NCBI GenBank assembly: GCA_031264145.1
Contig: JAISEK010000064.1
Coordinates: 1 to 44,035 of the forward strand
From: Deltaproteobacteria bacterium
GTDB lineage: Bacteria; Desulfobacterota; Desulfarculia; Adiutricales; Adiutricaceae
Length of the DNA: 44,035 bases
Reading direction: 5' to 3'
Shown here: piece by piece, positions 1 to 44,035 of the stretch
How the letters are laid out: each line of letters begins with the position of its first letter
Position numbering within the stretch: position 1 is the stretch's first letter
Translations under genes and position numbers: made by a program
Notes under the pieces: generated by a model
The model's input: only the letters and a program-made list of their open reading frames with translations
Databases searched by the model: none
Told to the model about the DNA's origin: nothing

Positions 1-21
1 CGGGGGGCCGGGACGATCCCC

Positions 22-297
22 TCAGGTCATCCTGGAAAACTGCTCGATGGCCTTGGCCAGCTTCTTGATGGTCTCCTGGGAGTCGCCGTTGGCTATCCCG
101 GTCAACACGCAGTGGCTCAGGTGGCCCTCCAGGATGACCTGGCCGGTCTTGTGCAGGGCCGACTTGGCCGCGCTGATCTGGACCAGGATGTCCTCGCAGG
201 GGATGTCCTTCTCGACCATGCCCATGAGGCCGCGGATCTGGCCCTCTATCCGCTTGAGCCTGGCAACCACCTTGTCCACGTCCATGCATTCCCGCAT
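22..297 (-). CDS. csoR: CsoR/RcnR/FrmR-family metal-sensing repressor, Cu(I)-type ligands
   Basis: A 91-residue all-helical repressor of the DUF156 family, whose members bind operator DNA as tetramers and release it on metal or reactive-compound binding. The ligand fingerprint is visible: Cys34, His59 and Cys63, with the same spacing as the Cys-His-Cys copper site of Mycobacterium CsoR; an extra Cys4 lies near the N terminus. Family knowledge makes Cu(I) the likely effector; RcnR-type (Ni/Co) and FrmR-type (formaldehyde) proteins differ at the third position. The start at MREC is chosen because GGAGGG lies about 10 bases upstream; a longer frame upstream would run into the neighbouring gene. 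No copper exporter or chaperone is visible, so the regulated gene may lie left of the window or elsewhere. Family assignment is firm, the effector is inferred. Confidence 0.9.
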   Translation of the reverse strand: MRECMDVDKVVARLKRIEGQIRGLMGMVEKDIPCEDILVQISAAKSALHKTGQVILEGHLSHCVLTGIANGDSQETIKKLAKAIEQFSRMT

Positions 298-342
298 CGT
301 CTGTCGCCCTCCAGTCGGGACCATGTGTCCACGCGTCTGTCG

Positions 343-372
343 CCCGGGCCAGGGGGGAGCCCCCGGCCCGGG
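343..372. terminator. GC-rich inverted repeat after the response regulator
   Basis: CCCGGGCC at 343-350 pairs with GGCCCGGG at 365-372, with GGGG/CCCC pairing inside. It lies between the response regulator stop and the csoR start. There is no T-run, so intrinsic termination is uncertain; it may be only a processing or pausing hairpin. Confidence 0.3.
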
Positions 373-389
373 AGCGGGCCCGGCGGCCC

Positions 390-2087
390 TTAGAGGAAGG
401 CGGCCAGGCTGGGATACTTCTTGAGCTTGTAGGGCATGACGTTGCGCTTGAGGCCCAGGAGGTCGGCCGCCCGGTTCTGGGCCCCCTTGGCCTGGACCAG
501 GGCCCTCCGGAGAAGCTCCTCCTCGAAGGCGGCCAGGATGGAGACCAGATCGCCCCCGGCCGGGGCCACGGCCGACAGGGCCTCCGAGAGGGCCGTGGGC
601 GGGAGCTCGGCGTACTTGTCCCACTTGTACTTGAACACGTTGCGCCTCAGGCCCAGGAGGTCGGCCGCCCGGCTCTGCACCCCGTCCCCCAGGCCCAGGG
701 CCTTGCGGATCATGGCCTCCTCCATGGCCGAGACGGCCTCGGCCAGGCCGGTCCCGCCCGGGAGGAGGTCAAGGGCACGGGGGATGAAGCCCAGGCCAGG
801 ACCGTCCCCGGCCGGGGCGGGCGGGGCCTGGGTGGCGGGCGGCTGGGGTCCTGGCCCCGGCGGGCCAGGCCAGGGGTGGGCGGACGACGGGGGGCCGGCC
901 GGGGCCCTGGCCGGCCGCTGGAGCTCCTCGGGCAGATCCGAGGGCAGGATCTCGTCGCCCGAGGCCAGGACCAGGCCCCGCTCGATGACGTTCTCCAGCT
1001 CCCGGACGTTCCCGGGCCAGGCGTAGGAGTAGAGGAGCCTCATGGCCTCCGGGTGGAGGCTGGGCCGGGAGGCCCTCTCCCGGCCAAACTTCTCCAGGAA
1101 GTGCTCGGCCAGGAGGGGCAGATCGTCAAGCCTCTCCCTGAGGGGCGGGAGCTTGACGTGGACCACGTTCAGGCGGAAGAAGAGGTCCTCCCGGAAGCGC
1201 CTGGCCTCCACCTCGGCCTTGAGGTCACGGTTGGTGGCCGTCACGAGCCTCACGTCGAGCTCGATGAGCTTGCCGCCCCCGCCGACCCTCTCCAGGGTCC
1301 TCTCCTGGAGGACCCTCAGGAGGGTCACCTGGGTCGAGGGGCCCATCTCACCGATCTCGTCCAGGAAGAGCGTCCCGAGGTTGGCCAGCTCGAAGCGGCC
1401 GGCCCGGCCGGCCCCGGCCCCGGTGTAGGCCCCCTTCTCGTAGCCGAAGAGCTCGCTGACCAGGAGGGACTCCGAGAGGGCCGAGCAGTTGACGGCCACG
1501 AAGGGCTTCCCGGCGCGGGGGCTGTTGTGGTGGATGGCCCTGGCCACCACCTCCTTGCCGGTGCCGCTCTCCCCGGTGATGAGGACGTTGGCCTTGGTCG
1601 GGGCCACCTTCTCCAGGAGCTGGTAGAGCTCGGCCATGGGCTTGGACTTGCCCACCAGGCTGCTGAAGCTGTGGCGGCGGCTGAGCTCGGCCCTGAGCTC
1701 CTTGTTCGCCCTGGACAGGCGCGACAACTCCAGGGCCTTGGCGGCGCACCTCAGCAGATCGTCGTTCTCGAAGGGCTTGGCCAGGTAGTCGAAGGCCCCC
1801 ATCCTCATGGCCTCGACCGCCACCTTGACCTCGTTGCGGGCCGTCAGCATGACCACCGGCACCTCGGCCCTCTCCTCCTTTATCCTGGCCAGGAGCTCCA
1901 GGCCGTCGCCGTCGGGCATGGTGATGTCGGTCATGACCAGGTCCATCCCGGGGCCCTCCAGGAAGATCTCCAGGGCCTCCCGGCCGCTCCCGGCCTCGAC
2001 CACGTGGTAGCCCTGGGCCTCCAGGAGCTGCCCCATGACCAGCCGGTAGTTGTCCTCGTCGTCGACCAGCAGGATTGTCTCGCTCAT
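390..2087 (-). CDS. Sigma-54-dependent response regulator with duplicated Fis-type DNA-binding domain
   Basis: NtrC-family regulator of 565 residues. Residues 1-120 form a receiver domain with acidic pocket D9/D10, phosphorylation site D54 and the conserved lysine in LAKPFE. An AAA+ domain follows with Walker A GESGTGKE (about residue 170) and the sigma-54 contact loop as GAYTGA rather than GAFTGA. After a Pro/Ala-rich linker the C terminus carries two Fis-like helix-turn-helix units in tandem (about 465-503 and 523-560), both with RAADLLGL and an RNV..YK..KY ending; one is normal. The start codon overlaps the stop of the sensor kinase by four bases, so the two form a coupled pair. Expected role: phosphorylation-dependent activation of sigma-54 promoters; the target is unknown. 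Confidence 0.93.
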   Translation of the reverse strand: MSETILLVDDEDNYRLVMGQLLEAQGYHVVEAGSGREALEIFLEGPGMDLVMTDITMPDGDGLELLARIKEERAEVPVVMLTARNEVKVAVEAMRMGAFDYLAKPFENDDLLRCAAKALELSRLSRANKELRAELSRRHSFSSLVGKSKPMAELYQLLEKVAPTKANVLITGESGTGKEVVARAIHHNSPRAGKPFVAVNCSALSESLLVSELFGYEKGAYTGAGAGRAGRFELANLGTLFLDEIGEMGPSTQVTLLRVLQERTLERVGGGGKLIELDVRLVTATNRDLKAEVEARRFREDLFFRLNVVHVKLPPLRERLDDLPLLAEHFLEKFGRERASRPSLHPEAMRLLYSYAWPGNVRELENVIERGLVLASGDEILPSDLPEELQRPARAPAGPPSSAHPWPGPPGPGPQPPATQAPPAPAGDGPGLGFIPRALDLLPGGTGLAEAVSAMEEAMIRKALGLGDGVQSRAADLLGLRRNVFKYKWDKYAELPPTALSEALSAVAPAGGDLVSILAAFEEELLRRALVQAKGAQNRAADLLGLKRNVMPYKLKKYPSLAAFL

Positions 2088-3760
2088 AGGCCCTCCCAGC
2101 CATCAGGCCCGGGTGGGTCCCCGGGGCCCCCGCCCGGGCTCCCCGCCGCGAAGCCGCCGTCACCGGCCGGGGGCCCGTCCAGGCCGGCCTCGGCCCCCTC
2201 GGGGCCGGCCGGCCGCAGGGGGAGGCTGATGGACACCAGCAGGCCGTGCTCGTCGGGCCCGCCGCTGACGTTCTCCAGGTCCAGGCGGCCCAGGTGGCTC
2301 TCCACCACGTTCCTCACCAGGACCAGGCCCAGGCCCGTGCCCTTGGTCTTGGTGGTGCGGAAGGGCTTGAAGAGCTGGCTGGAGGCCTCGGCCGACAGCC
2401 CCGGGCCGGTGTCCCGGATGGTGACGATCAGCCGGCCCTGGGGCTCGCCGGCCATCAGCACGCCGGTCCCGACGGTCAGGAGGCCGCCCTCGGGCATGGC
2501 CTGGATGGCGTTGACCAGAAGGTTCATGAAGGCCCGGTGGAGCTGGTCCCGGTCGGCCAGGATGGGCCCCGGGTCCGGCTGCATCCTGGACAGCAGCTCC
2601 ACCCCGGCCCGGGACATGTCGGCCTCGAGGAGGACCAGGATCTCCTCGAGGATGTCCTCGACCACCACGGGCGACAGGACCGGCCGCATGGGCCGGGCGA
2701 AGTCCAGGAAGTCGGTGAGGATGCGCCACAGCCGCCCGGACTCGTCGACGATGGCCGCGGCCAGGCGCGCCTGGCCGGGGCTGTCCTTGAGCCGGGAGGC
2801 CAGGAAGTCGGCCGAGGACCTGATGATGCCCAGGGGGTTGCGGATCTCGTGGCTGACCGTCCCGACCATCCGGCCCAGGTTGGCCAGCCTCTCGGCCTGG
2901 TGCAGGCGCTCGTCCAGGGCCGCCTTCTCGGCGCTCTTCTGGTTGATTATCGATTCGCCCCGGGCCACGACCATCCAGAGGATGACGCTCAGGAAAAGGC
3001 TCGAGGCCACCGCCACTACCACGGCCGTGAAGTGCATGGAGGCGATCTGCCGGTACTCGGCCGTGAGATCCCTGTTGAGCTCCAGGACCCCGGAGATGTT
3101 GTGCGTGTAGTAGTCCTCCATGGCCTTCAGGCACCTGATGGTGAACTGGCCCCGGGGGAAGAACTTGCCGAACAGGTAGCCCCCCTCCTGCCTGACTATG
3201 ACCGTGCGCTCCTTGAGGTAGTCGATGTAGGCCGCCCGGCCGGGCGATCCCGGGGGCTGCTGGAAGCTCGGGGCCTGGCCCCCGGCGCCGCCGGTCCCCT
3301 TGGCCATGAAGATCCTGATGGCCTCGCTGTAGAGGCCCATGGGCTCGGCCAGCCGCCCGACGGCCTCCGGCTGCCCTGTGCCGGCGACCCGGTAGGTCAC
3401 CACCGGGACGGTGGACTCTGAGGAGTAGACCATCATGCCGACCTTGGCGTCGTAGAGGGCCACCTTGCTGATGTCGAAGCCGTGGATGGCGTTCTGGATG
3501 ACCGAGTGGAGGTACCGGTAGGGCTCGGGCTGGCTCAGCTTGGCCTCGCCCCGCTCCTTGTAGATGGGGAGCAGGAAGTTGGTGAACATCTGGAAGTTCA
3601 CGTTGTCCATGATCATCACCGTGTCCTCGACCACCCGATCGTAGATGATCCTCTCGGCCCTGTCGCTCATCATGGCCGCCAGGACCAGGCAGGTGAAGAA
3701 GATGACGATGACCCCTATGGAGGAGAAGTACTTGGCCAGCTGGAAGGGCTTGGCGCCCAT
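2084..3760 (-). CDS. Membrane sensor histidine kinase, partner of the sigma-54 regulator
   Basis: About 558 residues from the chosen start. A transmembrane segment near residues 12-31 is followed by a roughly 220-residue extracytoplasmic sensor region, a second membrane segment near 250-272, a short coiled linker, HisKA with the phospho-acceptor motif SHEIRNPLG, and HATPase_c with N box LMNLLVNAIQ, DTGPGL and GTGLGL. The last 45 residues are Gly/Pro-rich and probably disordered. The start MGAKPF just before the first membrane helix is favoured because the upstream residues are low-complexity. An alternative GTG at the pgi stop (GTGA overlap near 4075) would add about 105 Gly/Pro/Asp-rich residues and couple translation to pgi. 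The stimulus cannot be read from sequence. Confidence 0.9.
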   Translation of the reverse strand: MGAKPFQLAKYFSSIGVIVIFFTCLVLAAMMSDRAERIIYDRVVEDTVMIMDNVNFQMFTNFLLPIYKERGEAKLSQPEPYRYLHSVIQNAIHGFDISKVALYDAKVGMMVYSSESTVPVVTYRVAGTGQPEAVGRLAEPMGLYSEAIRIFMAKGTGGAGGQAPSFQQPPGSPGRAAYIDYLKERTVIVRQEGGYLFGKFFPRGQFTIRCLKAMEDYYTHNISGVLELNRDLTAEYRQIASMHFTAVVVAVASSLFLSVILWMVVARGESIINQKSAEKAALDERLHQAERLANLGRMVGTVSHEIRNPLGIIRSSADFLASRLKDSPGQARLAAAIVDESGRLWRILTDFLDFARPMRPVLSPVVVEDILEEILVLLEADMSRAGVELLSRMQPDPGPILADRDQLHRAFMNLLVNAIQAMPEGGLLTVGTGVLMAGEPQGRLIVTIRDTGPGLSAEASSQLFKPFRTTKTKGTGLGLVLVRNVVESHLGRLDLENVSGGPDEHGLLVSISLPLRPAGPEGAEAGLDGPPAGDGGFAAGSPGGGPGDPPGPDGWEGL

Positions 3761-4071
3761 CTTTTCCCGCCCGGGGGAGCCCTGTCCCGGGCCGTCGGCG
3801 AAATCCTCGTCGGGGTCGGGGTCGGGGTCGGCCGGGCCCGGCCCTTTCCCGGTGTCCCCGGGGGCGGCCCCCCCCTGGCCGTCCCCCCCCGTCCCCCCGA
3901 TTCGGCAGGACCCCTCGCCCTCCCCGCCCGGCGGCCACGGGGCCATGGGGTCCCGGAAATGGTCCCGGAAGCGGCCGTCCCCCGCCTGGACAGGGGCGGG
4001 GGCGGCCGAGGCCGGGTCGTCTCCGCCGATGGCGTCCCTGGGGGGACCCGGCGCTGGTCCGGCCGGGCAGG

Positions 4072-5505
4072 TCACCGGACGATGTACCTCCCGTCGGCCC
4101 TGAGGCCGCCACGGTAGCGCTCGGCCATGTCCCCGAAGCCCTGGCGGCCCATGAGGCCATAGGTGAACCTCTTGCCCAGCTCCACCCCCGGCTGGTCCAG
4201 GGGATCGACCTGGTAGAGGGTCCCCGAGACCACGGTGGCCACCATCAGGGTCTGCATGAGGTAGCCCAGGCCGGCCGAGGAGATCCTGGGGCACAGGAGG
4301 GACAGGTTGGGCCGCCCGCTCTCGGCCAGGGCCATGGCCGTGCCCAGGCGCTCGAAGTTCAGGAGCCCCCCCAGCTCCCCGCCGCCCAGGTAGGCCAGCT
4401 CGGCCTGGTCCCCGAAGGCCCTGGGGATGGGGACCCGCTTCCTGAACCCCTCGACCCCCAGGAAGCAGACCGTCTTGTCCTGGGGGCCCTCCATGTAGAG
4501 CTGCAGCTGGGAGTGCTGGTCGGTGACCCCCACGGCCTTTATGGCCGTCTGGCCGGTCCCGGCGGGGCTGCCGTCGAGATGGAGGGCCTTCCCCAGGGAC
4601 TCGTTCCAGAGCTGGCCGAACCAGTCGGCCACCCGGGCCAGGCCGTCGGCGTAGGGCATCATGACCAGGCCGGGGCGGTTCCTCCTCGTGGCCATGTGGA
4701 AGTTGAGGCCGGCGAACAGGAGGGCCTTGTTGGACAGCGGGGCGGCCGCGAAGTCGTCCTGGGCCAGGCGGGCCCCGGCCAGGAGCTCCTCGATGTTGAC
4801 CCCGGCCAGGGCCAGGGGGGCCAGGCCCACGGCCGTGAGGACGGAGAAGCGCCCGCCCACCCCGGGGGGGATCGGGAGGGACTGGAAGCCCCGTTCCCGG
4901 ACCAGGCGCCTCAGGACGCCCTTCTCGGGATCGGTGGTGATGAGGATATGGTCCCCGGCGGCCTTGGGGCCCAGGGCCTTCCCCAGGAGCTCGTGGACGA
5001 TCATGAACTGGGACATGGTCTCGGCCGTGGTCCCGCTCTTGGAGATGACGTTGAAGAGGGTCCTGGACAGGTCCAGCCCGTCCATGATGGCCGCGAAGCC
5101 CTCGGGGTCGATGTTGTCGGCGACGAAGAGCCTGGGCCAGCCCCTCCTGGCCGCGGGGAGGGTGTTGTGGTTCAGGGGCCGCAGGGCCGCGAGGACGGCG
5201 TTGGCCCCCAGGGCGCTCCCCCCGATGCCCAGGACGACCACGTCGTCGTACTTCCTCCTGGCCGAGCTGGCCAGCCGGCGGCAGGCCTTGGGCAGGTCAG
5301 GGTCGTAGGGGAGGTCGGCGAAGGGCAGCAGGCCCTTTTTCCTCCTGGCGTTGAAGTCCCTGGCCGCCGAGGCCAGGGCCCCCTCCAGCGACGAGAGCTC
5401 CCCGGCGCCTATCCCCCGGCCCTCGCCCAGGGCGTCGTCGGTCAGATTGTTGAAGTCCAGGGTCAGCAAGGCCTCCGTCCCCCGGGCCTTTTCCTTTGGC
5501 GCCAT
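4072..5505 (-). CDS. pgi: Glucose-6-phosphate isomerase
   Basis: Interconverts glucose-6-phosphate and fructose-6-phosphate in the cytoplasm. At 477 residues it belongs to the shorter bacterial type. Visible family landmarks: GIGGSALGA (phosphate-binding SIS region), VISKSGTTAET, the signature GGRFSVLTAVGL, the catalytic Glu segment WNESLGK, the catalytic His segment TDQHSQ, and near the C terminus QPGVELGK, which contains the active-site lysine. The start is well supported by AGGAGG five bases before ATG. It is the first gene of a minus-strand chain leading into the sensor kinase and response regulator; no functional link between the isomerase and the two-component system is evident. With malQ at 12890 it indicates alpha-glucan/hexose-phosphate metabolism. 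Confidence 0.95.
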   Translation of the reverse strand: MAPKEKARGTEALLTLDFNNLTDDALGEGRGIGAGELSSLEGALASAARDFNARRKKGLLPFADLPYDPDLPKACRRLASSARRKYDDVVVLGIGGSALGANAVLAALRPLNHNTLPAARRGWPRLFVADNIDPEGFAAIMDGLDLSRTLFNVISKSGTTAETMSQFMIVHELLGKALGPKAAGDHILITTDPEKGVLRRLVRERGFQSLPIPPGVGGRFSVLTAVGLAPLALAGVNIEELLAGARLAQDDFAAAPLSNKALLFAGLNFHMATRRNRPGLVMMPYADGLARVADWFGQLWNESLGKALHLDGSPAGTGQTAIKAVGVTDQHSQLQLYMEGPQDKTVCFLGVEGFRKRVPIPRAFGDQAELAYLGGGELGGLLNFERLGTAMALAESGRPNLSLLCPRISSAGLGYLMQTLMVATVVSGTLYQVDPLDQPGVELGKRFTYGLMGRQGFGDMAERYRGGLRADGRYIVR

Positions 5506-6829
5506 GTCGTCCTCCTAGATGAGTCGGTTTGGGTCTTCCCCCCTGGCCAGGCTGGCGGGGAAAGGGGCCGCCCCGGCCTCCCCCGGCCGGTCGCCCGGGA
5601 GGGCCGGATATCCCCGCCAGGCCAAGCTTACCACAAGGGCGGCGGGAAAATCACCGCCTATTTGTCGGCCCCCCGGGGCTCCCGGGCCCCCGCAAGGGCC
5701 GGGAGGCCGGCGGGCCAGGGCGCCCTGGAGCCCCCGGCCGTCCTTTCCGCGGTTTCCCAATGCCCCCGCAGTCCTCAACATGGCGGGCAATGCCCCCTCT
5801 GGCCCCGTTCTGCTGCGACAGGGCGCCGACGTCGCTTTCCGCCGGGCAGGGTCCATGTCGTGGGCCACACGACTCTCGATGCTGTTAAAGACAAATAATG
5901 CAATACATAATGACTGTTTTTAAAATTTATTTTTATTAAAATATATATATTTTAAAAAATAGTTATATTTAACGTAGCCATTCATCAATTTGGCGGCGAG
6001 GTGGCCGCCTTGCCGAAGCGACCCCGGTGCCCTGTTCTTTCCCCCGGGCGGAAGACCGACGCCCCGGGAGCCACCGCCGATCCCCAGCCCGTGCCGCCCC
6101 GGCGATTCCCGTCCCCCGGCCGACGGGGGCCATGGCCGGCCGCCCGGACGGCCGCCCCCATCGACCCTGGCCGACCCGGCTCGGCCCCGGGAAGGGGGGA
6201 ACCGCCGGGGGAGGCTGCCAGCTCCGGCCGCCGGGATGTCCATGGGGGGATGTCCCCCGGATGGGGACCGTGGGCACCTGGCCGGCGGGAGGGCCCCCAG
6301 TGGGCCAGGGGGGCCGCCGGCCACATGGCACCAGCGGGGACAGAAATTCTAAGGGAATAAGGCGTTTGATTTTTTTGTGATGTATCGTTAATCTATTATA
6401 TTTACATATTATTTAATAAGAAATAATAACGAAATTTAATTATTAGAGTTTATTATATATTATAATTTCTTTGTTTTATAGTCTCTAATATTTCTATCAT
6501 CGTTATATTTGTTTTTATTGTCTCTTTTTTGGTGGATTAAAACCACCAGCTTTAGATGGTAGCTTTAGCGTTTCTTCTTGACTATGTTGGCAAATATCCA
6601 TAGACTCATTGAGGAACAATTTAGCTTGGTTACACATATTTGTATTGTAGATTGATATAATATAAATTAAATGATATTGTTTCTTACTATGATATAGTAA
6701 ATATGTCAAATAGTTTTAAATATTTCTTGTAGATGCTGTTACGGTAAAATTATAATTTGATTATCACTGAGATATCGTTTTCAAAATATGTAACATGACT
6801 TTGAAGATTCAAAAAGAGATAAAGATTGT
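5506..6829. other. Gene-poor spacer alternating between GC-rich and AT-rich sequence
   Basis: No gene can be supported here. 5506-5880 and 5990-6350 are extremely GC-rich and stop-poor; 5880-5990 and 6360-6830 are AT-rich. A perfect 20-bp AT palindrome occupies 5936-5955 (TTAAAATATA and its complement). GGTGG at 6531-6535 pairs with CCACC at 6543-6547, followed by a degenerate copy of the TTTAG-core hairpins found at 6830-6982. A 64-codon frame on the minus strand at 6515-6709 runs through this hairpin and has no convincing ribosome site. The sharp composition steps suggest repeated insertion and decay. Confidence 0.6.
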
Positions 6830-6982
6830 GCGGCTTAAGCCGCCGACATATGCTGCAAGACATCTTGTCTTTCAGACCACCGGCTTTAGCCGGTGGTAGT
6901 TGATGTCGTTCTTCGGAGCGGCTTTAGCCGCTCAAAGGCGACTTTAGTCGCCATCGTTGAAGCCACCAGCTTTAGCTGGTGG
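6830..6982. repeat. Array of short palindromes with a conserved CT-TT-AG core
   Basis: Four near-perfect hairpins share the core CT-TT-AG but have different arms: 6876-6897 (arms ACCACCGGCT/AGCCGGTGGT), 6916-6933 (GAGCGGCT/AGCCGCTC), 6937-6952 (GGCGACT/AGTCGCC) and 6963-6982 (CCACCAGCT/AGCTGGTGG). They are preceded by the perfect palindrome GCGGCTTAAGCCGC at 6830-6843 and a weaker hairpin at 6857-6871 (AAGACA/TGTCTT). Arms vary while pairing is kept, so the fold rather than the sequence is conserved. The last four lie inside the 3' end of the antitoxin gene. Confidence 0.85.
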
Positions 6983-7158
6983 TTATTCACTCCTTCAATA
7001 TCTTCTAGCGGTGATTTCTGTCCTTCTTTTGCTGAGTCAATCGAAATTAATTTGAATTTACTTCCATCATTTCCTATATTTATTACTTCATCACTTAACG
7101 CTGTATTTAAAACCGTAGAAAAATTTTGTTTGGCCTCAGAAAAATTATAAAATTTCAT
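6886..7158 (-). CDS. Phd/YefM-like antitoxin with a palindrome-encoded tail
   Basis: A 90-residue protein starting KFYNFSEAKQNFSTVLNTAL, the pattern of Phd/YefM antitoxins, which bind DNA through the N terminus and neutralise a partner toxin through the C terminus. GGAGGATTAAA immediately before ATG makes the start secure. Up to SPLEDIEGVN the protein follows the family; the remaining 30 or so residues are translated from the TTTAG palindromes at 6886-6982, so the original toxin-binding end appears to have been replaced. No toxin gene follows on the same strand, so this is an orphan and probably not a working pair. AT-rich codon usage differs sharply from the core genes. Confidence 0.7.
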   Translation of the reverse strand: MKFYNFSEAKQNFSTVLNTALSDEVINIGNDGSKFKLISIDSAKEGQKSPLEDIEGVNNHQLKLVASTMATKVAFERLKPLRRTTSTTTG

Positions 7159-7364
7159 TTTAATCCTCCGACAAAACTTTGATGTTCATATCCAATGCGA
7201 CTTTTTTATTAGGACGTTAAATATAAATAATCATAGACTGAATCTTTTGACGTTACTGTGTAAGAGTGAAATCACAAAAGAATCTTAAAATTAGTTGTGT
7301 TTCTGGTCCTGTCAATTCTGCTATCGTTGACTCCAGAGCAAAGACAGGCCCTGGCGGTAATCTT

Positions 7365-7766
7365 TTATCTGGGCTTGAGGCTTGGTGCTGTTTGGCGAAT
7401 TATAGATTGTTCATCGTTATCATACATTTCGATTGTTTTTTTACAAAAATTATGCAAATTAGGTACATCATTTTTTATTGTAGACCATAAATATTTAAGA
7501 TCTAATTTAGCATAGTTATGGGCAGCGAAATTTCTCATGGCTTTAATTTGTTTCCAGGGGATTTCTGAAAAATTTAATTTGAATTCATCAGTAAGATGAG
7601 CTGATAGTTCCCCAATTTGTACTATATGCATGGATACAGCAGGTTTATATAAGCGATCTGATTGTAGAACTTCGATGGAATCTCCTAAACGATTAACAAT
7701 ATAGTAAATTTCTTCGCAATGGAACATTATACGAGCTAAAATATTAATATCTCTATTATCTCTCAT
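7365..7766 (-). CDS. hepT: HepT-like HEPN ribonuclease toxin (DUF86)
   Basis: A 133-residue HEPN-domain protein. The catalytic motif RX4HXY is present as Arg78-His83-Tyr85 (RNFAAHNY). In studied HEPN/MNT pairs the HEPN protein is a ribonuclease that slows growth and is silenced when the partner nucleotidyltransferase adds AMP to the motif tyrosine. The partner gene lies directly upstream and overlaps by 11 bases, as expected for a co-translated toxin-antitoxin operon. GAGGTG before the ATG supports the start. The operon sits in the AT-rich accessory island and its codon usage is unlike the GC-rich flanks, consistent with horizontal transfer. Family assignment strong; activity inferred. Confidence 0.88.
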   Translation of the reverse strand: MRDNRDINILARIMFHCEEIYYIVNRLGDSIEVLQSDRLYKPAVSMHIVQIGELSAHLTDEFKLNFSEIPWKQIKAMRNFAAHNYAKLDLKYLWSTIKNDVPNLHNFCKKTIEMYDNDEQSIIRQTAPSLKPR

Positions 7767-8049
7767 ATATTATCACCTCATCTTTAGCTATATACTCTAG
7801 AAAATCATCTTCCAGAGAGCCAGTAGTCAATAAATCTATTTTTTTTCCAAAAGCTTCTTCAAGATCGCAATAAAGTCCCCCTAATGTGAAATAGCCTTTA
7901 ATGTCACCTCCGTCTACTCTAAAGTCAATATCACTTTCAGAGGTAGCTTCCCCACGAGCATATGAACCGAAGACCCACATTTTTTCAACACCATAATTTT
8001 TGGCAACTGGGTTGACAATTTTTTTGATATCAGATATAGAATATATCAT
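7756..8049 (-). CDS. mntA: MntA-like minimal nucleotidyltransferase antitoxin
   Basis: A 97-residue minimal nucleotidyltransferase. The active-site signature GSX10DXD is complete: Gly28-Ser29, then ten residues, Asp40-Ile-Asp42. In characterised pairs this enzyme AMPylates the HEPN toxin and so inactivates it. The start at MIYSIS is preferred because GGAG lies nine bases upstream; in-frame ATG and TTG codons further upstream, extending to 8076, have poorer context. It is the first gene of the mntA-hepT operon, the reverse of the hepT-mntA order known from Shewanella. Confidence 0.88.
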   Translation of the reverse strand: MIYSISDIKKIVNPVAKNYGVEKMWVFGSYARGEATSESDIDFRVDGGDIKGYFTLGGLYCDLEEAFGKKIDLLTTGSLEDDFLEYIAKDEVIIYER

Positions 8050-8187
8050 TCGTAATTTCTCCATCATTCTTAACAAAATAGTTCAGTCGTACATTATGCA
8101 GCGCAATGGCAAAAAACGAGTCATAAAATTCTACAACTCAAATTGAAATTTTAGAGAAGTATGATGAAAAAAAGCCATCACCTTATA

Positions 8188-9010
8188 CTATTTAGAATTA
8201 TAAGCTAAAAGAATCTTATTAACAAGGCCTAGTACTTGAATCAAATCAGGTTTGAGCTTTTCCATATCGGAGACCTCCAGTCTGTTTTTCTCAAGTTTCT
8301 CAAGTTTTTTGCTAAAAGTATCTGCGTGAGTTTTAAAATGCTTGATTCTTCGCAGATGGAATTCTTCATTGGTAATAATTTGCTTTTTGTCTGGGATAGT
8401 GGCTTCAGAGTCAGCTTCCTTGGATTTCATTACCAACTCACTAAGCTTTTCATTTCTCCTGCCAAGCAATGACGTGAATTCCTCAAATTTACTTATCCTC
8501 ACGTCTGGTTTTACAATGCCAGCCAGTTGCAGCAGCTTTGATCGAGTCCATGAGCTTGACAGCAGGGCCTCGTTTTTGATGTCGTTATCAAGCTTGATGA
8601 TTTTGATCAACTCCGAAATGTAACCCTTGGACAAACCGACTTTAGGCACCAGCTCATTTTGCTGGGCATCTGGATTTTCAGACTTGATCTTAGTCAGGAG
8701 TTTATCCAGATGCACGGCCTTTTCCATGATCGTCAAATCGGACCGATGGACGTTCTGGGAAAATGCCACTATCTCATGGTCCAAAGAACCCGATGGATTG
8801 GATCTGGTCCATTCCCGACGCAAGCTGGTTGGAGTCAGCGTCTACCACCACCTGTTCTTGCTCTGACTCAGCGGCCAATTCAGTTTCCTGTTCCTGTGAT
8901 TCAGGCATCACTTCAGCATTGACTTTGTCTGATTGGGATTGCCTTGTGGCTTTCTTTGAGCCAGTTGTAGGCGTATCGGTGGAAAAGGTCTGTTTTGGTT
9001 TGGTAGTCAT
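8188..9010 (-). pseudogene. ParB-like partition protein, split and missing its N-terminal domain
   Basis: Two overlapping frames together look like a ParB/RepB relative. The downstream frame (8188-8823) carries the central ParB region: EIVAFSQNVHRSDLTIMEKA resembles the conserved NVQREDL segment, followed by a helix-turn-helix (GLSKGYISELIKI) and WTRSKLLQLAGI, then a charged coiled C terminus. The upstream frame (8774-9010, ATG) encodes an acidic, Gln/Glu-rich N-terminal tail and ends just after the other begins in a different register. The ParB nuclease/CTPase-fold domain normally between them is absent, so a deletion plus frame change is the simplest reading. The downstream part could still be made from a TTG start as a DNA-binding fragment. 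No ParA is nearby. Probably a remnant of a plasmid or integrative element. Confidence 0.65.
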
Positions 9011-9051
9011 TTTTTGAGTTACTTGTATATAATATTTTTGTAATTTATCTT

Positions 9052-9393
9052 TTGTTTAGTTATTTTTTTAGAAGTTTTATATCTAAATTTACTTCTACGG
9101 ATGAGGCACTTATTGAATTATTGCACATTATATCTAATTTTGTAATAGACGATTATAAACAATTTGAACTATTTTTAGATAATTTTGATAAACTTTTTTC
9201 TTATATAATCACTATACGTGGGCCTCCAAACGATCAAACCGATCAAACCGATCAAAATGACGATAGAGATGGAAAACGAGAAGAATTAATCGCAGAGCTT
9301 GAAAGAATATATAGGTTACTTTTTCCTCAAGATGATGAGAAAAAATTTTTCTTCATGATTATAGGCCATACAGAGGAAAATTCTGATTCATAA
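9052..9393 (+). CDS. Hypothetical AT-rich small protein
   Basis: A 113-codon frame, divergent from the ParB-like fragment with about 40 bases between them. It starts with TTG and no clear ribosome site is seen, so both start and reality are uncertain. The product would be helical with a central Asp/Gln-rich stretch made by three 9-bp tandem units (GATCAAACC-like, 9232-9258), then a charged helix (KREELIAELERIYRLL). No family recognised. It belongs to the AT-rich accessory island. Confidence 0.4.
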   Translation: MFSYFFRSFISKFTSTDEALIELLHIISNFVIDDYKQFELFLDNFDKLFSYIITIRGPPNDQTDQTDQNDDRDGKREELIAELERIYRLLFPQDDEKKFFFMIIGHTEENSDS

Positions 9394-9554
9394 AATTTTA
9401 TTCATTTACATTTATCCCTACAGTCAACGCATTCCATCAGAGGCAACAACTCTTATTAAAGTCATAGTTAGCCACTAAAAAACCACTTTTTATGGAAAGG
9501 CTTTTTCATTCCTAAAATATCGACCATTTTAGCATAAATAAGCTATATTTATAC

Positions 9555-9752
9555 TTAAGGTTTTTTACGCCCAAATTTCACCCCTTTCTCGTGAAGACAT
9601 CGGAATCCACATCGTCCATCTTGTATCACACCAACCTTCCTGGGTTCAAACATAACAATTTTCCTCTCGAAGTCGGGCTTGGGCATACTCTTTTTGCTGC
9701 TTCTTACATTTAGAATTTCTGGTAAAAAGCCTGCTTTGTTGAGATCTGCCAA
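9555..9752 (-). pseudogene. Remnant coding frame inside the 287-bp repeat
   Basis: A 65-codon frame in repeat copy 1, ending in residues such as FEPRKVGVIQDGRCGFRCLH. The same peptide is encoded in copy 2 (9878-9955), where an insertion and frame change break it. Within the matching part two of the differences are synonymous (GGT/GGC, CAA/CAG), hinting that the segment was once coding. No family recognised. It could be the tail of a transposase or another element gene, but nothing in the sequence proves that. Confidence 0.3.
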
Positions 9753-9817
9753 AATAAAGCCTTGATAATAAATCTTAAACCAGGTCGTTTTCAGGCTCTC
9801 CAGGGGTTTTTACATGG
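9735..9817 (+). repeat. Dispersed repeat, copy 1 (partner at 43611-43690, opposite strand)
   Basis: This stretch aligns with the reverse complement of 43611-43690, best over AAAGCCTTGATAATA and CCAGG.GTTTTTA.ATG, with only small gaps. It lies between the two copies of the 287-bp repeat. The two copies are about 34 kb apart and inverted relative to each other. Confidence 0.7.
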
Positions 9818-10256
9818 GCATCAAGGATAAATAGGTCATATTTATGCTTGATGACGCCTAAATTTCACCCCTTTTTTGTGAAGACATCGGAATCCACATC
9901 GTCCATCCTGTATCACGCCAACCTTCCTGGGTTCAAACATAACAATTTCATCTCGAAGTCGGGCTTGGACGCAGGTTTTTCTCGGGCTTGGCCATACTTT
10001 GTTTGCTGCCGCTAACATTTAGAATTTCTGCGGCGGGGACGGGGCTGTTGACAGGCACCGGGCAAAGGGGATAGAATCAGGCCCAAGATCGGAAACGGCA
10101 GAAGCGGCCCAGGCTGCCCCTCCCCCGGGACAGCCGTCGCCGGCCCTTTCCCGCCGCCCCGGCCGGGGCCGGCAACCCCGAAAGCACCCTCCCGGCCTGG
10201 GGGACGCCCGCCTGGGCGGCAAAGCCTGCCTCGCCGGCCGGCACTGGACGGTAGCC

Positions 10257-10535
10257 ATGGTCGAAGAAACCCTGCGCAAGATGGCCAGGCGCCTGCTGGC
10301 CTTGGACGAGGACACCCTCATCTCCCTCATCCCCAAGTACCGCAAGCGCATGGATCGCTTCGATCCCAGCCCCGAGTGGGAGGAGGCGGTCATCATCTAC
10401 TTCATAATCAACGGCTGCCGCATAAAGAACGCCCAGTTCAACAGCAAGATCAAGGACTACATGGAGGACCTCGCCAGCAAGGGCCCCGCCGGCGGCTTCG
10501 CCGTGAGCCGGCCTGACCTGAGGCTGGTCAAGTAG
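10257..10535 (+). CDS. Small conserved-looking hypothetical protein
   Basis: A 92-residue soluble protein with high-GC codon usage like the core genome, so it lies just outside the AT-rich island. It contains a predicted helical region (VEETLRKMARRLLALDEDTL), then IPKYRKRMDRFDPSPEWEEAVIIYFIINGCRIKNAQFN. No catalytic motif and no named family recognised. The ATG has no strong ribosome site. A terminator hairpin lies about 65 bases after the stop. It is a single-gene unit. Confidence 0.7.
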   Translation: MVEETLRKMARRLLALDEDTLISLIPKYRKRMDRFDPSPEWEEAVIIYFIINGCRIKNAQFNSKIKDYMEDLASKGPAGGFAVSRPDLRLVK

Positions 10536-10598
10536 GGGACCACGCCGCCGCCCGCCCCGCCATCTGCCCCCGCCATGGCCCGACGGAGGCCCACAAGG

Positions 10599-10628
10599 AA
10601 AAGCCCTTCCCGCCAGGGAGGGGCTTTT
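10599..10628. terminator. Bidirectional intrinsic terminator
   Basis: AAAAGCCCTTCCC pairs with GGGAGGGGCTTTT (one wobble) around the loop CGCCA. A-rich and T-rich flanks on both sides fit termination of the 10257-10535 gene from the left and of the yfcE-like gene from the right. Confidence 0.7.
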
Positions 10629-10733
10629 CGCGTCCCGGCGGACGGGGACCGGACTGGCCCCTGGCCGCCCCGGAAGCCGGGCCCGCCCCTGGGGGCGACA
10701 GGCCGGCCGCGGACTGGCCCCCGCGGCGGCCAG

Positions 10734-11300
10734 TCACCGGGCCGCCGGCACCACGGGGAGCGGGTCCTCCATGATGGTCCCCCCGTCCAGGCCCAGGACC
10801 CTGAAGAGGCCGTCCCCAATCCAGCCGTAGCTGGCCGGGAAGCCGCCCTTGGGGATGCCCAGGCTGCCGGGGTTCCAGACCCGGGTCCCGTCGTCCCTGG
10901 TCCCGGCCAGGGGCACGTGGGTGTGGCCGTGTATGACCCCCAGGCCGGGGGGGAGCCTGAGCTGGCCGCCCAGCCAGGGCAGCTGGTGCCCGTGGAGGGC
11001 CATGAAGGGGACGCCGCCCAGGTCCAGGTAGCTGTTCTCGGCGAAGGTCCAGTGCAGGAGCAGCTGGTCGACCTCGGCGTCGCAGTTGCCCCTGACCGAG
11101 GCGACCGGGACGGCGATGGAGGAGAGGATCCTGGCCGCCTCCGGGGCGTCGTAGGTCCCGGGGAGCGCATTCCTGGGGCCATGGTAGAGGAGATCGCCCA
11201 GGAGGAGCACCAGGGAGGGCCTTCTCTCGGCCGCCAGGCCGGCCAGGGCCTCGGCCGCGGCCACCGCCCCGTGTATGTCAGAGGCCACCAGAATGCCCAT
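10734..11300 (-). CDS. yfcE: YfcE/MJ0936-type metallophosphoesterase
   Basis: A 188-residue phosphodiesterase close in length to E. coli YfcE (184). All metal-binding blocks of the calcineurin-like fold are present: Asp8-X-His10 (SDIHG), GD at 36 with the LLYHG turn, GNCD with Asn72, His103 (LHGH), and GHTH at 125-128, then NPGS. Family members hydrolyse phosphodiester model substrates with Mn2+; the physiological substrate is unknown. GGGAGG precedes the ATG. It follows a membrane-protein gene by about 33 bases on the same strand, so the two are probably co-transcribed. Confidence 0.92.
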   Translation of the reverse strand: MGILVASDIHGAVAAAEALAGLAAERRPSLVLLLGDLLYHGPRNALPGTYDAPEAARILSSIAVPVASVRGNCDAEVDQLLLHWTFAENSYLDLGGVPFMALHGHQLPWLGGQLRLPPGLGVIHGHTHVPLAGTRDDGTRVWNPGSLGIPKGGFPASYGWIGDGLFRVLGLDGGTIMEDPLPVVPAAR

Positions 11301-11333
11301 CTCCGAGCCTCCCCCCGGGCCGGGCGCCCGCCG

Positions 11334-12290
11334 CTAGGGCAGGGGCTCCCCGTCATGGTCCGGGCCCTGGCCGGCGGGGGCCAGGCAGAGGCGGAAAAAG
11401 CCGGCCAGGGCCACGATGAACCAGGAGATCACTATGAAGGACATGAACTGGACCACCAGGCCGCTGGCGACGTCCGGCATCCGGGCCAAGGAGAGGACCA
11501 CCTGGACTATGGACAGGGCCAGGGTGAAGACGAGGAACTGGGCCAGCATGATGAAGACGGCCTGGTTGAGGTGCCTGGGGAAGGCCTTGAGGCCGGAGAA
11601 CGCGAGGGCCATCCTCCCGAGCAGGGGGCCCTCCTGGCCCTCGACCATACCGAAGAAGGTCAGGAACTGGAGGAAGACGTACCTTCTCAGGAACGGCCAG
11701 ACGACCCTCACGAAGAGCAGCAGCCCCACCAGCAGGCCGGCCGAGGACAGGGCCAGGTAGACGGGCAGCGAGTGGCCCTGGCCGCGGCCCATGGAGTGGA
11801 GGAGGGCCATGGGGGAACAGGCCAGGGCCACCATGGCCGCCACGGCCAAGCCCATCAGGGAGGTGACGACCGTGACGAGGAGGGCGGCCGGGTATCTCCT
11901 GGCCGCGAAGCCCAGGTCCCTGGTCCCCGCCTGGTAGCCGTCCCAGAGGTTCAGGGCCAGGCTGGCCAGGGCCAGGTTGGTGAAGGGCCCCAGGAGCCAG
12001 GGGACGGCCAGGCCGGCCACCAGGGGCCGGTAGCCGTGGATCTCGGCCAGCCTCCCGACCTCGGCGCCCAGGGCCTCCAGGTCGAACCGGCCCGCCATGG
12101 ACAGGCCCACGACCTCGGAGAAGGGGCCCATGAGGCCGTTGCCGGCCAGGGCGAACGTCTTGGAGATCAGGCTCAGGGCGAGAAGGGCGGTCAGGAAGGG
12201 CCCGGGCCTCTCCCAGAGGACCCGCCAGGAGTGCCAGAAGATCTCCCAGAAGCTGGCCGGGCCGCCATGGGCCTGTCCGCGGTACGTCAT
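11334..12290 (-). CDS. Polytopic inner-membrane protein, unknown function
   Basis: 318 residues with about six hydrophobic segments (approximately 30-50, 92-112, 133-163, 175-200, 243-270, 277-305) and no signal peptide. No transporter signature or catalytic motif is visible. GGAGG before ATG supports the start. Gene order is malQ, a 135-residue protein, this gene, then the phosphodiesterase, all minus strand. It resembles in general build, but is not clearly homologous to, the membrane protein at 23562-24491. Confidence 0.85.
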   Translation of the reverse strand: MTYRGQAHGGPASFWEIFWHSWRVLWERPGPFLTALLALSLISKTFALAGNGLMGPFSEVVGLSMAGRFDLEALGAEVGRLAEIHGYRPLVAGLAVPWLLGPFTNLALASLALNLWDGYQAGTRDLGFAARRYPAALLVTVVTSLMGLAVAAMVALACSPMALLHSMGRGQGHSLPVYLALSSAGLLVGLLLFVRVVWPFLRRYVFLQFLTFFGMVEGQEGPLLGRMALAFSGLKAFPRHLNQAVFIMLAQFLVFTLALSIVQVVLSLARMPDVASGLVVQFMSFIVISWFIVALAGFFRLCLAPAGQGPDHDGEPLP

Positions 12291-12405
12291 GTCGGCATCC
12301 TCCCCCGCCCAAAACCGAGTGAATCCCAGGGGCCGGGGACGCCGCCGCCCAGGTCCCCCCGTCCTGCCCCCCGCCCAGCCGGCACGCCGGCGTCCCGCCG
12401 GGGCG

Positions 12406-12813
12406 TCAGCCCTCCCCGGCGGCCGCCAGGGCCAGGTACTCGTCCACCTCCCTGAGGGTCTGGCGGTAGCCGTTGTAGACGTCTATGAGGTTCGCGTTCC
12501 CGAGGTAGTCGGGGTGGGAAAGGATCAGGACCGGCAGGCGGGCCGAGAAGTTCAATAGGCCCCTTATGGAGCCGAGGGCGGCCAGGTCCTCGCCCGAGAG
12601 CCCCTTGGCCGGGGTCCGGCGCATGATGGCCCTCAGATCCGGGACGTAGCCGGCCAGGGCCTTGGCGTCCCTGAAGCACAGATCGTGGACCGCCTCCGAT
12701 CTCGGGTAGCTCCTGGGCGGGTCCAGCTCCTCCAGGAGGGCGGGCCAGAAATCCCCGTCCAGATCCTCCAGGAGGACCCGCAGGCGTTTGTCGAGTTGCG
12801 CGAAGGTCATCAT
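12406..12813 (-). CDS. Hypothetical protein downstream of malQ
   Basis: A 135-residue soluble, mostly helical protein with no recognised family. Notable segments are LDGDFWPALLEELDPPRSYPRSEAVHD and a C-terminal half rich in Leu/Tyr/Asp (PVLILSHPDYLGN, VYNGYRQTL); part of the latter half could form a helical bundle. Two ATG codons are adjacent at the start, so translation may begin at either. It sits about 76 bases after malQ and 115 before the membrane protein, so may share their transcript. Confidence 0.75.
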   Translation of the reverse strand: MMTFAQLDKRLRVLLEDLDGDFWPALLEELDPPRSYPRSEAVHDLCFRDAKALAGYVPDLRAIMRRTPAKGLSGEDLAALGSIRGLLNFSARLPVLILSHPDYLGNANLIDVYNGYRQTLREVDEYLALAAAGEG

Positions 12814-12889
12814 CTGTCGTTTCCCCTTGGGCCCGGCTGGAGGGCGCCTCGCTGTCTTTCTGGGTGGCCGAGCCTGGCCCGCGGCGGGC

Positions 12890-14428
12890 CTAGACGCTCA
12901 GGACGTTGGGATGGCTCAGGTTGTCCCGGCCGGCCAGGGCCCCCAGCTCGGCCAGGCGGCCGGCCAGGCCCGGGGACAGGGGGTCCATCGAGTCTAGACG
13001 CCAGCCCCAGTTGCCGCTGGCCGTCCCCGGGGTGTTCAGGCGGGCCTCCTGCCCCAGGTCCAGGAGATCGGGCACCGTGGCCACGCATATGGCCCCGGGC
13101 GAGAGGAAGGCCAGCCGCACCAGGGTCCAGGCCGCGTTCCGGGCGGTCACCTCGTGGCCGGCCAGATCGGAGAGCCTCTGGCGGCCGGCGTAGTCCAGGT
13201 CGTGCTCGTACCAGCCCCTCGTGGTGTTGTTGTCGTGCGTGGCCGTGTAGACCAGGTTGTCGGGCTCGATCCGGAAGGGGCAGTGGGTCGAGAGGGGCTG
13301 GTCGGGGCCAAAGCCGAAATGGAGGACCCGCATGCCGGGCAGGTCGAACCCCCGGCGGAGCTCGGTCACGTCGGGGGTGATGACGCCCAGGTCCTCGGCC
13401 ACCAGGTTCAGGGCCCCCCCGGCCGACTCGAAGAGCGATTCCCCCGGCCCGGCCTCCCAGGCCCCGGAGGCGGCCGTCGCGGCCCCGGCGTCGACCGACC
13501 AGTAGGCCCTGAAGGCCCGGAAGTGGTCCAGCCTGACCCAGTCGAACATGGCCAGGTTGTGGCGGAGGCGGCTCAGCCACCAGCCGTAGCCGTTGGCCCT
13601 GTTGTCCGCCCAGTTGAAGACCGGGTTGCCCCAGAGCTGCCCGGTCTCGGAGAAGTAGTCGGGCGGGACCCCGGCCACCTTGTCCGGCAGGCCGTCCGGC
13701 CTGAGCCTGAAGAGGTGGCGGTTGGCCCAGACGTCGCTGGAGTCGTGGTTGACGTAGAAGGCGGTGTCGCCCATGAGCATGACGCCCCGGCGGGCGGCCC
13801 CCTCCCTGAGGCGCCTGAGCTGGGAGAAGAACAGGAACTGCCCGAACTTGACCCTCAGGATGGCCTCCGAGAGCCTCCGGCCGTGGACGCCCAGCTGGTG
13901 GTCGTCCCGATACTTGAGGCCATCGGGCCAGCCGGTCCAGGGCCCCCCGCCCAGGTCGGCCTTGGCCGTCATGAAGAAGGCGTAGTCGTTGAGCCACATG
14001 GCGTTGTCCCAGGAGAACCTGGAGAAGTCCTCCCGGTCCAGAAGGCCGAAGCCGACCCGGGCGAAGGCCCGGTCCAGGAGGTCGGACTTGAGCCTGATGG
14101 TCCTGGGGAAGTCGATCTGGGCGGCCGGCGGCTGGCGGGCGAGGTCGGCCTCGGCCTTGGAGATCCAGCCCTCCTCGACCATGAGCGCGGGGCTGACCAG
14201 AAGCTCGTTCCCGGCGAAGGCCGAGAAGGCCGAGTAGGGGGAATTGCCCAGGGCCGGGGCGGTCGGGTTGACCGGCAGGACCTGCCAGAAGTGGACGCCG
14301 GCCCTCTTGAGGAAGTCAAGGAAGGAATGGGCCGCGGGGCCCAGGTCGCCTATCCCGTAGGGCCCGGGCAGCGAGGAGAAGTGCAGCATCAGGCCGGCCG
14401 CCCTCCAGCCGTCTTTGAAGCGCGACAT
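12890..14428 (-). CDS. malQ: 4-alpha-glucanotransferase (amylomaltase, GH77)
   Basis: 512 residues. Transfers alpha-1,4-glucan segments between maltooligosaccharides, releasing glucose, in the cytoplasm. GH77 landmarks are all visible: N-terminal HFSSLPGPYGIGDLG and WQVLPVNPT, the nucleophile region WVRLDHFRAF, the acid/base region NLVAEDLGVI, and the transition-state Asp in THDNNT. The start MSRFKDG is chosen because GGAGGG lies just upstream; the longer in-frame extension upstream is low-complexity. A good promoter lies at 14584-14612, so malQ is expressed separately from the genes upstream. Together with pgi it points to internal glucan use; no glycogen synthase or phosphorylase is in the window. 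Confidence 0.95.
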   Translation of the reverse strand: MSRFKDGWRAAGLMLHFSSLPGPYGIGDLGPAAHSFLDFLKRAGVHFWQVLPVNPTAPALGNSPYSAFSAFAGNELLVSPALMVEEGWISKAEADLARQPPAAQIDFPRTIRLKSDLLDRAFARVGFGLLDREDFSRFSWDNAMWLNDYAFFMTAKADLGGGPWTGWPDGLKYRDDHQLGVHGRRLSEAILRVKFGQFLFFSQLRRLREGAARRGVMLMGDTAFYVNHDSSDVWANRHLFRLRPDGLPDKVAGVPPDYFSETGQLWGNPVFNWADNRANGYGWWLSRLRHNLAMFDWVRLDHFRAFRAYWSVDAGAATAASGAWEAGPGESLFESAGGALNLVAEDLGVITPDVTELRRGFDLPGMRVLHFGFGPDQPLSTHCPFRIEPDNLVYTATHDNNTTRGWYEHDLDYAGRQRLSDLAGHEVTARNAAWTLVRLAFLSPGAICVATVPDLLDLGQEARLNTPGTASGNWGWRLDSMDPLSPGLAGRLAELGALAGRDNLSHPNVLSV

Positions 14429-14583
14429 GGGTCCCTCCCCCTGGGAATCGGTCCCGCCCAGATGGCGGGCCGGGACCGCCGAGACGGGGCGTCCTCCCCG
14501 GCCCCGTGAGGGATCGGGCGATCCCCGGGGCCCGGTCCCCATGCCCTGGCGAGCCCAGGTCCAGGCGGGCGGTCACGGCCACC

Positions 14584-14612
14584 ATGATACCAAACGGCCC
14601 GGCGTTTGGCAA
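14584..14612 (-). promoter_or_regulatory. Sigma-70-type promoter for malQ
   Basis: On the minus strand TTGCCA (5/6 to consensus), 17-base spacer, TATCAT (5/6). Expected transcription start is about 150 bases upstream of the malQ ATG. Confidence 0.65.
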
Positions 14613-14659
14613 TTTCCGGGCGGCCGCGGGTCCAGGGCCCCCGGGGGCGGCGCGCCGGG

Positions 14660-14956
14660 TCAGCCTGACCCGGCCAGGACGGCCCGGGCCTCGTCCGACA
14701 GGCCCTCCAGGACGCCCGGCGCCAGGGCGGCCCCGTCCAGGGCCCGGCGCAGGACGTCCAGCTGCTCCTCGAAGGGCTGCAGGCGGTCAAGCACCAGCCA
14801 GGGTTCCCGCCTCAGGAGGCAGCCCCCCTGCTTGAGCCTGAGGCCGGCGAAGACGAGCTTGCCGGCCGAGACCCTGAGGCCGGCCCTGCGGGCCAGCTTT
14901 TCCAGCTCCGAGATGACCTGGGCCTGCTTCCTCGTGAGGCCGTTCTGGGTCCTCAT
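14660..14956 (-). CDS. Small hypothetical protein coupled to the fumarase beta gene
   Basis: 98 residues, soluble, with a helical N terminus (LTRKQAQVISELEKLARRAG) followed by a short beta-like region (LRVSAGKLVFAGLRLKQGG) and a helical C terminus. No family recognised. Its ATG overlaps the stop of the upstream fumarase-like gene in an ATGA arrangement, so translation is coupled and a functional tie is plausible. Confidence 0.7.
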   Translation of the reverse strand: MRTQNGLTRKQAQVISELEKLARRAGLRVSAGKLVFAGLRLKQGGCLLRREPWLVLDRLQPFEEQLDVLRRALDGAALAPGVLEGLSDEARAVLAGSG

Positions 14957-15591
14957 CTCCCCTCCGCCTCCCCCGCGCGGGGATCCGCCCCCCCGGACCC
15001 GCCCGGGGCCCAGGGCTCGGCCCAGGCCAGGGGCCCGCTCAGGTATTGGTCGCGCCCCTCCAGGTCGAAGACCACGGTGGCCGGGAAGTCCCTCACCTCA
15101 AGGAGCATCAGCGCCTCCGGGCCGAGCTCCGGCCAGGCCAGCACCTCGGCCCTCGCGACCAGGCTCCCGTAAAAGGCCCCGGCCCCGCCGACGGCGGCCA
15201 GGTACACGGCCCCGCTGGCCAGGAGGGCCGCGAGGACCTCCGGCGAGCGGCGGCCCTTCCCCAGGAAGGCCTTCACGCCCCTCTCCAGGAGGGGGAGGGT
15301 CAGGGCGTCCATGCGGCCGGACGTGGTCGGCCCGGCCGCCCCGATCACCTGGCCCGGCGGGGCCGGCGAGGGCCCGACGTAGAAGACGATCTGGCCCAGG
15401 GGGTCGAAGGGCCAGGGGGCCCCCCGGGCGGCCAGATCCGCGAGCCTCTTGTGGGCCTGGTCCCTGGCGGCCACCAGCCGCCCGGAGACAAGAACCTCCT
15501 GGCCGGACGAGAGCCCCCTGAGGACCGTCCCGTCAAGCGGGGCCGAGACCCGGGCCGGACCTGGCCCCGGTGGGCGTCCCTCCGGCTCCAT
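14953..15591 (-). CDS. Fumarate hydratase class I/tartrate dehydratase beta subunit
   Basis: 212 residues matching the C-terminal (beta) domain of iron-sulfur fumarases. Visible blocks: GLSSGQEVLVSGRLVAARDQAHKRL, FYVGPSPAPPG, the substrate loop GPTTSGRMD, FLGKG, and AVYLAAVGGAGAFYG. In this family the beta subunit works with an alpha subunit that holds the 4Fe-4S cluster to interconvert fumarate and malate (or dehydrate tartrate). No alpha subunit gene is beside it: hemerythrin is 16 bases upstream and a small unknown protein follows. The alpha chain must be elsewhere, or the protein has another role. Function class firm, substrate unproven. Confidence 0.88.
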   Translation of the reverse strand: MEPEGRPPGPGPARVSAPLDGTVLRGLSSGQEVLVSGRLVAARDQAHKRLADLAARGAPWPFDPLGQIVFYVGPSPAPPGQVIGAAGPTTSGRMDALTLPLLERGVKAFLGKGRRSPEVLAALLASGAVYLAAVGGAGAFYGSLVARAEVLAWPELGPEALMLLEVRDFPATVVFDLEGRDQYLSGPLAWAEPWAPGGSGGADPRAGEAEGR

Positions 15592-15607
15592 GCCTTCCCC
15601 GGCCCGC

Positions 15608-16009
15608 CTACTTCTTGACGCCGGCCTGCTTGGCCAGGTAATAGGCGGCGAACTCCTTGTCGTGCTTCATGATGTGCTCCCTGAGCCAGGCCACCACGGC
15701 CGTGTTGATCGAGAGGACCACCGGCTGCTTGTTGGCGGCCGCCTGGTACTGGCCGTAGAGCTCCCTGAAGGTCTTGCTGAAATCGTCGTGGAGCTTCCTG
15801 TGGCCATCGGCCTTGGGATAGGCACTGACCCGCTGGAGAATCTCCTCGTCGGAGAAGTGCTTGGCCACGTAGCCCTTGAGGAAGTTGAGGGTGTTCTCCA
15901 CCCTGCCGGTCTGGGTCTTGTCCACAAGGTTGTCGACCTGCTTGAAGAGCTCCTTGTGCTGCTCGTCTATCTTCGGCACGCCCGTCTCCAGGCTCTTGGT
16001 CCAGATCAT
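15608..16009 (-). CDS. Bacteriohemerythrin
   Basis: 133 residues, a four-helix-bundle protein that binds O2 at a non-heme di-iron centre. All ligands are present in canonical spacing: His18, His51 with Glu55 (HxxxE), His70 and His74 (HxxxH), His112 and Asp117 (HxxxxD). GGAGGGG precedes the ATG. Single-domain hemerythrins of anaerobes and microaerophiles are thought to store, scavenge or deliver O2. It is first in a chain with the fumarase beta gene; iron-sulfur fumarases are O2-sensitive, so protection is a reasonable but unproven link. A promoter lies at 16237-16266, giving a long leader. Confidence 0.94.
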   Translation of the reverse strand: MIWTKSLETGVPKIDEQHKELFKQVDNLVDKTQTGRVENTLNFLKGYVAKHFSDEEILQRVSAYPKADGHRKLHDDFSKTFRELYGQYQAAANKQPVVLSINTAVVAWLREHIMKHDKEFAAYYLAKQAGVKK

Positions 16010-16236
16010 GTAAAACCCCTCCGGGTCCTGCCCGGGCAGGCGGCCGCTCCCGTCCCGGGGCGCCCAGCGGGGCCCCTGGGCGCGCTCCCGCCCGGGCCTA
16101 TGGGATTAGGCCTATAAAACGGGTCCCGGGCCCAGTCCGGGCCATGGACCCACCCGCATGCCTCTTTGGCCCCGCCCTCGCGCCGGGCCGGCCATGGGTG
16201 GCCCCCCGCGGGGGCCTCAAGTGCGAAATCCACGTC

Positions 16237-16266
16237 ATTATAGCCTACAAGCCATGAATTATCCAA
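16237..16266 (-). promoter_or_regulatory. Sigma-70-type promoter for the hemerythrin operon
   Basis: On the minus strand TTGGAT, 18-base spacer, perfect TATAAT. Transcription would start near 16230, leaving about 220 bases of untranslated leader. The first ten bases (TTGGATAATT) are identical to the predicted cbiQ promoter at 41881. Confidence 0.55.
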
Positions 16267-17039
16267 TGTCGCGCGTCTCGGGGCCATCTGCCCATCTCGC
16301 CGATGACATCGCCCTGCCTCGCGGCCATTCCTCAGGGCCTCCCGCCGGCATGGCCTGGCGCCCATCGGCGGATCCCCGCGCCCGCGGCCGTCGGGCCGGC
16401 CAGGCCCGGGGGCGCCTCGTGGGACGGCGCCGGGCCTGGCCCCGCATTTGCCCGCATGGCCCCCGTCCCCCGTCCGGGCCCTGGTCTCCCGGCCCGGAAC
16501 CCGTCCATGGCCGTCTGGCCGGCAGGATCGCCGGGGAAGGCCGGCTTCCCGGGAGTGGGCCCGGACGGGAAGACGCGACTGCCTGAGGGATCAGGGGCCA
16601 GGCCGGCCGCTATCTTTCCCCCTGATTCCCGTCTCGCCCTCGCCCGTGATGGTCAACGCTTTAAGGTTATGATGATGTGGCCGCCCAGGGCCTGGGGCCT
16701 CGCGGCCTGGCCCACCGCCGACATGTCCGCCGGCCTCGGCTGCCCAGGCGACCGCCGGATGGCCGGCCCGCGGCTGGCCGGGCCGTCGCGGCCAGGGCCT
16801 GCCGGATCGTCGCCCGGCCCGGGCAACATGTCGGCTGGCCGGGAGCAGGCCCGGCGTCCCAGCCCGCTGGGGCAAGGCCCTTCCCGCCAGCCAAGTGATA
16901 TGCCCCGGGCGACGGTGACGCACCAGGCCCGCCCGCAGGCCATTATTCTGGCGCATGGCCGGCATTCCTGAGCTTATATTCATAGCCGTTACGAATTTTT
17001 GCCACAGCGGTTCCGGGACGAAAGCCCAAATACGGCGGC
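16267..17039. other. GC-rich spacer without supported genes
   Basis: Several stop-free frames run through this stretch in different registers, but they are low-complexity (Pro/Arg/Gly/Ala), lack ribosome sites and overlap each other on both strands. The stretch separates divergent transcription units: the hemerythrin operon to the left and HIT-mutS to the right. The last 70 bases become less GC-rich just before the HIT promoter. Confidence 0.6.
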
Positions 17040-17068
17040 TTGTCATCTTAGGACGGATCCATTATAAT
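17040..17068 (+). promoter_or_regulatory. Near-consensus sigma-70 promoter for HIT-mutS-amidase
   Basis: TTGTCA (5/6), 17-base spacer, TATAAT (6/6). Expected start near 17075, about 280 bases before the GTG of the HIT gene, so a long leader is predicted. Confidence 0.75.
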
Positions 17069-17354
17069 TGCCCCATGTAAGGTGTCAGGGAAATCGGGAC
17101 AGGAGGGCACCGCGTTTCCGGGCAGCGCGCCCAACCGGCCTGGGCCGCGATAGGGCGCCGCGACGTCTTCCCAAAAACCGGTTTGGGGCGGCGGGCGGCC
17201 GGCCCTCGCCCGCGCCTGGGCCGTCCAACGCCGGGATGGCGGCTTTGGGGAAGGCCGGGGCGCCCTCGGCGAAGAAATCGCCCTCTGGCGGGGGCGGGGA
17301 TGGATTTGCCCGGCCTGGCCGAGCCCGGCGGCCAGGGCGCGAAGGAGGGGCTTT

Positions 17355-17839
17355 GTGGTCGGGACGCTCTGGGCGCCTTGGCGCATGGACTATATCCTCG
17401 GTAACGACCCCCGGCCCGGCGGCTGCGTCTTCTGCCTGCCGGAAGGGCACAGGGGCCCGCTGCCCGGGAGGCTGGTGCTGTTCTCCGACGAGGAGGTGCT
17501 CCTCATCATGAACCGCTACCCGTACAACAACGGCCACCTCATGGTCGCCCCCAGGAGGCACGTGGCCACCCTGGCCCAGGCCAGCGGGGCCGAGCGCCTG
17601 GCCATGGCCAACCTGGCGGCCAGGGCGACCGAGGTCCTGGACCGGGCCCAGGGGCCCGACGGCTACAACATGGGCATCAACCAGGGCCGGGTGGCCGGGG
17701 CCGGCATCGCCGACCACCTGCACCTGCACGTGACCCCCCGCTACGCCGGCGACACCAACTACATGACCGTCCTGGCCGAGACCAGGGTCGTCCCCGAGCA
17801 CCTCCAGGCCACCTTCCGTAAGCTTCTGGGGTATTTCAG

Positions 17840-17843
<4 letters not shown>
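17355..17843 (+). CDS. HIT-family nucleotide hydrolase/phosphorylase
   Basis: 162 residues. The histidine triad HLHLHV (about residues 121-126) is the catalytic signature of nucleotide-binding HIT proteins, which cleave dinucleoside polyphosphates or nucleoside phosphoramidates. The N terminus TLWAPWRMDYI and the CVFC pair match the Ap4A phosphorylase-like HIT group that carries a zinc site. GTG is the chosen start: AAGGAGGGG lies six bases upstream and WAPWRM would otherwise be lost. The stop overlaps the TTG start of mutS by four bases, so it is the first gene of a coupled three-gene operon. Exact substrate not determinable. Confidence 0.92.
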
Positions 17844-20487
<2,644 letters not shown>

Positions 20488-20491
<4 letters not shown>

Positions 20492-22308
20492 TCGCCCGGC
20501 GGACAGCCCCCGGCCCGGCCGCCACGGCGGCCCTCCTCCTGGCGGCCCTCCTCTCCCTCCTGGCCCTGCGGCCGCCCGGCCTCATGGCCGACGGCGAGCT
20601 GGCCAGGGCCCTCTCGGCCAAGGAGAGGTTCCTCAGGGACGGCCCCAGCTCCCGGCGGTCCGAGTGGCTTTCCCTGATCAGGCAGTTCGAGGAGGCGGCC
20701 GAGGCCCAGCCCCGGATCGGCCCGGCCTCGAGGGCCCGCTTCCTGGCCGCCGACCTGGCCCTCAGATCCTTCCGCAAGTTCGGCCAGGCCCCGGACGCCC
20801 AGCGGGCCGGCCGGCTGGCCCGCCGCTCGGTCAAGGACTGCCCCGGCTGCGGCGACGCCCCGGGGGCCCTCCTGGTCCTGGGCCAGGCCCTGATGGCCCA
20901 GGACCAGCCGGAGGAGGCCTACCGCGAGCTGATGAAGGTCGAGCTCAACTACCGGGACGCCTCCGGGGCCGTCCAGGAGGCCAGGGAGCTCATGGCCAGG
21001 CTCTCGGGTAGGCCGGCCCCCCCGAAGCCACCCCCGAAGGCCCCGCCCCCCGCCAGCCAGCCCCGGGCCGGCCCGGCCCCCTCGCCCCCTGGCGGGGCCA
21101 AGCCCATGCCCGTCCCCCCGCGGCCGGCCGCCCCCAGCGAGCCCGCCCCGCCCAAGCAGAGGCCCGCCCCCCAGCCGCCGCCCCCCAGGGCCGACGGCCG
21201 GGCCCAGGTCCACGCCCTCTTCCTGGACGATCTGGGCGACTACTCCGAGATCACCGCCTACCTGGACCGGGTCACCCCCTACCTCTACAACCTCCTGCCG
21301 CCCAGCCGGGAGGGCGGCCTCTTCCGGGTCTACGTCGACTTCAAGGAGTCCAGGCTGGCCCAGAGGGGCGTCAGGGCCCCCTCGGCCCGGACCGGCCTGG
21401 TCAGGGCCCTCAAGGTCAACCAGCTGACCGACGACACGGTGAGGCTGGTGGCCGATCTGCCGGCCGCCTACCCCTACACCCCGGTCTTCCTGGACAACCC
21501 GCCCAGGATGGTCATCCGGGTGGCCGCCCAGGCCGGCCTCCTCCCGCCCATGGAGGCCGAGGAGCCCCCCGCGCCGCCGAGCCCGCCCAGGCCCAGCCCG
21601 GCCAAGGGGCCGGCCGACTCCATGGCCCGGCAGCTGGGGCTGGGCATCAGGACGGTGGCCATCGACGCCGGCCACGGCGGCAAGGACGGCGGGGCGGCCG
21701 GCAACGGCCTCAAGGAAAAGGACATCGTCCTGAGGGCCTCGGGCATGCTGGCCCGGAAAATCAAGGCCCGCCTGGGCCTGGACGTGGTCATGACCAGGGA
21801 CAGGGACATCTTCGTGACCCTCGACAGGCGCACCAGGACGGCCAGGGAGAAGAAGGCCGACCTCTTCATCTCCGTCCACGTCAACGCCAACGACCTGGAC
21901 AAGGTCGAGGGCCTCGAGAGCTACATCCTGAACTTCGCCAGCGACCCCACGGCCATGGCCGTGGCCGCCAGGGAGAACGCCTCGGCCGGCAAGACCATGA
22001 GCGAGATGGGGGACATCCTGCAGAAAATCGCCCGCAACACCAAGGTGGCCGAGTCGCGGGTCCTGGCCAAGGCCCTCCACTCCGGGGCCCTGGGCTCCCT
22101 GCGGACCAGACACAAGGTCCGCGACCTGGGGCTCAAGGAGGCCGCCTTCGTGGTCCTGGCCAACGTCGACGTCCCGGCCGTGCTCCTGGAGATTGGCTTC
22201 ATAACCAACAAGGGCGAGGCGGCCCTCCTGGACCAGGACGCCTACCTGGAGCTCATGACCGACGGCATCTGCCAGGGACTGGCCAACTACCTGGCCGGCC
22301 TGCCCTGA
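20488..22308 (+). CDS. amiC: N-acetylmuramoyl-L-alanine amidase, AmiC type (AMIN + Amidase_3)
   Basis: 606 residues from a TTG that overlaps the mutS stop; AGGGAGG seven bases upstream supports it. A hydrophobic N-terminal segment (about residues 10-28) indicates export. A helical region, a long Pro-rich linker, an AMIN-like beta domain (about 240-350), a second Pro-rich linker and the Amidase_3 domain (from about 385) follow. Zinc and catalytic residues are visible in DAGHGGKDGGA, the Glu in NGLKEKD, SVHVNA, and LLEIGFITN. It cleaves the amide bond between MurNAc and the peptide stem, normally for daughter-cell separation in the periplasm; AMIN domains usually target the septum. A regulatory insertion is present between SVHVNA and LLEIGF. 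Confidence 0.94.
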
Positions 22309-22354
22309 GGGCCGCCCAAGCCCGGCCCCGCCGCCCCGGGAATACCCCTTCCCG

Positions 22355-22385
22355 AGGGGCCCAGGACGGGGCCCCTGGCCTGTTT
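22355..22385 (+). terminator. Probable terminator of HIT-mutS-amidase
   Basis: AGGGGCCC (22355-22362) pairs with GGGCCCCT (22369-22376) around a six-base loop; TTTT follows six bases later. It lies 46 bases after the amidase stop. The gap before the T-run makes it moderate. Confidence 0.5.
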
Positions 22386-22392
22386 TCCCCAT

Positions 22393-22672
22393 AAGAATCT
22401 TGAAGTCGCCCCGGATCGGCCTGCCCGTGGCCCTGGGGCGTCGGCTCCCCGGGCCCGGACGTCGCCGGCAGTGTGCCCCCGGCCGCCGGGGCCGGCCCGC
22501 CGACATGGCGGGTCCCTGCCCGGGAGACCGCCAACCTTCACCAAGAAAATCTGAATTGCCCCGGATCGGCCTGCCCATGGCCCGGGGGCGTCGGCTCCCC
22601 GGGCCAGGACGTCGCCCGCCGGGCGCCCATGTCGCCGGGGCCGGCCCGCCGACATGGCGGGTCCCTGCCCGG
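22393..22672. repeat. Tandem direct repeat of about 149 bp, two copies
   Basis: Copy 1 runs about 22393-22523 and copy 2 about 22543-22672. CCGGATCGGCCTGCCC occurs at 22411 and 22561, and GACATGGCGGGTCCCTGCC ends both. Each copy contains CCCGCC...GGCGGG hairpin potential. Frames through it are repetitive and have no ribosome site, so it is treated as non-coding. Confidence 0.8.
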
Positions 22673-22775
22673 CGGATCCGGGCGGCGACGTCCCCGGCCC
22701 CGCGGGAATCACCCGTCCGTGGGCGGGAGGGAAGGTCAAAATATCCTTATAAATCGGACATTTCGAAAAAGAGGC

Positions 22776-22804
22776 TTAAAAAAGTCTGATATTTTTGCTA
22801 TACT
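22776..22804 (+). promoter_or_regulatory. Promoter of the predicted small RNA
   Basis: TTAAAA (4/6), 17-base spacer ending in TGC, TATACT; the TG one base before the -10 box makes an extended -10. No reading frame follows, but a structured segment and terminator do. Confidence 0.55.
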
Positions 22805-22810
22805 ATTGTC

Positions 22811-22955
22811 AACCGGTGGGTAAAACCACCGTCTACTATATAGGCGAGCCATGCTCGTGGTGTCGATTCCGCTAGTAAACATGGTTTATTGAAAAACCAC
22901 CTCCTCCTATAGGGAAACGCCCTGATCGTGGCCAGATCAGGGCACTTTTATTTTT
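22811..22955 (+). ncRNA. Predicted structured small RNA, family unknown
   Basis: About 145 bases between a plausible promoter and a strong terminator, with no open frame. Visible pairing: hairpin CGGTGG (22814-22819)/CCACCG (22826-22831); a long-range closing stem TATAGG (22839-22844)/CCTATA (22906-22911), continued by GAG/CTC; inside it GTGGT (22857-22861)/ACCAC (22896-22900) and the stem-loop GTAAAC/GTTTAT (22875-22889). GAGC/GCTC (22846-22856) is an alternative hairpin competing with part of the closing stem. The layout suggests a stand-alone regulatory RNA. I do not recognise 6S, SRP, tmRNA or RNase P features. It could also be a residual element leader. Confidence 0.55.
22919..22955 (+). 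terminator. Intrinsic terminator of the predicted small RNA
   Basis: Perfect 9-bp stem GCCCTGATC/GATCAGGGC with a seven-base loop, followed by TTTTATTTTT. A textbook Rho-independent terminator with no gene ending before it. Confidence 0.85.
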
Positions 22956-23561
22956 ATAGACAGATATTGTAAAATTTTTAGCAAATTAAATTTAATAATG
23001 GTGGTTTAAATATAGTAAAAACTTACTTTTAATGATATAGTTTTGTCAGTATTGTGTTTGTTGAATTTACATTATGTTTCATACCTTTTTCCACGTTATT
23101 ATTTTCCGTATTGATTATTTTATATTATTCCTACCTTATTATTATATTGGTATTTTTATTATTTTTTATAGTTGTTTTGGGGATAATTTATGTCTTTCTT
23201 TTTACTTATTATCCCTGAGCCGACCAAAACCTCCTGGCCCCAGAAAGTCCCCGGCCAGGGCAGCCTGGCCGCCAGGGCTGGCCCCAAAGGCCCGCCGCGA
23301 GGGGACTTCCGCCGCCCCGGCCAGCCAGCCCCGGCTTCCCGAGAAACGACGCGGCCACGGGGGGTTGGGCCGGGACGGGAGGCGTCCCCGGGACAAAACC
23401 CGCGGGTTTCGGGGCCCCGGCCTGCCCCGGCAAGGCCCGATGGCGCCGCCAATGGCCCCTCCGTTCCCTTCCCGGGACCAAGGGGCCATTGGCCGCCCTG
23501 GCACCCGCCCTGGCCGGGAGCGGGCCATCGGCGGGAGGGCGGGACCTGGCCCCTGGCGGCC
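22956..23561. other. AT-rich then GC-rich spacer, no supported gene
   Basis: 22956-23215 is AT-rich (AATTTA/TTATTT stretches) and 23216-23561 is GC-rich. One forward frame starting at 23074 begins with a hydrophobic AT-rich stretch but runs straight into low-complexity GC-rich sequence, which is typical of a chance frame across a composition boundary. Confidence 0.55.
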
Positions 23562-24491
23562 TCAGCCCGGGTACCAGCGGCGCTCAAAGGCGGCCGAGTC
23601 CTCGACGAAGGCGTTGCCCTCCTCGGCCACCTTCAGCCGGCAGTAGACCGCGGCCATGGCCACGGCGGTAAGGCAGAGGGGCAGGGACATGGCCAGGGAG
23701 GAGAGCAGGACGGCGGCCAGGCCTGGATTGCCCAGGGCGTTCATGGCGCGGCCGACGGCGTAGGCGGCGCCGGCGTCGGCCGCGAGGACCGGCAGCATGG
23801 CGGCCACGATCCTGAAACGGTTGCCCCTGGCCAGCTCTGAGGCCCGCCCCAGCGAGGCCAGGGCCGATCGCCTCTCCACCGCGCAGACCGGCAGGACGCA
23901 GGAGACCGGCGCCAGCAGGAGCAGCCCGGCCAGGACCAGGGGGGGGGCCACGACGGCGACGGGCAGATAAAACCCCCTGTCGCGCAGGGCGAAGAGCAGG
24001 CCCATGGCCAGCCCGGACAGGAGCCCGGCCAACAGGACCAGGGCGACATAGAAGACCACGACCGGGCCGAACCTTTCCAGCCCCCTGGCCATGGAGGCCA
24101 GGAAGGGCGGGCTGGGCCCCCTCTGGGACTCATGGACATGGAAGGCCACCGAGCCCTGGAGGCACATGAGCAGGGCCGGGCCGGCCAGGATCAGGGCCAC
24201 GTAGGCCACCACCCACGGGACCGACCCCCCGTCCTCCAGGACCGAGAAGAGGACGTAGCCGAGGGCGGACGGGACCAGGACCGGCAGGGTCAGGCCCCAG
24301 ACGCGCGGGAACATCTGGCAGAAGACCCGCAGGGCCAGGGCCAGGGTCGGTCCCGGGGACAGACGCCTCCTCGGGGCCGGGGGCCCCGGCCGGGGCGGCA
24401 CCGGGATCCACTGGGGTCCCCCGGCCCCGGCGGGGCCCGGGCCCGCCCTGGGGGCCCGGGCCCCGCCTTTTGCGTCCTTGTCCTTGGCCAT
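23562..24491 (-). CDS. Polytopic membrane protein of the radical SAM-GNAT operon
   Basis: 309 residues. A Pro/Ala/Gly-rich cytoplasmic N terminus of about 55 residues is followed by about six membrane segments (roughly 66-85, 91-112, 142-168, 173-205, 228-250, 256-285). The stretch PVCAVERRSALASLGRASEL resembles the amphipathic signature of membrane domains found with glycerophosphodiester phosphodiesterases, but no enzyme domain is attached. The start MAKDKD is chosen for GGAGG seven bases upstream and because it falls just 17 bases after the GNAT stop. Probably the last gene of the operon. Function unknown. Confidence 0.83.
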   Translation of the reverse strand: MAKDKDAKGGARAPRAGPGPAGAGGPQWIPVPPRPGPPAPRRRLSPGPTLALALRVFCQMFPRVWGLTLPVLVPSALGYVLFSVLEDGGSVPWVVAYVALILAGPALLMCLQGSVAFHVHESQRGPSPPFLASMARGLERFGPVVVFYVALVLLAGLLSGLAMGLLFALRDRGFYLPVAVVAPPLVLAGLLLLAPVSCVLPVCAVERRSALASLGRASELARGNRFRIVAAMLPVLAADAGAAYAVGRAMNALGNPGLAAVLLSSLAMSLPLCLTAVAMAAVYCRLKVAEEGNAFVEDSAAFERRWYPG

Positions 24492-24508
24492 GGTCACCCT
24501 CCCCCAGG

Positions 24509-25471
24509 TCAAATCTTCAGGTGCAGGGCCACGAGCGGGGCCACCGGCCTGAGACCCAGGCCGGCGTACAGCCTCAGGGCCGGGAGGTTCCAGGAGGCCG
24601 TCTCCGCGGTCAGCTCCCGGGCCCCCATCTCCGCCATCCTCCTCAGGAGGGCCCGGGCCAGGAACGCGCCCAGGCCCTGTCCCCGGCGGGACTCGGCGAC
24701 GTGGATGGCCGCCAGGGTGCCGGCCTCGCCGTTGAGGCCGCCCCAGGCCAGGCCGATGGCCTTCTCGGGCCGGTCCTGCCACAGGAAGAGGAACGGCTGG
24801 CCCCGCCTCATGTCGGTCGAGGCCACCTCCCGCCAGAGCCGGTTCTGGAAATCAGGCCCCAGGAAGGGCCCGTGCCTGAGATGGCCGTCGAAGAAGAGCT
24901 CCTCGAACCCGTCGAGCCAGCCGGCGAACTCGTAGCCCCTGGGCCTGCGGATGGAGACCCCGGCCATCCTGTCCAGGTCCACCCCCGGATCCCTCCCCCC
25001 GAGCGGCCCCGAGAGCCTGGCCCCTATCTCCGCCAGCTGGAAGCCCTCGTCGATCAGGCCCCTCAGGATGGCCGGGTCGTGCCAGGTCTTGATGGACAGG
25101 AAGCGGCCCTCGGACCTGCCGGCCAGCTCCTTGGCCTTCCGGGCCAGGATCCTGGAGCTCTGGTAGCGGGCCCCTGGCTCGGGCTCCACCAGCCAGGGCC
25201 CGGACAGCCTCAGGGACCCCTGGCCCATCAGGGCCGTCTCCAGGGGCTGGGTCCGGCAGACGGCCAGGCCCTGGGCCGGATGGCTGTCGTCGACCCACAG
25301 CACCGCGGCCTGCCCGGAGACGACGGCCTGGGCCGACTCCCTCACGGCGGAGGCCGTAAGCTCCGGCAGCCACAGGCTTTCCGGCGGCCCCAGCCTCCCC
25401 ATCTCCCTGGCCATTAGGGTGAGGGTGGCCGCCAGGACCTTGGCCTCGGCATGGCGCCCGCCGCCGGTCAC
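24509..25471 (-). CDS. GNAT-family N-acetyltransferase with an N-terminal extension
   Basis: 320 residues. The C-terminal half is a complete GNAT domain: LAAIHVAESRRGQGLGAFL carries the acetyl-CoA pyrophosphate loop (RRGQGLG), followed by TAETASWNLPALRLYAGLGL, the usual beta5-alpha4 region. The N-terminal half looks like a degenerate second GNAT fold (as in tandem acetyltransferases) with TALMGQGSLRLSGPWL but no intact loop. GTG is the start, overlapping the radical SAM stop by four bases (GTGA). The acceptor substrate is unknown; tight coupling suggests it acts on, or with, the radical SAM product. Confidence 0.88.
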   Translation of the reverse strand: MTGGGRHAEAKVLAATLTLMAREMGRLGPPESLWLPELTASAVRESAQAVVSGQAAVLWVDDSHPAQGLAVCRTQPLETALMGQGSLRLSGPWLVEPEPGARYQSSRILARKAKELAGRSEGRFLSIKTWHDPAILRGLIDEGFQLAEIGARLSGPLGGRDPGVDLDRMAGVSIRRPRGYEFAGWLDGFEELFFDGHLRHGPFLGPDFQNRLWREVASTDMRRGQPFLFLWQDRPEKAIGLAWGGLNGEAGTLAAIHVAESRRGQGLGAFLARALLRRMAEMGARELTAETASWNLPALRLYAGLGLRPVAPLVALHLKI

Positions 25472-26463
25472 GGGGTCCGGCCCTCCCTGGCGGCCAGGTC
25501 CTTGAAGAGGTCGTACTTGTCGGTGTTGTGGAAACAGCGGGAGCAGACCGGCGAGCCCTCGTGGCCCAGCCTCCTGCCGACCATGTCCCTCTGCCCCTCC
25601 ATGCGGCCGCCCAGCCAGGCCTCGGCCAGGCCCGTTTCCGGGAAGCGGCCGGCCGTGTGCTCAGGGAGGCCCCGGGAGTCCTGGCCGCAGAACTGGATGG
25701 CCCCGTCGTGCTTGACCTCCAGGGCCAGAAACACGTCCACGCACAGGCCCCGCCTCAGGCCGGGCGACTGCAGCGGCAGATAGGGCCTGACCCTTGGGAG
25801 GTCGGACACGAAATTGAGGCTGGTCAAGTCCACCGCCACCTTGTCCACCACCCCCAGCCACTCCCCGACGAAATCCCCCGGCCGGCCATCCTCCAGCTCC
25901 CGCTCCAGCACGGATGTGAGAAGGCTCAGGAAGGGCCTCCCCCGGCCGCCCCGCCGTTGGCTGGCCATCCTTATGTTGGCGCTGACCCGCCCGTAGTCCG
26001 AGCCCACGCGGTTGAAGAGGTACTGCCTCTCGTTGAGGCCCTGCATGGAAAACTGGAGGTCATCGACGCCCATCTCGATGAAGGCGTCCATCAGCCTCGG
26101 GCCCAGCTCCAGGCCGTTGGTGTAGATCTTGAGGGGGATGGAGCGCTCCTTGGCCAGGGCGGCCAGCTTCTCGATCCGGGGGTGGAGCAGGGGCTCCCCC
26201 CAGCCGGTGAACCTCACCGCCGTCCCGGGGTGCCTGGCCACCTCGCCGTAGATCTCGGCGGCCAGGCCCAGGTCCAGGAAGCCGACCGGCCTCCCTGGCA
26301 GCTGGCGGGAGCAGAAGAGGCAGTCCAGCTGGCAGGCGTTGGTCGGCTCCAGGTTGATCCAGAAGGGAAAGGGCCTCGGCGGATCGTAGTCGGACAGCCA
26401 TCCCCTGGAGGCATATATGTAGCTGAAGGGATCGCTCCCTGGTCCATTTAGGTAGGAAAGCAC
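25468..26463 (-). CDS. Radical SAM enzyme with SPASM-like C terminus
   Basis: About 331 residues from the chosen GTG. The cluster motif CxxxCxxC is Cys44-Cys48-Cys51 (TNACQLDCLFC), preceded by FWINLEP; FTGWGEPLLHP is the GGE-like SAM-binding region. The C-terminal part has cysteines at GLCVDVF, IQFCGQD and VCSRCF with a KHDGAIQFC segment, which is the SPASM/twitch arrangement that binds auxiliary 4Fe-4S clusters. Such enzymes modify peptides, sugars or cofactors. No precursor peptide was found beside it. The N terminus is uncertain: the frame stays open upstream but only in low-complexity sequence, and the ribosome site (GAGGG) is distant. First gene of the three-gene operon. Confidence 0.87.
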   Translation of the reverse strand: MLSYLNGPGSDPFSYIYASRGWLSDYDPPRPFPFWINLEPTNACQLDCLFCSRQLPGRPVGFLDLGLAAEIYGEVARHPGTAVRFTGWGEPLLHPRIEKLAALAKERSIPLKIYTNGLELGPRLMDAFIEMGVDDLQFSMQGLNERQYLFNRVGSDYGRVSANIRMASQRRGGRGRPFLSLLTSVLERELEDGRPGDFVGEWLGVVDKVAVDLTSLNFVSDLPRVRPYLPLQSPGLRRGLCVDVFLALEVKHDGAIQFCGQDSRGLPEHTAGRFPETGLAEAWLGGRMEGQRDMVGRRLGHEGSPVCSRCFHNTDKYDLFKDLAAREGRTP

Positions 26464-27340
26464 CGGCCTGGCCCTCGCTTGCGGGGTCTGAGAGGAAGAC
26501 GGCGTATGGCCATGGCGACGGCCGGCAAAATGACCAGGCCCGCCCAAGGGACGCCCGGGCCCAGGGAGACGCCGCCCCGGGCGAGAGGGCCCCCCTGGGC
26601 CAGGGCCAGGCAAAACTGGGCCCAGGCCTGGTCAAGGCGGTCTATGTCTGGCACTAAAGATTAAAAAGATTGCCTAAGCTATCCAAATATAGATCATACA
26701 GATCCAATTGGTTTTGTCAGAGATAACCAATACAAGCTAAACAACTATTAAAAAGTTATACATATATTTAGTTATCATTATCATTTGAGTATTTTACCAC
26801 ACAAGACACAATCAGGTCAAGCCAGCGGGACAGGGATCCGGGGATTGGCTGGCACCAGGGAATATCCCCGGAACTGGCCAAGAGGGTCCCGATACATGTC
26901 CGCCCTGGACTATCATGGCTGTGCCCCGGATGGGCCAACCCGACCCGCCGATCCGGCCAGCCACTGCCACGATTTGGCTCTTTCCATATGGGGATGAGAC
27001 GCAACGTGGTGGCGATTGGGACAGAAGACGACTCGTCAAGCGTCATGGGTCTCAGCGGGAAACGGAAGCCGAACCGCCTCAAAGGGGATTGCCGCGCGTC
27101 CCTCTCGGAGCCAAGGAGAACGCGGGTACCATGGTGGGAACGGTCCTGTCGAGATTCGACAGATGGCAGAGTCTACGGTAATTGGCCATAAATTACGTAG
27201 GCTGACCCTGCCTGGTTGGTTTTTGGCGGCTTATCGGCCCCTTTCCGTGGACGTCATCTGGGCCGGGTCACGGTTTCAATTCCGCCGTCTCCTCCCGACG
27301 CCCCAGACCAGACCGCCAGGAGTCGCCGAAACCAGTGGCC
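26464..27340. other. Spacer without supported genes
   Basis: 26640-26800 is AT-rich and could hold the promoter of the radical SAM operon, though no clear -35/-10 pair was found. 26860-27340 has mixed composition and several short overlapping frames on both strands, none with a ribosome site or family resemblance. It may contain decayed coding sequence. Confidence 0.5.
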
Positions 27341-27379
27341 TGGCCGGCAACATCCCGTTTTCCGGGATGTTGCCGGCCA
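27341..27379. repeat. Perfect 17-bp inverted repeat with 5-base loop
   Basis: Left arm TGGCCGGCAACATCCCG (27341-27357), right arm its exact complement (27363-27379), loop TTTTC. It lies 29 bases after the stop of the AAA/nuclease gene on the minus strand. No T-run follows in either direction, so it is either an imperfect terminator, an RNA-stabilising hairpin or a target/end sequence of a mobile element. Confidence 0.85.
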
Positions 27380-27408
27380 AATTCCGGCCTCCGGTAGCTG
27401 ATACCGTC

Positions 27409-29041
27409 CTAACAGCCCACTACATGGATTATGGCGTCATCGGGAAGGGTCTCGGTCTCCCAGGTTATCTTCCTGGACCATGGTTTTTTTGAGTCCCTGT
27501 CAAAGACCACCAGCCAGCCCTCCCTGGCCTGCCATCTGTCCATGTACGCCAGAAGCTGTCTCATGCTCGCCGGCCTGGAGTATCCTTTGGACTTCATCTT
27601 CAGCTCCATGGGATAGCGCTGCCTCCCATAACAGGCGCAGACGTCCACGAAGCCCGTGCCGGAGGCGAACTCCTTGACCAGCTGGACGGTCCCGTTGAAC
27701 GCTTTCTGCATGTACCCGAAGAGGGAGAATTGGGCGTCGCATTCCTGGTAGGCGAACCTGTTGGACATCTTGTCGCTGTTGCCGCTCCAAAAAATCTGAT
27801 AGTCCTTGAGAAGGCCGCTTATATCCGGGCCCTTGGGGCCCACATGGCGACCTTCCATTTCGATCGGCAGACTATCCTGGAATTCCATGGTCAACAGACG
27901 GACCATCACGTCGCCATAAATGCGGTTGGCAGGGGAATACCTTCCGCCAGTCAGCTTCCTGATCAGGCCTATGTCAAGGCAATGCTCTTGTCCGCAAGGG
28001 AAGAAGCCTGAACGTCGGGGCCAGCGCCGGTCAAGATGGGGACCAGGACACTTTTTCCCTGGGCTCCTGGGGACGGGCCATCAGGGAGTCGATATGCACG
28101 TTCATCTCGATCTTCAGCCTGTCGGCCGCCAGGTCAACATGGTCACCCGTGATGGGCCGCGTAAAATCCCTTCCCATTTGCCGGACTATGACGTCATGGG
28201 CCAGGGCGTTGACCAGCCAGGGCTGGCCATCGGTCCAGAACATGGCCTGTTCGACCGCCCCGTCCTCGAATGCCTGGCCAGTCTCCTCCGTATGCTGGCC
28301 ATAGAGTTCCCTTACGTCCTCCTGGGAAAAATTGGCCAGGGTAAAGGCCTCCGTGATGATATTGAAGGGACTTGAGGCGCCCAGGGACTCGGAGTCAGGG
28401 CGGATCCGGGCCTTGTAGTCGCGTATGTTGCGCAGGCCGACCAGGGCGATTGATCGTGGAAAGGGGACTTCATCTCTCTGGATATACCCGTCCCTCAGCT
28501 GGCTAAGACAAGAGACCAGGACGTCACCCGGGAGGGTATCTATTTCGTCCATAAAAATGAGAAGAGGTTTATCGAGTTTTTGACAGATAGTCTGCAGAGG
28601 AGACGATATTGAGTTGGTGATCGTGATATAGCCATCGTCAGGAATCTTTCCACTCCCCGTCAAACCGCTGGGATTTTCAGGGTTAAATACCGAAACACTC
28701 TTACAAATATTAATTAGGTTTTTTATACCAGATCCAATCATAGCTTGAATTATTATTTCCATAACCAATGGTGTCGAAGAAAATGAATTTGGTATTTTTT
28801 CCAGAGATTCAAGATTACAATAAAGCGCATAATACTTGTTTTCCTCATTTATTTTATCGGCCAGGGACATTATGGCGGTAGTCTTGCCGGACTGGCGGTG
28901 GGCGTGCAAAACGAAATAGCTTTTCGTGGCCATTAAATTCCCAATGTCTGCCGGGACTCTCTCAATGGCCGGCAGCATGTAGTGTTCGCCCGGGACACAG
29001 GGACCGGCGACGTTGAACGACTTTGGGGATAACCGTGCCAT
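27409..29041 (-). pseudogene. AAA_35-type ATPase fused to PD-(D/E)XK nuclease, split by one-base frameshift
   Basis: The first part (29041 down to about 28031) starts with FNVAGPCVPGEHYMLPAIER and has a Walker A of the form HRQSGKTT, Walker B LLIFMDEIDTL and RSIALVGLRNIRDYK. The second part (to 27409) contains DIGLIRKLTGGRYSPANRIY, then FVDV...YPMELK, the acidic/ELK core of a PD-(D/E)XK nuclease. They are in different registers. Removing one base from the A5 run (28052-28056, T on the plus strand) restores one frame of about 543 codons, with HIDSLMARPQEPREK continuing into CPGPHLDRRW. AGGAGGG precedes the ATG. Such proteins are expanded in some deltaproteobacteria and cyanobacteria, role unknown. 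It may be dead, phase-variable or a sequencing error. Confidence 0.85.
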
Positions 29042-31011
29042 GGGGCCCTCCTTGGTCCGCGGCTGGCAAGGCCCTTTCTGGCCTCCCCTGGCGCTGGGCC
29101 CCACCAGCGCCATGGACGCATGGGGGCTCCTCGGGCAGATATCGCCGACGTCCAGGATGCCGGCAAGGACATGGGGCATCACGCGGGGCCCTCCTGCGGG
29201 CCCAATGCCCAAGAAAGATGTCCCCCGCATGGGCAGATGCGGTTCCGTGGACCCCCATGTCATATCCAACCAGGGGGCGAACACGCTCTCGGACCCGATG
29301 GCCCCTCATGGCGCGGCCTGGGCATCGCCATGTCCCCCGCCCCTTGGCCAGGGACTTTCCACAGAATGCGGGAGGGCCCCGCGGACATGGCCTCAGGTCT
29401 ATCCTCAGGGGAAGTCCAGGCCAATGCCTCACCCAGACCTCTGGCTTGGCGTCCCTGTTCTTCATCGCCGCCTGGCGTATCCGACTGCTCCCGGGCCTGC
29501 CGCCGCGTCCCGTCGCCCGCGGCGCCGGGCCCCCAACCCCTGTCCCGGGGCGCAGCCTTCACAGCCAAGAACCCTCCTCCAGCCGAAGCCCCGCCCCATG
29601 GCCCCGGCCCCGTCGGCTGTCCGGCCACTTCGCGTGGACCATGGCTTGGTCCGGCCTCGCTGGCCGTGCCCTGGGGGCACCCTCCTTCGGCCGCCCCTTC
29701 CGTCCCGGGGGGTCCAATCGGCCTCGGTGGGCCACCTTGATCCCAATGCCCAGCCATGGGATCTCCCGCCAGGCCAGGGGGATCCTCGTCGCCACCGGAT
29801 CCGTGGACGGATCGCGGGCACCGTCGCCCGTCGGGGCCGTCCTCCGCTTGACGTGGCAACGTCGGCATCCTGGAGAGAGCATCCGCATCCAGGGAAAAAA
29901 CATCAGACAGCCCGCACTGAATAATCAGCCTTGCGGGGCAAGGGAGATCGAGATCATCGCCATAAAAACACATCGTGCTCCCAGATTGGCTGACGAGACG
30001 CTATCGTTGCAAGGTCACCGTCAATCAGGGAAACGATGGCTTTTCACCTGGCATACTGAAATATCTGGACGTAAATCAGGCTTCGCCAGTATGTGCCTAG
30101 CAGTAGGCGCAACGATTACTGGCGGCATAGGCATGGCTGACTTTAATTGACTCTTTGAGGCTACTTGTAATCCCGCAAGGCAAAACGGAAGATCTCTCAT
30201 GGTTGGCCAAAAAAGGGGGGGCCTTGTCCAGGACACGACATATTTCCTCCCTTCCTTTGCCCGATTATCGCACTTTTTTGCCATATTGGCAACGATCCCC
30301 ATGGGCCGCGACCCAACCGGGAAACACGGCTAACGGAAATGGCCTGGAGGCCTTGCCGCAAAAGGGCAACGCCTTCATGATCCAGCTTCAAGGCATCACT
30401 TTCCGCATAAGCACCGAAGACCCGGAAATAATGCCATGTAACTTTTAGCCCATAAAAAAAACGCCCGGGCTGCCCCCGCTATGGCGCAAAAGAGAGTTGA
30501 GGGCCAAAGAATCCAGGGCCTTTGGCCCTGGCGTCACCCCGGAAGCCGCCTGGAACACCGGAAGGGGGGGCCTTGAAGAAGGCGCGGCCGGGAACGTCGG
30601 AAAGGCCGACCCAAGAGACAGGACGGACGACATCAGCGAGGCCGGCCGGGAGCCGCGGCTTTCCGGCGCGAACGGACAGGGCGGGGGGTGGCCCGACTGG
30701 GGGGGCCATGGCGGCCGCTGGCCCCCAGGACAGCCGAGCGGCATGGATGGCCGGCCAGAATCTCCCCGCATCCGGCCACTCGGGACAAGGAACGAAGGCC
30801 AGGAGAGGGTCCGCCCCCTTCCTGGCCTTTGCCCGAAAAACCGCTCCCCGGTCATGGCCCAGTGGCGCCTGGCGACGACGGGGGCGCAGGGCCTGCGGGG
30901 CCGCTGGCCCTCCCTTTTGGGGTCCCGCCTGGCCATGGCCTCAGAGCCCGCGGGGCCGTCCCGGCCCGCCCCGCGGCCGCCCGGGGGGACTCTAGGCCCC
31001 CCGGGCGGCCG
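29042..31011. other. Two-kilobase spacer without supported genes
   Basis: 29042-29880 and 30480-31011 are GC-rich with long overlapping low-complexity frames in several registers. 29880-30440 has near-balanced composition and looks like old coding sequence, but no frame with a start signal or a recognisable family was found. An A8 run at 30463 follows a short GC hairpin region on the minus strand and might terminate a transcript leaving the Sel1 genes. Coding capacity for so long a stretch is notably absent. Confidence 0.5.
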
Positions 31012-31860
31012 TCAGTGCTTTTGCTCCCCCTCCAGGAGCCTGATGTTCTCCATGGCCTGGGGAAAGCCCAGGTCGGCCGCCTTGCGCCACCACCCGATGG
31101 CCTGGGCGGCGTCCCGTTCCACCCCCTTGCCCTCGATGTAGGCCACCCCCAGGTTGAACTGGGCCTCGGCCACGTCCTGCTCGGCGGCCAGGCGCCAGTA
31201 GTGGACGGCCATGGCCTGGTCGGCCGGCAGGCCCAGGCCCGTGTTGTAGGCGTTGCCCAGGTTGTGCTGGGCCATGGCCAGGCCCTGGTCGGCCGCCTTG
31301 CGCCACCAGCCGAGGCCCTCGGCCAGGTCCTGCTTGACCCCGACCCCGGTGTACAGGGCCGAGCCCAGGTTGGTCTGGGCCAGGCCGAAGCCCTGCTCGG
31401 AGGCCCGGCGCCAGTAGGCGATGGCCCGGGGCTGGTCGGCCGGGAGGCCATCCCCGCTGAAGAGCAGGAGGCCCAGGTAAAAGAGGGCCGCGGTCAGGCC
31501 CTGGTCGGCAGCCTTGGCCCACCACTCGGCGGCCTTCGCGGAGTCTCGCTCGACGAAGGTCTCCCCCGAGTAGTAGGCCCCGCCGACCGTGAACTGGGCC
31601 AGGGCCAGGCCGGCCTCGGCCGCCCTGGAGAACCAGCCGAAGGCCTCCTTGAGGTCCTGGGCCACCCCGCTGCCCTCCAGGAAGGCCTGGCCCAGGTTGT
31701 ACTGGGCCTCAGGCAGGCCCTGGTCGGCCGCCCGGCGCCACCAGACTACGGCCTGGCCGTCATCCTTCTCCGTCTCCTGGCCGAGGAAGAAGGCCTGGCC
31801 AAGCCTGAACTGGTCCATGGGGTCCCCGGACCGGGCCGCTTCCTTTAGCTGTTCGATCAT
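31012..31860 (-). CDS. Sel1-repeat protein, about seven repeats
   Basis: 282 residues built almost entirely of Sel1-like (TPR-related) units of 36 residues, each of the form AxxGxxxAQxxLGxxYxxGxGVxxDxxxAxxWWRKAA. Seven complete units and a partial eighth (FPQAMENIRLLEGEQKH) are visible. There is no signal peptide, membrane segment or enzyme domain. Sel1 arrays form solenoids that scaffold protein-protein interactions. It lies 69 bases after a 653-residue Sel1 protein on the same strand, so the pair is probably an operon. No interacting enzyme is encoded beside them. Confidence 0.93.
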   Translation of the reverse strand: MIEQLKEAARSGDPMDQFRLGQAFFLGQETEKDDGQAVVWWRRAADQGLPEAQYNLGQAFLEGSGVAQDLKEAFGWFSRAAEAGLALAQFTVGGAYYSGETFVERDSAKAAEWWAKAADQGLTAALFYLGLLLFSGDGLPADQPRAIAYWRRASEQGFGLAQTNLGSALYTGVGVKQDLAEGLGWWRKAADQGLAMAQHNLGNAYNTGLGLPADQAMAVHYWRLAAEQDVAEAQFNLGVAYIEGKGVERDAAQAIGWWRKAADLGFPQAMENIRLLEGEQKH

Positions 31861-31929
31861 GGCGATCTTCCTCGCTGTGGCGGCGCGTGGCCGCCTGGTA
31901 ACTTGGTGGCCCTCCCCCGGGCTGGGCCT

Positions 31930-33891
31930 TCAGGACTGGAGGGTGGGCCGCCCCACCTCGGCCAGCCGCTCGTCGGCCATGGCCACGCCCTTTTGGGACG
32001 CGCTGGCCCACCAGGCCCTTGCCTGGTCGAGGTCCCTGGGCACCCCGTGCCCGTAGGCGTAGGCCACGCCCAGGTTGTAGGCGGCCAGGCCCAGGCCGGC
32101 CTCCGCGGCCTTGGCCCACCAGTGGACGGCCTGGGAAAAGTCCTGCTCCGCCAGCCCCCCCTGCCCGTAGGCGTTGCCCAGGTGGTACTGGGCCTCGGCC
32201 ACGCCGGCATGGGCGGCCAGGGAGAACCAGTAGAGGGCCTCCTTGGGCTCGACGCCCTTGACCTGCCCGCCCATGATGGCCAGGGCGTAGTTGTGCTGGG
32301 CCGTGGGGTCGCCCTCCCTGGCCGCCTCGGCCAGGAGGGCCAGCCCGGCGGCCTCGTTCCTTGTCACCCCCAGGCCGTTCATGAGCGCCTGGCCCATGCT
32401 GGTCTTGGCCTGGACTATGCCGGCCTTGCTCGCCTTGAGGAACCAGGCGAAGGCCTCGGCCTCGCTGCCGGGGCCCTTGCCGGAAAGGAAGAACAGGAGC
32501 CCGTAGTTGTACATGGCCAGGCCCAGGCCGCCCCGGGCCGCCCTGCCCCACCACTCGGCGGCCTTGTCGTCGTCGGGCGGCCCGCAGTAGCCGTTGTGGA
32601 AGTAGTCCCCGGCCTTGAACATGCCCCACAGCGAGCCCAGCTCGGCGGCCCTGAGCCAGCACCCCAGGGCCTTGCCGAGATCCTTGGGCCGGCCGTTGGC
32701 CATGGCGTGGACGTCCCCCAGGGTGACCAGGGCCTCCGGGATGTCCTGCGCGGCGGCCTTTTCCAGCCAGCCGGCCCCGGCCTCGGGGTCCCTGCCCGTC
32801 CCCAGGCCCCCCAGGAGGGCCTCGCCCGCCTTCAGCTGGGACAGGCCGAGCCCGCTCTCGGCGGCCTCGAGGAACCAGCGGAAGGCCTCGGCCAGGTCCT
32901 TGCCCACTCCCAGCCCGGTGGCCAGGGAGGTGGCCAGGTTGTGCTTGGCGTAGGGCTGGCCGGCCGCGGCGGCCTTTCGCCACCAGGCCAGGGCCAGCGA
33001 CTGGTCCTGCTCCACCCCGTGGCCCAGGTGGAACATGTCCCCCAGCCGGCGCATGGCCTCGGGATGGCCATCCCCGGCCGCCTCCCGGTAGAGCCGGAGC
33101 GCCTCGCCGAGGTCGGCCTCCAGGCCGCCCTCGGCGATCTCGTAGGCCAGGCCCAGCATGTACCTGGCCTCCGGCAGCCCCAGCTCGGCCCCCCTGCGCC
33201 AGTACCTGACCGCGCCGGGGGAGTCGACGGGCCCGAAGTCGCCGAACTGGAGGGCCTGGGCCATGCGCAGGATGGCCTCCGGGAAATCCATCTCGGCCGC
33301 CCGCTCCCACCAGTACCGGGCAATCCGGGCGCTCCGCTCGACCCCGTCCCCCTCCTCGAAGGCCTTGGCCAGGAAGAGGAACGACTCGGCGTAGCCCTCC
33401 TCGGCGGCCAGCTTCCAGAGCCGGACGGCCTCCCAGGGATCGGCCTCCAGGCCCAGGCCCTTGTAGTGGGCCGAGCCCAGATCGTTCAGGGCCTTGGGGA
33501 CGCCCAGGTCGGCCCCCCTCCGCCAGCAGTCCACGGCCTTGGCCAGGTCAACGGCCGTCCCTATCCCGAAGAAATGGTGCTCGCCCAGCTTGGGCCAGGC
33601 CTCGTCCAGCCCGGCCTCGGCGGCCTGGGCCATGAGCCTGAAGGCCTCCTCCTCGTCCCGCTCCACCCCCTGGCCCGACCCGTAGGCCAGGGACAGGTTG
33701 TAGAGCGACTCGGCCTGGCCCGCCCTGGAGGCCTCCCGCCAGTACTGGACCGCCCTGGCCTGGTCCAGGGGCAGCCCGAGGCCCCGGAACAGCCTCTCGG
33801 CCAGCAGGTGCTGGGCCCGGGCCTCCCCGGACTCGGCGGCCCGCTCCAGCGCCCGGAGGCTCTCGGGTGACTTGTCCTTGTCTTCTTCCAA
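31930..33891 (-). CDS. Large Sel1-repeat protein, about seventeen repeats
   Basis: 653 residues, nearly all Sel1 units: about seventeen 36-residue repeats plus a partial last one. Units near the N terminus are the most diverged (NLSLAYGSGQGVERD, KLGEHHFFGIGTAVD); the C-terminal ones are closest to consensus (NLGVAYAYGHGVPRD). The short N terminus MEEDKDKSPESLR is charged and not a signal peptide, so the protein is probably cytoplasmic. The array is long enough for almost two turns of superhelix. The start ATG is the first codon of the solenoid frame. It precedes the smaller Sel1 gene and the repeats of the two proteins look related, so duplication is likely. Confidence 0.93.
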   Translation of the reverse strand: MEEDKDKSPESLRALERAAESGEARAQHLLAERLFRGLGLPLDQARAVQYWREASRAGQAESLYNLSLAYGSGQGVERDEEEAFRLMAQAAEAGLDEAWPKLGEHHFFGIGTAVDLAKAVDCWRRGADLGVPKALNDLGSAHYKGLGLEADPWEAVRLWKLAAEEGYAESFLFLAKAFEEGDGVERSARIARYWWERAAEMDFPEAILRMAQALQFGDFGPVDSPGAVRYWRRGAELGLPEARYMLGLAYEIAEGGLEADLGEALRLYREAAGDGHPEAMRRLGDMFHLGHGVEQDQSLALAWWRKAAAAGQPYAKHNLATSLATGLGVGKDLAEAFRWFLEAAESGLGLSQLKAGEALLGGLGTGRDPEAGAGWLEKAAAQDIPEALVTLGDVHAMANGRPKDLGKALGCWLRAAELGSLWGMFKAGDYFHNGYCGPPDDDKAAEWWGRAARGGLGLAMYNYGLLFFLSGKGPGSEAEAFAWFLKASKAGIVQAKTSMGQALMNGLGVTRNEAAGLALLAEAAREGDPTAQHNYALAIMGGQVKGVEPKEALYWFSLAAHAGVAEAQYHLGNAYGQGGLAEQDFSQAVHWWAKAAEAGLGLAAYNLGVAYAYGHGVPRDLDQARAWWASASQKGVAMADERLAEVGRPTLQS

Positions 33892-33962
33892 TGCTGCCCT
33901 CTTCGACTAGATCACAGGCGCCTTGGCGGCCGTCGGGCCGGCTTTCCCCCGGCCCTGGGCGG

Positions 33963-34258
33963 GGAGGCTTCTTTCTGTTTTGTTATTATCAAATTAGAAC
34001 AATAACGGGGCGTCACCTGGCCGAGTGCCCAGGGAAACCGGCCATCGATACCGAGAAAGACCACGTGGCCCTGACGCCGCTGCCGGGGCCGACTGGATGG
34101 CCGCGGCCGAAGTGGCCGGGAATGGGCCCGCCCTTGGCGCCCGCCCCCCCGCGGGACCCAAGACGACCATCCCGTCCCTCTTCCCAGGGCCGCCCGGCCT
34201 GGAAGGCGCGGCGGGGGGCGTGGAGACTTTTTTCTATTTAGATATTATCAGAATTATA
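33963..34258. repeat. Diverged 37-bp AT-rich motif repeated in a GC-rich spacer
   Basis: 33963-33999 and 34221-34258 align as GGAG.CTT.TTTCT.TTT followed by ATTATCA.A..A, 258 bases apart in the same orientation. Both are AT-rich blips in otherwise GC-rich spacer (33892-34690), and could be duplicated promoter or binding sites. No other gene is supported in this spacer. Confidence 0.5.
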
Positions 34259-34411
34259 TAAACATGGCATCGGGCCAGGGGGGACGGGCTGGGCGGCTGG
34301 CCGGAAAAGCGGGAGACGGGGCCCGGCCGCCCCTGGCCCGAGATGGGGGCGGGGAGGCCGGCCTTGCCCCTGGGCAGGACGGGCGGCGTCCCGCCTGCCG
34401 GGCCATTTCCC

Positions 34412-34440
34412 TTGTCCGAAGACCCGTTAGCAAGTATAAT
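34412..34440 (+). promoter_or_regulatory. Sigma-70 promoter for the large envelope protein
   Basis: TTGTCC (4/6), 17-base spacer, TATAAT (6/6). Expected start about 34447, about 244 bases before the ATG at 34691. Confidence 0.7.
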
Positions 34441-34690
34441 GGAAACAAAGGGCATTAATCAAGCCTCATCGCCGGGGACTGGACCACATGGGGCCCAGCC
34501 TTAGCGGCCTTGGGCGGCCGAGGGCCCAGGCGACGCCAGCGGGGGACGGGCCGGCATCTCGCCGATCCCGGCCCCGCCATCTTCCTTGCCCCCGGCCCGA
34601 AAGGGCCAGGGGAGCCCGCCTCCCCCGCCCGGGGCCAGGTGACCGGCCACGGGCGGGGCCCCCAGCCCAAGAAACATTAAGGGTGCGCCA

Positions 34691-37600
34691 ATGAGATATC
34701 TTGCCCTCGTTCTGGTTCTTCTAGCCGCCGCGATCCCGGGGCCGGCCCAGGCCAGGCCCCTGGCCGAGACCGGGGCCCCTCCCGAGCTGGCCGCCTGGGC
34801 ACCCTGGGTCCTGTACGGGCAGGAGGAGAAGCTCTGCCCCGACAGCCAGGCCCTGGGCGGCGGGTGCGTCTGGCCCATCAGCCTGAGGCTGGACATAGGC
34901 CGGGACGGCGGCACCTTCGAGGGCCAGTGGGAGATACGGGCCGAGAAGGACGTCGTCCTGCCCGGGCAGCCAGGCGCCTGGCCCGGGGAGGTCACCGACA
35001 GCCACGACGGAGCCCCGGCCCGCCCCCTCGCGGTCACGGGCCGGGGCTCCCCGGCGGCCAGGCTGGCCCCCGGCCGCCACAGGATCAGCGGGAGCTTCTC
35101 CTGGAAGGAGCGGCCAAAGACCCTGACCCTGCCCCTGGGCCCCATCTACGACATCAGACTGTCGGGCGCGAGCCAGGGCTTCCCCGTCCTGGACGAGGAC
35201 CCGCCCTCGGGCACGGCCAGCCTCTGGCAGGACGACAAGGCCAGGGACGCGCCGGCCCAGGCCGAGGAGGAGCGGCCCCCGGCGCCGGTCCCCGGGTCCC
35301 CGGACGGCCTGACCGTCCGCCTGGACAGGCTGCTCATCGACACCCAGCCCATGACGATCATCACCAGGGCCAGGCTCACGGTCAGCGGCTCCACCAGGGA
35401 GGAGACGATCGGCGGCCTCCTTTTGCCCGGCTCGACCCCCACGGCCCTGTACTCGCGGATCCAGTCCAGGCTCACCGCCGAGGGTCTGAGGATCCAGCTG
35501 TCCCCAGGGGTCCACGACGTGTTCGTGGGCGCCAGGCTGGACGGGGAGGCCCTCGAGGTGGGCCCGGTCGGCCCCGACCACGGCCAGGAGCTCTGGACCT
35601 TCGTCCAGCAGCCCAACCTCCGGCAGGTGGAGATCTCCGGCGCCCCGCAGATTGACGTCTCGATGGTCGATCTGCCCTGGGGCCCGGCCTACCCCCTGGG
35701 CAACCTCCTGGACGACGACGGCCGGCCCCTGGCGCTGGATCTGTCCGGCCTGCCCATCTACGAGCTCCAGCCGGGTGACGGCCTCTCGTTCCAGGTCCTC
35801 CGCCGGGGCGACCCCGAGCCGGGCCCGGACCAGCTGGCCCTCGGGAGGGAATGCTGGCTGGACTTCGGCGGGGCCGGGCTGTCCTGCCGGGACCAGCTGG
35901 ACGCCCGCATGAGCCGCCAGTGGTTCCTGGCCGTGGAGCCCCCCTTCGAGCTGGGCCAGGCCAGCCTCAACGGCCAGCCCCAGGTCCTGACCTGGCAGGA
36001 GGACTCCCAGGGCCGCAGGGTCCCCGGCCTCCAGCTGAGGCAGGGCCGGGTCGGCCTCACGGCCGACCTCCGGGTGGCCGACTTCCGGGGGCTCGTCCCG
36101 GCCTCCGGCTGGGGCCAGAACCTCTTCTCCACCACCCAGCGGTTCAACCTGCCGCCAGGCTACGAGCTGTTCTACGTCTCCGGGGCCAAGGCCTTCGACC
36201 AGAACGGCTTCGCCGTCTCCTGGTGGGATCGCTGGACCAACCTGGACCTCTTCATCGTCCTGGCCGTCATCCTGTCGTCCTTCAGGCTTCTGGGCCCGCG
36301 CTACGCCGTCCTGGCCGCGGTGGCCCTGGCCCTCTCCTACCACGAGCTGATGGCCCCCAGGCTGGTCTTCCTCCACGTGCTGGGCGCGACCGCCCTCCTG
36401 TCGGTCCTGCCCGGCCGCGGCAAGGCCAGGTTCCTGGCCCGGGCCTGGAGGCTCGCGGCCTGCGTGTTTTTGGCCATAGTGACCGTCGTCTTCGCCATCC
36501 AGGAGGCCAGGGTCGCCATCTACCCCCAGCTGGCCAGGGTCTCCCTGTCCCGCTCGTCCTGGGGCTACCCCCTGACCCAGAGCTGGTCCTACCGGGGTTC
36601 CTTCGTGCCCCTGGGCGCCGCCTCCTACTCCTCCGTCTACGACGAGCCTGTCACGCCGGATGAGGCCTACGACGACGACTACTACGAGCCCAGGCAGAGC
36701 AGGCAGAGGAAGATGGCCGCCGACGAGGTCATGGGCGACCTTGCGATGGCCCCCCGCCCGGCGCAGGCCGCGCCCATGGACAAGTCCGCCGAGCGCCAGA
36801 ACAGCCTGATCATGACCGCCCCGGAGGCCAAGGCCCAGAACTCCCTCCCCAGGCCGGACTGGGAATTCAGGACCATCTTTCTCGACTACAACGGCCAGGT
36901 GGCCAAGGACCAGACGGTGGGCCTGGCCCTGATAGGCCCGAGGGTATCGTCGGTTTTGTGCTTCCTGAGGCTCGTCCTCATGATCTGGCTGGTCCTGGCG
37001 GTCATCTCGGCCAGGGGGGCCATAAGGTTCGGCGGCCTCCTGGGCGGGATCCTGCCCAAGGCCAAGGCGGCGGCGGCCCTGGCCCTCCTCGCCGGCGCGC
37101 TGCCCCTTCTCCTCGCCGGCGAGGCCCGGGCCCAGGCCGACTGGGCCGGCTTTCCCTCCCCCGAGCTGCTGGACGGCCTCAGATCGAGGCTCCTGGAGCG
37201 GGCCGACGAGACCGTCCCGGGCCTCCCGTCCCTGGCCCTTTCCTCGCCCGGCCCCGGGACCCTGCGCCTCTCGCTCTCGGTCCAGGCCGCAAGGGAAAGC
37301 CTGGTGGCCCTGCCCCGGCTGGACCCGAAGGTCTTCCAGCCGACCAGGCTGTCCGCCGAGGGCCTGGGGGATCTGCCCATCCTGGCCACCGAGGGGGGCG
37401 AGAGGGTGGCCCTGGTGCCCGGGGGGATCCACGAGCTGGTCTACGAGGGCCGCCTGGCCGACGCTGCCTCCTTCCAGATCTCCTTCGAGGGGCGGCACGT
37501 CCCCGGGCGTGTGTCCCTCGAGGGCCTGCCCCTCTGGCGCCTGGCCGGCCTGGACCGCAACGGCGTCCTGGGCGGCCGGTCCCTGTTCGTCTACACCGGC

Positions 37601-39235
37601 CCCGATGACGATGAGGGGCCGACAGTGGAGGGGCCGACAGATGAGGGGCCGACAGTGGAGGCCGGCGGCCCGGATGAGCCGGCCCCTGGCCCCGGCCCGC
37701 CCCCCAGGGAGGCCGCCCCCGACGCCCTGAGGCCCTTTTTCAGGGTCGACCGCACGGTCTCGCTGGGCACCGAGTGGAAGCTCTACACCACCGTCTCCTC
37801 CTTCGAGCCCCTCGAGAGCCCCTTCACGCTGGCCGTCCCCCTGGTGGCCGGGGAGAAGCCCACCACCGGCGGCCTCACCATCCTGCGCGGGGCCGCCATC
37901 CTCAGCTTCGGCCCCGGGCACGGCCAGGCGGCCTCCTGGGAGTCCGACCTGGGCAAGGACCTGGAACGGCCCCTGGAGCTGGTGGCCGGGACCGGCCCCT
38001 TCGCCGAGGCCTGGTCCCTAGACGCGGCCACCTTCTGGCGGGTCGAGACCAGGGGGCCCACGCCCATCTACAGCGTGGCCCCGTCCGGCTTCTGGAACCC
38101 CAGGTGGCGTCCCTGGCCCGGCGAGACCCTCTCGATATCCGTCTCCCGGCCGGAGCCCATCCCCGGCGGGTTCCTGGTCATCGACCGGGCCGCCCTGACG
38201 GTGACGGTGGGCCAGGAAAACCGCCTCAACGCCCTCGATTTCGACATAAGGAGCAGCTTCGGCGGCCCCTACGGCTTCGATCTGCCCCAGGGCGCCGAGA
38301 TCCAGTCCCTGTCCCTGGACGGCCAGAACCTGCCCTCGTCCTCCCTTGGCGGGCCCAGGGTGTCCGTCCCCCTGAACCCCGGCCAGCACAGGCTTGAGCT
38401 GACCTGGCTGGAGACCAGGCCCATTTCCGGCGTCGTCTCCACCCCCGGCCTGGACCTGGGCCTCCCGGTGGCCAACATCGACTATCGCGTCGTCCTGCCG
38501 GCCGACCGCTGGACCCTCCTGGCCGGCGGCCCGCTCCAGGGGCCGGCCGTCCTCTTCTGGTCCTTCGCCGCGGCCATCCTCATCTTCTGCCTCTGCCTGG
38601 GCCGCCTCCGGCTCACGCCCCTGTCGGCCGCGTCCTGGTTCCTGCTCTTTCTGGGCCTCTCCCAGCTGAGCGTCGCGGGGGCCTTCCTGGTGGCCGGCTG
38701 GCTCCTGGTCTTCGGCCTCAGGGACAGGCGCTGGCCCATCGGGGGGCCCATCCTCTTCAACCTGGCCCAGATCGTCCTGGTCATCTGGACCATCTTCGCC
38801 CTGGTCCTCATCTACCTGGGCATCCAGCACGGCCTCCTGGAGGCGCCGGCCATGCGGGTGGCCGGGTACAGCTACCCCTCCGACCACGACCTGAAGTGGT
38901 TCGCCGACCGTGCCTCAGGCTCCTGGCCGGAGGCCTGGGCCCTGTCAATCCCCGACCGCGTCTACCGCGTCCTCATGCTGGCCTGGGCCCTGTGGCTGGC
39001 CATCTCCCTCATCCGCTGGTCCAGGTGGCTCTGGGCCTCCTTCTCGCGGGACGGCTTCTGGCGCAAGCTGCCGCCCAGGCCGCCCAGGGCCAGGAACCGG
39101 CCCCCCATGCCGGGCGGCCCTCCCCCCTGGAGCGGGCCGCCCCAGGGCCCCTGGCCACCCGCGGGCATGGGGCCGCCGCCGGACGGGACGGCCGGCCCTG
39201 GCCCAGATCCCGCCCAGGACCCCCCTGTCCGCTAG
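34691..39235 (+). CDS. Very large envelope protein with two periplasmic halves, unknown function
   Basis: 1514 residues. A signal peptide (MRYLALVLVLLAAAIPGPAQA) is followed by a beta-rich region of about 490 residues, then a cluster of membrane segments near 515-600 beginning with SWWDRWTNLDLFIVLAVIL. Next come an acidic Asp/Tyr-rich loop (about 655-670), another membrane helix near 755-778 and a second signal-like segment (LALLAGALPLLLAGEARAQA, ending near 815). A second beta-rich half of about 450 residues, four or so C-terminal membrane helices and a Pro-rich tail complete it. I recall this layout from unnamed proteins of gamma- and deltaproteobacteria; no enzyme motif is seen. The 39269 gene follows by 33 bases and is probably co-transcribed. 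ATG has a weak AAGG site. Confidence 0.88.
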   Translation: MRYLALVLVLLAAAIPGPAQARPLAETGAPPELAAWAPWVLYGQEEKLCPDSQALGGGCVWPISLRLDIGRDGGTFEGQWEIRAEKDVVLPGQPGAWPGEVTDSHDGAPARPLAVTGRGSPAARLAPGRHRISGSFSWKERPKTLTLPLGPIYDIRLSGASQGFPVLDEDPPSGTASLWQDDKARDAPAQAEEERPPAPVPGSPDGLTVRLDRLLIDTQPMTIITRARLTVSGSTREETIGGLLLPGSTPTALYSRIQSRLTAEGLRIQLSPGVHDVFVGARLDGEALEVGPVGPDHGQELWTFVQQPNLRQVEISGAPQIDVSMVDLPWGPAYPLGNLLDDDGRPLALDLSGLPIYELQPGDGLSFQVLRRGDPEPGPDQLALGRECWLDFGGAGLSCRDQLDARMSRQWFLAVEPPFELGQASLNGQPQVLTWQEDSQGRRVPGLQLRQGRVGLTADLRVADFRGLVPASGWGQNLFSTTQRFNLPPGYELFYVSGAKAFDQNGFAVSWWDRWTNLDLFIVLAVILSSFRLLGPRYAVLAAVALALSYHELMAPRLVFLHVLGATALLSVLPGRGKARFLARAWRLAACVFLAIVTVVFAIQEARVAIYPQLARVSLSRSSWGYPLTQSWSYRGSFVPLGAASYSSVYDEPVTPDEAYDDDYYEPRQSRQRKMAADEVMGDLAMAPRPAQAAPMDKSAERQNSLIMTAPEAKAQNSLPRPDWEFRTIFLDYNGQVAKDQTVGLALIGPRVSSVLCFLRLVLMIWLVLAVISARGAIRFGGLLGGILPKAKAAAALALLAGALPLLLAGEARAQADWAGFPSPELLDGLRSRLLERADETVPGLPSLALSSPGPGTLRLSLSVQAARESLVALPRLDPKVFQPTRLSAEGLGDLPILATEGGERVALVPGGIHELVYEGRLADAASFQISFEGRHVPGRVSLEGLPLWRLAGLDRNGVLGGRSLFVYTGPDDDEGPTVEGPTDEGPTVEAGGPDEPAPGPGPPPREAAPDALRPFFRVDRTVSLGTEWKLYTTVSSFEPLESPFTLAVPLVAGEKPTTGGLTILRGAAILSFGPGHGQAASWESDLGKDLERPLELVAGTGPFAEAWSLDAATFWRVETRGPTPIYSVAPSGFWNPRWRPWPGETLSISVSRPEPIPGGFLVIDRAALTVTVGQENRLNALDFDIRSSFGGPYGFDLPQGAEIQSLSLDGQNLPSSSLGGPRVSVPLNPGQHRLELTWLETRPISGVVSTPGLDLGLPVANIDYRVVLPADRWTLLAGGPLQGPAVLFWSFAAAILIFCLCLGRLRLTPLSAASWFLLFLGLSQLSVAGAFLVAGWLLVFGLRDRRWPIGGPILFNLAQIVLVIWTIFALVLIYLGIQHGLLEAPAMRVAGYSYPSDHDLKWFADRASGSWPEAWALSIPDRVYRVLMLAWALWLAISLIRWSRWLWASFSRDGFWRKLPPRPPRARNRPPMPGGPPPWSGPPQGPWPPAGMGPPPDGTAGPGPDPAQDPPVR
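37613..37657 (+). repeat. 15-bp tandem repeat, three units, inside the envelope gene
   Basis: GAGGGGCCGACAG plus TG, AT, TG: three perfect-length units encoding EGPTV, EGPTD, EGPTV. They lie in an acidic, Pro-rich linker between beta-rich segments. Unit copy number could change without shifting the frame. Confidence 0.85.
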
Positions 39236-39268
39236 GCCCGGGGCCAGACCCCGGGCCGGAAAGGCCCC

Positions 39269-39682
39269 ATGCTCAGAAACATCGAGAAAATAGTGGAGGA
39301 GCTGCGGCTCAAGGTGCCCTTCAAGGAGGGCACCCAGGCCGGGGACGTGATCCTTATAGTCAGGGAAAACGAGGCCGGCCTGGTCGAGATCGTCTTCGCC
39401 AGGGTCATCGGCTACGCCCCTGAAATCAGGCACCGCCAGGAGTGGTGGCACGTGGACCTGGTCCTCCTTTCCATCCCCCTGGGCTACGCGACCTTCGTCG
39501 TCAACGCCGACCAGCTCTCCGGGAAGGAAATCTTCACCATCAAGGGCCGCAAGGTCTTCATCAAGGCCGTCGACACCGAGAGCCCCATAAGGGAGACCTT
39601 CGCCGAGGAGGAGGAGGAGCCGCCGCCGCAGAGGGGCGGCCTGAGGCTGGTTAGGCCCAGGCCGCCCGGGGACGGGGACTGA
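39269..39682 (+). CDS. Conserved-looking hypothetical protein after the envelope gene
   Basis: 137 residues, cytoplasmic, with no signal peptide. The core (AGDVILIVRENEAGLVEIVFARVIGY, WWHVDLVLLSIPLGYATFVVN, GKEIFTIKGRKVFIKAVD) is a compact beta-rich domain, with a Glu-rich patch and a Pro/Arg tail. No family recognised. GGAAAGG lies just before the ATG. It begins 33 bases after the envelope gene and ends just before a strong terminator, so it is the last gene of that operon. Confidence 0.8.
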   Translation: MLRNIEKIVEELRLKVPFKEGTQAGDVILIVRENEAGLVEIVFARVIGYAPEIRHRQEWWHVDLVLLSIPLGYATFVVNADQLSGKEIFTIKGRKVFIKAVDTESPIRETFAEEEEEPPPQRGGLRLVRPRPPGDGD

Positions 39683-39702
39683 GGGGGGAGCGGCGAAAAA
39701 AG

Positions 39703-39736
39703 AGCGGCCCCGCTTGGCTGGCCAAGCGGGGCCGCT
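39703..39736. terminator. Strong bidirectional terminator
   Basis: Perfect 15-bp stem AGCGGCCCCGCTTGG/CCAAGCGGGGCCGCT with a four-base loop. An A6 run precedes it, so on the minus strand the hairpin is followed by TTTTTT; on the plus strand the downstream T-content is weak (TTCCTGT). It closes the envelope operon and blocks minus-strand transcription. Confidence 0.8.
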
Positions 39737-39937
39737 TCCTGTAGGACGCCGGGAATTCATGGAGGCGGGGGCACTTCCGGCCGCCGCGCTAGGCGGTCGG
39801 CCGGAATAGTGTCGCATTATGTAGGATCACCGAAGAAATGAAGGAAGGGCGTTATGGCGACGCGAACCGAGTGGCAGCGTCTGGCAGGATAAACCATCTA
39901 TCGTTAGGGCCTTGCCCGTTAGTCAAGGACGTTCGAC

Positions 39938-39976
39938 AAAAAAAACAAGCCGAAACCTGCCACGGTCATCGGCCTT
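39938..39976 (-). terminator. Intrinsic terminator of the predicted transcript
   Basis: On the minus strand AAGGCCGA pairs with TCGGCTT (one bulged G) and inner ACC with GGT, followed after CG by T8 (39938-39945). Confidence 0.6.
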
Positions 39977-40215
39977 CAGTTCGTCTGAAAAGCTCTGCTG
40001 CCAGGTCCTGTCCCCAGGGCCTGACCTCCAATTCCTGGATCTTGTCCTGAAGAGAAGGTCCCTGGAACCGGAAGTAAAATAAATATGTCAAAACCGGCTG
40101 ACAGCTTTAAAATAATCCAACGGATTGGGCCATTATCCTGACAGCCAAAGGCAAATATGGGTCTTTGCCTCCTTGCCATGTGACAGAGCGTCTCAAATCC
40201 ACACGGCGATCATGA
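39938..40215 (-). ncRNA. Predicted structured non-coding transcript of about 280 bases
   Basis: Bounded by a near-perfect promoter (40222-40250) and a T8 terminator, both on the minus strand. Visible folds: CAGG(C)CCTG paired with CAGG(A)CCTG around a GGGA tetraloop (40002-40023), TTCAG/CTGAA near 39974-39990, GGCAAA/TTTGCC near 40150-40167, and TGTCA/TGACA near 40087-40105. A 67-codon frame (39976-40179) exists but has no ribosome site and a low-complexity C terminus. I do not recognise SRP, 6S, tmRNA or RNase P signatures. It could alternatively be the leader of a small protein. Confidence 0.5.
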
Positions 40216-40221
40216 AGGCTT

Positions 40222-40250
40222 TATATACGCTATTTTTTTCACCTTGTCAA
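40222..40250 (-). promoter_or_regulatory. Near-consensus sigma-70 promoter
   Basis: On the minus strand TTGACA (6/6), 17-base spacer, TATATA (4/6). It points into a 480-base spacer without a supported gene, so it most likely drives a non-coding transcript. It is 85 bases after the cbiO stop and could not drive cbiQO. Confidence 0.7.
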
Positions 40251-40334
40251 GCCTTTTCCAAATTTTTTTTCCGGGAACGGAAAAAAACCCGGGAAGCCCA
40301 TGCCTGGCGGCTTTCAGCCGGGGCCGGGCCCCGG

Positions 40335-41000
40335 CTAGGACACCGGGACCAGCCTCCCGTCCTCCATCCTGAGGCGGCTCGTGGTCACCCGGTCGAGAAA
40401 GGCGGCGTCGTGGCTGACTATGACCACCGGCAGACCCAGCCCGCCGATGATGGCCTCCAGCCTCCCCACGGCCCGCTCGTCGAGGAAGGTCGTCGGCTCG
40501 TCCAGGATGAGGATCCTGGGCTCCAGGGCCAGGGCCGTCCCCAGGGCCACCAGCTTCTTCTCGCCCCCCGAAAGATCGTAGGTTACCCTGTCCCCGAACC
40601 CCTCCAGCCCCAGGCTCCCCAGGACCTCCCCGACGATCCTGGCGGCCTCGGCCCTGGACTTGCCCAGGTTCAGCGGCCCGAAGGCGATGTCGTCGGCCAC
40701 GGTCGGGCAGAAGAGCTGGTCGTTGGCGTCCTGGAAGACGAAGCCCAGCCTGGGCCGGACCTCCCTGAAGTCGGCCTCGCCGCGGCAGACGCGGCCCAGG
40801 ATCTCCACCGTCCCGGCCTGGGGCCTGACCAGGCCCATGACGATGGACAGGAGCGTGGTCTTGCCGCTGCCGTTGGCCCCGACCAGGCCCAGCCTGGTCT
40901 CGCCGTCGGCCACCAGGTCAAGGCCCCTCAGCACCTCCGGGCGGCGGGGGTAGGCGAACCTGAGGCCGCTGAGCCTGATTATGGGTTCCGAGGCCGGCAC
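40335..41000 (-). CDS. cbiO: ECF-type cobalt/nickel transporter ATPase CbiO
   Basis: 221 residues from the chosen GTG, short for the family but complete for the nucleotide-binding fold: Walker A GANGSGKTT (41-48), Q-loop VFQDANDQLF (Gln90), ABC signature LSGGEKK (143-149), Walker B ILILDEPT (163-170) and switch His197. DQLF after the Q-loop is typical of ECF/Cbi ATPases. Couples ATP hydrolysis to vitamin or metal uptake with CbiQ. AGGGG lies upstream of the GTG; longer starts overlap cbiQ in low-complexity sequence. Directly follows cbiQ. Substrate not determinable. Confidence 0.92.
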   Translation of the reverse strand: MPASEPIIRLSGLRFAYPRRPEVLRGLDLVADGETRLGLVGANGSGKTTLLSIVMGLVRPQAGTVEILGRVCRGEADFREVRPRLGFVFQDANDQLFCPTVADDIAFGPLNLGKSRAEAARIVGEVLGSLGLEGFGDRVTYDLSGGEKKLVALGTALALEPRILILDEPTTFLDERAVGRLEAIIGGLGLPVVIVSHDAAFLDRVTTSRLRMEDGRLVPVS

Positions 41001-41022
41001 CGGCGGCTTCCCCTGGGGGCCC

Positions 41023-41796
41023 CTAGGCCCAGGGCCCCAGGCAGGCGTCGGCCAGGGCGGCCAGGGCGACGGCGGCCGCGAGGGCGGCCAGGGCGACGGC
41101 GTCCAGCCTTGACAGGCGGCGGTCCAGGGCAAGGTAGAAGCGGCCCCGGTAGCCCCGGCAGACCATGGCCGCGTGGACCCTCTCGCCCCGGTCCAGGCCC
41201 CGGACGAGCAGCATCCCGGCCAGGTTGGCGTAGCTCCTCAGGCAGTGGAGCGAGGCCCGAGCCCGGAAGCCCCTGACCCTCATGGCCCAGACCAGCCGCT
41301 CGTACTCGTCCCTGACGACCATGACGTAGCGGGTCATCAGGGCCAGCATGGCGGCCAGCTTTTCCGGGGCGCCCAGGCTCCTGGCCGCCGCCATCAGCTG
41401 GAAGACCGTGGAGCAGGAGGTGACGGCCATGGCCCCGGCCGTTATGCCCAGGGCCTGGATGGTCAGGCGGGAGGACAGCAGGACCCCCTCCCAGGTCAGG
41501 ACCAGGGGCCCCAGGCCGGCCAGCCTCCGGCCGGGCATGGAGAAGGAAAACGGCAGGACCAGCCAGACGAAGACCAGGAAGGCGTTGATGGAGAGGAGCC
41601 TGAGGAAGAAGGCGCCGGGCTTCTCGGGGCGGGCCAGGAGGACCAGGGCCAGCGACCCGGCCAGGCCGGCCAGGGCCCCCGGGAACCCGCCGGCCAGGGC
41701 CAGGACGATGGACCAGGCCACGACGATGGCCAGCTTGACCCTGGGATCGAGCCGCGACAATATCCCGGTTCCCGACTGTTGCTCGGCCAAACCCAT
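41023..41796 (-). CDS. cbiQ: ECF-type cobalt/nickel transporter permease CbiQ/EcfT
   Basis: 257 residues. It is the energy-coupling T component. Several membrane segments are visible near residues 18-55, 65-90, 100-125 and at the C terminus; the coupling motifs are present as AMRVRGFRAR and the later ANLAGMLLVRGLDRGERVHAAM with CRGYRGRF, the Arg-Gly pairs that contact the ATPases. GGAAGG before ATG supports the start. Followed by cbiO; no CbiM/CbiN or other S component is adjacent, so the substrate protein is encoded elsewhere. Its promoter lies at 41852-41881. Confidence 0.9.
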   Translation of the reverse strand: MGLAEQQSGTGILSRLDPRVKLAIVVAWSIVLALAGGFPGALAGLAGSLALVLLARPEKPGAFFLRLLSINAFLVFVWLVLPFSFSMPGRRLAGLGPLVLTWEGVLLSSRLTIQALGITAGAMAVTSCSTVFQLMAAARSLGAPEKLAAMLALMTRYVMVVRDEYERLVWAMRVRGFRARASLHCLRSYANLAGMLLVRGLDRGERVHAAMVCRGYRGRFYLALDRRLSRLDAVALAALAAAVALAALADACLGPWA

Positions 41797-41851
41797 GGCG
41801 TTCCTTCCGAGATTGGGGCCCTGGCGTCCCCCGGTGTCCTGGGCGCAGGCC

Positions 41852-41881
41852 ATGATAGCAAAGTCAACGCCAATTATCCAA
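41852..41881 (-). promoter_or_regulatory. Predicted promoter for cbiQO
   Basis: On the minus strand TTGGAT, 18-base spacer, TATCAT (5/6). Transcription would start near 41845, about 49 bases before the cbiQ ATG, too short for a cobalamin or NiCo riboswitch; none was recognised. 41882-42139 holds no gene. Confidence 0.5.
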
Positions 41882-42139
41882 CGCCGGCGACGAGGCCGAG
41901 GCCCCGACGGGGCGGCCCCTTCCCCCGCCAATGCCGAGGGCGGCCGGGATGCGCGGCCTCTCTAGCCTGGGCGGCATGGCCGTGGCCGGTCCTCCAGCCT
42001 AAAAAAGCCCATACCCGGCCATTGCCTTGTCTTGCCTAACCCGCCGGGTGAGAGGATGCACCGTACCAATCTTGCCGCGGCGCCCTTGGCCCTGGGGAGG
42101 GCTGGCCGCCCTTTGCGGACGTCCCATGAAAACGGGGCC

Positions 42140-43456
42140 CTAGAGCGTCCCCAGCTTGTTGAGCTCGTCCACAAAGGCGGGCTGGCGCCTGTGGGACAGC
42201 TTGTATTCGGCGATAAGCCCGTTGGCCTGGGCGGCGTAGCCAGCCTTGGCGAAACTGGCTATGCGGGAGGACAGCGCCGCATATGCCTTCCGGTTGTTGG
42301 CCGAGGCTGACCAGGCATTCAGCAGCGCGGTGAACAATTCGCGGACTTCGTCGTGGTATTTCGCCGACAACCGCTGGCCATAGGAAAATACCGTCTCCTT
42401 GTGCCGTCGGACCTGCTCCATGAGACGGCCCAGCTCATTCTCCTTGTCGAGGATACCCATATAGCCCGAGTAGGACAGCTGTCCTTCACATTTTTCCAGC
42501 AAGGCCGGGTACTCCGCTTTCCACCGCCCGAGCTTGGTCAAGAGCGATTTCAGCTTATCGTAATAGCTCAAGTCTCCCTTTAGCAGTATTTGTTCCGAGA
42601 CACCCGCCTGCTTGTCGTGGTCGCCAGTTTTCTCATACGCTGCCAAAAGCTTGTATAGCCACTGTGAAGGACAGCCATGGGGCTCATCGTTGGCGGCAAG
42701 GCACAATTGTTCCGCCCTGGCATAGTCCTGGCGAGCCATGGCCGCATCGTAGGCGATTTCCCGGATGGCTCCTGTGGCCAAATTACCCTCGATATAGTCG
42801 TCAGCGGCGCGTTCGCCGTCCAGACGACGGATTATGTCCAGCCTGATCACCTTGAATTTATCGGAATCCCAGCCAGTTTCATGCTTTGAGAGTTCGGCCT
42901 CGAATTCTGCCCTGTTTGTCGGCGCGATAAACTGGGCGGCAATCCTCAAAAACCTGTCCTCATAGTCTGCCCCGTAATCCTTGGCCGTATCAAGCCGGCA
43001 CAGAGCGAGGCAATGGTCGAAGATGTAATCATGGTCAGCCGCGTCCTTGGCCAGTTGGGCAACTTCCGCCATCCGCTCGATGCAGATTTCCGCCTCATCG
43101 CTGATTTCGCACTCAGCCTGATACTCGAAGACGTCAAGAAACTTGCGGTATTTCTCTTCATAGCATGCGAAGGCAAGGCGAATGTGTCCCTGTTGCAGGC
43201 GTGTTTGGATCTCCGCGTCAATTTCATTGGTGTCAACATCAATATAGCCATAATAGCCGTGATAGTTGTCGAAACGGTCAACGGAGAGTTTGCCTTCGAT
43301 CATATGCCCGATTTTATTGACCTCTCTGTCAAAATCTAGTCTGCCGAAGCGCACATGAACGGCATTATCAAATTTTCTGTCACGAGATGCGTAATCTGTC
43401 AAAAAATCAAGCAATTCACTGATATTGATTGATTCCAGCAAATCTTTAGTCGACAT
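42140..43456 (-). CDS. Helical-repeat protein of lower GC content, function unknown
   Basis: 438 residues, soluble and almost wholly helical, with TPR/SWIM-zinc-finger-C-terminus-like helical pairs (for example RLQQGHIRLAFACYEEKYRK and AGYAAQANGLIAEYKL). Its overall build resembles DUF6880-type proteins, but that is a weak impression. Base composition is clearly nearer 50% GC than the 70% of its neighbours, and the 180 bases upstream are AT-rich, so recent acquisition is likely. GGGGGC lies nine bases before the ATG. There is no neighbour with a known partner role. Confidence 0.85.
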   Translation of the reverse strand: MSTKDLLESINISELLDFLTDYASRDRKFDNAVHVRFGRLDFDREVNKIGHMIEGKLSVDRFDNYHGYYGYIDVDTNEIDAEIQTRLQQGHIRLAFACYEEKYRKFLDVFEYQAECEISDEAEICIERMAEVAQLAKDAADHDYIFDHCLALCRLDTAKDYGADYEDRFLRIAAQFIAPTNRAEFEAELSKHETGWDSDKFKVIRLDIIRRLDGERAADDYIEGNLATGAIREIAYDAAMARQDYARAEQLCLAANDEPHGCPSQWLYKLLAAYEKTGDHDKQAGVSEQILLKGDLSYYDKLKSLLTKLGRWKAEYPALLEKCEGQLSYSGYMGILDKENELGRLMEQVRRHKETVFSYGQRLSAKYHDEVRELFTALLNAWSASANNRKAYAALSSRIASFAKAGYAAQANGLIAEYKLSHRRQPAFVDELNKLGTL

Positions 43457-43590
43457 GTTATGCCCCCAAATATAAATTGAAATGTTAATATAAATTAATT
43501 AAAAATTATTAATTTATATTGTTTATTAAATTATAATAATTTAAATATTGGTAACTATGTAATATAGTTAAAATTTCTTGCTAAAAAATA

Positions 43591-43618
43591 TTGACAGGCA
43601 TATTTATGGACATATAAA
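43591..43618 (+). promoter_or_regulatory. Sigma-70 promoter pointing into a structured spacer
   Basis: TTGACA (6/6), 16-base spacer, TATAAA (5/6). No gene follows on the plus strand within the window. Confidence 0.6.
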
Positions 43619-43690
43619 AACACCTGGAAAGCCTAAAATTACCAGGCTTGATACCTATTATCAAGGCTTTGATTTGGCAGAACTCAAAAG
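43611..43690 (-). repeat. Dispersed repeat, copy 2 (partner at 9735-9817)
   Basis: Reverse complement aligns with 9735-9817 with only small gaps. In this copy CTTGATA/TATCAAG forms a seven-base-pair hairpin that the other copy lacks. Confidence 0.7.
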
Positions 43691-43845
43691 AAGATGACTG
43701 CCTGGCTTTGGGCTTGTCGCGTCAGCGGCAGCCACCGGGACTTTAAGGGCCGCCAGGCAGTCTGTCGCCTGGCCCCGACTTGGCCGGGGACGCTGGTCGG
43801 CCAGGCTGACGGCCCCCGATTGACGGGAAATATGGGTCTTTTTTA
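43625..43845 (+). ncRNA. Predicted structured transcript, family unknown
   Basis: Downstream of a near-consensus promoter and without an open frame on its strand. Stems seen: CCTGG/CCAGG at the 5' end, CTTGATA/TATCAAG, a long-range perfect 11-bp stem GACTGCCTGGC (43696-43706)/GCCAGGCAGTC (43752-43762), and GCCTGGCC(CC)GAC/GTCGGCCAGGC (about 43766-43806) with a two-base bulge. TTTTTT at 43839-43844 could end transcription, though the hairpin before it is weak. On the minus strand the same segment could instead terminate the partial gene at 43942, so strand assignment is not secure. Confidence 0.4.
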
Positions 43846-43941
43846 TAAAAACCGAGCCCAGGTGGAGAATATTATGAACCAGGGGAATTCGGTCAGGGGA
43901 TGTTTTCCCGGTCCGTGGCCTCCAGCCGCCACTTTCGCCCG

Positions 43942-44035
43942 TCAATTTTTCGCATGTCTGCCCTTGTCCGTTTTGCGTAGCTTTTCACGCAACTGTTCCT
44001 CGATTTGTTCCTTGATTTGCTTTTTCAAGGGATCC
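43942..44035 (-). CDS. C-terminal end of a partial gene cut by the window edge
   Basis: Thirty codons before a stop at 43942-43944, reading DPLKKQIKEQIEEQLREKLR then KTDKGRHAKN. The charged, heptad-like pattern suggests a coiled-coil or helical tail. Composition is lower-GC than the core, like the 42140 gene. Too little remains to name a family; the window ends in GGATCC. Confidence 0.5.
   Translation of the reverse strand, partial: DPLKKQIKEQIEEQLREKLRKTDKGRHAKN

Follow-up and report, generated by a model that had tools for sequence, protein, structure and literature searches.

The region 22776-22955 of the window, by which we mean the whole 44,035-nt stretch of DNA analyzed, carries in that order an extended -10 promoter, a non-coding RNA of ~145 nt and a strong intrinsic terminator, and judged from its sequence it represents an uncatalogued small-RNA family of an already known class. 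The reading we favor, to which we give an even chance, is that of an independently transcribed, lineage-specific small regulatory RNA acting in trans, likely through mRNA pairing without Hfq. Homologues occur in at least 12 genomes from six genera (g1, g2, g3, g5, g9 and g11) of one bacterial family. As is typical for the stand-alone small RNA class, the promoter is conserved, the terminator has changed in a compensatory manner and the structure is conserved without a coding signal. The original prediction of a compact, stand-alone structured RNA is borne out by the syntenic homologues in six genera, the covariation in the 5' hairpin (H1) and terminator, and the conserved promoter.

The promoter (22776-22804, plus strand) consists of a weak -35 element, TTAAAA (22776-22781), a 17-nt spacer and the predicted extended -10 element, TGC-TATACT (22796-22804, with TATACT at 22799-22804), which is indeed present and kept in near homologues in the form TTTGnTATAmT. 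Two promoter-like sites, this one among them, were found in 2.4 kb versus 0.4 expected. Based on the promoter position, the RNA is expected to start at ~22811, giving a putative transcript from 22811 to 22955 on the plus strand. Its homologues were recovered by blastn, a covariance model and synteny, and codon-phase bias is absent. The claim that the region holds no reading frame also stood, as each frame is short, or is broken or shifted in homologues, and G001 and G002 differ at the RNA locus by 26 substitutions that divide 9/9/8 among the three codon positions. A conserved peptide (e.g. MLVVSIPLVNMVY in the window) was considered and rejected, since its start codon and frame are lost among homologues and codon phase is absent. 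ARAGORN detected neither a tRNA nor a tmRNA in the window.

Wherever the contig is long enough, the RNA lies in the order mutS, amidase, RNA, a GNAT gene on the opposite strand and a radical SAM gene. In the window, mutS (17840-20491, plus strand) and the N-acetylmuramoyl-L-alanine amidase gene amiC (Amidase_3; 19588-22308, plus strand) are upstream, as in the other genomes; the coding start of the amidase is uncertain and, as called, the gene overlaps the end of mutS. Downstream are the convergent GNAT-family acetyltransferase gene (24509-25471, minus strand), also in conserved order, and after it the radical SAM gene (25468-26613, minus strand). For G021 and G004, where the amidase side is off the contig, synteny is read from the GNAT side. 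The RNA sits in a low-GC part of the gap within a region otherwise of 65-80% GC, and directly 3' of the terminator ~250 nt have a GC content of ~20% (22950-23210). A 406-aa ORF (23562-24782, minus strand) located between the RNA and GNAT genes has no Pfam or NCBIfam match and has a 30% identical relative in the same interval of G002. On the other side, the stretch separating the amidase gene from the RNA promoter holds, at 22393-22672, two GC-rich imperfect direct repeats spaced about 150 nt apart (105 nt at 78%, with an overlapping 47-nt stretch at 94%); no further copy was found in the window's genome at E <= 1e-5.

Among relatives, blastn identified the RNA in G002 (76% over 178 nt), G001 (71%), G003 (82% over 67 nt) and, also clearly, G022, while the G008 copy was recognized through a shorter match. 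A covariance model built on six copies (R1) found the blastn copies again and added G016 at 86 bits; searched outside the family, it returned no convincing copy. Synteny in other genera led to diverged copies in G014 (a model match of 22 bits), G010, G007 and G021, and to one in G004 that is truncated where its contig stops, leaving 11 full-length copies. Genera g4, g6, g7, g8 and g10 yielded no copy; in g7 and g8 none was seen 3' of the amidase gene, g6 is without the mutS-amidase-GNAT arrangement, and in G005 and G006 the contig stops short of the RNA's place. The start of contig G005:C18 (L142, 1-400), near that expected place, holds short tandem repeats with units like GATAAGATTATGAGCCAGGAAGGTGCCTGAATAGCCATGGG. 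Weak covariance matches, those in G025, G055 and G004:C231 as well as full-length or terminator-only ones in other places, were taken as chance, and a DNA search with the G007 copy as query gave no further relatives at a convincing level. A loose descriptor of -10 element, hairpin, AUAUA and terminator was applied to both strands of 0.71 Mb of sequence. Its matches were known copies, among them those at the syntenic place in G010 and G021, and one unrelated place; the G003, G022, G014 and G007 copies lie beyond its limits. Searches of the window and the homologues against Rfam, at gathering and relaxed thresholds, gave no convincing match, in agreement with the original prediction's failure to recognize the family. 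Phage and plasmid collections held no match to the RNA, and our literature search did not find a paper linking Adiutrix with non-coding RNA.

The RNA folds at -48.6 kcal/mol (z of -3.6 versus dinucleotide shuffles, none of 200 being as good), and z is only about -1.9 once the terminator is removed, so much of the folding excess is owed to the terminator. In an alignment of seven sequences, 90.5% of cells are paired versus 27-49% with the partners slid. Covariation scores 0.329, versus 0.225 +/- 0.032 in shuffles. H1 (22814-22831, plus strand; CGGUGG at 22814-22819 with CCACCG at 22826-22831) is paired in 100% of cells in the seven genomes, with two pairs changed on both sides, and a comparable hairpin is found in four further, more divergent genomes. 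The intrinsic terminator (22919-22955, plus strand) is as textbook as was claimed, with a 9-bp stem (22919-22943) formed by GCCCUGAUC-loop-GAUCAGGGC and followed by a T-rich, in the RNA U-rich, tail; its sequence varies between genera, with three pairs changed on both sides in the seven genomes. H1 and the terminator are maintained by compensatory changes across seven genomes.

The remainder of the fold is less uniform. H1 and the terminator covary, but the middle hairpins (22845-22872) are weakly supported: CGAG/CUCG (22845-22848 with 22854-22857) and GUGG/CCGC (22857-22860 with 22869-22872), both on the plus strand, are paired in 71% and 79% of cells in the seven genomes, respectively, and partly compete as base 22857 is common to both. 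The predicted long-range closing stem (22839-22911, plus strand; UAUAGG at 22839-22844 with CCUAUA at 22906-22911) is present in the minimum free energy structure, but its pairing probability in the window is about 0.4, and while it recurs in G003, G022 and G016, it does so without compensatory change and is lost in the close relative G002. The closing stem is therefore the weakest element of the RNA, and the compensatory changes sought in homologues were found for two helices, H1 and the terminator, and not for this one. In G014, G010 and G007 a different helix closes the core directly 3' of AUAUA; from these single-sequence folds, the position of the closing helix seems better kept than its sequence. 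AUAUA itself (22838-22842), part of the conserved block UAUAUAGGCGAGCCA (22837-22851, plus strand), is found in all 11 full-length homologues, usually with G next. It is predicted to be unpaired, with a probability mostly above 0.95, in G002, G014, G021, G010 and G007, as are its first four bases in G001, and partly paired in G000, G003, G022, G016 and G008, as in the window. All 11 full-length copies share one plan: a -10 element, a 5' hairpin, a short AUAUA strand, a variable folded core and a terminator.

In the window, the stretch at 22822-22840 (AAAACCACCGTCTACTATA) is repeated inside the RNA at 22893-22911 as AAAACCACCTCCTCCTATA, a repeat reached by none of 500 shuffles in the window, weak in G002 and absent in the other homologues. 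The 3' copy could compete for the 5' hairpin strand. The idea that AAAACCACC...CTATA reflects an ancestral duplication was rejected, as the repeat, though strong in the window, is only weakly present in G002 and missing elsewhere.

The host family is most likely Ca. Adiutricaceae, of the class Desulfarculia, a family known from termite guts (PMC9137090). Four relatives found through the GNAT gene are Deltaproteobacteria MAGs. The sample code of one of them (Pcl387) occurs in a paper on gut symbionts of termites and Cryptocercus (PMC12887300), and the family carrying the RNA apparently consists of termite-gut bacteria. A search with PF17209 detected Hfq in none of 37 family genomes, including none of the 12 of good quality, while five control genomes were positive; a strongly diverged Hfq could escape this model. 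With the Rfam 6S model, 6S RNA was found in all ten genomes searched of a related family (f5), eight of them above the cut-off, but in the family genomes searched the single match was a marginal one in G008 (22.9 bits, below the cut-off), and the window's genome gave none. The f5 genomes carry 6S upstream of an rny-like gene (named from a reading of its sequence). The gap preceding this gene in the window's genus, g3 and g11 is short and shows no recognizable 6S. As Rfam finds nothing at the corresponding locus of the order relative G037 either, loss of 6S in the family is suggested. Directly before the rny-like start (loci L117, L118, L119, L120 and L114), the window's genus and G008 have the conserved leader TATATATATGyGGAGCCGAAATG, and G022 and G016 have the similar TTTATATATTTTGGAGCTACAATG; this leader may be an AU-rich site for control of translation or decay.

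Given these features, several roles were weighed. A chance assembly of promoter-like and terminator-like motifs, for which one could cite the AT-rich gap and the only modestly better folding of the non-terminator part than of shuffles, is effectively refuted by homologues that keep the synteny across six genera and show compensatory changes, and we assign it a negligible probability. A role in cis, as a riboswitch-like leader or attenuator controlling a downstream gene, is very unlikely. Attenuators, too, combine RNA structure with a strong terminator at the end, but at five of the seven loci examined (G000, G001, G003, G016 and G022) the closest long ORF beyond the RNA runs the other way, a comparison of long ORFs in which short ORFs have no coding call, and the convergent orientation makes a leader role unlikely. 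In G002 a long co-directional ORF lies ~1.35 kb away; a co-directional gene immediately downstream was not the rule among the genomes, low-GC DNA comes next in the window, and no conserved antiterminator was seen.

It is improbable that the RNA is 6S in strongly diverged form or has functionally replaced it, if marginally less so than a leader. The idea draws on the 6S cut-off never being reached in the family genomes searched, on the 6S gene beside the rny-like gene in f5, and on the short gap at that place in the window's own and neighboring genera. However, absence of 6S is unproven in view of the order relative, the chromosomal place differs, and at ~145 nt including the terminator the RNA has a separate 5' hairpin and neither an end-joining stem nor a large central bubble. 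Equally improbable is the bolder proposal of a lineage-specific global regulator in a 6S-like role, which would contact RNA polymerase or an RNA-binding protein via AUAUA in a family without detectable Hfq or 6S.

The serious rival is a protein-binding small RNA, a tentative reading that we hold to be possible though clearly less probable than action on messages. Under this scenario AUAUA(G), a single-stranded link from the 5' hairpin to the core, would be recognized by an RNA-binding protein or RNA polymerase, which the RNA sequesters or scaffolds without pairing to messages. Consistent with that, AUAUA is invariant while most other sequence drifts, it is mostly unpaired in the divergent copies, and Hfq was not detected. 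In addition, allowing up to two mismatches, the only antisense match to the 15-nt conserved block in the window's genome is the RNA gene itself, and matches in relatives are barely above a reversed-pattern control; because a good antisense site is missing, protein contact stays in contention, and for seeding base-pairing in a GC-rich genome AUAUA would be short and weak, a point that also favors protein contact. On the other hand, there is no candidate protein, each molecule has a single short motif, unlike CsrB-type sponges, and AUAUA is partly paired in five genomes.

Base-pairing is the commonest way in which such small RNAs act, and for that reason we lean toward it. In the favored mechanism of a trans-acting regulatory RNA, contact would be made by the exposed AUAUAG strand together with the block that follows, most likely through Hfq-independent pairing with target messages, while the 5' hairpin and the terminator would protect the RNA ends. 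In the window's genus a C/U-rich linker just before the terminator, in the window ACCACCUCCUCC, could also reach ribosome-binding sites. The RNA adds a well-supported, uncatalogued family to the uncultured, apparently termite-gut Adiutricaceae and, as the lineage is without detectable Hfq and recognizable 6S, offers a ready test case for chaperone-free small RNA action.

Among known systems, some copies recall the T-arm of tRNA-like and Y RNAs (YrlA) through a TCGATTCC stretch, a likeness we rejected because it is not conserved (it is missing in G003, G014, G010 and others) and neither Rfam nor ARAGORN gives a match. With 6S RNA (RF00013) it shares being non-coding, in a lineage with no 6S detected at the usual place, but it is shorter, lies at another locus and does not match the RF00013 model, and the folds of the 11 homologues have neither the paired ends and central bubble nor the ~180 nt of 6S. 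The closest likeness is to intergenic trans-acting small RNAs with their own promoter and Rho-independent terminator. This RNA differs from them in its lineage, where no Hfq was found with PF17209 such as an Hfq-dependent small RNA would call for, and in a conserved strand that is AUAUA rather than C-rich, but it shares with them its size, a 5' hairpin, a conserved single-stranded stretch and a site between conserved genes.
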